From an uncultured Pelagibacteraceae bacterium (GTDB lineage Bacteria; Pseudomonadota; Alphaproteobacteria; Pelagibacterales; AG-422-B15): a DNA stretch of 47,375 bases. This document shows positions 1 through 47,375 of this stretch, piece by piece (position 1 is the stretch's first letter; each line of letters opens with the position of its first letter). The translations under genes were made by a program, and so were the position numbers. A model generated the notes under the pieces. It ran no database searches. It was not told the origin of the DNA and saw nothing but the letters and a program-made list of their open reading frames with translations. The stretch is from assembly GCA_902518955.1 (NCBI GenBank), contig CABYIR010000010.1, positions 1 through 47,375 on the forward strand, in the 5' to 3' direction.

Positions 1-128
1 CTATAATTAGGTGAAGATATTCTATAAACAATTGTCGAAATAATAATTATAACGCCAAAGATAATTAAAATACCCATGGTGATAACTGCAATTTTTAAAG
101 ATCTTAAATATTTTGGATTATCCTGCAT
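1..128 (-). CDS. Small membrane protein, DUF6476-like (partial, 5' end only)
   Basis: Reading the minus strand from the ATG at 128-126 gives an open frame of 42 codons that runs off the left edge. It begins MQDNPKYLRSLKIAVITMG and continues into a strongly hydrophobic stretch rich in Ile and Val, consistent with one N-terminal transmembrane helix at about residues 13-36. Small one-helix proteins of the DUF6476 type lie beside rluD and rpoH in many alphaproteobacteria, which is why I suggest that family. The match rests on position and general shape, not on a catalytic motif. The function is unknown. Its start codon directly abuts that of the divergent rluD, leaving no intergenic spacer. The C-terminal part lies outside the window. 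Confidence 0.55.
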   Translation of the reverse strand, partial: MQDNPKYLRSLKIAVITMGILIIFGVIIIISTIVYRISSPNY

Positions 129-1121
129 ATGAATAAAATGCATCATATTGAAGTAAATGTAAATGACTTGATTGGTGAAAGATTAGATAAATTCATCAGC
201 TTGAAATCAAAAAATCAAAGTAGGTCTAAAATTAAACAATTAATTTTAGATAAAAATATTTTGGTAAATGGAAGCCCGAGCGAGCCTGATTATAAAATTG
301 CTTTACACGATAAAATCATAATCAATAAGATAGAACTAAATAATTCAAAGCTGATTGGTGAGGATATTAAACTTGATATTATATATGAAGATAAGAATTT
401 AATTATAATTAATAAACCGTCTGGCTTGGTAGTACATCCCGGTGCGGGAAATAAAACTGGGACTTTAGTTCAAGCAATTATCCATCATTCAAAAGGGGAA
501 CTCTCAGATGTTGGCAACAGTGAACGCCCTGGGATAGTTCATCGTATCGACAAAAATACAAGTGGATTAATCGTTGTTGCAAAAGATAACACAACTCACA
601 TTCATCTCTCAAAACAATTTTCCGATCATACTATTGATAGAGAATATCTTGCGCTTGTGTGGGGAAAAGTTATTCCTCGAGTTGGTAAAATAGAAAGCTT
701 GATATCAAGGAGTAATCGAAATAGAAAAAAAATGATGTCTTCTATTATAAAGGGCAAAACAGCAATTACTCACTACAAGACAATCGATAGTTTTTTTGAC
801 CTCAAGGGAAATAATATTGCGACCTTATTATCATGTAAATTAGAAACGGGAAGAACTCATCAAATAAGAGTTCATTTAAGTGAACATGGTAATCCAATTA
901 TTGGAGACAAAGTTTATGGAAGAACGCCTTCAAGTAAAACTAAGTACCTTCAAAAAGATTTAATTAAAATAATCGACAGTTTAGATGGGCAATGTCTTCA
1001 TGCTCAATCACTTGGATTTATCCATCCAAAAACAGAAAAAAATCATATTTATCAATGTGATATGCCTAAAAACTTGAGAAATTTGATTGATTCCTTTAAA
1101 AAAAAGGCTGTTGAAAAATAA
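129..1121 (+). CDS. rluD: 23S rRNA pseudouridine synthase RluD (RluA family)
   Basis: Predicted to convert specific uridines in 23S rRNA (helix 69 in E. coli) to pseudouridine during 50S assembly. An S4 RNA-binding domain covers about residues 12-70. The RluA-type catalytic domain follows: NKPSGLVVHPG at 95-105, the catalytic motif HRIDKNTSGL with Asp141, and RTHQIRVH at 242-249. Length 330 residues is normal for RluD. No Shine-Dalgarno sequence precedes the ATG at 129. A second ATG at 138 (Met4) is an alternative start and would relieve the zero-spacing arrangement with the divergent gene. rpoH follows 24 bp downstream on the same strand, so the two are probably co-transcribed. RluC and other RluA relatives share these motifs; the S4 domain plus the rpoH linkage favours RluD. 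Confidence 0.9.
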   Translation: MNKMHHIEVNVNDLIGERLDKFISLKSKNQSRSKIKQLILDKNILVNGSPSEPDYKIALHDKIIINKIELNNSKLIGEDIKLDIIYEDKNLIIINKPSGLVVHPGAGNKTGTLVQAIIHHSKGELSDVGNSERPGIVHRIDKNTSGLIVVAKDNTTHIHLSKQFSDHTIDREYLALVWGKVIPRVGKIESLISRSNRNRKKMMSSIIKGKTAITHYKTIDSFFDLKGNNIATLLSCKLETGRTHQIRVHLSEHGNPIIGDKVYGRTPSSKTKYLQKDLIKIIDSLDGQCLHAQSLGFIHPKTEKNHIYQCDMPKNLRNLIDSFKKKAVEK

Positions 1122-1145
1122 GCTCTATAACCCCATATATTAATC

Positions 1146-2033
1146 ATGTCTGAAAAGAACACACTACCAGTACTCTCGAATGAAGGAAGCTTAAACCATT
1201 ACCTGCAGCAAATTAAGAAATTTCCAATGCTTACCGAGAAACAAGAAGTTTCTCTAGCTAATAAGTGGAGAAAAGATGGTGATACGAAAGCGGCCCATAC
1301 ATTAGTTACAAGTCACCTGAGATTAGTTGCAAGAATAGCAATGGGCTATAGAGGATATGGACTTCCCATTACGGAACTAATTTCTGAGGGTAATATTGGC
1401 TTAATGCAAGCAGTCAAAAAATATGATCCTGATAAAGGTTTTAGGCTTGCAACATATGCTATGTGGTGGATCAGAGCTGCCATTCAAGAATATGTTTTAA
1501 AGTCATGGAGTCTTGTTAAGATTGGAACAACAGCTGCGCAAAAAAAACTTTTTTTTAATTTAAAAAAAATTAAAAACCAATTAGATGATTACACTGATGG
1601 AAATCTTAAGCCTCATCAAGTTAAAGAAATTTCTAATCGTTTAAATGTATCTGAAAAAGAAGTGACAGAAATGGAAGGTAGAATTTCTGGAAATGACTAC
1701 TCATTAAATGCGATGGTTAGCGCTGATAGTAACGAGGAATGGCAAGAATGGCTTGTCGATGAAGATGCGGATCATGAAATCAAAATTGCTGAAAAAGAAG
1801 AAATCAACAAAAGGAAAGCCCTTCTTTCAAAAGCAATTAATGTTCTGAATGAGCGTGAAAAGAATATAATACAAGTAAGAAAATTATCTGAAGAACCCAA
1901 AACTCTTGAAGAACTAAGTAAAGAATACAAAATAAGCAGAGAAAGAATTAGACAGATTGAAGAAAGAGCTTTTGAAAAACTTCAATTAGAAATGATGAGC
2001 TTAGCGAAAGAAACAAAGCTACTTCCCGCCTAA
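1146..2033 (+). CDS. rpoH: RNA polymerase heat-shock sigma factor RpoH (sigma-32)
   Basis: Alternative sigma factor that directs RNA polymerase to heat-shock promoters. Region 2 is clear: HLRLVARIAMGYRGYG, then ELISEGNIGLMQAVKKYDP and the -10-binding segment around YAMWWIRAAIQEYVL. The RpoH box is present as QKKLFFNLKK at about residues 132-141, which separates it from RpoD and other group 2/3 factors. Region 4.2 ends with an HTH around KTLEELSKEYKISRERIRQI. At 295 residues it has the usual length and no long N-terminal region 1.1. It lies 24 bp behind rluD and converges with purA, with which its stop codon overlaps. Regulation of the protein by chaperones and FtsH is known in E. coli; ftsH and an hsp20 gene lie in this same window. 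Confidence 0.96.
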   Translation: MSEKNTLPVLSNEGSLNHYLQQIKKFPMLTEKQEVSLANKWRKDGDTKAAHTLVTSHLRLVARIAMGYRGYGLPITELISEGNIGLMQAVKKYDPDKGFRLATYAMWWIRAAIQEYVLKSWSLVKIGTTAAQKKLFFNLKKIKNQLDDYTDGNLKPHQVKEISNRLNVSEKEVTEMEGRISGNDYSLNAMVSADSNEEWQEWLVDEDADHEIKIAEKEEINKRKALLSKAINVLNEREKNIIQVRKLSEEPKTLEELSKEYKISRERIRQIEERAFEKLQLEMMSLAKETKLLPA

Positions 2034-3316
2034 TTAAATAATTTATTTATTAGAATTGTATCTTCTCTCTTAGGGCTCGTAGAAATAAGATCAATTTTTG
2101 TTCCAGTTAACTCAACTATACGATTTATGTAGTTTCTAGCTAAAATGGGTAGGTCTTCATAACTATTAATTCCAGTTGTCTTAGATTTCCAGCCCTCAAA
2201 AGACTCATATATTGGCTCTACATTTAGCTGATCATCCTCAGAGCTTGGAAAATAGTCTAATTTTTGATCCCCAAGTTTATATCCAACACATATTTTTATT
2301 TCATCAAAACTGTCCAAAACATCAATTTTAGTTAGAGCAATTCCAGTTACACCTGACTGAACCAATGCCTGCCTAACTAAAACTGCGTCAAACCAACCAC
2401 ATCTTCTCTTACGAGCTGTAACAGTCCCGAACTCATGCCCTATTTCACCTAACTTATTGCCAATTTCATTATCTTGCTCGGTTGGAAAAGGACCATTGCC
2501 AACCCTTGTTGTATAAGCTTTTGTAATACCTAGAATGTGATTTATCAGCTTAGGACTTAAACCACTACCAATAGATGCATAACTGGCATGAACGTTCGAA
2601 GAAGTAACGTAGGGATATGTTCCATGATCTATATCAAGCAAGAAACCTTGAGCACCTTCAAATAAAATATGTTGATTTTCGTTATCAATCTCATTTGATA
2701 GTTCATTAATAGTTTTAGCGAATGGCTTAACTTTCTGACCTAACTTGTATATATCTTCAACAACTTCATTTATATCATATTCTTTTTTATTAAAACCTCT
2801 CAATAGAGCATTATGATGGTTCAAAAGTATTTCAACTTTATGTAATAATTTTGACTTATCAAATAAATCGCACAGACGCAGAGCTCTTCTTGCCACCTTA
2901 TCTTCATAAGCTGGGCCAATACCTCTTTTAGTCGTTCCAATCTTAATCAAATTATTATTTTCTCTTAATTCGTCTAGGTACTGGTGAAGAGGTAATATGA
3001 TTGTTGCCCTATCTGAAATATAGAGATTCTCGGGAGATATTTTTACACCTCTCTCTTTAAGTTTATCTATTTCGTTAATTAATGAACGAAGATCAAGAAC
3101 AACTCCATTGCCTATAATTGATTTTTTTTCACTTCTTAGGATTCCAGAGGGTAAAATATTTAATTTATATGTTTCACCATCAATAACCAAAGTATGACCT
3201 GCATTATGCCCTCCCTGAAATCGAATGACAACATCGGCTTGACTTGATAGCCAATCAACAACCTTGCCTTTTCCTTCATCGCCCCATTGAGAACCAATGA
3301 CTACAACTCCAGTCAT
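2030..3316 (-). CDS. purA: Adenylosuccinate synthetase PurA
   Basis: Catalyses the GTP-dependent condensation of IMP with aspartate to adenylosuccinate, the first committed step to AMP. The GTP-binding P-loop region QWGDEGKGK sits at residues 10-18, with Asp13 the expected catalytic base. QGGHNAGHT at 34-42 carries the catalytic His41. The IMP-binding stretch GTTKRGIGPAYEDK and the C-terminal base-recognition region near LISTSPKRED are intact. Length 428 is typical. It lies 15 bp after glmM on the same strand and is probably the last gene of the ftsH-folP-glmM transcription unit. Its TAG stop (2032-2030) overlaps the TAA stop of convergent rpoH. Confidence 0.97.
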   Translation of the reverse strand: MTGVVVIGSQWGDEGKGKVVDWLSSQADVVIRFQGGHNAGHTLVIDGETYKLNILPSGILRSEKKSIIGNGVVLDLRSLINEIDKLKERGVKISPENLYISDRATIILPLHQYLDELRENNNLIKIGTTKRGIGPAYEDKVARRALRLCDLFDKSKLLHKVEILLNHHNALLRGFNKKEYDINEVVEDIYKLGQKVKPFAKTINELSNEIDNENQHILFEGAQGFLLDIDHGTYPYVTSSNVHASYASIGSGLSPKLINHILGITKAYTTRVGNGPFPTEQDNEIGNKLGEIGHEFGTVTARKRRCGWFDAVLVRQALVQSGVTGIALTKIDVLDSFDEIKICVGYKLGDQKLDYFPSSEDDQLNVEPIYESFEGWKSKTTGINSYEDLPILARNYINRIVELTGTKIDLISTSPKREDTILINKLFN

Positions 3317-3331
3317 GATAAAAATATCTTT

Positions 3332-4672
3332 CTAATTAAATTTTGAAAAATAAGATGATATCTGCTCTCCAATATGATCCAATTTCTCAGGGTTATCACA
3401 TTCTATCATTACCCTCAAAACTGGTTCTGTTCCAGACATTCTCTCAAAAATTCTTCCATCAGATGATAATTCTTGTTTATAACTTTCTATTAAAGTTTTA
3501 GTTTCTTTCTTTTCAAGGACCTTCATATCACTGATATTAAAATTAAGAAGCTTTTGGGGAACTGCCTCAAAGACATTTAATATCTGGCTTGATGTCCCTT
3601 TACTATCTTTCAATATGGACAATATTTTTAAAGCAGTAACCATCCCATCTCCAGATGAGCCATGGTCTCTCATAATAATATGACCTGATTGCTCTCCACC
3701 TAAGCTTAAATTCTTATTCAGGATTTCTTCTTTAATGTATCTATCTCCAACTGAAGTACGTATCAATTTTATAGAATGTTCAATTAATTTCTTCTCAAGA
3801 CCAAGGTTCGACATAGCAGTTGCAACAACTGTATCCTCTCTAAGATTATTCTCTGCTTTCATTGATACTGCTAATAGACCCAGTATTTGATCACCGTCAA
3901 TAATTTTACCGTTATCGTCACAAACTATTAAACGATCACCATCACCATCTAAAGCAAATCCAATATCTGCTTTTTCTTTTAGCACAGTGTGTACCAGCAT
4001 TGAAGTATCGGTTGATCCACACTCTTTATTAATGTTGAGTCCATCGGGGTTTACTCCAATTTTTATTACTTCAGCTCCTAATTCATACAATATTGTTGGG
4101 GCAGATATATATGATGCACCATTCGCACAATCAATTACCACCTTCAAACCCTCTAGTGACTTACTTTTTGGAAATGTATTTTTTACAAACTCAATATAAC
4201 GAGCATTAGCATCTTCAAGCCTTTTAGCTCTTCCTATATGCTCTGGCTCAGCAAGTTTTTTTTCAATTTCTTTATTCATCAAGCTCTCAATTTCCATTTC
4301 AACTTGATCAGACAATTTGTTTCCAAACTTATCAAAAATTTTTAATCCATTATCATGAAATTTATTATGAGATGCTGTGATCATAATGCCAATATCAGCT
4401 CTCATTGATTTAGTTACAAGAGAAACACCTGGTGTTGGTATTGGGCCTAATAAAAATACATCCATTCCCATAGATAGTAAACCAGCTGTGACAGCTTGTT
4501 CAATCATATAGCCAGATAGTCTTGTATCTTTTCCTATGACCACTCGATGTCTATGTGCGCCATCTCTAAAGTGATCACCGAGAGCCATTCCTAATAGCAT
4601 AAGAGTATTTCCATTTAGTTTAGAGCTATTTGCTCTATCTCTTATTCCATCAGTTCCAAAAAATTTTTTCAT
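3332..4672 (-). CDS. glmM: Phosphoglucosamine mutase GlmM
   Basis: Interconverts glucosamine-6-phosphate and glucosamine-1-phosphate, feeding UDP-GlcNAc for peptidoglycan and LPS. The phosphoserine loop TASHNKFHDNG places the active Ser at 101. The Mg-binding motif DGDGDR is at 242-247 and the sugar-binding loop GGEQSGH at 325-331. The C-terminal phosphate-binding loop is RMSGTEPVLRVM. Length 446 is standard. The start is fixed by a one-base overlap with the folP stop (TAATG), so the two are translationally coupled. The order ftsH-folP-glmM is the common one in proteobacteria, and purA follows. Confidence 0.97.
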   Translation of the reverse strand: MKKFFGTDGIRDRANSSKLNGNTLMLLGMALGDHFRDGAHRHRVVIGKDTRLSGYMIEQAVTAGLLSMGMDVFLLGPIPTPGVSLVTKSMRADIGIMITASHNKFHDNGLKIFDKFGNKLSDQVEMEIESLMNKEIEKKLAEPEHIGRAKRLEDANARYIEFVKNTFPKSKSLEGLKVVIDCANGASYISAPTILYELGAEVIKIGVNPDGLNINKECGSTDTSMLVHTVLKEKADIGFALDGDGDRLIVCDDNGKIIDGDQILGLLAVSMKAENNLREDTVVATAMSNLGLEKKLIEHSIKLIRTSVGDRYIKEEILNKNLSLGGEQSGHIIMRDHGSSGDGMVTALKILSILKDSKGTSSQILNVFEAVPQKLLNFNISDMKVLEKKETKTLIESYKQELSSDGRIFERMSGTEPVLRVMIECDNPEKLDHIGEQISSYFSKFN

Positions 4673-5718
4673 TATGCACTTTTAATTTTATTATATACTT
4701 CAACTGCCTGTTTTGTTTCCATGACATCATGAACTCTAAATATTTGAACACCTTGATTTAAAGCAAATATTACTGACGAAATAGATCCACCAAGCCTTTT
4801 ATTTTCTAATGCATTTTTTGAAATCTTGCTAATGAAAGTTTTTCTTGATGTCCCAAGAAGAATACTTACACCTAGAGAATGAAACAAAGATATGTTTTTG
4901 ATAAGATTCAAATTTTGTTTCACATTTTTACCAAATCCAATTCCTGGATCAATAATGATCCTCGAACGATCAATATCATTTTTCTCACATTGATTAATTT
5001 TTTTTTCTAAAAAATCATAAATGTCTATTAAGACATTTTTATAATTAATTTTTTTTTGCATAAGTTTTGGAGTACTTATTGAGTGCATTATAATTATTGG
5101 AGATTTAGTCTTTTTCAGTAATGGAATTGTATCTCTGCTATATCTTAGGCCCGATACATCATTAATAATATCTACTCCTTTTTTTAAACCTTTCTTCATT
5201 ACTTCTGGTTTTCTTGTATCAAGAGAAATTGGAACTTTATTTTTTAGATCAGAAATATTATTTAGAACAGGTATTATTCGTTTTAGCTCTTCTTCTATCT
5301 TCACTTTCTCTGAGCCTGGTCTTGTTGACTCGCCACCCACATCAACTAAATCTGCTCCAGATTTTATCATTTCTTTGATATGGTCCATAGCCATCTTTTT
5401 TGATGTATACATTCCACCATCAGAAAAGCTGTCTGGAGTTACATTGAGGATTCCCATTATCAAAGGTTTTTTAAAACTTAAACCAGCTATTTTTTTTCGA
5501 GAGATTTCGATATTTCTAATCTGTTTTGAAATCTGTGCTCTCTCAACTTTTGAGAGCTTAAAAAGTTCATTTAGATTTATAATTCGGTCTTTTACAGAAC
5601 TTTTTTCTTTATATAAAATTCTTATAGACGAAAAGTAATGATCGGAGGAGCCCAGCTTCTTTGTAGTTGATTCAACTGAATGATTCTCTGAGAATAAAGG
5701 TTGAACATAAAGTTTCAT
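4672..5718 (-). CDS. folP: Dihydropteroate synthase FolP with N-terminal extension
   Basis: Condenses 6-hydroxymethyl-7,8-dihydropterin diphosphate with p-aminobenzoate in folate synthesis. The DHPS core starts at residue 84 with KPLIMGILNVTPDSFSDGG. It continues with DVGGESTRPGS, the NDVSG motif and the late loop LLGTSRKTFI, which contains the Ser-Arg-Lys binding residues. The 83-residue N-terminal segment lacks DHPS motifs and makes the protein 348 residues instead of about 280. Longer N-termini occur in alphaproteobacterial FolP, so I kept the first ATG, although an internal start cannot be excluded. There are 30 bp between ftsH and this gene, and it overlaps glmM by one base. Confidence 0.93.
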   Translation of the reverse strand: MKLYVQPLFSENHSVESTTKKLGSSDHYFSSIRILYKEKSSVKDRIINLNELFKLSKVERAQISKQIRNIEISRKKIAGLSFKKPLIMGILNVTPDSFSDGGMYTSKKMAMDHIKEMIKSGADLVDVGGESTRPGSEKVKIEEELKRIIPVLNNISDLKNKVPISLDTRKPEVMKKGLKKGVDIINDVSGLRYSRDTIPLLKKTKSPIIIMHSISTPKLMQKKINYKNVLIDIYDFLEKKINQCEKNDIDRSRIIIDPGIGFGKNVKQNLNLIKNISLFHSLGVSILLGTSRKTFISKISKNALENKRLGGSISSVIFALNQGVQIFRVHDVMETKQAVEVYNKIKSA

Positions 5719-5748
5719 ATCCCAACACTCAGAAAATTTTCAAACTAT

Positions 5749-7668
5749 CTAAGATTGAGGTTTTGGCTTTAATTCTGGTACAATCTTGGGCTTAAAGCCT
5801 GTCTTACCACTTTTGGGGACAGAAGGGCCAGCGTTTTTGATTTCTTCTTCAGGGTCAGGACGGTTAATTGATCCATCTTTGATCAAAGATAATATTTCAT
5901 CGCCACTCAAGGTTTCATAATCTATGAGACCTTTTGCTAATTTATGCAAATCTTCAATTTTATCTTCTAAAATAGATCTGGCTTTATCATAGCAAGTGTC
6001 GACAATTAATCTAATTTCACTATCGATTAATTTTGCTGTCTCTTCGGATACATTCTGATGCCTTTGGACAGATCTTCCTAAAAAAACCTCTTCTTCATTC
6101 TCTCCATATTGAATCGGACCTAATTTCGAACTCATTCCAAATTTTGTAACCATATTTCTGGCCATTTTAGTCGCCATCTCAATATCAGAGGATGCTCCAG
6201 ATGTAACTTTTGACGTTCCAAAAATTATTTCTTCTGCAACTCGACCTCCCATGGCAACTGTAATATCTGCATACATTTTTTCTCGTGGAAGAGATAGTTG
6301 ATCTCTTTCTGGCAGTCTCATAACCATACCTAAAGCTCTTCCTCTTGGTATTATAGTTGCCTTATGAATTGGATCAGAAGCAGGTTGATTTATTGCTACT
6401 ATTGCATGGCCACCTTCATGATAAGCAGTAAGTTCTTTCTCTTCTTGCGACATTACTAGTGAACGTCTTTCAGCCCCCATCATTACTTTGTCCTTAGCTT
6501 CCTCAAAATCAATCATTGTCACAATTTTTTTATTTTTTCTAGCAGCTAACAAAGCAGACTCATTGACAATGTTAGCAAGGTCTGCACCAGAAAAACCAGG
6601 AGTACCCCTAGCAATAGTTCTTATATCGACGTCTGGTGCAGCTGAAATTTTCTTCATGTGAACTTTCAAAATTGCCTCGCGTCCAATTATATCAGGATTT
6701 GGAACAACAACTTGTCTATCAAATCTACCAGGCCTTAATAAAGCTGGATCTAAAACATCTGGTCTATTTGTTGCAGCAACAAGAATTATTCCTTCCTGTG
6801 TGTCAAAACCATCCATCTCAACTAAAATTTGATTTAAAGTCTGTTCTCTCTCATCATTTCCACCTCCAAGACCAGCACCTCTACTTCTTCCAACTGCATC
6901 AATCTCGTCAATAAATATAATACATGGCGCATGTTTCCTCCCTTGTTCAAACATGTCTCGAACACGAGATGCGCCGACACCTACAAACATTTCTACAAAG
7001 TCTGATCCAGATATAGTAAAGAATGGAACACCCGCCTCACCTGCAATTGCTCTTGCTAGCAAAGTTTTACCTGTTCCAGGGGGGCCAATTAATAATGCAC
7101 CTTTTGGAATTCTTCCACCAAGCTTTTGAAATTTTCGCGGATCCTTTAAAAAATCTACTATCTCAACTAACTCTTCTTTAGCTTCATCAATACCAGCAAC
7201 ATCATTAAATGTTACTTTATTTTTATTTTCAGTTAAAAGTTTAGCTTTCGAACGACCAAAACCCATTGCTCCACCTTTGCCACCTTGCATTTGTCTCATA
7301 AAGAAGATCCATACACCAATTAGTAAAAGCATTGGGAACCATGAAATAAGTATACCTAAAAGTGATGGATACCCATCATCGAGTGGAACTGCTGATATAT
7401 TTACACCTCTCTCATTCAGACGATCAACTAAGGTTGGGTCATTAGGCTCATAAGTTTTAAACGAACGCCCATCTGAATACTTGCCTGTAATATCTTTTCC
7501 TTTAATTACTACATCAGTTATTGATCCGGCATCTACTTCATCTAGAAACTGAGAATAGGTAAGCTCAATACTCCTTGAATTATCTGATCCTGGTCCCCCA
7601 AAGAGGTTAAAAAGACCGAACGCGATAAAAGCAATAAATAGCCATAAGGCAACATTTTTAAGATTCAT
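5749..7668 (-). CDS. ftsH: ATP-dependent inner-membrane zinc metalloprotease FtsH
   Basis: Membrane-anchored AAA+ protease for quality control of membrane proteins and of regulators such as RpoH and LpxC in E. coli. Two transmembrane helices at about 6-24 and 103-124 flank a periplasmic domain. The AAA domain has Walker A GPPGTGKT (195-202), Walker B IIFIDEID (250-257) and the second region of homology ending in RPGRFDR. The zinc site is HEGGH at 417-421 (the HEXXH type), and the [10 protein letters not shown] stretch carries the third ligand Asp. Length 639 is typical. A 92-bp gap upstream contains a candidate heat-shock promoter. folP, glmM and purA follow closely. Confidence 0.97.
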
Positions 7669-7699
7669 AGATAAATTTAATAATTGTTAACTACATATT

Positions 7700-7727
7700 A
7701 AATAGTCACTAATTATGATCATACAAG
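7700..7727 (-). promoter_or_regulatory. Candidate RpoH-type promoter of ftsH
   Basis: On the minus strand CTTG (7727-7724) is followed by exactly 17 bp and then ACTATTT (7706-7700). This resembles the published alphaproteobacterial heat-shock consensus CTTG, 17-18 bp, CYTATnT. Transcription would start near 7692, giving a leader of about 24 nt to the ftsH ATG. ftsH is a heat-shock gene in many proteobacteria. The match is imperfect and unsupported by experiment. Confidence 0.4.
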
Positions 7728-7760
7728 GATTAAGTGACAAATAAAAAAAGTTGTTAATAT

Positions 7761-9062
7761 TCAATTACTTATCATTTTGTACTCATTGAATTCATTTATT
7801 TTAATGGGGCTACAAGTTGCAATCAATTTCTTGCGCTTATCTAAAAAGGGTATGGAAATAATCTTGTCTTTCTTCCATATTGCCGGCATCGAGTTTATGA
7901 GCATTTTATCCTCCTTAAAGTGATTTTTTTTATCAAAAGAGTCATCAGCAAATCCTATCTTCAAGTCATTTGTTAATTTAGTTTTAATATTAATTTTATA
8001 GATATCCCTCCAAACAAAGTTCTTTTTTTTAATAGGCTCTTTTGACTTTATTCTGCCTACTTCTTTGACTACCAAGATGTTGCGCTTTTTGTTTATGAAT
8101 AAGTTTTTATTAAGTGTATATCTCTTAAAATCACAGGAATTTAATATATCTATTAACATTAGAATTGACTCACTTTTAATTCTCTTTTTTTTACTTTCAT
8201 TATTGTTAAGTACAAACAATAAAACTCTAAATTGTAGTTCTTTAGGTAATTTAAAAAAAATCTTTCTATCCACAATAATATTTCCATATTTATTTTGAGA
8301 AATAGTTTTATCAATTGAGTTTATAGTTGAGTAATTGATTGCATCATCAACTTGATTAAGATTCAAAATTAGTTTTTTCAATCTATTCTTATTTAGACCT
8401 TCATCAATTAAGCCTCCGATTAACTTTCTATATCTAATTCTATCATACTTAGAATTATCATTTGATGGATCTTGAACATACTTCTGGTTGTTCTTAGCTA
8501 GAACTTTAATGAGTGATTTTTTTTGATATTCTAATAACGGTCTTATTACTTCTATTCCATTCATTTTTACTGATTTAGACATTGAAGAAAGACCTTTGAG
8601 ACCACTACCTCTAACGAGTCTCATAAAGAAATTCTCAATTTGGTCATCTAGATGGTGGGCAGTTAATAGATGTTTAATATTAAGTCTGAGACATTTAGCA
8701 GTCATTAACTCATATCTTTTTAATCTAGCGGTCTCCATGACATTACTTTTAGGTTTCTTTCCATTCCATTTTAAAATGTAGTGCTTAATATTTATTCTTT
8801 TTAACGTTTTATTAAGCCAAATAGATTCTTCTGAACTCTCTTTTCTTAATTGGTGATCAACAGTAAGCACTGACATTTTATAATTATTTTTTAATGCAAA
8901 TTTATTTGCTAACAAAATTAAACATAAGCTATCTGGACCACCTGAAGCAGCTATGCAAAATTCTTTTTTTACTCCAAGATTGATTAAAATATTTTCAAAA
9001 TCAGAATCTAGGATATCAGGAGTTTTTCTATAATTTTTTGGCTCAACTAGTTTCACAGCCAT
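7761..9062 (-). CDS. tilS: tRNA(Ile)-lysidine synthetase TilS
   Basis: Modifies C34 of tRNA-Ile(CAU) to lysidine with ATP and lysine, switching decoding from AUG to AUA. The N-type PP-loop SGGPDS is at residues 40-45. The family segments TVDHQLRKES, AHHLDDQIENFFMRLVRGSG and the downstream RP-LL region around VIRPLLEYQKKSLI are present. The C-terminal domain is divergent and Lys-rich, and 433 residues is within the usual range. It overlaps the end of cpoB by 20 bp and precedes ftsH, the common proteobacterial order cpoB-tilS-ftsH. Confidence 0.93.
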   Translation of the reverse strand: MAVKLVEPKNYRKTPDILDSDFENILINLGVKKEFCIAASGGPDSLCLILLANKFALKNNYKMSVLTVDHQLRKESSEESIWLNKTLKRINIKHYILKWNGKKPKSNVMETARLKRYELMTAKCLRLNIKHLLTAHHLDDQIENFFMRLVRGSGLKGLSSMSKSVKMNGIEVIRPLLEYQKKSLIKVLAKNNQKYVQDPSNDNSKYDRIRYRKLIGGLIDEGLNKNRLKKLILNLNQVDDAINYSTINSIDKTISQNKYGNIIVDRKIFFKLPKELQFRVLLFVLNNNESKKKRIKSESILMLIDILNSCDFKRYTLNKNLFINKKRNILVVKEVGRIKSKEPIKKKNFVWRDIYKINIKTKLTNDLKIGFADDSFDKKNHFKEDKMLINSMPAIWKKDKIISIPFLDKRKKLIATCSPIKINEFNEYKMISN

Positions 9063-10050
9063 TATTTTCTATTTCTAGTAAATTTCTATCTAATAAAGCC
9101 TGGTCAGCTGTAGGATAGCTTTGCTCTAACTGGATAAAGGTATTGCACCCTTGTTCTTTTTGATCCATCTTGATTAATGAAATTCCAAGTTTTAAAAGGG
9201 CATTGGGTGCTTTGTTTGAATTTGGGTAACTTTGGTATAAAGCAAGATAAGACTTTGCAGCTTCCTTATAGTTTTCCCTTACATAATATGTTTCACCTAA
9301 CCAAAATTTAGAATTACTCAAAAAGTTCTCATTTTTTCCAATAGAGATAAATTCAACAAATGCTTGTTCAGCAGTTTGATAATCACCTTGCTTTAAAAGA
9401 TTCATGGCAAACTCGTACTGTCCACTTTCATCACCCTCAGGCAAAATTGAAATAATATTATTATTTTCCTCTAATTTAACTAAATTATCTTGAGCGATAG
9501 TATTAACAATTTCCTGTTTTTCATTTTGATCAATTTCATCTGACTGAGTAAGTTGGGAAGCTAAGTTTTGTACACCTTCATCATCTTGTTGAATAGTTCC
9601 AAGTATCTTAGGTTCTAGATCATTAGTATCAGGTGCATTCAAGACAATTTCACTTGTAATATTTTTACTCAAATTACTAATTACCTGATTCTGTTTAGAT
9701 TGATAATCATCAAATCGAAACTCTGTATCTTCTTTAAACGTATTAAATGTATTTATTGTTGTCTGCATAGAAAATAAAATTTCTTCTAATTGAGAAGTGA
9801 GTTTTTGTATTTCATTTTGAATTTCAGTAATTTGAATTGATTGCTTTGTAATTATTGAGTCGTAATTACTGCCTGAAGTCGAACTCAAACCAGAAGTTGT
9901 TTGATTAAACGTTGCTTTTTCTAAAACAGTTAGTCGACTTTCTATAGCATTTAGCTTTCTAATTATATCTTCAATATTTTCCGCATAAGTAGTTAATGAA
10001 AAAACAAAGAAGAATGTTAAAGTTAAAAAAATATTTTTTAAAAATTGCAT
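9043..10050 (-). CDS. cpoB: Tol-Pal system protein CpoB (YbgF)
   Basis: Periplasmic partner of the Tol-Pal machine; in E. coli it coordinates PBP1B activity with outer-membrane constriction. A signal peptide occupies about residues 1-23 (hydrophobic core LTLTFFFVFS, then TYA before ENIED). A coiled-coil stretch at about 26-130 is followed by an acidic, low-complexity linker. C-terminal TPR repeats from about 210 to the end begin GQYEFAMNLLKQGDYQTAEQAF. Length 335 fits alphaproteobacterial family members, which have longer linkers than the E. coli protein. It lies 79 bp after pal, with a hairpin between them, and overlaps tilS by 20 bp. Confidence 0.88.
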   Translation of the reverse strand: MQFLKNIFLTLTFFFVFSLTTYAENIEDIIRKLNAIESRLTVLEKATFNQTTSGLSSTSGSNYDSIITKQSIQITEIQNEIQKLTSQLEEILFSMQTTINTFNTFKEDTEFRFDDYQSKQNQVISNLSKNITSEIVLNAPDTNDLEPKILGTIQQDDEGVQNLASQLTQSDEIDQNEKQEIVNTIAQDNLVKLEENNNIISILPEGDESGQYEFAMNLLKQGDYQTAEQAFVEFISIGKNENFLSNSKFWLGETYYVRENYKEAAKSYLALYQSYPNSNKAPNALLKLGISLIKMDQKEQGCNTFIQLEQSYPTADQALLDRNLLEIENNGCETS

Positions 10051-10073
10051 ATTGTTTGTACAATATATAAATC

Positions 10074-10099
10074 AGGCCTTTTTGTCTAAAAAAAGGCCT
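10074..10099. terminator. Stem-loop between pal and cpoB
   Basis: AGGCCTTTTT (10074-10083) and AAAAAGGCCT (10090-10099) form a perfect 10-bp stem with a 6-nt loop. On the minus strand it follows pal and precedes cpoB. No clean U-run follows the stem on that strand, so partial termination, RNA processing or mRNA stabilisation are all possible readings. Confidence 0.45.
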
Positions 10100-10129
10100 A
10101 AATTATTTTTTGAAATGAAGAATATTGGT

Positions 10130-10654
10130 TTAGTTAGTTCTTACTGTTACTGATCTTCTATTTTGAGCCCAAGCTGTGTCATTAGAACCACTCTTTACAG
10201 GTCTTTCTTTTCCATAGCTTATAGTAGTCACTCTATTTGAACTTATCCCTTGACTCATCAAATAATCTTTTGCGGCATTAGCTCTTCTGTCACCAAGAGC
10301 TAGGTTATATTCTCTTGTTCCTCTCTCATCAGCATGACCTTCAACAGAAATAGTAACTGATGGGTTTGCTTTTAACCATTTTGCTTGCTTACTCAATGTA
10401 GATTGAGCAGCGCTTGTAAGAGTATAACTGTCATAAGCAAAAAACACTCTATCAGGAACATCAACAGCAAGCATCTCAATTGTTTCATCTCCAACATAAA
10501 CTCCATCTTGAACTAATGATACAGTTGAACTTGATGATGAAGCAGAAGAACCAGACGATGATGTTTCAGGTGGTGTCGTAGCACAAGCGGCTAATATAAA
10601 TGTAGCTGCTATAATTGTGATAAAATTTCTATAATATTGAATAGTTAGTTGCAT
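10130..10654 (-). CDS. pal: Peptidoglycan-associated lipoprotein Pal
   Basis: Outer-membrane lipoprotein that binds peptidoglycan and TolB. The lipoprotein signal has the lipobox LAAC with acylated Cys24, followed by a Ser-rich flexible linker to about residue 45. The OmpA-like domain covers about 66-174. It contains the peptidoglycan-binding motif VEGHADERGT (Asp109 as the expected diaminopimelate contact) and the GDRRA helix. Length 174 is standard. A GGGAG ribosome-binding site lies before the ATG. The 103-bp space behind tolB contains a possible own promoter, and a stem-loop separates it from cpoB. Confidence 0.95.
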   Translation of the reverse strand: MQLTIQYYRNFITIIAATFILAACATTPPETSSSGSSASSSSSTVSLVQDGVYVGDETIEMLAVDVPDRVFFAYDSYTLTSAAQSTLSKQAKWLKANPSVTISVEGHADERGTREYNLALGDRRANAAKDYLMSQGISSNRVTTISYGKERPVKSGSNDTAWAQNRRSVTVRTN

Positions 10655-10702
10655 AAAAACTCCCAGTTTTTTTTTGTAGCCCAGCTGGCTTAGTCTATTT
10701 GC

Positions 10703-10732
10703 ATAATATGTTCAAGTCTAGAAAAAATACAA
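10703..10732 (-). promoter_or_regulatory. Possible sigma-70 promoter for pal
   Basis: In the 103-bp tolB-pal gap the minus strand shows TTGTAT (10732-10727), an 18-bp spacer and TATTAT (10708-10703). Each hexamer deviates from consensus by one or two bases. AT-rich DNA gives such matches by chance, so this is only a suggestion that pal is also expressed separately from tolB. Confidence 0.3.
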
Positions 10733-10757
10733 CTAAAAATATGGGTTTTTTTGGTTT

Positions 10758-12086
10758 TTATTGGATAAGCCTCGACCATGATGGGTCAGATGCATCCTCA
10801 GGGGTTTCAATTTTTCTCTCATTAAAGCCAGTTAGATCAATAGACCAAAGTGAGGATGAGTGGCCCTTACCAGTGTCATCAGCTTTAGTTTCTCGATAAA
10901 AAATCAAAACTCGCCCATTTGATGACCAAGAAGGAGCTTCTTGATACCAATTTTCAGTTAATAACCTCTCACCTGTTCCATCAGTCCTCATTACTCCAAT
11001 AAAATATCGACCTTGAAAATTTTTTGTAAATGCAATCAAATCTCCTCTTGGAGACCAGACGGGAGTAGCATAATTTCCTGTTCCACGAGAAATTCTAGTC
11101 TGATTTCTACCTTTATTATCCATTACGTAAATCTGCTGTGATCCACCCCTATCCGAATTAAACGTTATTTTTTTCCCATCTGGCGAATAACTAGGAGAAG
11201 TATCTATTGCGGGACTATCAGTCAGTCTCTCAACAACCCTCGATTTAATATCCATGACATAGATGTCAGAATTACCGTCCCTTGCTAAACTCATTATTAT
11301 TTTTTCACCATCTGGGGAGAAGCGTGGCGCAAACGTCATTCCTGGAAAATCACCTACTACTTCCTGTATACCAGTTTGAATATCAAGTAGGTATACTCTT
11401 GGAAGATTTTTAAAATACGAAAGATAAGTTATCTCTTGTTTAACAGGATTAAATCTAGGAGTTAATACTAACTCTTTTCCACTCGTTAAATATCTGTGAT
11501 TAAAACTATCTTGATCCATGATGGCTAGTTTTTTTATTCTATTATTTTTTGGACCATTTTCAGAAACATATAAAATTCTTGTATCAAAATAGCCCTCTTC
11601 ACCTGTTAGCCTCTCATAGATCTTATCAGCTATCATATGACTGATCCTTCTCCAATTATCTATTGTGGTAATTAAAACCAATGCTTCAATTTCTTTTTCC
11701 GCAAATGTATCCCATAATCTAAACTCTACCCTGAGTTTATCATTATCAACCTCAAGCTCACCTGTAACTAATGCCTGAGCATTTATTAATCTCCAATCTT
11801 CATGTCTCGGTCTAATGTGCATTGATGCTGTCTTTTGAATGAACGCTTCCTGATCAATTGATTTAAAAAGACCACTTCTCTCAAGATCGGCTGAAATAAC
11901 TTTACTTACATCAATAGAAATTTGATCTATATCTTTAATTGCATCTTCAGCATAGAAGAAGTTGGTAACAGCTATGGGCAGCGGCTCTCTATTACCCTCA
12001 GTGATATCAATTTCGATTAATGCTGATGCATTAGTGATAATAACTAAATAGATAAAAAATATCTTTTGGATAGTCTTTTTTATCAT
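10758..12086 (-). CDS. tolB: Tol-Pal system beta-propeller protein TolB
   Basis: Periplasmic protein linking Pal to the inner-membrane TolQRA complex. It has a signal peptide (core [14 protein letters not shown], residues about 9-22). An N-terminal domain at about 25-165 binds TolA or Pal. A six-bladed propeller follows, built from repeats with the recurring SPDGEKI, SPDGKKI and SPRGDLI motifs and IYVMD strands. Length 442 is typical. Its ATG overlaps the tolA stop (ATGA, 12083-12086), so translation is coupled. Confidence 0.95.
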
Positions 12087-12892
12087 CCTCTTAAAATCTC
12101 CCTTGGATCAAAATTCAACTGTATCCTCTTCCAACTTTCATAACGATTTATATCAGGCGCTTTAATTGGATCACATCTTCTTACTGCTCGTAAAGCACTT
12201 TCTGCAAGTGTTCTAAAATATTTTTCTGAAGGCTTATTCATGCGTTCATGCTGTAACACCTCAGGAGGCTCTAATAGTGATCCATCTATATTGAGAGAAA
12301 TTTTAATTTTTACAATCATCGTATCATCAAATGGAATTCCAATTGGAATGCTCCAACACTGCATAAATTGAGCTCTTATTGCATCTTCTTCACTTAAAGT
12401 GAGCTTGTTATCAAGAGAGGGCGTTGAGTCCAATGCGTCGTATTCTAAATCTTCTATGTCTTCTTCAACTGTTTTAGTGTCTTTTGATTTATCAATTAAT
12501 TCAGCTATCTTTAAAGGGTCAAACTTATCCTTTTTCTTAATTACTGGTTTTTTAATTGGAATATTTTCAAACATTTTTTGTTCAACTTTATTTTTAACAA
12601 TCTCGTCTTTATCAGATGCATCTTTTACTTTTTCATTTGATTTTTCAACCTTCGGTTTCATAACTGGCTGATTGATCTTTTCAACCTCTTTTTCTTCTAT
12701 TTTCTTTTCTTCTTTTTTATCTTTTTTTTTGCTGACTTTTGGAACATTGGTTTTTTCTGAAATTTCAATTAATTCAACTTGAACAATAGGTGGAATCTCT
12801 AAATCAGGATTATTAAATATAGGTAAAGATACAATTGCTATCATCATAATAGCTAAATGAAGTACTATTGAACTTAAAATTGAAGATCTCAT
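12083..12892 (-). CDS. tolA: TolA-like energy-transducing protein (short form)
   Basis: Spans the periplasm and transmits proton-motive-force energy from TolQR to TolB-Pal. One N-terminal transmembrane helix lies at about residues 4-24. A Lys/Glu-rich charged stretch at about 45-145 ([20 protein letters not shown]) follows. The C-terminal domain at about 165-269 has the alphaproteobacterial TolA features: an early Cys in QCWSIPIG and a late Cys in AVRRCDPI that may pair. The central helical region is much shorter than in E. coli TolA (421 residues), giving 269 in total. Position between tolR and tolB confirms the call. Confidence 0.87.
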
Positions 12893-12911
12893 AATATTTA
12901 AGCATTAAATG

Positions 12912-13316
12912 TTATTCAATAAGAGGTTTTGTGATTAGAGCAACTTTTGTAAAACCAGATCCTGATAACTCACCTAGTACTCGCATTACTCTTCCATAAT
13001 CAATGATTGCATCTCCTCTTACATATATTTTTGTATCAAGTTTGTTATTTGTAATAGCTGTCAACTTTGGCACAAGTTCTTTTAATTCGATTTCTGTTTC
13101 TTGAATAAAAATATCTCCATTTTTTGATATAGTAATCTCGAGTGGCTCATCATTTGTTTGAATTGAGTCAGCATTACTCTCAGGTAAATCAACCTGAACT
13201 CCAACTGTAAGTAGAGGAGCTGTCACCATAAAAATTATTAATAGAACAAGCATGACATCAACAAATGGAGTTACGTTAATCTCACTAAATGGCTTGGATT
13301 TTATTTTTCTAGCCAC
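12912..13316 (-). CDS. tolR: Tol-Pal proton-channel subunit TolR
   Basis: ExbD/TolR family subunit of the TolQR motor. One transmembrane helix at about residues 17-37 carries the essential Asp20 in the motif NVTPFVDVMLVLLIIFMV. A small periplasmic domain to residue 134 follows. The start codon is GTG (13316-13314); no ATG is available upstream and the N-terminus aligns with family members. It sits 8 bp after tolQ and 19 bp before tolA. Confidence 0.95.
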   Translation of the reverse strand: MARKIKSKPFSEINVTPFVDVMLVLLIIFMVTAPLLTVGVQVDLPESNADSIQTNDEPLEITISKNGDIFIQETEIELKELVPKLTAITNNKLDTKIYVRGDAIIDYGRVMRVLGELSGSGFTKVALITKPLIE

Positions 13317-13324
13317 AAAAACTT

Positions 13325-14035
13325 TTAACTTTCGTTCTTTGAGCTTATGCTTCTTGAAAAAATAACTGAAAAATGTTCCTTAAATCTATACATCTTTGCA
13401 TTTTGATCATTCACTTGATTTGTGAAAATATTATACGCAATAACCGCAGGTATTGCCGCTAACAAACCTAATGCTGTTGCAAATAAAGCCTCTGCAATCC
13501 CTGGTGCTACCACCGCCAATGAAGTATTTCTTGATATAGCTATTGATTGAAATGAATTCATTATACCCCATACAGTTCCAAACAAACCAATGAAAGGAGT
13601 TGTTGATCCAATTGTTGCCAAGTAGTCAAAGTTTTCAGAGAGTTTTTCAGTTTCTAAATCAATAGATGCATCCATTACTCGTTCAATACGTTTTGAAACA
13701 CTCTCATAGTTTTTACTTGATATAGTTTTTGATTTTTCGACTTCCTCAATAGCATCCAAAAAAACTGACCTAATTGGACTATCTGATATATCGGCAGCAT
13801 CCAAAGAAATTGATTTTAGAGATTTTCCAGACCAGAAAATTCCTTCAAAAGATTTTGTTAACTTATTAAGAGATCGAAAGAGTCTAATTTTATGTATGAT
13901 GATGGTCCAAGAAAAAATTGAAGCAGCGAATAAAATCAAAATTACAAGTTTTACAACCAAATCGGCTCTAAAAAATAATGACATGAGTGTGAACTCATCA
14001 TTTATTTGGCCAGCAGTTATTAAATCATTATCCAT
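13325..14035 (-). CDS. tolQ: Tol-Pal motor subunit TolQ
   Basis: ExbB/TolQ family inner-membrane protein that forms the proton channel with TolR. Three transmembrane helices lie at about residues 28-46, 140-162 and 174-198. The conserved block LATIGSTTPFIGLFGTVWGI at the second helix and the GIAEALFATALGLLAAIPAV segment at the third are intact. Length 236 is typical. It heads the tol genes; no ybgC thioesterase precedes it here. Instead the small nuclease gene at 14090-14464 lies 54 bp upstream. Confidence 0.96.
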   Translation of the reverse strand: MDNDLITAGQINDEFTLMSLFFRADLVVKLVILILFAASIFSWTIIIHKIRLFRSLNKLTKSFEGIFWSGKSLKSISLDAADISDSPIRSVFLDAIEEVEKSKTISSKNYESVSKRIERVMDASIDLETEKLSENFDYLATIGSTTPFIGLFGTVWGIMNSFQSIAISRNTSLAVVAPGIAEALFATALGLLAAIPAVIAYNIFTNQVNDQNAKMYRFKEHFSVIFSRSISSKNES

Positions 14036-14089
14036 AAATCTAGTTAATTATTATAAAGTAAAGATGTCTTAATTTGGGCAAAAAAGTCA

Positions 14090-14464
14090 TTATTCTTCTT
14101 TCTCAATTAATAGTTTATACATACTTAAAAAATCATCTAATTTAAGAACACACAATGAGTCACCAGTATCAGTTCTATTTCTTCTAGTAATCACAACTGG
14201 AATATCTCTAGATTCAGATATTTTAATATTTTCTTCTACTTGCTTCATCGATTGATGTATTTGAAATTTCTCAGTTCTTTTTGCTTCTACATAAATGTAA
14301 GGAGTATTTTTTAAGTCACTGCCACCTGAAGATCTAACAGCTCCTCCACCTGATAATGGAGCTCTTTGAACTGTATCTCTACCATCAAAAATTTTTTCAT
14401 TAAAATATTTAGCAAGCTCTCTTTCATACCCGTCACCTTTTCTTTTTGGAGCTTTACCTGACAT
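14090..14464 (-). CDS. Small PD-(D/E)XK nuclease, Hjc-like Holliday junction resolvase candidate
   Basis: A 124-residue protein with the motif order of Hjc-type junction resolvases. It has a basic N-terminus and KGDGYERELAKYF (Glu14/Glu16), then Arg34 in RAPLSGGG with Ser38. Asp50 follows in GGSDL, then the catalytic pair Glu60/Lys62 in YVEAKR, and a Gln-rich helix (Gln71, Gln75). The D-(x)n-ExK pattern is the PD-(D/E)XK nuclease core, and the Glu/Arg/Ser residues before it are typical of archaeal Hjc and phage relatives. It lies between yebC and tolQ, exactly where many alphaproteobacteria carry ruvC-ruvA-ruvB. I infer a branched-DNA nuclease; a restriction-like or phage-derived nuclease with another substrate remains possible. 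Confidence 0.65.
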   Translation of the reverse strand: MSGKAPKRKGDGYERELAKYFNEKIFDGRDTVQRAPLSGGGAVRSSGGSDLKNTPYIYVEAKRTEKFQIHQSMKQVEENIKISESRDIPVVITRRNRTDTGDSLCVLKLDDFLSMYKLLIEKEE

Positions 14465-14530
14465 ATTAACGAATCAAAAAATGTTTAATCTCAACAATAA
14501 TTTATATTTAATAGATTAAAAGATAATTAA

Positions 14531-15274
14531 TTAAACAAGATCTTCCATTTCACTATCGTCAACATCAAAATTTGAAAAAACCTGTTGAACATCCTCATCA
14601 TTTTCGAGGTCATCAAGAAGGTTAAAAAGTGATTTTGCTTTATCTCCACTTACATTTATTAGACTTGATGGCTTCCACTGAAAACCAGAGGACTTAGGCT
14701 CGCCAAATTTTTTTTCAATCTCAGTATAAAAAGACGATAGCTCATCTGGCATACACAACGCTTCATGCGTATTCTCTTCAAAAAAACAATCTTCCGCTCC
14801 AGCTTCAATTGCTGAATTAAAAAAATCATCTTCATTACAAACAGATTTATCATATTTGATAAATCCATACCTTTTAAATAAATGAGAAACAGAACCTGTT
14901 TCACCAAGAGCGCCTCCAAATTTATTAAAAGATGTTCTAAGATTAGAGGCTGTTCGATTCCTATTATCTGTTAATCCTTCAACTATAATAGCAATACCGG
15001 CAGGACCAAAACCTTCGTATCGAACCTCTTCATAGTTTTCTAAATCTTTATCTGTAGATTTTTTGATAGCTCGATCAATATTATCTTTTGGAAAGCTTGC
15101 AGCTTTTGCAGATTGAATAGCAGATCTTAATCTAGCATTTATACTTGGATCAGGTGATCCCAATTTAGCAGCAACAGTAATCTCTTTTGATATCTTAGCA
15201 AATAAGGCTCCTCTTTTTTTATCCTGAGCACCCTTCCTAAACTGAATATTTTTAAATTTACTATGGCCTGCCAT
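14531..15274 (-). CDS. yebC: YebC/PmpR family protein (TACO1-like)
   Basis: Member of the YebC family, linked in recent work on other bacteria to relief of ribosome stalling and earlier described as a DNA-binding regulator. The N-terminus MAGHSKFKNIQFRKGAQD matches the family signature (usually MAGHSKWANIKHRK). The RYEGFGPAGIAIIVEGLTDN and GSVSHLF segments are conserved. Length 247 is normal. It lies 5 bp after ymdB and 66 bp before the Hjc-like gene. In many proteobacteria yebC is directly followed by ruvC. Confidence 0.94.
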   Translation of the reverse strand: MAGHSKFKNIQFRKGAQDKKRGALFAKISKEITVAAKLGSPDPSINARLRSAIQSAKAASFPKDNIDRAIKKSTDKDLENYEEVRYEGFGPAGIAIIVEGLTDNRNRTASNLRTSFNKFGGALGETGSVSHLFKRYGFIKYDKSVCNEDDFFNSAIEAGAEDCFFEENTHEALCMPDELSSFYTEIEKKFGEPKSSGFQWKPSSLINVSGDKAKSLFNLLDDLENDEDVQQVFSNFDVDDSEMEDLV

Positions 15275-15279
15275 AAATC

Positions 15280-16080
15280 TTACTGCCCTAAAACACCTCC
15301 AACTTTGATAGGAATAATTGATTTTGCCCTATAACTATCACTATAAGACTCAACGATCACTCCACATATTGTTGCTTCTCCAAGAGCTGGTGTAAATCGA
15401 TTTTTAGGCTCATTACCTCGAAATCTATCTAATATCGGTTGCTTATCCATCCCTATAACTGAATCATAATCTCCACACATGCCAGCATCAGTTTGGTAAG
15501 CGGTACCACCTGATAAAATGCATGCATCTGCCGTTGGTATATGTTGATGAGTACCTACCACAGCTGTAACTCTTCCATTCAAATGATGCCCCATTGCTAC
15601 TTTTTCACTAGTTGCCTCAGCATGAAAATCTACAAAAATAAACTTAACTTCTTTTTCATTCTTTAATTTGTTCATTAACTCATCTATTTTTGAAAAAGGA
15701 TTATCATTTGTTTTCATAAAAACATTTCCAATAAGGTTAATTACAATAATTTTTTCATCATTTTCAGTTTTGAATATATTGTACCCTACGCCAGGTGTTC
15801 CTTCAGCAGAATTATAAGGTTTAAGTAATCTGTTATCTTTTTCAATATACTTTGATATTTCCTTTTGATCCCATAGATGGTTTCCAGTAGTAATAGCATT
15901 GGCGCCAGCATTATAAAGTTCACCACAAATTTTTTCAGTTATACCAAAGCCGCCAGCAGCGTTTTCTCCATTAACAATTGTGAAGTCAATTTGATTGTCA
16001 AAATTAATTTTGTGTAAATGTTTGTTAAGAGCCTCTCGACCAGAACGTCCGACAATATCTCCTAGAAATAAAACTTTCAT
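15280..16080 (-). CDS. YmdB-family metallophosphoesterase (TIGR00282 type)
   Basis: Calcineurin-like metallophosphoesterase; B. subtilis YmdB hydrolyses cyclic nucleotides, but the alphaproteobacterial role is not established. Metal-binding motifs in order are FLGDIVGRSGR near the N-terminus (Asp8), NGENAAGGFGIT, TTGNHLWDQKE, VDFHAEATSEK and GTHQHIPTAD. Length 266 is typical. Its ATG overlaps the fthC stop by four bases (ATGA) and yebC follows after 5 bp, so fthC-ymdB-yebC form one coupled unit. Confidence 0.92.
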   Translation of the reverse strand: MKVLFLGDIVGRSGREALNKHLHKINFDNQIDFTIVNGENAAGGFGITEKICGELYNAGANAITTGNHLWDQKEISKYIEKDNRLLKPYNSAEGTPGVGYNIFKTENDEKIIVINLIGNVFMKTNDNPFSKIDELMNKLKNEKEVKFIFVDFHAEATSEKVAMGHHLNGRVTAVVGTHQHIPTADACILSGGTAYQTDAGMCGDYDSVIGMDKQPILDRFRGNEPKNRFTPALGEATICGVIVESYSDSYRAKSIIPIKVGGVLGQ

Positions 16081-16658
16081 TTTACTTTATATAAATAATT
16101 CTCAGTTAAAATCCAATCAAGTATTTGATCATGATTTTCATTTGGCAAATTATCATACTTTTGAAATGAAAAACCTAATCCAATTTTTATCAAATTATTA
16201 TTGTCTAAATTCTTTTCTATATATCTATCATAATATCCTCCACCATAACCCAACCTATAACCAGTAAGAGAGAAAGCAACTAGAGGTACAATTATTATAG
16301 AAGGTACAACCTCCTCAACATTTTGCGATGGTTCCAATATTCCATAACTGTTAGGAACTAAACTAGAATCAGAAGTATAATTTCTAAATGTCATACTTGA
16401 GTCATTTTTTTTTATACACGGCAATGACAAATTAAAATTTAATTTATTTAATTCATCATTTATGAGTTGAGTTGGAAACTCATTCCTAAATGGTAGGTAT
16501 GATCCAACTACACAAGGTTTTGTATTTTCTGAAATAAGCTTTAGGTGTGTATGCGCATTATTTTTTTTATCATATTCTTCAAAATAGTTATTTCTTCGAT
16601 CTATGAAAAATCTTCTAAGAAACTTTTTTGATTGTATCTGATATTGATCAGACATCAT
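16077..16658 (-). CDS. fthC: 5-formyltetrahydrofolate cyclo-ligase
   Basis: Converts 5-formyl-THF to 5,10-methenyl-THF with ATP, rescuing a storage form of folate. The diagnostic C-terminal motif GYRLGYGGGYYDRYI is at about residues 149-163, preceded by IIVPLVAFS. The N-terminus is basic and divergent. Length 193 is typical. It follows zapA by 18 bp, the conserved zapA-fthC pairing; there is no room for a 6S RNA gene between them. An ATGA overlap couples it to ymdB. Confidence 0.92.
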   Translation of the reverse strand: MMSDQYQIQSKKFLRRFFIDRRNNYFEEYDKKNNAHTHLKLISENTKPCVVGSYLPFRNEFPTQLINDELNKLNFNLSLPCIKKNDSSMTFRNYTSDSSLVPNSYGILEPSQNVEEVVPSIIIVPLVAFSLTGYRLGYGGGYYDRYIEKNLDNNNLIKIGLGFSFQKYDNLPNENHDQILDWILTENYLYKVK

Positions 16659-16676
16659 TTCAAATAATCATAGATT

Positions 16677-17039
16677 TTATGAAAGGGAGGTAAGCTGTGA
16701 TAATAAATCATTTAACTGCTGATTCTTATTTTCAATAAAAGTCTTTTCACTCTCTTTTTGTGATAATATCTTTTTTTCATTTTCAGCAATGATTTTTTCT
16801 AATGAAGTAATTTTCGCAAGGTCATTTTGAATTTTTTTATGAAGTTCATGAGTTTCATCTGAAATTAACAGTGAGGCCATAACCATCAGTCTTGTTTCAC
16901 CAATTTTACCAAATTTTTTTGTAAGATCTCTGACTTTATCATCAATACGCGAGCTTAAATTTTTGAGATGATTTTCTTCACCAGGGTCACAAACTATTGC
17001 GTAATCTTGGTCATTAATATTTACGACAATTTCTGGCAT
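16677..17039 (-). CDS. zapA: Cell division protein ZapA
   Basis: Cytoplasmic FtsZ-associated protein that crosslinks Z-ring filaments. The N-terminal globular domain begins PEIVVNINDQDYAIVCDPGE and contains the family LSSRIDDKVRDL and RLMVMASLLISDE segments. A C-terminal coiled coil covers about residues 70-118. Length 120 is typical. It begins 2 bp after the small coiled-coil gene and lies 18 bp before fthC. Confidence 0.9.
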   Translation of the reverse strand: MPEIVVNINDQDYAIVCDPGEENHLKNLSSRIDDKVRDLTKKFGKIGETRLMVMASLLISDETHELHKKIQNDLAKITSLEKIIAENEKKILSQKESEKTFIENKNQQLNDLLSQLTSLS

Positions 17040-17041
17040 TT

Positions 17042-17305
17042 TTAAGAGTCTAAAATATCCTTAATTGTGTATATATTCTCATCCAATTGATCAGAAATAC
17101 TGCCAGCAAAGTTCTTTAACTCAATAAAATCAGATTTTAAGATTTTTATCTCATTTTCCAAATGAGAATTATGGGCTGTTAGTTCAGCATTTGTAATTTC
17201 AAGAGAGGATATATGAGAAAGCTTATTATTTAGGTTACTAATTTCATCTTTAAGAGCTGATATTGTATTATCAATCTGTTCTTTAGAATTATCTATATCA
17301 GACAT
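17042..17305 (-). CDS. Small coiled-coil protein, DUF4164-like
   Basis: An 87-residue acidic protein predicted to be almost entirely coiled coil, with heptad-like Leu/Ile spacing around ISALKDEISNLNNKLSHI and LENEIKILKSDFIELKNF. It has no signal peptide or catalytic motif. A short coiled-coil gene of the DUF4164 type directly before zapA is common in alphaproteobacteria, and the 2-bp spacing implies translational coupling. I infer a divisome- or ZapA-related role from position only. Tropomyosin-like composition makes sequence-based family assignment weak. Confidence 0.65.
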   Translation of the reverse strand: MSDIDNSKEQIDNTISALKDEISNLNNKLSHISSLEITNAELTAHNSHLENEIKILKSDFIELKNFAGSISDQLDENIYTIKDILDS

Positions 17306-17458
17306 CTCAAAATAGCCCTTATTAATGTTTGGAGTTTAACTTTGTTTTTTGAAATGCGTCAACTTTTAATTAACATTTATTTTAGAAATTTTCCTTTAAT
17401 AATAAACCATTATAATTTAAGACTATTTGAACAGGTTCTACTCCTAGTAATACTAACT
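17306..17458. promoter_or_regulatory. Divergent promoter region between the zapA unit and tkt
   Basis: These 153 bp separate the divergent zapA and tkt operons and should hold promoters for both. A perfect TATAAT lies at 17411-17416 on the plus strand, 43 bp before the tkt ATG, but no good -35 hexamer is at the right spacing. An open frame that runs through this region into tkt is not believed to be coding. Confidence 0.4.
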
Positions 17459-19465
17459 ATGCCCATTAGAAAACAACAAAAATTAAATAAATTACCGACT
17501 CACCATGAGATGGCCAATGCAATCCGTTTTCTCTCAATTGATGCAGTTCAAAAAGCAAATTCTGGTCATCCAGGCTTACCAATGGGTATGGCAGACGTAT
17601 CAACGGTATTATTTCGTAAATATTTAAAGTTTAATCCAAAAGATCCTGATTGGGATGATAGAGATAGGTTTATTTTATCAGCAGGTCATGGCTCAATGTT
17701 GCTTTACTCTCTCCTCTATTTAACTGGGTATAAGGGTAGCTCTCTGAAAGATATCATAAACTTTCGACAATTAAATAGCAGGTGCGCAGGTCATCCTGAA
17801 TATGGTCATCTGAAGGGGATTGAAACTACCACCGGACCTCTGGGCCAAGGTTTTGCTAATGCAGTTGGAATGGCTATTGCAGAGAGAAAACTCTCAAAAG
17901 ATTTTGGATCAAAAATATGTGATCATTTTACTTATGTTATTGCAAGTGATGGTGATTTGATGGAAGGCATTAGTCATGAAGCTGCGTCACTCGCAGGTCA
18001 CCTAAAATTAAAAAAATTAATAGTTTTTTTCGACGATAATGGAATTTCAATTGATGGGCCGGTGAGCTTATCAAACTCAGAGAATACAGTTAATCGCTTT
18101 AAAGCATATCAATGGAACACAATATCAATTAATGGGCATGATCAAAATCAAATATCAAAAGCAATTTCTAAAGCTCAAAAATCCAATAAGCCTACATTAA
18201 TCGCTTGTAAAACTAAGATTGGTTTTGGTTCACCAAATAAACAAGGTAAGTCGTCAGCTCATGGCTCTCCTTTAGGCCTCGATGAGATTGAGCTCACGAA
18301 AGCTAAATTAAATTGGGAATATAAGCCATTTGAAATACCAAATGATATAAAAAGTGAGTGGGTAATTGCTGGTACTCGCTCAATAGGTAAGTATAAGAAA
18401 TGGAAATCTAATACCAATAAAATGAAGAGTAATTCTAAAAAAGAGTATGTAAGAAGAATAAATGGGAAATTGCCATCAAATATTAATAAAATTCTAAACG
18501 ACTTCAAAAAAGATTGCTCAAATAAGAAGATTGCTAAGGCAACTCGTCAATCTTCTGAAATGGTCATTAACCAAATCTCTTATCATATGCCTGAATTATT
18601 AGGAGGTTCAGCGGATCTTACCGGATCAAATAATACTAAAGCATCTAATATGAAAATATTGAATGCCAATAATTACTCTGGCAATTATATATATTACGGA
18701 ATCAGAGAGCATGGAATGGCAGCTATAATGAATGGCATAGCACTTCACAAAGGTGTTATACCATTTAGTGGTACGTTCTTAATTTTTTCTGACTATTGTA
18801 AGCCGTCAATTAGACTCTCAGCTCTTATGAAACAGAGAGTTATATACGTCTTTACTCATGACTCTATTGGCCTCGGAGAAGATGGGCCTACACATCAGCC
18901 TATAGAACAACTTGCAGGATTAAGATCTATACCAAACTTAAATGTATTTAGACCTGCTGATTCGGTAGAAACAGCCGAAGCTTGGCAAATTTCTTTACAA
19001 TCAAATGATACTCCATCAGCGATAGCTTTAACAAGACAGAGTCTACCAACAATTAGAGAAAAGCATGTAGATAAAAACCTTACAGCGTTTGGCGCCTATG
19101 AAATACAAAAGAGTTTAAATAAACCCAGAGTTTCTATTTTTGCCTCAGGCTCTGAAGTTGAGATTGCTCTTGAAGTATCAAAACTTTTAAAAAAGAATAA
19201 GATAAAATCCAGGGTTATATCGGTCCCATGCCTTGATAAGTTTGAAGAGCAGGCTTCAGCGTATAAGAAAAAAATAATTGGAGATTCTGATTTGAATGTA
19301 TCTATTGAGGCTGGAAGTGATCTAGCTTGGGAAAAATTATGTCCTAAAAATAGGTTATCAATTAGTATGAATACTTTTGGAGCAAGTGCTCCTTATAAAA
19401 AGCTTTATGAATATTTTGGTATAACACCTCAAAAAATATATAAAAAGATAATTAATAAACTGTAG
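17459..19465 (+). CDS. tkt: Transketolase (full length)
   Basis: TPP-dependent enzyme moving two-carbon units between sugar phosphates in the pentose phosphate pathway. The N-terminus THHEMANAIRFLSIDAVQKA leads into SGHPGLPMGMAD. The TPP/Mg motif is SDGDLMEGISHEA (residues about 163-175), and the pyrimidine domain carries the DSIGLGEDGPTHQP segment. I start at the ATG at 17459 (MPIRKQQK), giving 668 residues, the usual length. The frame is open 39 codons further upstream, but that stretch is hydrophobic and lacks homologous features. It heads tkt-gap-pgk-fba. A second, split transketolase lies at 43510-45248. Confidence 0.95.
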   Translation: MPIRKQQKLNKLPTHHEMANAIRFLSIDAVQKANSGHPGLPMGMADVSTVLFRKYLKFNPKDPDWDDRDRFILSAGHGSMLLYSLLYLTGYKGSSLKDIINFRQLNSRCAGHPEYGHLKGIETTTGPLGQGFANAVGMAIAERKLSKDFGSKICDHFTYVIASDGDLMEGISHEAASLAGHLKLKKLIVFFDDNGISIDGPVSLSNSENTVNRFKAYQWNTISINGHDQNQISKAISKAQKSNKPTLIACKTKIGFGSPNKQGKSSAHGSPLGLDEIELTKAKLNWEYKPFEIPNDIKSEWVIAGTRSIGKYKKWKSNTNKMKSNSKKEYVRRINGKLPSNINKILNDFKKDCSNKKIAKATRQSSEMVINQISYHMPELLGGSADLTGSNNTKASNMKILNANNYSGNYIYYGIREHGMAAIMNGIALHKGVIPFSGTFLIFSDYCKPSIRLSALMKQRVIYVFTHDSIGLGEDGPTHQPIEQLAGLRSIPNLNVFRPADSVETAEAWQISLQSNDTPSAIALTRQSLPTIREKHVDKNLTAFGAYEIQKSLNKPRVSIFASGSEVEIALEVSKLLKKNKIKSRVISVPCLDKFEEQASAYKKKIIGDSDLNVSIEAGSDLAWEKLCPKNRLSISMNTFGASAPYKKLYEYFGITPQKIYKKIINKL

Positions 19466-19473
19466 GAGTAAAT

Positions 19474-20493
19474 ATGGCAGTAAATGTGGCAATTAGTGGT
19501 TTTGGAAGAATAGGTAGATTAGTTCTTAGATCAATCATTGAGAGTAAGAGAAAAGATATAAATGTTTTAGCGATAAATGACCTTGCTCCAATTGAAACAA
19601 ATGCATTTCTTCTATCTAATGACACAGTACATGGCCCTTTAAAAGAAAAAGTCACAGTAAAAAATGGAAAAATAATTATTGGCAAGAAATCAATAAATGT
19701 TCTGAGTGAACGTGATCCAAAAAAATTACCATGGAAAAAAATGAAAATTGATGTTGCTCTAGAATGTACAGGATTTTTTACTTCTAAAGAGACAGCTTTA
19801 ATGCATATAACCGCTGGAGCAAAAAAAGTTCTCGTATCTGCACCATGCTCTAATGCTGATAAGACGATTGTATTTGGCGTAAATGATGATGAGATATCGA
19901 AAAAAGATACAGTTATTTCAAATGCTTCTTGTACAACTAACTGTTTAGCTCCAGTTGCAAAAGTAATTGATGAAAAATTTGGTATTGTTCATGGCTATAT
20001 GACGACAATTCACTCTTATACCGGAGACCAGAAAGTTTTAGACACCTATCATTCTGATTTAAGAAGAGCTAGGGGAGCCGCACTATCAATGATACCTGCA
20101 TCCACCGGTGCCGCTAAAGCAGTTGGCTTAGTCATGCCACATCTCTCTGGAAAATTAGATGGGACTGCTATAAGGGTTCCAACACCAAATGTTTCATTAA
20201 TTGATTTTAAATTTGTAACTAACAAAAAGATATCTAAAGAGTCAATAAATAAAGCTATGGTTACTGCTTCAAAATCAAAAAGGCTTAAAGGTATTCTTAA
20301 TGTAAATTCAGATCCGTTAGTCTCATCAGATTTTAATCATAATTCAGCATCATCTTCATTTGATCTAACTCAAACACAAGTTATTGATGAGTCATTTGGA
20401 AGAGTTTTAAGTTGGTATGATAATGAATGGGGATTTTCAAATCGAATGTGTGATACAGCTGTAAAAATGAATAATACAAAAAAGAATGATTAA
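19474..20493 (+). CDS. gap: Glyceraldehyde-3-phosphate dehydrogenase
   Basis: Oxidises glyceraldehyde-3-phosphate to 1,3-bisphosphoglycerate. The Rossmann motif GFGRIGR is at residues 9-15. Asp36 in AINDLAP suggests NAD preference. The catalytic Cys153 sits in ASCTTNCLAP and the C-terminal WYDNEWGFSNRM is intact. Length 339 is typical. A TAGGAG ribosome-binding site overlaps the tkt stop, 8 bp upstream. The 3' end overlaps pgk by 8 bp, so tkt-gap-pgk are translationally linked. Confidence 0.97.
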   Translation: MAVNVAISGFGRIGRLVLRSIIESKRKDINVLAINDLAPIETNAFLLSNDTVHGPLKEKVTVKNGKIIIGKKSINVLSERDPKKLPWKKMKIDVALECTGFFTSKETALMHITAGAKKVLVSAPCSNADKTIVFGVNDDEISKKDTVISNASCTTNCLAPVAKVIDEKFGIVHGYMTTIHSYTGDQKVLDTYHSDLRRARGAALSMIPASTGAAKAVGLVMPHLSGKLDGTAIRVPTPNVSLIDFKFVTNKKISKESINKAMVTASKSKRLKGILNVNSDPLVSSDFNHNSASSSFDLTQTQVIDESFGRVLSWYDNEWGFSNRMCDTAVKMNNTKKND

Positions 20494-21679
20494 TGTTGAA
20501 AATATTAAAAAATTTAAAACTGAAAATAAAACTGTATTAATAAGATTTGATTTAAATGTACCACTTGCAAGTGGGTCATCTGTCAGTGATAGGATTATTC
20601 GTGTCATTGACTCAATTGCTGAACTTAAATTATTAAATTCAAAAATTGTAATATTATCTCACCTAGGAAGACCAAAAGGAAAAATAGATAATAAATTATC
20701 TTTAAAGCAAATTACACCTCAACTTGAACAGGCATTTGGCAGTAAAATCACATTTCTTGATGATTGCATTGGTATAGATGTAGAAAATAAAATTAAAAAT
20801 GCGGATCAAGAAGAAATTATTCTTTTAGAAAATTGTCGTTTTTATAAGGAAGAAGAAGATAATGATAATAACTTTGCACAATCACTCTCTAAATTAGCAG
20901 ATGTATATATAAACGATGCTTTTGCGTGCTCACACCGATCTCATGCTTCAGTTGCTGCGATAACAAACTATCTTCCCTCCTATTGTGGTAATTTATTATC
21001 TGAAGAGCTTTTAAATTTAGCTGACGTAATTCAGATACCTTTGAGCCCATCTGTTACAATTATGGGTGGGTCAAAAATATCTACAAAAATCTCTATTCTT
21101 AAATCGTTATCAATAAAAATGGATACAATCATAATTGTTGGAGGCATGGCAAATAATTTTATTAAATATAGCGGTCTTAATGTAAAAGATTCACTTATTG
21201 AAAATGATGTAGATGATCTAATAAATCAAATTTATGAATTTGCTGAGGACAATAATTGTAAAATAATTACTCCCATTGATGTAATTACAGCAAAAGAAGT
21301 TAAAAAAGATATTGAGACTGTGACATCAGCAATTGATGAAATTAAAGAAAACAATATGATTTTAGATATTGGGCCTCAGACAATTGAATTAATCAAAAAA
21401 GAATTGTCATCTGCTAAAACTGTTTTTTGGAATGGTCCAGCAGGAGTATTTGAGACACCTCCATTTCAAGAAGGTACTTTAGAAATTGCTAAATACATTG
21501 CTGACTTATCCACAAAAAATTTAATAAAATCATTTGCAGGTGGAGGTGATACAATAGCTGCGTTGGAAATGGCAAATGTAAAAAATGAATTTAGTTATAT
21601 TTCTACTGGAGGTGGAGCTCTTCTTGAGTTATTAGAAGGTAGAAAGTTACCAGGTTTGAAAGCATTAAATATATTATAA
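20486..21679 (+). CDS. pgk: Phosphoglycerate kinase
   Basis: Transfers the acyl phosphate of 1,3-bisphosphoglycerate to ADP. Family motifs are RFDLNVPLASG at the N-terminus, LSHLGRPKG, YINDAFACSHRSHAS, the hinge GGSKISTKI, WNGPAGVFE and the nucleotide loop SFAGGGDTIAALE. Length 397 is standard. The ATG at 20486 lies inside the end of gap (8-bp overlap). The later ATG at 20493 is out of frame, so this start is the only reasonable one. Confidence 0.97.
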   Translation: MINVENIKKFKTENKTVLIRFDLNVPLASGSSVSDRIIRVIDSIAELKLLNSKIVILSHLGRPKGKIDNKLSLKQITPQLEQAFGSKITFLDDCIGIDVENKIKNADQEEIILLENCRFYKEEEDNDNNFAQSLSKLADVYINDAFACSHRSHASVAAITNYLPSYCGNLLSEELLNLADVIQIPLSPSVTIMGGSKISTKISILKSLSIKMDTIIIVGGMANNFIKYSGLNVKDSLIENDVDDLINQIYEFAEDNNCKIITPIDVITAKEVKKDIETVTSAIDEIKENNMILDIGPQTIELIKKELSSAKTVFWNGPAGVFETPPFQEGTLEIAKYIADLSTKNLIKSFAGGGDTIAALEMANVKNEFSYISTGGGALLELLEGRKLPGLKALNIL

Positions 21680-21691
21680 CAGGAGTTAATT

Positions 21692-22705
21692 ATGGTAAAA
21701 ACACTCGAAGAAATAGCAAGCTACATTGTAGCGGATGGAAAAGGTATTCTTGCGGCCGATGAAAGCACTGGAACAATTAAAAAACGATTTGACTCAATAA
21801 ATGTTGAGTCAACTGAAGATAACAGAAGAGATTATCGTGAGATGCTATTCAGGGCTTCATCAATGTCAGAGGCAATTGGCGGTGTAATACTTTTTGATGA
21901 AACTTTACGACAGTCTGCAGCAAATGGAGATTTATTAAGAGAAGTAATTTCAAATCAAAAATCACTTCCTGGTATTAAAGTCGATCAAGGCTTATCACCT
22001 TTCAATGGCAGTGACAAAGAAACAATAACAAAAGGGCTTGATGGCTTAGATGAGCGCTGTCAAGAATATGACACGATAGGAGCAAGATTTACTAAATGGA
22101 GAGCTGTAATAACCATAAGTGGAAACGATATTCCTACTGATGAATGTATTGATCGAAATATGGAGTCTCTTGCTGACTATGCGTTAATCGCGCAAAAAAA
22201 TAATATGGTACCAATTGTAGAACCTGAAGTAATTATGGATGGAGATCATTCTATTGATCGTTGCTTTGATGTGAGCAAAAAAACACTTTCAAAATTATAT
22301 GACTTTCTTGATAAAAAAAATGTCAATATTAGAGGAACATTGCTTAAACCTAATATGGTGGTATCAGGAACAGCCAATGCTGTTCAAGCTCCAATTGAAG
22401 AAGTGGCAGATAAAACTCTTGAATGTCTTAAGTCATCAATTTCAAATGATACGCCAGGTGTTGTTTTCTTATCTGGTGGCCAAAGCGATATTGATGCAAC
22501 AGCACATTTAGATGCAATGAATAAAATAGGAGGCTTTTCATGGAAATTGAGTTTTTCTTATGGAAGAGCGCTTCAACAAGCTGCTCTAAAATCATGGGAA
22601 GGAAAACCTGAAAATACTGTAGCAGCTCAAGAAGCTTTTAATCACCGAGCAATTATGAATAAAAAAGCTGCTCTGGGCGAATGGAGCATGTCGTTAGAGA
22701 AGTAG
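21692..22705 (+). CDS. Fructose-bisphosphate aldolase, class I
   Basis: Cleaves or forms fructose-1,6-bisphosphate by a Schiff-base mechanism. Class I features are GILAADESTGTIKKRF at residues 18-33, ARFTKWRAVI at 131-140, the VEPEVIMDGDH segment and the Schiff-base Lys219 in GTLLKPNMVV. SGGQSDIDAT is also conserved. The class is the eukaryote-like type rather than the zinc-dependent class II FbaA. Length 337 is typical. A good AGGAG ribosome-binding site precedes the ATG, 12 bp after pgk. It completes a tkt-gap-pgk-fba operon. Confidence 0.95.
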   Translation: MVKTLEEIASYIVADGKGILAADESTGTIKKRFDSINVESTEDNRRDYREMLFRASSMSEAIGGVILFDETLRQSAANGDLLREVISNQKSLPGIKVDQGLSPFNGSDKETITKGLDGLDERCQEYDTIGARFTKWRAVITISGNDIPTDECIDRNMESLADYALIAQKNNMVPIVEPEVIMDGDHSIDRCFDVSKKTLSKLYDFLDKKNVNIRGTLLKPNMVVSGTANAVQAPIEEVADKTLECLKSSISNDTPGVVFLSGGQSDIDATAHLDAMNKIGGFSWKLSFSYGRALQQAALKSWEGKPENTVAAQEAFNHRAIMNKKAALGEWSMSLEK

Positions 22706-22715
22706 AGAAGTAATC

Positions 22716-23279
22716 ATGAAAATAAATGGTAATTCAGTCAAACCTGGAATGATCGTAGAACATAAAAATGATCTTTGGGTAGTGACAAAATCTCAATCAG
22801 TTAAACCTGGAAAAGGTGGAGCTTTCAACCAAGTAGAAATGAAAAGTTTGAAAAATGGATCAAAATTAAATGAACGTTTTCGCGCTTCAGAAGAAGTAGA
22901 GAGAGTACGAGTTGATGAAGAAAAATTTCAGTATTTATATCAACAAGAAAATAAATTGATATTTATGAATCTAACAGATTACGAGCAAATGGAATTAGAT
23001 ATTGAGTTTATTGGTAATAAAATTGATCTCTTGAGAGAAAATGATGAAGTTATTCTTGAAATGTATGATGAAAAACCAATTGGAATACAGTTGCCAAATA
23101 CTCTTATTTTTGAAGTCAGTGAAACAGAGGCTGTCGTTAAAGGACAAACTGCTGCATCATCAAATAAGCCAGCTGTGTTAGAAAATGGATTAAGAGTAAT
23201 GGTTCCGCCGTTTATTGAGCAAGGTGAAAAAGTTATAATAAACACAGAGGATTTAACTTATCTAAAGAGAGCTGAATAA
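22716..23279 (+). CDS. efp: Translation elongation factor P
   Basis: Relieves ribosome stalling at polyproline stretches. The N-terminal KOW-like domain carries the modification-site loop KPGKGGAF with Lys33 at the tip, which in E. coli is beta-lysylated by EpmA/EpmB. The middle and C-terminal OB domains follow (VKGQTAASSNKPAVLENG, VPPFIEQGEKV). Length 187 is typical. It starts 10 bp after fba; its stop overlaps the next start (TAATG). Confidence 0.96.
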   Translation: MKINGNSVKPGMIVEHKNDLWVVTKSQSVKPGKGGAFNQVEMKSLKNGSKLNERFRASEEVERVRVDEEKFQYLYQQENKLIFMNLTDYEQMELDIEFIGNKIDLLRENDEVILEMYDEKPIGIQLPNTLIFEVSETEAVVKGQTAASSNKPAVLENGLRVMVPPFIEQGEKVIINTEDLTYLKRAE

Positions 23280-24073
23280 TGAACTTTTCAGATCCTTATA
23301 TTAATGCAATGTTTAGCGCTGCCCGAAAAGCAAGTAAGGGACTTCTGCGCGATTTTGGGGAGGTTGAAAAACTTCAAGTATCTCTTAAGGGTGTTTCAGA
23401 TTTTGTTAGCAAAGCTGATACACAATCTGAAAGAGTTTTAATAAAAGAACTCTCATATCTCTATCCAAAGTTTAATATTCTAGCCGAAGAAAAAGGCACT
23501 ATCAAAAATTCTGATGGAAGCATTAGATGGATAATTGATCCATTAGATGGAACGACGAACTTTTTATTTAGTATTCCACATTTTGCGATAACAATTGCTT
23601 TAGAAAAAGAAGGTAAGATAACTGCTGGAATTGTATATCAACCCATTACAGATGAGCTTTTTTGGGCTGTAAATGGCAAAGGAGCATTTTGCAATAACCA
23701 AAGAATAAGAGTTTCAAAGAGAACTAATTTCACAGATTGTATGATTGGAACTGGAATTCCCCATAATGGAATGGCAGGACATGAGGATTATATTCCAGGA
23801 CTAAAAACAATTATGTCTCAAGTTAGTGGAATAAGAAGAATGGGCGCAGCTTCTCTTGATTTAGCATATGTCGCTTCAGCAAGATTTGATGGATATTGGG
23901 AGAAAAATTTAAAAATAATGGATATTGCAGCTGGTTCTCTCATTGTAAAAGAAGCTGGAGGATCAGTTACTGATTTTGAAGGCAAAGAAAATTATTTAAA
24001 CTCTGGAAGAATAGTAGCTTCTAATTTTAGTATTCATGACGAAATGCTAAAAAATATAAATACTAAATTTTGA
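23279..24073 (+). CDS. suhB: Inositol monophosphatase family protein (SuhB-like)
   Basis: Li-sensitive, Mg-dependent phosphatase family acting on inositol monophosphates; E. coli SuhB also works in rRNA antitermination. The metal site is present: Glu70-Glu71 in LAEEKG, IIDPLDGTTNF (Asp87, Asp90) and the late Asp in IMDIAAGSLIVKEAGG. Length 264 is typical. It is coupled to efp by TAATG; an efp-suhB pair is also seen in other alphaproteobacteria. A paralogue of the HisN type lies at 36236-37024. The 3' end overlaps the convergent membrane-protein gene by 11 bp. Confidence 0.9.
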   Translation: MNFSDPYINAMFSAARKASKGLLRDFGEVEKLQVSLKGVSDFVSKADTQSERVLIKELSYLYPKFNILAEEKGTIKNSDGSIRWIIDPLDGTTNFLFSIPHFAITIALEKEGKITAGIVYQPITDELFWAVNGKGAFCNNQRIRVSKRTNFTDCMIGTGIPHNGMAGHEDYIPGLKTIMSQVSGIRRMGAASLDLAYVASARFDGYWEKNLKIMDIAAGSLIVKEAGGSVTDFEGKENYLNSGRIVASNFSIHDEMLKNINTKF

Positions 24074-24374
24074 TACCTAGTCTTTTTAGAAACTTACTAA
24101 CAAACTTCAGAAAATAATTAAATTCACCAAAAGGAATAGCTACTAGTATTAGAGTTATTTGATATATGATAAACAATATAATAATTCTTAAAGGCCAAAA
24201 AATTATTGGACTTACTGATTCCTTGAGGTTCATCATCAATAAAATTTGAATAGTAAGAAAAAGTGCTAATGAACCTGTAATTGCAAATATAATCATTATT
24301 ATTATGAAATGTTTATGAGATTTAATCTCCATTCGTGAATAGAAATTTTCAATATAATTGACTATTTTGCTCAT
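24063..24374 (-). CDS. Small two-helix membrane protein, DUF6787-like
   Basis: A 103-residue protein of unknown function with two long hydrophobic segments, about residues 23-48 and 58-82. The stretch IIFAITGSLALFL, the YQ in FIIYQITLILVAIPFG and the basic end FLKFVSKFLKRLG resemble small membrane proteins of the DUF6787 kind. That recognition is from motif shape alone. It has no signal-peptide cleavage site and no charged catalytic residues within the membrane parts. It is convergent with suhB (11-bp overlap) and divergent from rpmE across 79 bp. Confidence 0.6.
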   Translation of the reverse strand: MSKIVNYIENFYSRMEIKSHKHFIIIMIIFAITGSLALFLTIQILLMMNLKESVSPIIFWPLRIIILFIIYQITLILVAIPFGEFNYFLKFVSKFLKRLGIKI

Positions 24375-24406
24375 TTTTATTGTAATAGAAATAAGATTTA
24401 ATTTAT

Positions 24407-24415
24407 TGATATAAT
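24407..24415 (+). promoter_or_regulatory. Extended -10 promoter of rpmE
   Basis: TGATATAAT, a perfect extended -10 element (TGn plus TATAAT), lies 38 bp before the rpmE ATG in the 79-bp divergent region. No good -35 is needed or seen. Transcription would start near 24422. Confidence 0.5.
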
Positions 24416-24453
24416 CTCATATATAAGGTAAATACTCAAAAAAATATAGAATT

Positions 24454-24672
24454 ATGAAAAAAGATATACATCCGGATTACCATAATATTACCGTTGTTAT
24501 GACAGATGGTACTAAATTTCAAACAAAGTCAACTTGGGGAAAAGAAGGGGACACAATGTCTCTTGATATTGATCCCCTATCTCATCCTGCTTGGACTGGT
24601 GGACAGCAAAAGATTCAAGATAAAGGTCAAGTAAGTAGATTTAAAAAGCGTTTCAGTAATTTAAAAACTTAA
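24454..24672 (+). CDS. rpmE: 50S ribosomal protein L31
   Basis: Ribosomal protein bL31 that bridges the subunits. The sequence [19 protein letters not shown], followed by [18 protein letters not shown] and [10 protein letters not shown], matches alphaproteobacterial L31 nearly throughout. It lacks the zinc-binding CxxC motif, so it is a C-minus form, as is common in this class. Length 72 is typical. It has its own promoter and is followed by the heat-shock leader of hsp20. Confidence 0.96.
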
Positions 24673-24684
24673 ATAATTTTACCT

Positions 24685-24712
24685 CTTGAAAATAGAAATT
24701 TAATCCTCACCT
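24685..24712 (+). promoter_or_regulatory. Candidate RpoH (sigma-32) promoter of hsp20
   Basis: CTTGAAA at 24685-24691 is a perfect sigma-32 -35 element. After exactly 13 bp comes CCTCACCT (24705-24712), which matches 5 of the 7 defined bases of CCCCATnT. The promoter lies 87 bp before the ATG of a small heat-shock protein and has the same spacing as the candidate before ftsH. rpoH itself is at 1146-2033. Confidence 0.6.
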
Positions 24713-24719
24713 ATAAAAC

Positions 24720-24789
24720 ATTGGGGGCATTACGCACCAATATAATTTGTCTAGCTTAAAATAGACTAACAATTAATCGCTTAAGGAGG
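24720..24789 (+). promoter_or_regulatory. hsp20 leader with two short inverted repeats and strong ribosome-binding site
   Basis: The predicted leader holds ATTGG/CCAAT (24720-24724 and 24737-24741, 12-nt loop) and GTCTA/TAGAC (24749-24753 and 24762-24766, 8-nt loop). A near-perfect Shine-Dalgarno AAGGAGG follows at 24783-24789. I could not find a convincing pairing that hides the ribosome-binding site, so an RNA thermometer is not established. Confidence 0.35.
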
Positions 24790-24798
24790 ATTAAAATT

Positions 24799-25245
24799 AT
24801 GACATCTTATGATTTAACACCATTATTAAGATCAAGTGTTGGATTTGACGTATTTGACAATATATTTGATTCAGTTTTTAACTTAAATGAGTCTTCTACT
24901 TCATATCCACCATATAATATTATTAAATCTAAAAATAATTATACTATAACGATGGCAATTGCTGGATTTACGAAAGATGAGGTAGATATTTCAGTAGAAG
25001 AGAAAGAACTTTCAGTAAAAGGAATATCTAATAATTCGGACGAAAAAATTGAATTTTTACATAAAGGAATTGCAGCAAGAAATTTTGAAAGAAAATTTCA
25101 ATTGGCTGACACAATCAAGGTTGTTGATGCAAGCTATGAAAATGGGCTTTTGAATATTTTTCTTGAAAGAGAGATCCCTGAACATCAAAAACCCAGAAAA
25201 ATTGAAATAAACAATAATAATGTAAATTCAATTCATAAAAATTAA
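24799..25245 (+). CDS. Small heat-shock protein, Hsp20/IbpA family
   Basis: ATP-independent holdase chaperone that binds unfolding proteins. The alpha-crystallin domain spans about residues 35-135, with YTITMAIAGFTKDEVDIS, ELSVKG and the beta-strand motif NGLLNIFLERE. The C-terminal tail has IPEHQKPRKIEI. Length 148 is typical of the IbpA-like alphaproteobacterial class A proteins. A strong ribosome-binding site and an upstream sigma-32-type promoter fit heat induction. A stem-loop lies 12 bp after its stop. Confidence 0.93.
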   Translation: MTSYDLTPLLRSSVGFDVFDNIFDSVFNLNESSTSYPPYNIIKSKNNYTITMAIAGFTKDEVDISVEEKELSVKGISNNSDEKIEFLHKGIAARNFERKFQLADTIKVVDASYENGLLNIFLEREIPEHQKPRKIEINNNNVNSIHKN

Positions 25246-25257
25246 AAATTATATGTT

Positions 25258-25286
25258 ATCATGGGAGCTTGAATAGCTCCTGTGAT
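25258..25286 (+). repeat. Stem-loop between hsp20 and the quinone oxidoreductase start
   Basis: ATCATGGGAGC (25258-25268) pairs with GCTCCTGTGAT (25276-25286) over 11 bp, including two G-U pairs, with a 7-nt loop. It ends 3 nt before the ATG at 25290. There is no U-run, so it does not look like a classical terminator. It could block ribosome access or stabilise the hsp20 mRNA end. Confidence 0.5.
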
Positions 25287-25289
25287 GAT

Positions 25290-26261
25290 ATGAAAGCAGT
25301 TACATTTAAAGATTATGGCGACGCTTCAGTTTTAGAAATTAATGAAATTGAAAAGCCCACTATTAATGAGGACGAAGTTCTAATTAAAGTTGCTGCAGCT
25401 GGTATAAATAGGCCTGATATACTTCAAAGATCTGGATTTTATCCTCCTCCAAAAGGAGCATCGGAGATATTGGGGCTTGAGGTATCAGGTAAAGTTATTG
25501 AAGTAGGCAACAATATCAATAAAGATATTATAGATAGTGAGGTCTGTGCTTTACTTACTGGAGGTGGATATGCTGAATACGCAAAATGTCATATTTCAAC
25601 TGTCCTTCCTGTGCCAAAAGGCATTTCATTAGTTGATGCTTGCACAATTCCTGAAACTTTCTTTACTGTTTGGACGAATCTTTTTGATCAAGCAAAATTA
25701 AAAGAGAAAGAAACTCTCTTAATACATGGTGGAGCAAGCGGAATCGGTCTCACAGCATTATCTATTGCAAATCAATTTGGTGTAAAATGTTATGCTACAG
25801 TTGGAAATGATGAAAAGAAGGAATTTATTGAAAATCAAGGTCTAGCAAGTTGCTTAAATTATAATCGTGAGGACTTTGAAAAAAGATTTAAAGAAAATAA
25901 TGTTCGAATAGATGTTATTTTAGATATAGTTGGAGGTGAATATTTTCAAAAAAACATAAATATTCTTGATAAATTTGGAAGATTAATAAATATAGCCTAT
26001 TTAAATGGATCTACCGTGAAAGCTAATCTTTTACCAATAATGCTGAAAAGATTAATCGTATCTGGATCGACTCTCAGAATAAGATCTAATAAAGAGAAAG
26101 AAGATATTAAAAACTCACTAATAGAAAAGGTATGGCCATTAATCGAGAGTAAAGCAGTAAAACTATATATTGATCAAAAATATGACTATTTAAATGTCAA
26201 AAGTGCGCACGAGTTCATGGAAAGTAATCAAAATATGGGTAAATTGTTACTAAAATTTTAG
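25290..26261 (+). CDS. NAD(P)H quinone oxidoreductase, PIG3/TIGR02824-like (zinc-free MDR family)
   Basis: Medium-chain dehydrogenase/reductase that reduces quinones with NADPH. The N-terminus MKAVTFKDYGDASVLEI is typical. NRPDILQRSGFYPPPKGAS is the PIG3 signature, and the nucleotide-binding loop IHGGASGIGLTALSIA follows. The zinc ligands of alcohol dehydrogenases are absent. I start at the ATG at 25290 (323 residues). The frame also opens with TTG at 25269, but that would lie inside a stem-loop and adds residues without homologues. Position next to hsp20 hints at an oxidative or heat-stress role, which is inference. Confidence 0.88.
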   Translation: MKAVTFKDYGDASVLEINEIEKPTINEDEVLIKVAAAGINRPDILQRSGFYPPPKGASEILGLEVSGKVIEVGNNINKDIIDSEVCALLTGGGYAEYAKCHISTVLPVPKGISLVDACTIPETFFTVWTNLFDQAKLKEKETLLIHGGASGIGLTALSIANQFGVKCYATVGNDEKKEFIENQGLASCLNYNREDFEKRFKENNVRIDVILDIVGGEYFQKNINILDKFGRLINIAYLNGSTVKANLLPIMLKRLIVSGSTLRIRSNKEKEDIKNSLIEKVWPLIESKAVKLYIDQKYDYLNVKSAHEFMESNQNMGKLLLKF

Positions 26262-26328
26262 TAAATATACTTTAAAAAATGATTAAATTCACTTATAAGA
26301 ACTTTTTTAAAACGAAAGAGATAATTTA

Positions 26329-26961
26329 ATGACATTACCACTAATGCCCAAAGCTACAGCTATTTGGCTCGTCGATAACACAGCTTTATCATTTAAGCAG
26401 ATAGCTGATTTTTGTGGAATGCATGAACTTGAGATTAAAGGTATTGCTGATGGAGAAGTAGGAATAGGTATCAAAGGATTAAACCCAATAACTAATAACC
26501 AGCTAGCCAAAGAAGAGATAGAAAGATGTGAAAATGATTCTGATTCCGAATTACAAATTATTATCAATGAGGCATCATTAAAAACTGATCAATCAAAAAA
26601 GAAAAACAAGTACACTCCTTTGTCTAAAAGACAGGATAGACCAGATGCAGTTTATTGGTTGATAAGAAATCATCCTGAACTAAAAGACTCTCAGATTGCT
26701 AGACTTGTGGGCAGTACAAAAAATACAATAGATGGAATAAGAAATAGAACAAATTGGAATATGAATAATATAAGACCTCAAGATCCTGTAGGTCTTGGAT
26801 TATGTAAACAAGTTGAACTGGATGAAGCATTGGCTAAGGCAGAAAGATCTCGAATAAGAGCTCAAAAGAAAAAAGAAAAAGAAGAGAGACTATTAGCGGC
26901 TCAAAAAGCAGAGAGTTCTCAAGAATTAGAACAAGCTATTCCTCAATCTCAAGAAGAATAA
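26329..26961 (+). CDS. trcR: Cell-cycle transcriptional regulator TrcR (DUF1013 family)
   Basis: DUF1013 proteins are nearly confined to Alphaproteobacteria and are annotated as cell-cycle transcriptional regulators. The N-terminus PLMPKATAIWLVDNTALSF is diagnostic. Two helix-turn-helix-like stretches are visible, at about residues 20-43 (SFKQIADFCGMHELEIKGIA) and 118-141 (LKDSQIARLVGSTKNTIDGI). The block DGEVGIGIKGLNPI between them is conserved. The C-terminus is a charged, Lys/Glu/Gln-rich tail from about 170. Length 210 is typical. purE follows after 15 bp. Confidence 0.9.
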   Translation: MTLPLMPKATAIWLVDNTALSFKQIADFCGMHELEIKGIADGEVGIGIKGLNPITNNQLAKEEIERCENDSDSELQIIINEASLKTDQSKKKNKYTPLSKRQDRPDAVYWLIRNHPELKDSQIARLVGSTKNTIDGIRNRTNWNMNNIRPQDPVGLGLCKQVELDEALAKAERSRIRAQKKKEKEERLLAAQKAESSQELEQAIPQSQEE

Positions 26962-26976
26962 TTATCATTTAAGCTA

Positions 26977-27465
26977 ATGAAAAAGAAATCTCTCATAAGT
27001 ATAATTATGGGAAGCCAATCTGATTGGCCCATAATGAAACTCACTTCAAAAGTACTAAAAGAATTTGAAATTGCCCACGAAGTTAAAATTATTTCAGCAC
27101 ACAGAACACCAAAAAGGATGTTTGAATTTGCTGAGAAAGCCGAAGCGAGAGGCATAAAAATTATTATTGCTGGAGCTGGTGGTGCTGCGCACTTACCTGG
27201 TATGACAGCATCAATATCAAATTTACCTGTACTTGGAGTACCTATTGAGTCAAAAAAATTAAAAGGGCTGGATAGTCTGTTGTCAATTGCACAAATGCCT
27301 AGCGGAGTACCAGTTGGAACTTTAGCTGTCGGAGAAGCTGGAGCTAAAAATGCAGCCTTATTAGCTATATCAATATTAAGTAATGAAGATAAGTCTCTGA
27401 GGGTAAAATACTCAAAATGGAGATCAAAACAAACAAAGACAGTTTCCAAAGAACCTAAAAAATAG
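26977..27465 (+). CDS. purE: N5-carboxyaminoimidazole ribonucleotide mutase PurE
   Basis: Class I PurE converts N5-CAIR, made by PurK, to CAIR in purine synthesis. The N-terminal substrate loop [13 protein letters not shown] is at about 9-21. The catalytic His lies in [10 protein letters not shown] (about 42-51), and [15 protein letters not shown] plus [10 protein letters not shown] complete the active site. Length 162 is typical. It is followed by purK after 5 bp, which supports the class I (two-step) route. Confidence 0.96.
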
Positions 27466-27470
27466 AAATA

Positions 27471-28547
27471 ATGAGTCGTAAATCTCTAAAGCTAGGTATC
27501 ATTGGAGGTGGTCAACTAGGAATGTTCATTGCTAAGTCAGCAATGAGTCAAAAAATAGTTCCCTATGTTTACTCAGATACTCAGGATGCACCGGCTAAAA
27601 AATATGCTCATAAGATCATCTACGGAAAATTTGATGATAAAGAAAAACTATCTGTATTCTTCAGTGAAGTTGATGTTATTACTTATGAATTTGAAAATAT
27701 TTCCACTCGAACACTTAAATTAATTAAAGGAGAAAAGAAGATATACCCACCCTTAAATGCGCTTTCAATCGCTCAGGATCGAAAAAAAGAAAAAAATTTT
27801 TTTAAAAAAAATAGTATAGAGCACGCTGAAACATTTTATATAAATTCAAGCGATGATCTTAAAAAAGATAATTTCAAATTTCCATCAATAATAAAAACTG
27901 CTAGATTTGGATATGATGGAAAAGGACAAAAAATAATTAATTCAATTCATGAATTAAAAAAAGCTTGGGAAAGCTTTAATCGAGTATCATGTGTAGTTGA
28001 AGAAAAAATAAACTTAAAAAAAGAACTATCAATTGTAGTTGGAAGAGATTATCGAGGTAACTTAAGTTACTACCCTTCATTTAGAAATATACATAAAAAT
28101 CATATTTTACATAAAACCTTTTCACCTTCAGGAGTAAATAATAAAATAGAAGATGAACTTATAAGAATTGCTAAAAAAATAATTAGTCAGTTAAGTTATG
28201 TGGGCGTACTTACTATTGAGTTCTTTATAGATCACAATAATAATATTTATGTTAATGAAATAGCTCCAAGGGTTCATAATTCTGGACACATTACTCAAGA
28301 CACATTCAATGTGAGTCAGTTTGATCTTCATGTAATGACAGTGGCTGGACTTCTAGCGCCCTCAATTAAAAGGAAAAATAATGGAATAATGCTTAATCTA
28401 ATTGGTAATGATATAAAAAAAATAAAATCCTTAATAAATAAACCTAGTTTCATGAAATTTTTAAAAAAAAAGAGATATTTATATGGAAAAAAGCATATCA
28501 AAGATGGTAGGAAAATGGGTCATATTAATTTTTATGGTAAAAGCTAA
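27471..28547 (+). CDS. purK: N5-carboxyaminoimidazole ribonucleotide synthase PurK
   Basis: ATP-grasp enzyme that carboxylates AIR with bicarbonate. The N-terminal LGIIGGGQLGMFIAKSA binds substrate. The ATP-grasp region includes IIKTARFGYDGKGQ, and the metal-binding end is NEIAPRVHNSGHITQDTF. Length 358 is typical. It works directly with PurE, the preceding gene. The end of the gene is followed by a 45-bp gap before the rpsU frame. Confidence 0.95.
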   Translation: MSRKSLKLGIIGGGQLGMFIAKSAMSQKIVPYVYSDTQDAPAKKYAHKIIYGKFDDKEKLSVFFSEVDVITYEFENISTRTLKLIKGEKKIYPPLNALSIAQDRKKEKNFFKKNSIEHAETFYINSSDDLKKDNFKFPSIIKTARFGYDGKGQKIINSIHELKKAWESFNRVSCVVEEKINLKKELSIVVGRDYRGNLSYYPSFRNIHKNHILHKTFSPSGVNNKIEDELIRIAKKIISQLSYVGVLTIEFFIDHNNNIYVNEIAPRVHNSGHITQDTFNVSQFDLHVMTVAGLLAPSIKRKNNGIMLNLIGNDIKKIKSLINKPSFMKFLKKKRYLYGKKHIKDGRKMGHINFYGKS

Positions 28548-28592
28548 TTTTTAATAAATTAGATAGACAATATATGACCATAATGCTAAATA

Positions 28593-28826
28593 ATGCCAAA
28601 TTTTCACGCTCTTAAGGAGGGCAGAACAATAGTTGAAGTAAGTGTAAAAGATAATAACGTTGAGGGTGCTCTTCGAATCTTAAAAAAGAAGATGCAAAGA
28701 GAGGGAATTTTCAAAGAAATGAAAATGCGTTCTTTTTTTGAAAAACCAAGCCAAAAAAAATTAAGAGAAAAAGCTGAAAATATTAGAAGATCTAGAAAAA
28801 ATGCAAGAAGAAAGATTTATAGTTAA
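28593..28826 (+). CDS. rpsU: 30S ribosomal protein S21 (start uncertain)
   Basis: Ribosomal protein bS21. The conserved core runs from [20 protein letters not shown] to the basic C-terminus [13 protein letters not shown]. From the only in-frame ATG (28593) the protein is 77 residues, with about 12 extra N-terminal residues ([12 protein letters not shown]) compared with the family. That ATG lacks a Shine-Dalgarno sequence. A perfect AAGGAGG lies inside the extension at 28614-28620 and points, at 8-nt spacing, to the in-frame ATA codon at 28629. A start there would give the family-like MVEVSVKD and 65 residues. I keep the ATG coordinates but think the ATA start, or a sequencing error in an ATG, is quite possible. 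The gene converges with pntB, 3 bp apart. Confidence 0.88.
28614..28620 (+). promoter_or_regulatory. Strong Shine-Dalgarno inside the rpsU frame
   Basis: AAGGAGG is fully complementary to the 16S rRNA 3' end and sits 8 nt before the ATA codon at 28629. It encodes part of Lys-Glu-Gly if translation starts at the upstream ATG. It is one of the two strongest ribosome-binding sites in the window, the other being that of hsp20. Confidence 0.6.
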
Positions 28827-28829
28827 TAT

Positions 28830-30230
28830 CTATAAAGACTTAATAATTCCTTCCACCATTTTTTTTGCATCAGAAAATAACATCATAGTATTTTCTCGGT
28901 AAAACAACTCATTATCTATTCCAGCGTAACCTAGTCCTCTACCTCTTTTAACAAATAGTACAGTATTTGCTTTCTCTACATCAAGAATAGGCATCCCAAA
29001 AATTGGACTACTGGGATCAGTTTTAGCTATTGGATTCGTAACATCATTTGCACCAATGACGAAAGCAACATCAGCCTGTGGAAATTCAGAATTAATATCC
29101 TCTAATTCAAAAACATCATCATATGGTACATTTGCTTCAGCTAAGAGTACATTCATATGACCAGGCATTCTTCCTGCTACAGGGTGTATAGCGAAAGTAA
29201 CTTTAACTCCATTATCTTTTAAGGAGTCTGTCATTTCCTTAAGAGCATGCTGCGCCTGCGCGACAGCCATACCATAACCAGGAACAATTATTACCGAACC
29301 AGCATTTTTCATAATAAATGCAGCATCATCTGCACTTCCTTCTTTAACAGGTCTCTGTTCTGCTTGATCATTTGAAGTAGCGGAGTCTTCTGCTCCAAAT
29401 CCACCAAGTATCACGCTAATAAACGATCTATTCATCGCAGCGCACATGATATATGAAAGTATCGCCCCAGATGAGCCAACTAAAGCACCAGTGATAATTA
29501 AAGCTGAGTTTTGAAGTGTAAAGCCAATTCCTGCAGCAGCCCAACCCGAATATGAATTAAGCATTGAAACAACAACTGGCATATCAGCTCCACCAATAGG
29601 AATGATTATTAAAAATCCAATTAAAAATGCTAAAATAATTATAATCCAAAATACATTTGCACTTTGATTTAAGCAAAGATAAACAATACCAGCTAAAATA
29701 AAGAGTCCAATTATCAAATTTAATAGATGTTGGCCTTTAAAGACTATTGGTGCACCAGACATAATTCCTTGAAGCTTACCGAATGCAATAACTGAGCCAG
29801 AAAATGTAATAGCTCCAATTACTGCCCCTAAGGACATTTCGACAAGACTTAATGTTTTTATATTATTCAGTGTTCCAATATTAAAAGACTCAGGTGCATA
29901 GAAGGCTGCCACTGCAACAAATACAGCCGCTAGTCCAACCAGACTATGGAATGCAGCTATTAATTGTGGCATTGCTGTCATCGCAATTTTTCTAGCAATG
30001 ACTGCACCAAAGATACCGCCTACAGTAATCGCTATAATAGCTAAAGTAATTGTTAATGCATCTGAATTAAAAAAATCTACAGATACTAATGTCGCAGCAA
30101 TCGCGATAAACATCCCAAATATTCCTAGTACATTTCCCCTTCTTGATGACTCAGGAGAAGACAGGCCTCTAAGAGCGGTTATAAATAGAATTCCTGATAT
30201 TACATATGCAATTGCAACTAAATTATGCAT
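28830..30230 (-). CDS. pntB: NAD(P) transhydrogenase subunit beta PntB
   Basis: Proton-pumping transhydrogenase beta subunit: membrane domain II plus the NADP(H)-binding domain III. About eight or nine transmembrane helices fill residues 3-270. Domain III holds IIVPGYGMAVAQAQHALKE, the HPVAGRMPGHMNVLLAEA loop and VIGANDVTNP. Length 466 is typical. It overlaps pntAb by 8 bp and converges with rpsU. With the other two subunits it uses the proton gradient to make NADPH. Confidence 0.96.
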   Translation of the reverse strand: MHNLVAIAYVISGILFITALRGLSSPESSRRGNVLGIFGMFIAIAATLVSVDFFNSDALTITLAIIAITVGGIFGAVIARKIAMTAMPQLIAAFHSLVGLAAVFVAVAAFYAPESFNIGTLNNIKTLSLVEMSLGAVIGAITFSGSVIAFGKLQGIMSGAPIVFKGQHLLNLIIGLFILAGIVYLCLNQSANVFWIIIILAFLIGFLIIIPIGGADMPVVVSMLNSYSGWAAAGIGFTLQNSALIITGALVGSSGAILSYIMCAAMNRSFISVILGGFGAEDSATSNDQAEQRPVKEGSADDAAFIMKNAGSVIIVPGYGMAVAQAQHALKEMTDSLKDNGVKVTFAIHPVAGRMPGHMNVLLAEANVPYDDVFELEDINSEFPQADVAFVIGANDVTNPIAKTDPSSPIFGMPILDVEKANTVLFVKRGRGLGYAGIDNELFYRENTMMLFSDAKKMVEGIIKSL

Positions 30231-30555
30231 TCTTATCTTCTTTATCTGTTTTAGGTTTTTTCTTATACATTGCGAGCATTCTTTGAGTAACTAAGAACCC
30301 ACCAAATATATTAACTGCAGCTAAAGTTACTGCTACAAAGCCAAATATCTTTGAAATTAAACCGAGTGTAGTAGAGGCGTCACTAACTACAAGTGCAAAT
30401 AATCCACCAACTATTATGACAGATGATATGGCATTAGTAACTGCCATCAAAGGAGTATGCAGTGCAGGTGTCACGCTCCAAACAACGTAATATCCTACAA
30501 AAATCGAGAGAACGAAAATTGTTAATCTATAAATATTAGGATCGATTGCTTCCAT
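30223..30555 (-). CDS. pntAb: NAD(P) transhydrogenase subunit alpha, membrane part PntAb
   Basis: The separate C-terminal membrane piece of the alpha subunit, as in other alphaproteobacteria with three-gene transhydrogenases. Three transmembrane helices lie at about residues 9-28, 39-58 and 66-90. The conserved TPALHTPLMAVTNAISSVII and NIFGGFLVTQRML segments are present. Length 110 is normal for the split form. It is coupled to pntAa by TAATG and overlaps pntB by 8 bp. Confidence 0.95.
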   Translation of the reverse strand: MEAIDPNIYRLTIFVLSIFVGYYVVWSVTPALHTPLMAVTNAISSVIIVGGLFALVVSDASTTLGLISKIFGFVAVTLAAVNIFGGFLVTQRMLAMYKKKPKTDKEDKNA

Positions 30556-31679
30556 TATTTCATAAACTCCTCTTTTATTATTTTTCCATCTTTTGTGATT
30601 AATGTATTTATAACTATCTCATCTTCCCAATCTATATCAACTTGATTTGACTCTTGATTAACAAGAAGGTTAAAAAAATTAAACAGGTTTTTTGAATATA
30701 AAGCTGATGCATCTTGAGAAATGCTAGATGTAATGTTAGATGCCCCATATATTGAAACACCATCAACAACAGCAGTCTCACCTACTTTGGTTGAAACACA
30801 ATTACCACCGTTTTCAGCAGCTAAATCAATAATGACTGAGCCAGGTTTCATTGAATTGACATGTTCTTCAGTAATAAGGGTTGGAGCTTTTTTTCCAGGA
30901 ATAAGAGCTGTGCATATAACAATATCTTGAGAGGAAATAGTTTTTGAAATTAGCTCAGCTTGCTTCACTTTAAATTCTTCACTCATCTCTTTTGCGTAGC
31001 CGCCTGAAGTTTCAGCGTCTTCATCTTCTTCAAGTTCAACCATAACAAATTTACCACCTAGACTTTCAACTTGTTCTTTTGCCGCCATTCTCACATCTGT
31101 TGCAGAAACAATGGCACCTAATCGTTTTGCAGTTGCTATAGCTTGAAGTCCAGCAACACCAGCTCCAAACACCATTACTTTTGCTGGAGCAATAGTTCCC
31201 GCAGCAGTCATCATCATTGGCATAGCTTTATTAAAAATATGCGAGGCTTCAATTACTGCTTGATATCCAGCTAAATTTGACTGAGAAGATAGGACATCCA
31301 TCGACTGAGCTCTTGTAATTCTTGGCATTAATTCCATTGCAAAAGAAATAGTTTTTTGAGTCTCAAGTTTTTTAATAATTTCAGTATTATTATATGGATT
31401 TAAAGAGGCAATTAATATTGAGTTTTCTTTATAAAGTGCAATTTCATCCTCTGATGGAGCATTTACTCTAAATATAAAATCTGCAGTATTTAGTTGAGCG
31501 TTATCAGTATAGATCTTTGCTCCAGCCTCAATGAAATTTTCATCATCAAAATTTGAACCTGATCCAGCATTAGTTTCTACAAAAATTTCATGTCCACTGC
31601 CTGACAATTTTTTTACTATCTCAGGAGAAATTGCAGTACGTAATTCGTTACTATCTTCTTTGGGAATGCAAATTTTCAT
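30555..31679 (-). CDS. pntAa: NAD(P) transhydrogenase subunit alpha, NAD-binding part PntAa
   Basis: Soluble domain I that binds NAD(H). The N-terminus KICIPKEDSNELRTAISPEI matches the alanine-dehydrogenase-like fold. MPRITRAQSMDVLSSQSNLA is the family signature, and the NAD Rossmann loop is VFGAGVAGLQAIATAKRLGA. The mobile loop with ETSGGYAKEM is intact. Length 374 is typical. It starts 14 bp after the end of the small oxidase-subunit gene. Confidence 0.95.
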   Translation of the reverse strand: MKICIPKEDSNELRTAISPEIVKKLSGSGHEIFVETNAGSGSNFDDENFIEAGAKIYTDNAQLNTADFIFRVNAPSEDEIALYKENSILIASLNPYNNTEIIKKLETQKTISFAMELMPRITRAQSMDVLSSQSNLAGYQAVIEASHIFNKAMPMMMTAAGTIAPAKVMVFGAGVAGLQAIATAKRLGAIVSATDVRMAAKEQVESLGGKFVMVELEEDEDAETSGGYAKEMSEEFKVKQAELISKTISSQDIVICTALIPGKKAPTLITEEHVNSMKPGSVIIDLAAENGGNCVSTKVGETAVVDGVSIYGASNITSSISQDASALYSKNLFNFFNLLVNQESNQVDIDWEDEIVINTLITKDGKIIKEEFMK

Positions 31680-31693
31680 AATTAATTGATGAG

Positions 31694-31804
31694 TTAAAGT
31701 AAAAAGATAGCCATCAAAACTAAAACAAGAATAACAGATGCCGTACCATAAATGACAAGTTTAGTAAAAAAGTTCCAAGTTTTTTTTTGTTCAGTGATGT
31801 CCAT
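31694..31804 (-). CDS. aa3-type cytochrome c oxidase subunit IV (36 residues)
   Basis: A very short gene read from the ATG at 31804-31802 to TAA at 31696-31694. The protein starts MDITEQKKTWNFFTK and continues as one hydrophobic helix rich in Val, Leu and Ile ending in MAIFLL. This matches the small alphaproteobacterial aa3 oxidase subunit IV family (PF07835), whose members start like MDI..Q..TW..F and contain a single transmembrane helix. In other alphaproteobacteria this gene often precedes the transhydrogenase genes, as here (14 bp before pntAa). The oxidase core genes are not in the window. Confidence 0.82.
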   Translation of the reverse strand: MDITEQKKTWNFFTKLVIYGTASVILVLVLMAIFLL

Positions 31805-31814
31805 GAGTAACAGT

Positions 31815-31843
31815 AATATATTATGAAAAAACGAATTTGACAG
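31815..31843 (-). promoter_or_regulatory. Possible promoter of the oxidase subunit IV-pnt operon
   Basis: The minus strand shows CTGTCA (31843-31838), a 17-bp spacer and TATATT (31820-31815). Transcription would start about 4 nt before the ATG at 31804, giving an almost leaderless mRNA. No Shine-Dalgarno sequence is visible there, which agrees with but does not prove this. Confidence 0.35.
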
Positions 31844-31890
31844 TTTTTTTTAAAATAAAAAAGACTAAAATTTACATTAAAATCAATATT

Positions 31891-32796
31891 TTAAGAAGAT
31901 TTTGCAGGTTTTGAATGATCCCAGTCTATGATCAAAGACCTGAGTGCTGATATGAGTGCCATTGGTTGATCAACCATAATATGATGATGTGCCTCAGGGA
32001 CATTAATTATTGGTGATTTCTTATCCATTAATTCATGCATATACTTAGCGCTACTACCAGGAAATATGACTGATTTTTCTCCTCTTAATATCGCAACTCT
32101 ACATTTTAAACCCTTAAGTTTGTTACGGTATATAGCTTGCCTTTCCATAAAACTATCATTATTAAAAATCCTCATATAATTTGGATCAAATTTCCATGAC
32201 CAGCCACTTTTATTTTTCTTGATCGATTTCTCTGCAATATAATCCATTATATACTCCAAAGCATTAACTTGGCCTGGCACTAGCCTAAACCTAGACTTGA
32301 TTTCTTTTAAATTTTTATAAATCTTATTTGCTCTAATTTTAAAATCAAATTTAGGCGGGTTGTCTGATGGCGGCATAATAGCTGTATCAACTATTATTAA
32401 ACCATATAAGTTTTTTTTCATAATTGAGGCAGCATAAACCCCACACATACCTCCAAGACTATGTCCTACAACTATTGGTTTTTTAAGCTTTTCTTTTTTA
32501 CAAACACTTTCAATTTCTATCCCCCATGTTTCTGTAGAATATTCTTTTCTCCATTCACTATCGCCCATACCACCTAAATTCATTGCAATAACTCTGTGAG
32601 TTTTAATAAAGTAAGGTGCTATAAAATTCCACCAATCAGCATGAGCCATACCTCCATGAACAAAAAGTATACCAGGATTATCTTTTTCACCCCAAGCATT
32701 GTAAATAATTTTTACTCCCTTAACTTTAATAGATAATTTTTTTGGCTCGTTTGAAATTGCTTTTTTAAACCAAGTTGGTTGCTCTACTTTAGTCAT
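31891..32796 (-). CDS. Alpha/beta hydrolase
   Basis: Alpha/beta-hydrolase-fold protein of unknown substrate. The oxyanion loop LFVHGGMAHADWW is at about residues 45-57. The nucleophile elbow GHSLGG places Ser113, and the catalytic His lies in the AHHHIMVDQP stretch (His270-272). It has no signal peptide, so it is cytoplasmic. Length 301 is usual for the family. It is the last gene of a minus-strand unit, 2 bp after the N-formylglutamate-amidohydrolase-like gene. A second hydrolase of this fold lies at the other side of that gene. Confidence 0.85.
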   Translation of the reverse strand: MTKVEQPTWFKKAISNEPKKLSIKVKGVKIIYNAWGEKDNPGILFVHGGMAHADWWNFIAPYFIKTHRVIAMNLGGMGDSEWRKEYSTETWGIEIESVCKKEKLKKPIVVGHSLGGMCGVYAASIMKKNLYGLIIVDTAIMPPSDNPPKFDFKIRANKIYKNLKEIKSRFRLVPGQVNALEYIMDYIAEKSIKKNKSGWSWKFDPNYMRIFNNDSFMERQAIYRNKLKGLKCRVAILRGEKSVIFPGSSAKYMHELMDKKSPIINVPEAHHHIMVDQPMALISALRSLIIDWDHSKPAKSS

Positions 32797-32798
32797 GA

Positions 32799-33500
32799 CT
32801 ATAATGATAATTCTTTATTTATTGTTTTGAGTGAGCTTACTATAAATTGGGACATTTTGTTAACTTTAATTTCTGTATTTATTAAATCATTACGAACTTC
32901 TATTAATGTATGAAGTATATTTTTTTTTAAACCATGCTTATATAGCGTATCATCTTTAAGCTCACCTTTATAAGGGACATTATCTTCAATAATATATCTT
33001 TTCGATTTTACCATTTGTTTAATTAAAAGATCTGAGTATCTTCTATCCTTATTTGACAGTATTCCAATTTCAGTTTTTCTTTTCTTACCTTTAAAATATG
33101 GATTAAATGAATGCATAGATATGATTAATTTAATTTTTTTTTCAGTTACAATTTTTTTTATTTTCGAATGATAACTATTATAAAACTTCATCTTTCTAAA
33201 ATTAAATTCTCTAGAACTTATCCCGATATTGCCTGGAATAAGTTTTTTATCTGAGATTGTTGGTATCAAGGTCGGATCATTTTGACCTCTATTCAAATCT
33301 ATTATTAAACGAGAGTATTCTCCATATACAATATCTGACTCAAGTAAGACATTTATTCGTTTTGACAGATTTAAAATATTTAAGTCATAAGCAATATGGC
33401 TTTCAATGAGATATTTTGGTAAGCCTAGATTTTTATACTTAGATGGAATAAAATTATTAGCATGATCTACAATAATTAAAATAGAGCCTCTAATTCCCAT
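32799..33500 (-). CDS. N-formylglutamate amidohydrolase family protein
   Basis: Belongs by motif to the N-formylglutamate amidohydrolase (PF05013) family of zinc-dependent deformylases. It has VDHANNFIPSKYKNLGLP near the N-terminus, then HIAYDLNILNLS, the YSRLIIDLNRGQNDPTLIP segment and ISMHSFNPYFKGKKR. His and Asp in these motifs are the likely metal ligands. The best-known member acts in histidine degradation (HutG), but no hut genes are nearby. The substrate may differ. Length 233 is slightly short. It sits between two hydrolase genes in a tight operon. Confidence 0.8.
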   Translation of the reverse strand: MGIRGSILIIVDHANNFIPSKYKNLGLPKYLIESHIAYDLNILNLSKRINVLLESDIVYGEYSRLIIDLNRGQNDPTLIPTISDKKLIPGNIGISSREFNFRKMKFYNSYHSKIKKIVTEKKIKLIISMHSFNPYFKGKKRKTEIGILSNKDRRYSDLLIKQMVKSKRYIIEDNVPYKGELKDDTLYKHGLKKNILHTLIEVRNDLINTEIKVNKMSQFIVSSLKTINKELSL

Positions 33501-33511
33501 ATCTATGGCTA

Positions 33512-34423
33512 TTATTGAATTTCTTCAATAATTTTCATTGGATTAAGTTCTGGAATGCTATGCTCAACATTATTTAATTTAATTAATTTTGAGTGTTTTA
33601 TATCTTTATGCAATTGAAAAGAATGAGTTTTATTTGGTGTAACACGATCACCCACACCTGCCAGGATAGTAACTGGAATAGTTAAATTTTCATATTTTTT
33701 AAATTGTTTTGATAGTGCAGACTTCAAATTTATTGCATCGAGAGCATAAGATTCCAATGTTGCCGGCCTAAGAGTCAATTCAGCTCCCACCCTGTTTATA
33801 AAACCTGGTGTAGGTTTATTATCGGGAAAATTATCATCCGCACTCCTATCAATAACAGATTTACCATAAATCATTGCGTATGTTCGAGAGAATATTTTTC
33901 CTATAAGTGGATTCGTTATAATTTTAAAGGGAAGCCAGACACCATCACCTTTCCAAGGGTGCGATACAGTATTAACTAAAATTAGTTTTTTTAAATTTTT
34001 CTCTTCATACAGAGCCAAGCTTAATGCAAGAGCTCCCCCATATGAATGACCAATAACAATAGGTTTTTCATCAGTTATTTCTTGCAAAAGCTTTGAAATA
34101 ATTTCTACTTGAATGAATAATCTGTCTGAAGAATTTACTTTTGGTCCTTCGCTGTATCCCATACCTGGTCTATCAATACTAATAACTCTATAACTTTCTT
34201 TTAATTTATTTTTTAATACATCAAATTGTCTTTCATTTGCAGGTTGACTGTGTAATAGAACCACAGGTTGACCTGAACCGATATCGGAATAATGAATATT
34301 GTAACCATCAATATTTTTGAAATATCCTAAAGGAGGATATTTATTTTCAATTTTTTTTACTTCTAATTGTGTATATGTAAATGGTAAGCCTAATATAAAA
34401 GCAAGAATAGCGATATATTCCAT
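33512..34423 (-). CDS. Membrane-anchored alpha/beta hydrolase
   Basis: Alpha/beta hydrolase with one N-terminal hydrophobic segment (residues about 2-19), probably a membrane anchor or uncleaved signal. The oxyanion region is VVLLHSQPANERQFDVL. RPGMGYSEGP follows, and the nucleophile elbow GHSYGG places Ser127. Near the C-terminus GVGDRVTP carries the likely acid and VEHSIPELNP the likely catalytic His. Length 303. The substrate is unknown. It starts 12 bp after rpmJ and is followed by two further hydrolase genes. Confidence 0.83.
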   Translation of the reverse strand: MEYIAILAFILGLPFTYTQLEVKKIENKYPPLGYFKNIDGYNIHYSDIGSGQPVVLLHSQPANERQFDVLKNKLKESYRVISIDRPGMGYSEGPKVNSSDRLFIQVEIISKLLQEITDEKPIVIGHSYGGALALSLALYEEKNLKKLILVNTVSHPWKGDGVWLPFKIITNPLIGKIFSRTYAMIYGKSVIDRSADDNFPDNKPTPGFINRVGAELTLRPATLESYALDAINLKSALSKQFKKYENLTIPVTILAGVGDRVTPNKTHSFQLHKDIKHSKLIKLNNVEHSIPELNPMKIIEEIQ

Positions 34424-34435
34424 AAAAGGGTCACT

Positions 34436-34561
34436 CTATCCTTGACGAGCTTTCATTCTTGGATTCTTTTTATTGATCACATAAAGCTTACCCTTACGCT
34501 TGATAAGTTTATTATTGCGGTCTCTAGTTTTTAAATTTTTAAGTGAGCTTCTTACTTTCAT
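34436..34561 (-). CDS. rpmJ: 50S ribosomal protein L36
   Basis: A 41-residue ribosomal protein bL36 read from the ATG at 34561-34559. The sequence [20 protein letters not shown], then a segment with [20 protein letters not shown], matches the alphaproteobacterial L36. It lacks the Cys/His zinc site, as is common in this class (C-minus form). Its ATG overlaps the stop of the preceding small gene (ATGA), so translation of the two is coupled. A hydrolase gene follows 12 bp downstream. Confidence 0.93.
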
Positions 34562-34689
34562 TGCTGCTCCACAGGTTGTGCATTAGCCTCTTCAATTTTC
34601 TTCTCTCTAACCTTAACCTTGCGTATATTATTTTTGCGTGAACGCTTCTTGTTAAGTCTAGCTTCCCGTATTTTATTTGGTTTTTTCAT
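34558..34689 (-). CDS. Uncharacterised basic microprotein coupled to rpmJ
   Basis: A 43-residue frame from the ATG at 34689-34687 to TGA at 34560-34558, overlapping the rpmJ start by four bases. The N-terminal 31 residues are very basic (16 Lys/Arg), beginning [19 protein letters not shown]. The last 12 residues are acidic to neutral ([11 protein letters not shown]). There is no signal peptide or membrane helix. I do not recognise a family. The composition and the coupling to a ribosomal protein gene suggest RNA or ribosome binding, which is inference. No clear Shine-Dalgarno sequence is seen. A chance frame is possible but the exact ATGA junction argues against it. Confidence 0.6.
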
Positions 34690-34781
34690 GATATCTGAAA
34701 GGGTTTTATATGAGAAATCTTAAAAAACAACCATTATTCTCTATATTTTCATAAGACTTTGGGGGTTATTTTGAATGAAAA
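34690..34781. other. Spacer between tRNA-Val and the microprotein gene
   Basis: About 90 bp without a gene. On the minus strand it would be the 3' trailer of tRNA-Val and the leader of the microprotein-rpmJ unit. I see only a weak AACC/GGTT pairing followed by a T-run, not enough to call a terminator, and no convincing promoter. Confidence 0.4.
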
Positions 34782-34856
34782 TGGTGGGCACGGTTGGGAT
34801 CGAACCAACAACCCCCACGATGTCAACGTGATGCTCTACCACTGAGCTACGTGCCC
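34782..34856 (-). tRNA. tRNA-Val (anticodon GAC)
   Basis: The minus strand folds as a complete cloverleaf. The acceptor stem is GGGCACG with CGTGCCC, and the D arm is GCTC-AGTGGTA-GAGC. The anticodon stem is TCACG with CGTGG, enclosing loop TTGACAT (anticodon GAC, Val). The T arm is GTTGG-TTCGATC-CCAAC. The discriminator A and an encoded CCA end at 34782. It decodes GUC and GUU codons. Confidence 0.97.
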
Positions 34857-34907
34857 TTAAATTAACTAGTATTGTATCTTATAAATGCAGATATAAAAAT
34901 TATAAAC

Positions 34908-36182
34908 TTATTTGGCCCATCTCTTAAAGCCTTCAGGTGTAAACATACTCTCTTTGTGTGGCTTCTCAAGTTTCCACTTGACTTTTGGAACATCCACAGA
35001 TCTTACATTATTTAATAGATATTTTTTTGTTGCAAAATCATAAGTTGCAGCATGTATTGCATTGCACATAGGTTCATCATAGAAATTCATTATAGGAAGC
35101 TCCCTATATCTAATAAGATTTTTTTCACCATCATAAATGTCTTCTGATATAAAATTATGGCTATCAAAATCAAAATACATTACTCTATGAGGCAATATAT
35201 GCCGCATATCTTCTTTTAAATCAGCGTTCACAATATTAACTTTAACTAATTCGTATCTTAGATATTCTTGATTAACATGAAGAGCAGTTAGGGCTTTTTC
35301 ATGTTTTGTATTGTGAAATTTATAACTATTATAGGGCATAAACTTTAATTCTGTTCCTCCATTTTTCCAATTGTATCTATCTTTTGCACCATTGAATCCA
35401 TCAAAAGAATCAATAGTTGTAAGCCCTTGTGAAAATCCACTATAGTTATCATAAGCAATATCAGGAGCTCTTCTAACTCTGCGTGTAGCAGGGCTATAAA
35501 CCCATGCTCTTCTAGGTGTTGCTAAAGCATTTAATGACTCAATAACTAATACTCCTGCATCAGCTAGTCTGGGTGGATGAGTTACTTTTGTCATTATTTT
35601 ACCCTGTAGACCCTTGTCATTTGAAATAAAGGGATTCCAATAATTCTTTGCAATGGCTTTTCCAGCGCCATTAAACTTCTCTCCATTATAATTAACTATG
35701 TAATATGGGCTACCGCCTTGTATATCAACTCCTCTATATCTTAAAATATGATTCCATAAGTGATGTAGAGGTTCGCTTGCATTTGGAAAAGGAATACTTC
35801 CTACAACGCCTTCTATCCCTTCACCTTCATCGACCAATTTAGCATTCCCATTTTTTGAAAGCTCTAAAACTTCATCAGGCACTGCGCAACTTCTTCTGCT
35901 TGGATATATATTCATGAAAAATGTTGAGCCATATGTTATAAACATCTTAATTTGACCTGGTGTAAGATATTTTTCATAATCTAAATAGTTATCTTTTGTG
36001 ATCTTAAATATAATTGAGTCTTCAATAAAAGGATCTATATACTCTCTATTCTTTGACTCATATCCTGATATTGGTTCTTTAATTGGAACTCTGTCTCCAA
36101 TATCTTGCTCAGATAATTCCATTGAATATGAAAGTGAATATGAAAAAAATAAAACTACTATTGAAATAACTATTTGTTTCAT
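34908..36182 (-). CDS. Exported DUF1329 protein
   Basis: Secreted protein with a signal peptide (hydrophobic core IVISIVVLFFSYSLSYS, about residues 4-20). DUF1329 hallmarks are a central segment ATPRRAWVYSPATRRVRRAP followed by DIAYDNY. PLHHLWNHILRYRGVDIQ and the C-terminal METRY-like YELVKV strands are also present. DUF1329 proteins resemble LolB-type outer-membrane lipid-handling folds, and some are linked to hydrophobic-compound metabolism. The exact function is unknown. Length 424 is typical. There is no lipobox Cys. It is divergent from the HisN-like gene and follows tRNA-Val on the same strand. Confidence 0.82.
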   Translation of the reverse strand: MKQIVISIVVLFFSYSLSYSMELSEQDIGDRVPIKEPISGYESKNREYIDPFIEDSIIFKITKDNYLDYEKYLTPGQIKMFITYGSTFFMNIYPSRRSCAVPDEVLELSKNGNAKLVDEGEGIEGVVGSIPFPNASEPLHHLWNHILRYRGVDIQGGSPYYIVNYNGEKFNGAGKAIAKNYWNPFISNDKGLQGKIMTKVTHPPRLADAGVLVIESLNALATPRRAWVYSPATRRVRRAPDIAYDNYSGFSQGLTTIDSFDGFNGAKDRYNWKNGGTELKFMPYNSYKFHNTKHEKALTALHVNQEYLRYELVKVNIVNADLKEDMRHILPHRVMYFDFDSHNFISEDIYDGEKNLIRYRELPIMNFYDEPMCNAIHAATYDFATKKYLLNNVRSVDVPKVKWKLEKPHKESMFTPEGFKRWAK

Positions 36183-36235
36183 GATTTTAGAATATACTAA
36201 TAATTAAAGACATTATAAGTATAAATATTAATTCT

Positions 36236-37024
36236 ATGAGTGAAAATATTAGAAAATTAAATAAGTTTGGAAATCATCTTGCTGATGAAGCAAGAAAAAT
36301 TTCTCTATATTACTTTAAAAAGAAGATTAAAATTGTATCAAAACAAGATGAGTATTTTGATCCGGTAACGATTGCTGACATAAGCATTCAGAAAAAACTC
36401 CATAAATTGATAGAAAAAAATTATCCCCGGCACAGTATGATAGGGGAAGAAGAAAGTAATATCAAAGATAGTGAATATGAATGGTGTATAGATCCAATTG
36501 ATGGAACAAAGTCATTTATACAGGGCGTTCCTTTATGGGGCACACTTATATCTTTATCAAAAAGTAATAAGATTATACTTGGTATAGCAGATATACCTGC
36601 ATTAGATGAAAGATATATTGGGTATGAAAATATTGCTTACAAAATAATAAATAAAAAAAGATCTCTTCTAGGAGTAAGAAAGAAAATTGATTTAAAAAAT
36701 TCAATATTAAATTCAACTTCTCCTTATGTTTTTGCAAATAAATCTGATCAAAAAAAGTTTGAAAGAGTTGCAAAAATAGTAAAATCAACTCGCTTAGGCG
36801 GTGACTGCTATAGCTACTGTTTGTTAGCAGACGGTCATGTAGATCTAGTTATTGAAAGTGGTCTAAAATCATATGATATAAGAGCATTAGTTCCAATTAT
36901 AAAAAATTCTGGTGGAATTATTAAATCTTGGGAAGGTAAAAATGTTAATGATGGCGGCAGAGTGATTGCCGCAACAAATAAAAAATTATTTTTAGAAACT
37001 CAAAAAATTCTTTTAAAAAAATAA
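36236..37024 (+). CDS. hisN: Inositol-monophosphatase-family histidinol-phosphatase (HisN type)
   Basis: Mg-dependent phosphatase likely acting on histidinol phosphate, as in other bacteria lacking the HisB phosphatase domain. Metal-site motifs are PVTIADISIQKKLH, MIGEEES, CIDPIDGTKSFIQGVPLWG and YDIRALVPIIKNSGG. The DGTKSFIxGxPxWGTLI form distinguishes HisN from SuhB, whose motif is DGTTNFxHG. Length 262 is typical. No other his genes are nearby, so substrate assignment is by motif only. It converges with the SET-domain gene, 3 bp apart. Confidence 0.82.
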   Translation: MSENIRKLNKFGNHLADEARKISLYYFKKKIKIVSKQDEYFDPVTIADISIQKKLHKLIEKNYPRHSMIGEEESNIKDSEYEWCIDPIDGTKSFIQGVPLWGTLISLSKSNKIILGIADIPALDERYIGYENIAYKIINKKRSLLGVRKKIDLKNSILNSTSPYVFANKSDQKKFERVAKIVKSTRLGGDCYSYCLLADGHVDLVIESGLKSYDIRALVPIIKNSGGIIKSWEGKNVNDGGRVIAATNKKLFLETQKILLKK

Positions 37025-37027
37025 ATA

Positions 37028-37513
37028 CTATCTTTTTGTTATCTTATTAATATGTTTTGAAAATTTCTTCCAATCATCAGATGAAATTATATAGCCTATA
37101 CATTTTTTATCTCCACATTTACAAATATGGTCTTTATAATCCTCTTTATCAAATTCATATCCATAATCATAAGTTAATTCTTGACCCTTATAGATTTTTT
37201 TAATCGAAGATATCCATATTTTTCCATTAACTATATCTACCTCGCAATTAGGATTGCAAGAATGATTTATATATCGAGCTTTGTTATATTCAGGTGAGCC
37301 ATCAATGTCATATTTCGAGTTCAATTCAAAAATATATACTGAACCAGTTTTCTCAGAATGAAGAAAGTCCTTTATTCTTTTTGCAGACCTCTTATCACCC
37401 TCTGATTTCATCACCTTTTCTCCAATGTATTCTATAATTTTAGTATCCTTGTTTATATCTTTAACAGCAAATACACCTGATCCATGAACTTTTGATTTCT
37501 TAACTTTCCACAT
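37028..37513 (-). CDS. SET-domain protein (putative lysine methyltransferase)
   Basis: A compact 161-residue SET domain, the fold of protein lysine methyltransferases best known from histone modification. Motifs in order are KVHGSGVFAVKDI (residues 8-20), RYINHSCNPNCEVDI (80-94; AdoMet and knot), and ELTYDYGYEF (112-121, catalytic Tyr). A post-SET-like cluster CKCGDKKC follows (Cys131, 133, 138), which with Cys90 could bind one zinc. It has no pre-SET or targeting domain. The bacterial substrate is unknown. Related stand-alone SET proteins occur in scattered bacteria, consistent with old horizontal transfer. Confidence 0.88.
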   Translation of the reverse strand: MWKVKKSKVHGSGVFAVKDINKDTKIIEYIGEKVMKSEGDKRSAKRIKDFLHSEKTGSVYIFELNSKYDIDGSPEYNKARYINHSCNPNCEVDIVNGKIWISSIKKIYKGQELTYDYGYEFDKEDYKDHICKCGDKKCIGYIISSDDWKKFSKHINKITKR

Positions 37514-37540
37514 GAATAGCTTATAACTTCAAAAATTAAA

Positions 37541-37577
37541 AAACCCAACCTTTAATAAAAAAGTTGGGTTTTTTTTT
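37541..37577. terminator. Bidirectional intrinsic terminator
   Basis: AAACCCAAC (37541-37549) pairs with GTTGGGTTT (37563-37571) in a perfect 9-bp stem. Nine T residues follow on the plus strand, and TTTTTT then AATTTTT follow on the minus strand. It lies directly after the minus-strand SCP2 gene and is the clearest terminator in the window. Confidence 0.85.
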
Positions 37578-37597
37578 AATTTTAAAATAATTAAAAA

Positions 37598-37912
37598 TTA
37601 TTTCATAGAGTCCATTACAGATTGTAATTTCATTGCTACAGACATATCTCCAGCAACTTTAAGTTTACCTTGCATAAAAGCGCTTGTACCATCAATCTCG
37701 CCACTTCTCATTGCTTCAAAAGTTTCTAAGGAAACAGTCATAGTACAATCAGCATCCTTATCTTCATCTGATACCGTGTTGGGACTAGATTTTCCATCAA
37801 GAAAAATACATCCTGCGCCTTCAAAATCAAATTTTATAGTTGCTCCAAGACCGGTATCTTTTCCTTCAATGCCGGCTTGAAATTCTGCTAAAATGCTTGC
37901 TACATCAGCCAT
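37598..37912 (-). CDS. SCP2 sterol-binding domain protein
   Basis: A 104-residue stand-alone SCP2 domain, a fold with a hydrophobic tunnel that binds lipids or acyl chains. It shows the typical features ATIKFDFEGAGCIFLDG and ADCTMTVSLETFEAMRSGE, then AFMQGKLKVAGDMSVAMKLQ. It has no signal peptide. Ligand and partners are unknown; bacterial homologues are small cytosolic lipid-binding proteins. A strong terminator follows the gene, and the 90 bp upstream separate it from the divergent alkA-like gene. Confidence 0.9.
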   Translation of the reverse strand: MADVASILAEFQAGIEGKDTGLGATIKFDFEGAGCIFLDGKSSPNTVSDEDKDADCTMTVSLETFEAMRSGEIDGTSAFMQGKLKVAGDMSVAMKLQSVMDSMK

Positions 37913-38002
37913 ATTTATTACTCCATATTTAATTAAGTTCGCAAATAAAACATTTTATCTAGACTATGACAATGAGTTTTTTTTATATATAAATTACAAA
38001 CT

Positions 38003-38629
38003 ATGTATAAAAAAAAGCCAAGTTTTTGGTCAGTTGCAAAAAAAGAGCTCAAAAAAAAAGACAAAAAACTGGGAAAAATAATTGACTCCTATCCAGAAGA
38101 TTTTCTATTTTCAAAATCTGACCCTTTTTTAACACTAGCAAGATCGATTGTTGGCCAACAAATATCTGTCAAAGCAGCTCAGTCGGTCTGGGATAAACTT
38201 ATATTTAAAATTGGTAGAGTAAGCCCAAAGTTAATTGAAGAAGTGCATTCAAATAAATTGAAATCTACCGGTCTTTCAAGGCAAAAAGTGCTTTATTTAA
38301 AAAATTTAGCTCATGCATTTATAAATAAGCAGTTAAAGGTAAAGTCTTGGAATAAAATGAGTGATGAAGATATTATTAACGATTTGGTAAAAATAAAAGG
38401 TATTGGAAGATGGACTGCTGAAATGTTTTTAATTTTTAATTTATGCAGAGCAGATGTTTATCCATTAGATGATATTGGAATGATTAAAGGTATATGTAAA
38501 ATATATAATTACAATTATCCAATTAAAAGAGAGAAGTTAATTCTAATAGGCAATAAATGGAAGCCATACAGATCAGTTGCAACATGGTATTTATGGCGCT
38601 CCTTAGACCCAATTCCAGTTGAATACTAA
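38003..38629 (+). CDS. DNA-3-methyladenine glycosylase, AlkA/HhH-GPD type
   Basis: Base-excision repair glycosylase removing alkylated purines. The HhH-GPD superfamily features are ARSIVGQQISVKAAQSVWDK (residues 47-66), the helix-hairpin-helix LVKIKGIGRWTAEMFLIF (128-145) and VYPLDDIGMIKGI with catalytic Asp157. A C-terminal WKPYRSVATWYLWR completes the fold. Length 208 fits the short Mag/AlkA2 type that lacks the N-terminal Ada-fused domain. The trhO-like gene starts 3 bp later. Confidence 0.92.
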   Translation: MYKKKPSFWSVAKKELKKKDKKLGKIIDSYPEDFLFSKSDPFLTLARSIVGQQISVKAAQSVWDKLIFKIGRVSPKLIEEVHSNKLKSTGLSRQKVLYLKNLAHAFINKQLKVKSWNKMSDEDIINDLVKIKGIGRWTAEMFLIFNLCRADVYPLDDIGMIKGICKIYNYNYPIKREKLILIGNKWKPYRSVATWYLWRSLDPIPVEY

Positions 38630-38632
38630 AAA

Positions 38633-39553
38633 ATGAAAAAAAATATATATATTTATACTTTTTATAGATTTAAAAAAATAAAAAGATTAAAAACTCTCAA
38701 AAAAGAATTAGAAATTAGTTCAAAAAATAATTTCCTTTATGGATCAATACTAATCGCAGATGAAGGCATCAATGGTACTATATCTGGTACTAAAATTGAT
38801 CTAGAAAATTTTATTAAAAAAATAAAGAGGCTAATAAATATTAGGAAACTATCTCTTAAAATATCAAGTAATCAATTTATTCCATTCTATAGGCTAAAGA
38901 TTAGACTAAAAAAAGAAATTGTAACTATTGGAGATAAATCAGTTAATCCAGAAAAATTATCAGGAAAGTATATTTCACCTAATAATTGGGATAAAATTAT
39001 AAAAGATAAAAAATATCTTATTGTTGATACGAGAAATAAATATGAAGTTAACATTGGTACTTTTAAAAACTCTATTAATCCAAATACAAAATCATTTCGA
39101 GAATTTCCCCAGTATATAAAAAATTTAAAATTATCTAAAAATCAACCAATTGCAATGTTTTGCACTGGTGGTATAAGATGTGAAAAAGCCTCTTCCTATT
39201 TATTGCAAAAGGGATTTAAAAATATTAATCAATTAGATGGCGGTATTCTTAATTATCTAGAACACAAAAAAAATAAAAAAAAATCATTATGGGTCGGTGA
39301 GTGTTTTGTATTTGATAATAGAGTTTCTGTGAACAAAGAACTTAAAAAGGGTAAATATGATCAATGTTTTGGATGCCGAAACCCTATAACTGAAGAAGAT
39401 AAAAAACTTTACACATACAAAAAAGGAGTTACATGCAAATACTGCTACCACATAAGAACAAAAAAGCAGATAAATTCATCTGTAACAAGACAAAAGCAAA
39501 TTGATATGGCTGAAAGAAATAACTTGATACATCCATTCAAAAAAATTTTATAA
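38633..39553 (+). CDS. trhO: tRNA uridine(34) hydroxylase TrhO (rhodanese-like)
   Basis: TrhO (YceA) forms 5-hydroxyuridine at the wobble position of some tRNAs. The N-terminal domain has LYGSILIADEGINGTISG (residues 35-52). A rhodanese domain at about 112-212 carries the catalytic Cys177 in MFCTGGIRCEKA and the LDGGILNYLE end. The C-terminal part contains CFGC and CKYC pairs that could bind a metal. Length 306 is typical. It follows the glycosylase gene by 3 bp and converges with the polysaccharide locus. Confidence 0.9.
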   Translation: MKKNIYIYTFYRFKKIKRLKTLKKELEISSKNNFLYGSILIADEGINGTISGTKIDLENFIKKIKRLINIRKLSLKISSNQFIPFYRLKIRLKKEIVTIGDKSVNPEKLSGKYISPNNWDKIIKDKKYLIVDTRNKYEVNIGTFKNSINPNTKSFREFPQYIKNLKLSKNQPIAMFCTGGIRCEKASSYLLQKGFKNINQLDGGILNYLEHKKNKKKSLWVGECFVFDNRVSVNKELKKGKYDQCFGCRNPITEEDKKLYTYKKGVTCKYCYHIRTKKQINSSVTRQKQIDMAERNNLIHPFKKIL

Positions 39554-39622
39554 AAAAACTATTTTTATAATTTTAAAAGTTAAATCTATGAAAAAATAGA
39601 AAAGGTTATTTCGGTCTAAAAG

Positions 39623-40801
39623 TTAATTTGTTTTTAATTCTAATTCGCTTTTTAAAATAATAAGAATAGTACCTAAAATAAAAGTTAAAATTAAAATGAA
39701 TGAAATTATAATCAATAATGATAGTCCCAAATCTCTCTCAGAAATTTTATCTACTAAATAATAAATATAAAAATCCTCAGTTGACTTACTATCTTTTAAT
39801 GCACTTAGTTGTTTTTTAACAATTTTTAAAGAAGATAGCTCACTCTCAATATTAAACCTATTTTTAGTCAATTCAAGATTTTCATCAACAAAATCTAACC
39901 TTTCAGTTGCAGAATTTTTATTTAAAAATGATTTAATACCGCCAGTGTTCTGATCCTTCTTTATATCAGATAAGATTTTCTCTAAAATTTCTGTACCAAA
40001 TAAATAATAATTCTGAAAATATTTTTTATCAAAATTAAATTCTTCGTCTATTAATATTTTTTTTTCATCTTCTTGTTCTAATAAAAATTCATTTAAATTA
40101 AAATCTAATAACTCAATTGCTGGCTTAGTATAGCCTATTGATTTTGCAATATTTAAATTAAACTCTATTAAATCTTTATATTCATTTAAATGTTCATTGT
40201 GATAATCATCTAAAATAACATTACTTTCATTTATTCGGTTATCTAGTAATTGTCTTTCATAAGCTATTTTATCAGCAACCTGGACTAATTCAAAAAGTTT
40301 AAATTCAATTGCTTGATCAACTCGACCATCTAAATAATTGATTATTTGGATTTTATTATTGATAATAATATTTCTTAAATCTTTTTTAAGATTAGGATTC
40401 TTATCCTTATCATCAACAATAGAAATATTATCTATACCCTCATTCACATGACTAACGCTAAATCCTTGAAACAATCGCTCCATTTTAACTTCATCATCAC
40501 TAAAAGTTGAGATAAATAATTCTTTTGTTCTTATGTTATCAATGTACAAATTATATAAATCTAAACTTTTTATATTTATAGAGTTTAGGAAATTTATAAG
40601 GGCATCTGGAAGTAAAATATTTGACTTATCCGTATAACGAACTTCTATACTAGCTTTGTAAAAATTTTTATTATTTACTGAGTAAATAATAAAAATGAGT
40701 GATATTAAAAATAAAATAAAAAGATAGTAAATTTTATTATTATACAATCTTGTTATTAAAGAAATTAGATCATATCTAAGTCTATTTTTTTCAATATCCA
40801 T
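39623..40801 (-). CDS. Wzz-like polysaccharide chain-length determinant protein
   Basis: Inner-membrane protein with two transmembrane helices, about residues 26-44 and 360-386, flanking a large periplasmic domain. That domain starts with YKASIEVRYTDKSNIL and is largely helical and coiled-coil, rich in Asn, Lys and Leu. This topology is typical of Wzz/polysaccharide co-polymerases that set chain length of O-antigen or capsule. There is no tyrosine kinase domain and no strong Pro-rich motif at the second helix, so the assignment is from architecture and genomic context. It is the last gene of the minus-strand surface locus. Confidence 0.65.
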   Translation of the reverse strand: MDIEKNRLRYDLISLITRLYNNKIYYLFILFLISLIFIIYSVNNKNFYKASIEVRYTDKSNILLPDALINFLNSINIKSLDLYNLYIDNIRTKELFISTFSDDEVKMERLFQGFSVSHVNEGIDNISIVDDKDKNPNLKKDLRNIIINNKIQIINYLDGRVDQAIEFKLFELVQVADKIAYERQLLDNRINESNVILDDYHNEHLNEYKDLIEFNLNIAKSIGYTKPAIELLDFNLNEFLLEQEDEKKILIDEEFNFDKKYFQNYYLFGTEILEKILSDIKKDQNTGGIKSFLNKNSATERLDFVDENLELTKNRFNIESELSSLKIVKKQLSALKDSKSTEDFYIYYLVDKISERDLGLSLLIIISFILILTFILGTILIILKSELELKTN

Positions 40802-40840
40802 CTGGTAATTCCTTAGTCTTTTTTAGTTTATAGTAAAACT

Positions 40841-42775
40841 TTAATAATTTTCAATTACTTTCTTATGATTAAAATCTTCAATAGTTTTTTTTAGAATTGC
40901 TACTAATTCTTTTACATTATTATTTCTAATTAACAACTGAATTTCATCGTGTATTTTATTCATTGACTGTAAATCAATAAAATTCTCATCAGCTATAAAT
41001 ATATTATCATTTATTTTTTTTGATTTATACGGATCAATCATTAATTCTTCATATAGTTTTTCACCTGGTCTTAAGCCAGTATACTTTATTTCGATTTCTT
41101 TGGTTATCTCAAAATTTACTATCTCTGTATTGGAACTTTTGTTGATATTTTCATCTTTTATTTTTAGGCCTGAAAGGTTTATCATTTTTTTTGCAAGATC
41201 AGAAATTTTTATTGGATTACCCATATCTAATAAAAATATTTCACCACCTTTTGAAAATGAAGCTGCTTGAAGTATTAGATTGGCAGCTTCAGGTATAGTC
41301 ATAAAATATCTTGTTATATCTGGATGAGTAACTGTAACTGGGCCTCCGGAATTGATTTGTCTTCTAAAAACTGGAACAACAGATCCAGAGGAGTCTAAAA
41401 CGTTTCCAAATCTTACAATTGAAAATAAACATTTTTTTTGTTCTCCAAGATCATTGTTAATAGCTTGTATAAACATTTCTGATAATCTTTTTGTAGCACC
41501 CATAATATTTGTAGGCCTTACTGCTTTATCAGTAGAAATTAATACAAAATTTTCACATGAAAATTTGAGTGCAGCAGTAACAACATTAACAGTTCCAATG
41601 AAATTATTTTCGATACTCTCAACTATATTTCCCTCAACTATTGGAACATGTTTATAAGCAGCAGCATGAAATATATAATTTGGCTTAATTTCCCCAAAAA
41701 TATTTTCAATCATTAATTGATTATTAGTTGATATCAATTTAGATATAATTTTCGATTTATAATTATTTTCTTCAAGTATATTTGTTAGTTCACTCTCGAT
41801 TTTGTATAAATTAAATTCACTATTATCAATTAATACCATTTTTGATGGATTTGATTTTATTATTTGTCTACATAACTCACTTCCTATTGATCCTCCTGCA
41901 CCTGTAATAATCACATTCTTTTCTTTGAACTGACCATCAATAAAGTTATCTTCTATAACCACCCTCCTTTCAATTAAATCTAAAACTGAGATATCTCTAA
42001 AATCATTTATTGTAATATTTCCATCAATAAATTTATTTATATTAGGTAAAACTTTTACTTTTATATTAAAAGTTTCTATTTTTTTTATAAGACTGTTTTT
42101 ATTGAAATCATTTATGTTTGAAATTGCTATTAAGATTAAATTTATTTCGTATTTTTCCTTTAGAAATTCTATATCTTGATTGCTATAAATATTATATTGA
42201 AATATTTTTCTACCAACTTTAGCCTTATCATCATCTACAAATCCAACTAAACTGTAATCATCTGATTCTAATAATAATTTAGAAGCTTTTACTCCTGCCT
42301 TTCCAGCTCCATAAATTAATACTCTAATCTTTTTAATATCATTATTTATGTAATTAAATATATTACTAATTATTAATCGACTTAAAAAAATACTTATTAA
42401 AAAAATTATTGACTGGATTAGTCCGATAGATCTTGGTACTCCTGGAATAGCAATATAAAATATTAAAGATGAAAAGATTAGCAAATAAATTACGTTAGCT
42501 AATAATAAATTCTGCATATTTTTAAAGTCAAAATACCTAAACATAGATTTATATATTCTTAATATTAAAAATATTGGTATAAAAATAATAGGACTAATTA
42601 AGAAAGCGTAAAAAGTATTTCCAGACGGTAATAGAAATACCTCAAGATCTAAACGAACCAAAAAAGATATCCATGTTGAAAAAATTGATAAAAAAATATC
42701 AACTGCAAGAACAAAAATTTCCTTAGTTCTTCTAGAAGACTTAAAAATTAAATAAATTATTTTCACTTTGCACAA
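40841..42775 (-). CDS. Membrane nucleotide-sugar dehydratase/epimerase (CapD/FlaA1/WbpM family)
   Basis: Four transmembrane helices at about residues 21-40, 55-75, 88-110 and 116-138 are followed by two Rossmann-like parts. The first is a CoA-binding-like region with YGAGKAGVKAS (155-165). The second is an extended SDR domain with ITGAGGSIGSELCRQI (290-305), FHAAAYKHVPIVE and MGATKRLSEMF, where Met stands at the usual catalytic Tyr position as in UDP-GlcNAc 4,6-dehydratases. It likely makes a UDP-4-keto-6-deoxy-HexNAc precursor. The start is uncertain: TTG at 42775 or GTG at 42766; neither has a clear ribosome-binding site. Confidence 0.9.
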   Translation of the reverse strand: MCKVKIIYLIFKSSRRTKEIFVLAVDIFLSIFSTWISFLVRLDLEVFLLPSGNTFYAFLISPIIFIPIFLILRIYKSMFRYFDFKNMQNLLLANVIYLLIFSSLIFYIAIPGVPRSIGLIQSIIFLISIFLSRLIISNIFNYINNDIKKIRVLIYGAGKAGVKASKLLLESDDYSLVGFVDDDKAKVGRKIFQYNIYSNQDIEFLKEKYEINLILIAISNINDFNKNSLIKKIETFNIKVKVLPNINKFIDGNITINDFRDISVLDLIERRVVIEDNFIDGQFKEKNVIITGAGGSIGSELCRQIIKSNPSKMVLIDNSEFNLYKIESELTNILEENNYKSKIISKLISTNNQLMIENIFGEIKPNYIFHAAAYKHVPIVEGNIVESIENNFIGTVNVVTAALKFSCENFVLISTDKAVRPTNIMGATKRLSEMFIQAINNDLGEQKKCLFSIVRFGNVLDSSGSVVPVFRRQINSGGPVTVTHPDITRYFMTIPEAANLILQAASFSKGGEIFLLDMGNPIKISDLAKKMINLSGLKIKDENINKSSNTEIVNFEITKEIEIKYTGLRPGEKLYEELMIDPYKSKKINDNIFIADENFIDLQSMNKIHDEIQLLIRNNNVKELVAILKKTIEDFNHKKVIENY

Positions 42776-42783
42776 TCAAATTT

Positions 42784-43509
42784 TTATCGCTTTGTAATTA
42801 TTGTATTCGAACCTGGTGGAGGATAAGGTTTAAGTTTTTCATTTCTACGTACCACATCAATTATTTTTTTTTCAATACCTCTTTTTTCTAATATCTTTAC
42901 AACATAATGCAATGCTTGACTCTTATTAAAAATAGCTAAAATTGTTATAATTATTATTTTTATATCCATTATCAAATTTGAGTAGTTAATATATATGAGT
43001 GCAAGTCTGCTTTTCCATGGTCTAATTAATTGATTATAAGCTAAGTCTGGATCACTTGAACCGAGCAATATTTCACCTTCATCTGAGAAAACAATTGATG
43101 AAAAATCTGTTATTCCTGGCTTAACGTTACAAATTTTATTTTCTTCAGAAGTATATAGATCTACATCTTTTTTTACATTTGGTCGAGGACCGACAATACT
43201 CATCTCACCACGAAAAACATTCCATAATTGAGATATCTCATCTATTTTATATTTTCTTATAAAGCTTCCTATTGAGGTAATTCTTTCATCATCATTTGAG
43301 GTAGAATCAACTCCAGATTTTTCGGCATTGATTCTCATGGATCTTAATTTAACAATAAAAAATTTTTTCTTATTTAACCCAATTCTTTCACCTTGATAAA
43401 ATGGATTTCCTCCATCCTGTAAAAAAATTATAAATGAAAGTATTAAGAAAATTGGACTAAAAATTATTAGTCCTAAAATTGAGAATACAAAATCAAATAA
43501 TCTTTTCAT
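42784..43509 (-). CDS. Initiating sugar-1-phosphate transferase (PglC/WcaJ family)
   Basis: Polyprenyl-phosphate sugar-phosphate transferase that starts glycan assembly by loading a sugar-1-phosphate onto the lipid carrier. It has one N-terminal hydrophobic hairpin (residues about 9-31), then FYQGERIGLNKKKFFIVKLR, SMRINAE, the ERITSIGSFIRKYKIDEISQ motif, and LWNVFRGEMSIVGPRP with the conserved PRP end. Length 241 is the short single-domain form (monotopic type). It directly abuts the transketolase gene and lies 8 bp before the CapD-like gene, whose product may be its substrate. Confidence 0.9.
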   Translation of the reverse strand: MKRLFDFVFSILGLIIFSPIFLILSFIIFLQDGGNPFYQGERIGLNKKKFFIVKLRSMRINAEKSGVDSTSNDDERITSIGSFIRKYKIDEISQLWNVFRGEMSIVGPRPNVKKDVDLYTSEENKICNVKPGITDFSSIVFSDEGEILLGSSDPDLAYNQLIRPWKSRLALIYINYSNLIMDIKIIIITILAIFNKSQALHYVVKILEKRGIEKKIIDVVRRNEKLKPYPPPGSNTIITKR

Positions 43510-44430
43510 TTATTTTTTTAAAATTTTTTTTATTTTAGAAACTATAAATTTAGAATCTAATCCATATTCTTTTCTTAAATATTTTTGATCCCCCACAATT
43601 GATGAAAATTTATTATTAATTGCTACCATATCAAATTGACAATCGATATTATTTCTAGCAATAACTTCAGCAATAGCACCTCCTAATCCACCATTACAAT
43701 TATGTTCTTCAACAGTAATTAAAACTTTTGTTTTTTTAGCAGCTTTAATTATTGCCTGTTCATCTAGCGGATTAATTGTATGCATGGAAATTATTTGACA
43801 TTTAATATTAATATTTTCTAATTCTTTTGCGGCAGCAAAACATTCTTCAATTATTCCTCCCGCCACAACAATACTTACATCTGATCCTTTTTTATAGATT
43901 AATGATTTTCCTATCTTGTATTTCACATTTTTAAATGGTGGTTTTTTAATTCCACCTTTTTCAATCCTTAAATAGGATACTCCATCTAAATTAACTAATT
44001 TTTTTGTTGCGTGATATGTTTCCCAAGCAGTAGATGGAACAACAACTTTGATATTTGGTATTGATCTCATTACTGCAATATCTTCAGTCGCATGGTGTGA
44101 CATACCTAATGGCCCATAAGTAAAACCACCTCCAGAACAAACAATCGTAAGATTCACATTATGATAAGCGGCATCATTTCTTATCTGCTCCAAACATCTA
44201 AATGTAGCAAAATTTGCAATTGAATATGTAAAAACTTTTTTACCTTCAAGTCCAAGACCAACTGCTATACCGGTCATATTTTGTTCAGCGACTCCAACAT
44301 TTAAATATTGTTTTGGAAAATCTCTTGCAAAAGATTCAAATACTCCGTATCCAAGATCGCCTGTAATAAACATTACATCTTTGTCTTTCTTTGCTAAATT
44401 ATAAAGCTGTTTTGCAAAAGCATCTCTCAT
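43510..44430 (-). CDS. Transketolase subunit, C-terminal half
   Basis: Holds the pyrimidine-binding and C-terminal domains of a two-subunit transketolase. The N-terminus MRDAFAKQLYNLAKKDKDVM is typical of this subunit. NVGVAEQNMTGIAVGLGLEG carries the Glu that activates TPP, and GGFTYGPLGMSHHATEDIAV is the family segment. The C-terminal VEEHNCNGGLGGAIAEVI matches the transketolase/E1-beta fold. Length 306 is usual. It overlaps the N-terminal-half gene by four bases (ATGA), so equal expression is expected. Its place among sugar-nucleotide genes suggests a dedicated glycan-precursor reaction. Confidence 0.92.
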   Translation of the reverse strand: MRDAFAKQLYNLAKKDKDVMFITGDLGYGVFESFARDFPKQYLNVGVAEQNMTGIAVGLGLEGKKVFTYSIANFATFRCLEQIRNDAAYHNVNLTIVCSGGGFTYGPLGMSHHATEDIAVMRSIPNIKVVVPSTAWETYHATKKLVNLDGVSYLRIEKGGIKKPPFKNVKYKIGKSLIYKKGSDVSIVVAGGIIEECFAAAKELENINIKCQIISMHTINPLDEQAIIKAAKKTKVLITVEEHNCNGGLGGAIAEVIARNNIDCQFDMVAINNKFSSIVGDQKYLRKEYGLDSKFIVSKIKKILKK

Positions 44431-45248
44431 GTTCTTGTATTTTTTAATAATTCACTTCTAGCAGATAAAAATTCGTCTCCCTGAGGACTTCTATAGTGCC
44501 AAAGAGTATTATTTTCCATAAAAGAAACACCTTTGCCCTTTGTAGTGTGCGCTATAATGCACGTTGGTTTATTTTTAGAAATTTTATTTTTTCCAAGAGC
44601 AATCTTAATTTTTCTATGATTATGACCATCCACTTCTATAACATTCCATCCAAAAGATTTCCATTTTTGAACAAAAGGCTCAAGTTCTAAAGTCTGATGG
44701 GTACTCTCTAAGCTCTGAAGTTTATTATAATCGATGATAACTGTAAGATTATCTAATTTGTGATGAGATGCAAATAGAATTGCTTCCCAATTGGAACCTT
44801 CATCACATTCGCCATCGCTTAATAATGCAAATACTCTATATTTTTTTTTCTCTAATTTTCCATTTAAAGCAATTCCACAAGATACAGATAATCCATGGCC
44901 TAGTGAACCAGTTGAAAACTCTACTCCAGGAACTTTTATATGTGAAACATGTCCTGACAAATAAGAGCCATTTGAACAATGTTTTGCCAAATTACTAATT
45001 GGGAAAAATTTTTTTTCAGCTAATGCCGCATAAACAGCAGCACCTGCATGACCCTTACTTAATATAAACCTATCTCTCAGTTTATTTTTTGGATTGGTTG
45101 GAAAAATTTTTAGAGTATCTTCATATAGAACTGAAATAATATCTACTATTGATAAAATTGAACCAATATGGGAACTATTTCCAAGACTCGTCATTTGCAA
45201 TGTATGCATTCTGATCTTGCTTGCGAGATTTTCACTTTTTAATTTCAT
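44427..45248 (-). CDS. Transketolase subunit, N-terminal half
   Basis: TPP-pyrophosphate-binding half of the split transketolase. HTLQMTSLGNSSHIGSILS stands where full-length enzymes have SGHPG. The sequence continues with RFILSKGHAGAAVYAALAEK, FSTGSLGHGLSVSCGIAL and the Mg/TPP motif LSDGECDEGSNWEAILFA followed by IIDYNKLQS. Length 273 is normal for the subunit. It lies 2 bp after the aminotransferase gene. A conventional full-length transketolase is present at 17459-19465, so this pair is not needed for central metabolism. Confidence 0.92.
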   Translation of the reverse strand: MKLKSENLASKIRMHTLQMTSLGNSSHIGSILSIVDIISVLYEDTLKIFPTNPKNKLRDRFILSKGHAGAAVYAALAEKKFFPISNLAKHCSNGSYLSGHVSHIKVPGVEFSTGSLGHGLSVSCGIALNGKLEKKKYRVFALLSDGECDEGSNWEAILFASHHKLDNLTVIIDYNKLQSLESTHQTLELEPFVQKWKSFGWNVIEVDGHNHRKIKIALGKNKISKNKPTCIIAHTTKGKGVSFMENNTLWHYRSPQGDEFLSARSELLKNTRT

Positions 45249-45250
45249 AT

Positions 45251-46354
45251 TTATTTATTATAAAAATTTTTAATTGTCTTTATTACTTCAAAGACATCAT
45301 CATCAGAAATAAACATATTAAGCGGTATCATTAATATTTTTTCAAATAATCCATCAGTATAAGGACAGTTTTCTTTGAACCCTAAGTTACGAAATTGATG
45401 AATTGCTTTTCCAGACCATTGTATCATGCTACCAATACCACAATCATGCAAATATTCTCTTAGCTGACATCTATTCTCTGCTTGAATTTCATAATTTTGA
45501 AAAACATCAAAATGATCGCCATTTGAAGGAGCGGGTGGAAGTTTGATTTGTTCAATTGATCTTAATTCACTATCATAAAGTTTAGCTATTTCACGTCTTC
45601 TTGAAACTATTTTGTCATAATTTGATAACATAAAATTCAAAAATGCAGCTTGTAAATTATCCATTCTTGAATTAACACCCCAGCATTTAACATCTCCTGT
45701 CTTTGGGTCCCTTCCATGATCTCTTAACATCAAAATTTTTTCATAAATGTGATCACTATTAGTTAAGATTGCTCCAGCATCCCCGAGAGAACCAAGATTC
45801 TTTGCAGGGTAAAAACTTATCGCTGCAGCGATACCAAAAGTACCAGCTGACTTTCCTCTAAAAGTTGAACCTAATGCCTGTGCAGCATCTTCATAGATAT
45901 CTAAATTATACTTATCTGCTATCAACTGAATTTTATCCATATTACATGTTCTACCATTCAAATGAGTAGGCATAATGGCTCTTGTTTTGTCATTAATTAC
46001 TTTTTCTATCTCGTTGTAATCAATCATTAAATCCTCACCCACTTCTATAGGTTTAGGTACAGAACCAATATGATTTATTGCACTAGCAGTTGCTATCATT
46101 GTATGTGATGAAATAATTACTTCGCTATTACTTTCTAACTCTCCAGCCATTAAGGATAGCTGAAGTCCATCTGTAGCATTTCCAACACCAATTGCATATT
46201 TTGCACCAGTATATTTTGCTAAATTATTCTCAAAATCTGATAAATCTTTCTGCAGAATAAAAGCACCTCTATTACCTACATCCTCAAAAATTTTTATCAA
46301 ATCATTTTTATTATTTTTGAATAAATCAGGATAGTTAAAGAATGGTATCTTCAT
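45251..46354 (-). CDS. DegT/DnrJ/EryC1/StrS sugar aminotransferase
   Basis: PLP-dependent aminotransferase that typically aminates keto-sugars. The fold markers are YAIGVGNATDGLQLSLMA, YEDAAQALGSTFRGKSAG and the PLP Lys185 in FYPAKNLGSLGDAGAI. MLRDHGRDPKTGD and the VNSRMDNLQAAFL stretch follow. Length 367 from the ATG at 46354 is typical. A TTG two codons upstream would overlap the previous stop and is less likely. It starts 2 bp after the cytidylyltransferase gene and 2 bp before the transketolase pair. Confidence 0.9.
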   Translation of the reverse strand: MKIPFFNYPDLFKNNKNDLIKIFEDVGNRGAFILQKDLSDFENNLAKYTGAKYAIGVGNATDGLQLSLMAGELESNSEVIISSHTMIATASAINHIGSVPKPIEVGEDLMIDYNEIEKVINDKTRAIMPTHLNGRTCNMDKIQLIADKYNLDIYEDAAQALGSTFRGKSAGTFGIAAAISFYPAKNLGSLGDAGAILTNSDHIYEKILMLRDHGRDPKTGDVKCWGVNSRMDNLQAAFLNFMLSNYDKIVSRRREIAKLYDSELRSIEQIKLPPAPSNGDHFDVFQNYEIQAENRCQLREYLHDCGIGSMIQWSGKAIHQFRNLGFKENCPYTDGLFEKILMIPLNMFISDDDVFEVIKTIKNFYNK

Positions 46355-46356
46355 AT

Positions 46357-47076
46357 TCAACTTAAAGCCTTACTTACTTTTTTTAAATCTCTATAATTGT
46401 CAACAGGAATAGATTTATTAGACATTGGTATCATCCTGACACTCATTCCTAATTCAAGAAATCTTAATATCTCAATATCTTCTATTTTCTCTAAAGGTGT
46501 TTTTTTACCGTGAACGTAAAATTTATTAAGTAGTTTCTTGGGATATGAATAAATACAAACTTGTCTATGCGCGCTTTTCATTTTACCGCTTTTATCAATC
46601 GGTATGGGAGCGCGTGACATATATAATAGCATATTATTTAAATCAAGAGTAACTTTTGGAACATTTTTATCAGTATGCTGTAAGTCATATATAATTTTAG
46701 TATAACCATTTAATACCTCATCCGGATATTTACTTAAACTGTCTATTAGTTTCTTAATATCTTTTGCATTTATAACAGGTTCATCGCCTTGAACATTAAT
46801 ATAATAATCTGCAACTATTTTTTTTGATGCTTCAGCTACTCTATCAGTTCCTGTTAGACATTTTTTTGATGTAAGTATTGTATTTATTTCATATTTATTA
46901 CAAATATTAATTATTCTTTTATCGTCTGTAGCAACATAGATTTGATTGGATGGACAAGCTTTAGTGCATTGAAAATACGTTCTAACTATCATTGGAACTT
47001 TTTTTATCATCATTAATGGTTTTCCAGGCAGTCTCTTCGAGTTATATCTTGCAGGTATTATAATGACATATTTCAT
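46357..47076 (-). CDS. KdsB-like CMP-sugar synthetase (3-deoxy-manno-octulosonate cytidylyltransferase family)
   Basis: Activates an ulosonic acid with CTP. The N-terminal nucleotide loop is IIPARYNSKRLPGKPL. IYVATDDKRI and TGTDRVAEASKKI follow, then the metal and sugar-binding INVQGDEPVINAKDI and a late EDIEILRFLELGMSVRMI. These match KdsB rather than the NeuA group. Length 239 is close to KdsB (about 250). Because it sits in a locus with an aminotransferase and a transketolase, it may activate a modified Kdo-like sugar instead of, or besides, ordinary Kdo. Confidence 0.85.
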   Translation of the reverse strand: MKYVIIIPARYNSKRLPGKPLMMIKKVPMIVRTYFQCTKACPSNQIYVATDDKRIINICNKYEINTILTSKKCLTGTDRVAEASKKIVADYYINVQGDEPVINAKDIKKLIDSLSKYPDEVLNGYTKIIYDLQHTDKNVPKVTLDLNNMLLYMSRAPIPIDKSGKMKSAHRQVCIYSYPKKLLNKFYVHGKKTPLEKIEDIEILRFLELGMSVRMIPMSNKSIPVDNYRDLKKVSKALS

Positions 47077-47080
47077 TGTA

Positions 47081-47375
47081 CTAATTTAATGCTTTATATT
47101 TTGATTTAGTAATTGTCTTTATAGGAATGAGATTATTTTTATCATATTCATTAAAAATATCTTCTATTAATAATTGGTTTGGATCACCTTTAGAGTATCC
47201 ATCCATACCAGCAAGATATATTTTCTTAGCTCCTGAAGCATTTGCAAATGATAAGGCATATGTAATCCCCAAAGCTTCTTTATTAATGCAGCCATAATTA
47301 TTGAATTCAAAGTTTTTTGGACCGATTTTTAATCCATAGTCAAAAATCTTACTATTTTTAAGCTCTTTTTTAATT
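47081..47375 (-). CDS. C-terminal end of a sugar-locus enzyme, aldolase-associated type (partial)
   Basis: The frame ending at TAG 47083-47081 stays open to the right edge, so only the last 97 residues are visible. A TTG at 47272 is just an internal Leu codon. The segment contains FDYGLKIGPKNFEFNNYGC, then ALGITYALSFANASGAKKIY and LAGMDGYSKGDPNQLLIEDI. The LAGFDGY-like motif is familiar from the C-terminal domain of HMG-CoA-lyase-like aldolases in surface polysaccharide loci and from DUF115-like proteins. That identification is tentative. It lies 4 bp before the KdsB-like gene and belongs to the same operon. Confidence 0.6.
   Translation of the reverse strand, partial: IKKELKNSKIFDYGLKIGPKNFEFNNYGCINKEALGITYALSFANASGAKKIYLAGMDGYSKGDPNQLLIEDIFNEYDKNNLIPIKTITKSKYKALN

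Follow-up and report, generated by a model that had tools for sequence, protein, structure and literature searches.

The window that we analysed is a stretch of 47,375 nucleotides from a member of AG-422-B15, a family of the SAR11 order (Pelagibacterales) that we refer to as the home family. A small open reading frame on its minus strand (14464-14090) starts with ATG and encodes a protein of 124 amino acids, with the stop codon included in the coordinates. On the basis of the reading frame, profile matches, alignment and a structural model, we annotate the gene at 14090..14464 as a predicted Hjc-like PD-(D/E)XK nuclease of phage type. It is the sole open reading frame between yebC upstream (14531..15274, minus strand; TACO1/YebC family, Pfam YebC E 8.7e-50) and tolQ downstream (13325..14035, minus strand; MotA/TolQ/ExbB E 2.2e-36). 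The three genes are co-directional and separated by gaps of only 66 and 54 bases. The conserved order is prolonged by tolR (12912..13316, minus strand), and its first gene is a reading frame at 15280..16080 (minus strand) that we take, from reading its sequence, to encode a ymdB-like metallophosphatase. The Hjc-like gene has a host-like base composition (GC 31%), and its low dN/dS among relatives (about 0.02-0.18) shows that it is under purifying selection.

The encoded protein belongs to a phage nuclease family. It matches Pfam PDDEXK_15 (PF24608, phage putative PDDEXK endonuclease) at 31.9 bits, above the cut-off of 27, and PHROG 244, which is annotated as a Holliday junction resolvase, with E 8.7e-21. 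The match to the Pfam model of archaeal Hjc (PF01870) reaches 16.6 bits, below the cut-off of 21.1, and there is no match to the RuvC profile (PF02075). All 30 aligned family members match PF24608 at E <= 0.1, and 10 of the 30 match PF01870 at the same threshold. The order of motifs (E14-SD50-E60AK62) is shared with Hjc_15-6 (E10-SD40-EVK55), a Thermus phage enzyme with demonstrated four-way junction cleavage (PMC8805305). The label "Holliday junction resolvase" that the phage families carry is itself an annotation, and PD-(D/E)XK folds also serve many other nucleases.

Structure prediction supports the fold class well and the kinship to Hjc suggestively. The AlphaFold2 model, computed with the 30-sequence alignment, has a pLDDT of 86 and shows the helix-strand-helix-strand order expected for a PD-(D/E)XK fold, with an uncertain glycine-rich loop at residues 39-46. 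The 12 best fold matches in the PDB are Hjc/Hje-type Holliday junction resolvases and the 13th is RecU. All are weak (best E 0.018, TM about 0.35-0.46), and the structural match to Hjc is suggestive without being significant. Searched against a library of viral models, the same model gives matches of up to E 1.2e-9, several of them named Holliday junction resolvase. A PDB profile search with the family recovered the known resolvases 7bgs and 4tkd weakly (E 0.6-0.8), and a PDB sequence search with the single protein returned a designed protein only.

An earlier sequence-only reading of this stretch had described a 124-residue protein alone between yebC and tolQ, carrying Glu14/16, Arg34, Ser38, Asp50 and Glu60-x-Lys62 in the order of Hjc-type resolvases, and had proposed a comparison of its predicted structure with Hjc. 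The protein and its position held; no strand had been given, and it is the minus strand. The residues held as well: E14, E16, R34, S38, D50, E60 and K62 are all invariant in the alignment of 30 sequences from bacteria and viral contigs. The pattern of seven residues is not a product of chance, because this alignment takes in phage relatives just 43-54% identical to the window protein. The structural comparison points to Hjc/Hje-type enzymes only through the weak matches given above.

The place that the gene occupies is a familiar one. In the alphaproteobacterial neighbourhoods that we read at length (L206-L213), the usual order is yebC-ruvC-ruvA-ruvB, in most of them followed by ybgC-tolQ-tolR, and ymdB often lies ahead of yebC; yebC adjoins ruvC in 11 of 12 alphaproteobacterial loci. 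In AG-422-B15 the order is ymdB-yebC-[Hjc-like]-tolQ-tolR, with all five genes in 41 of 42 loci and four of them, in the same order, in the remaining one. The Hjc-like gene was detected in 43 of the 53 genomes of the family and in 12/12 of those with a completeness of 90% or more. The negatives appear to reflect missing contigs, because the three that we checked lack yebC too. What stands in the exact place of ruvC-ruvA-ruvB in AG-422-B15 is a phage-family PD-(D/E)XK nuclease.

RuvABC itself could not be found in the order. Profile searches gave no RuvC in 117 Pelagibacterales genomes (compared with 361 of 387 genomes across the class), no RuvA in the 39 Pelagibacterales genomes tested for it, and no RuvB C-terminal domain (RuvB_C) above cut-off in the 117. 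The RuvC, RuvB and RuvA models all gave matches in the two controls, Caulobacter and E. coli. With the home genome 79% complete, the absences rest on its relatives, which include near-complete genomes. The home genome has RecG, as do most of its relatives. Several candidate matches to RuvB were rejected. Two home-genome matches to RuvB_N, at 28.5 and 21.8 bits, are to sequences that read as ClpX and HslU; a third, at 20.1 bits, lies inside the window's own 639-residue reading frame at 5749-7668, which, from its position, we take to be FtsH. Partial RuvB_C matches in three genomes of the sister family are below cut-off and only 31-35 residues long.

These results bear on the remaining claims of the sequence-only reading. 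Its statement that the ruvCAB interval of many alphaproteobacteria lies between yebC and tolQ is borne out by the neighbourhoods. Intact ruvCAB elsewhere in the genome would have refuted its proposal that a resolvase took the place of RuvC, with RuvAB perhaps lost as well. Searches of the home genome and of the order as a whole did not find such genes, and the alternative that the ruv genes had moved elsewhere is excluded at the sensitivity of the profiles used. Replacement is supported; the enzymatic activity remains inferred and unproven. As to the suggested source, "phage- or archaea-like", the donor looks viral and not archaeal, and archaea-like holds for the fold only.

The evidence for a phage source comes from relatives and from a tree. 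From cultured phages we recovered a single relative, gp22 of Roseobacter phage CRP-810 (51% identity over 94% of the length), the gene for which lies near the phage primase-polymerase. Relatives are also carried by 71 viral contigs, with up to 57-58% identity to proteins of uncultivated marine viruses. We considered whether these might be disguised host contigs and rejected the idea; in the stretches read, neither yebC nor tolQ was seen on any of them. In the tree, 13 bacterial Hjc-like sequences form one clade (support 99/94) lying among viral groups, from which a single acquisition before AG-422-B15 diversified is the likely history. Almost all members of the phage family of CRP-810 carry a Holliday junction resolvase and one is a SAR11 prophage (PMC11288001), a possible and plausible donor route.

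The sister family has a different occupant. In the other family of the order, which we infer to be Pelagibacteraceae (f2), the slot between yebC and tolQ is filled by a protein some 164 residues long, with matches to PHROG 1770 (Holliday junction resolvase; E down to 5e-37) and also to PHROG 159 (RuvC-like). It has no match to Pfam RuvC, and against the NCBI model of cellular RuvC it gives only a faint co-linear match of 15-21 bits (cut-off 163). RuvC-like proteins from cultured phages share about 34-42% identity with it, and proteins from viral contigs 36-46%. We infer that it is a phage-type, RuvC-like resolvase of RNase H fold; its activity has not been shown. Across the order, 156 of 217 genomes have a protein of the PHROG 1770 type. 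All listed carriers belong to Pelagibacteraceae, and the home family, in which it was not found, is among the genomes without. Conversely, the Hjc-like gene was found in none of the Pelagibacteraceae genomes tested; one of these searches had no positive control, and another detected 43 home-family genomes with Pelagibacteraceae silent alongside. We also note that in six Pelagibacteraceae loci (L040, L041, L042, L043, L047 and L050) the RuvC-like protein lies between yebC and ybgC/tolQ and no RuvA or RuvB was found, ybgC being kept in L040, L043, L047 and L050 and absent in L041 and L042.

Other alphaproteobacterial lineages without RuvC and RuvA fill the slot in further ways. RuvC-less genomes that have RuvA, or whose genus-mates have RuvC (G132, G189, G291, G230 and G318), are probable assembly gaps and were set aside. 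Two families with genomes of 1.4-1.6 Mb, f27 and f122, have yebC, then a protein of about 97-112 residues, then tolQ. These Hjc-like proteins of about 100 residues (in L193/L216 at 2265-2555 / 4295-4585; also in L195, L198/L215) match PHROG 2002 (Holliday junction resolvase) with E 8.5e-8 to 2.5e-10, and the predicted structure (pLDDT 78) has archaeal Hjc as its best match, with E about 0.01. The f122 protein is 83% identical to one from uncultivated marine viruses, where the homologous gene directly precedes what reads as a large terminase gene, and in a tree it groups with a virus sequence (support 95/94), apart from f27. A third family with small genomes, f41, has yebC, then a 168-residue PDDEXK_15 protein (E 2.7e-21; L190, 1745-2248; also L191 and L217), then tilS; we found no tol genes in the stretch read. 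The f41 protein shares 45% identity with proteins from jumbo phages of Pseudomonas; a scan of viral contigs found nothing of this type, although cultured jumbo phages carry it. We rejected a close relationship between it and the window gene: there is no significant pairwise match, just a shared remote family.

In a tree built from two neighbouring genes, AG-422-B15 clusters with Pelagibacteraceae (99/99) and f27 with f122 (95/97), and f41 stands alone. Given the grouping of f27 with f122, the occupant type that these two families share may represent one gain and not two. Lineages without RuvC and RuvA show at least four kinds of slot occupant; RuvB lay outside our tests in f27, f41 and f122. 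As separate observations, two single-contig genomes of 1.5 Mb (G369 and G294; L197 and L199) have no RuvC, RuvA or RecG matches, and no reading frame of at least 85 residues follows yebC in the stretch read. A two-contig alphaproteobacterial genome, G281 (L200), likewise has no RuvC, RuvA or RecG matches; members of the same family have RuvC, and the neighbours of its yebC are quite different.

We propose that the window gene encodes the cell's Holliday junction resolvase, and that it was acquired from a marine phage and became fixed in the former ruvCAB slot of AG-422-B15. We consider this likely, with a probability of about 0.8; cleavage is inferred and no biochemical or genetic test supports it. 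In the mechanism that we envisage, a dimer of the protein would bind the four-way junctions left by RecA, E14/E16, D50, E60 and K62 would hold metal ions, and two opposing strands would be cut. Branch migration would fall to RecG (or RadA), because phage resolvases need no RuvAB. A one-gene phage resolvase together with RecG may take over the whole step and so remove the need for ruvA and ruvB at a single blow. Such a takeover would fit a lineage undergoing streamlining, and the scenario leaves undecided whether gain or loss came first.

There is precedent for a phage resolvase that manages without RuvAB. RuvC works with RuvAB in cells. The RuvC of phage bIL67, nevertheless, restores UV resistance to E. 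coli without ruvABC (PMC3864405), and RusA replaces RuvABC provided that RecG is present (PMC5055574).

Could the gene be doing something else? It might encode a phage-derived nuclease for branched DNA or flaps with a broader role in repair or at replication forks, the junctions being resolved by another enzyme (such as YqgF) or avoided by RecG. In its favour, promiscuity towards branched DNA is typical of viral resolvases (PMC3864405), RecG is present, and the fold match to Hjc is weak. We nonetheless regard this explanation as unlikely. The nuclease occupies precisely the ruvCAB slot in all 42 loci, it alternates strictly with another type of resolvase in the sister family, and the slot has been refilled by further resolvase-type nucleases in lineages without RuvC and RuvA, all of which points to the job of RuvC. 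A still weaker case can be made for an anti-phage or selfish element that inserted between yebC and tolQ following a loss of RuvABC that had other causes. Its relatives do occur in temperate marine phages, including those of the CRP-810 type that also infect SAR11. However, the window protein matches no defence family, the gene is fixed across the family with purifying selection and a host-like GC of 31%, and, were the insertion unrelated, resolvase-type nucleases would not be what occupies this one site in several lineages.

The remaining objection is that RuvABC is present and merely too diverged for the profiles, so that nothing has been replaced. The Pelagibacteraceae slot protein lends this some colour, since at 21 bits against a cut-off of 163 it demonstrates that RuvC-fold proteins can escape the Pfam model. 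But our search did not detect that protein in the home family, and it shares 36-46% identity with RuvC-like proteins of phages; the well-conserved RuvA and RuvB are missing too, and the slot is too small to hold them. We consider this possibility all but excluded.

Returning to the phage-derived resolvase as our preferred reading, we infer that other phage resolvases came, in independent events, to fill this slot in further streamlined alphaproteobacteria. The proposed refills are the RuvC-like type in Pelagibacteraceae, the PHROG 2002 type in two families and the jumbo-phage-like PF24608 type in another. We consider it likely that one-gene resolvases from phages have repeatedly displaced RuvCAB in place and probably act together with RecG, with the activities again inferred. 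A bolder reading, which we hold to be more likely than not, is that the ruvCAB slot of streamlined alphaproteobacteria, the whole SAR11 order included, is a replacement hotspot: at least four types of one-gene phage resolvase would have displaced RuvABC in place, the two SAR11 families having different occupants, and RecG would probably remain as the main helicase for branch migration. How many swaps were independent is uncertain without a dense species tree.

SAR11 bacteria are among the most abundant in the sea and recombine heavily. RuvAB has been described as near-universal in bacteria that have RecA, and was missing in only two RecA-bearing genomes in a survey of 117 species (PMC1193525). 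A 2025 paper on SAR11 reports that RecBCD, RecF and MutSL are missing, and its main text does not mention ruv or Holliday junctions (PMC12374537). We found no paper on ruv loss in SAR11 in the literature searched, which did not extend to supplements or subscription papers. If our reading is correct, a virus gene has taken over a core housekeeping step, the ending of recombination, in a simple and testable example. The parallel cases would show which parts of RuvABC can be given up when genomes are streamlined.

How does the window gene compare with known systems? The phage nucleases of PDDEXK_15/PHROG 244, such as CRP-810 gp22, are of the same family and have the same invariant catalytic residues. 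Unlike the gp22 gene, the window gene is chromosomal and vertically inherited, and it stands in a housekeeping slot and not near a phage primase-polymerase. Archaeal Hjc/Hje and phage Hjc_15-6 have the same order of PD-(D/E)XK elements and the same E...SD...ExK motif. Hjc/Hje are also of similar size (about 120 residues) and provide the best PDB fold matches of the model; by contrast with these likenesses, the Pfam Hjc match is sub-threshold and there is no close sequence kinship. RuvC of the RuvABC system shares the position after yebC and, presumably, the job. The two proteins differ in fold (RNase H for RuvC, PD-(D/E)XK for the window protein), and no RuvA or RuvB partner was found for the latter in its genome or in relatives. 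As non-orthologous substitutes for RuvC, RecU of Firmicutes and RusA of E. coli and phage 82 are already known (PMC1193525, PMC5055574), and the window gene is proposed to join them. Unlike the window gene, RecU works with RuvAB, and it is rarely encoded beside the RuvAB genes (PMC1193525); E. coli RusA is not normally expressed (PMC5055574). What sets the present case apart from both is that RuvAB has gone too, and that the substitute stands in the ruv slot itself.
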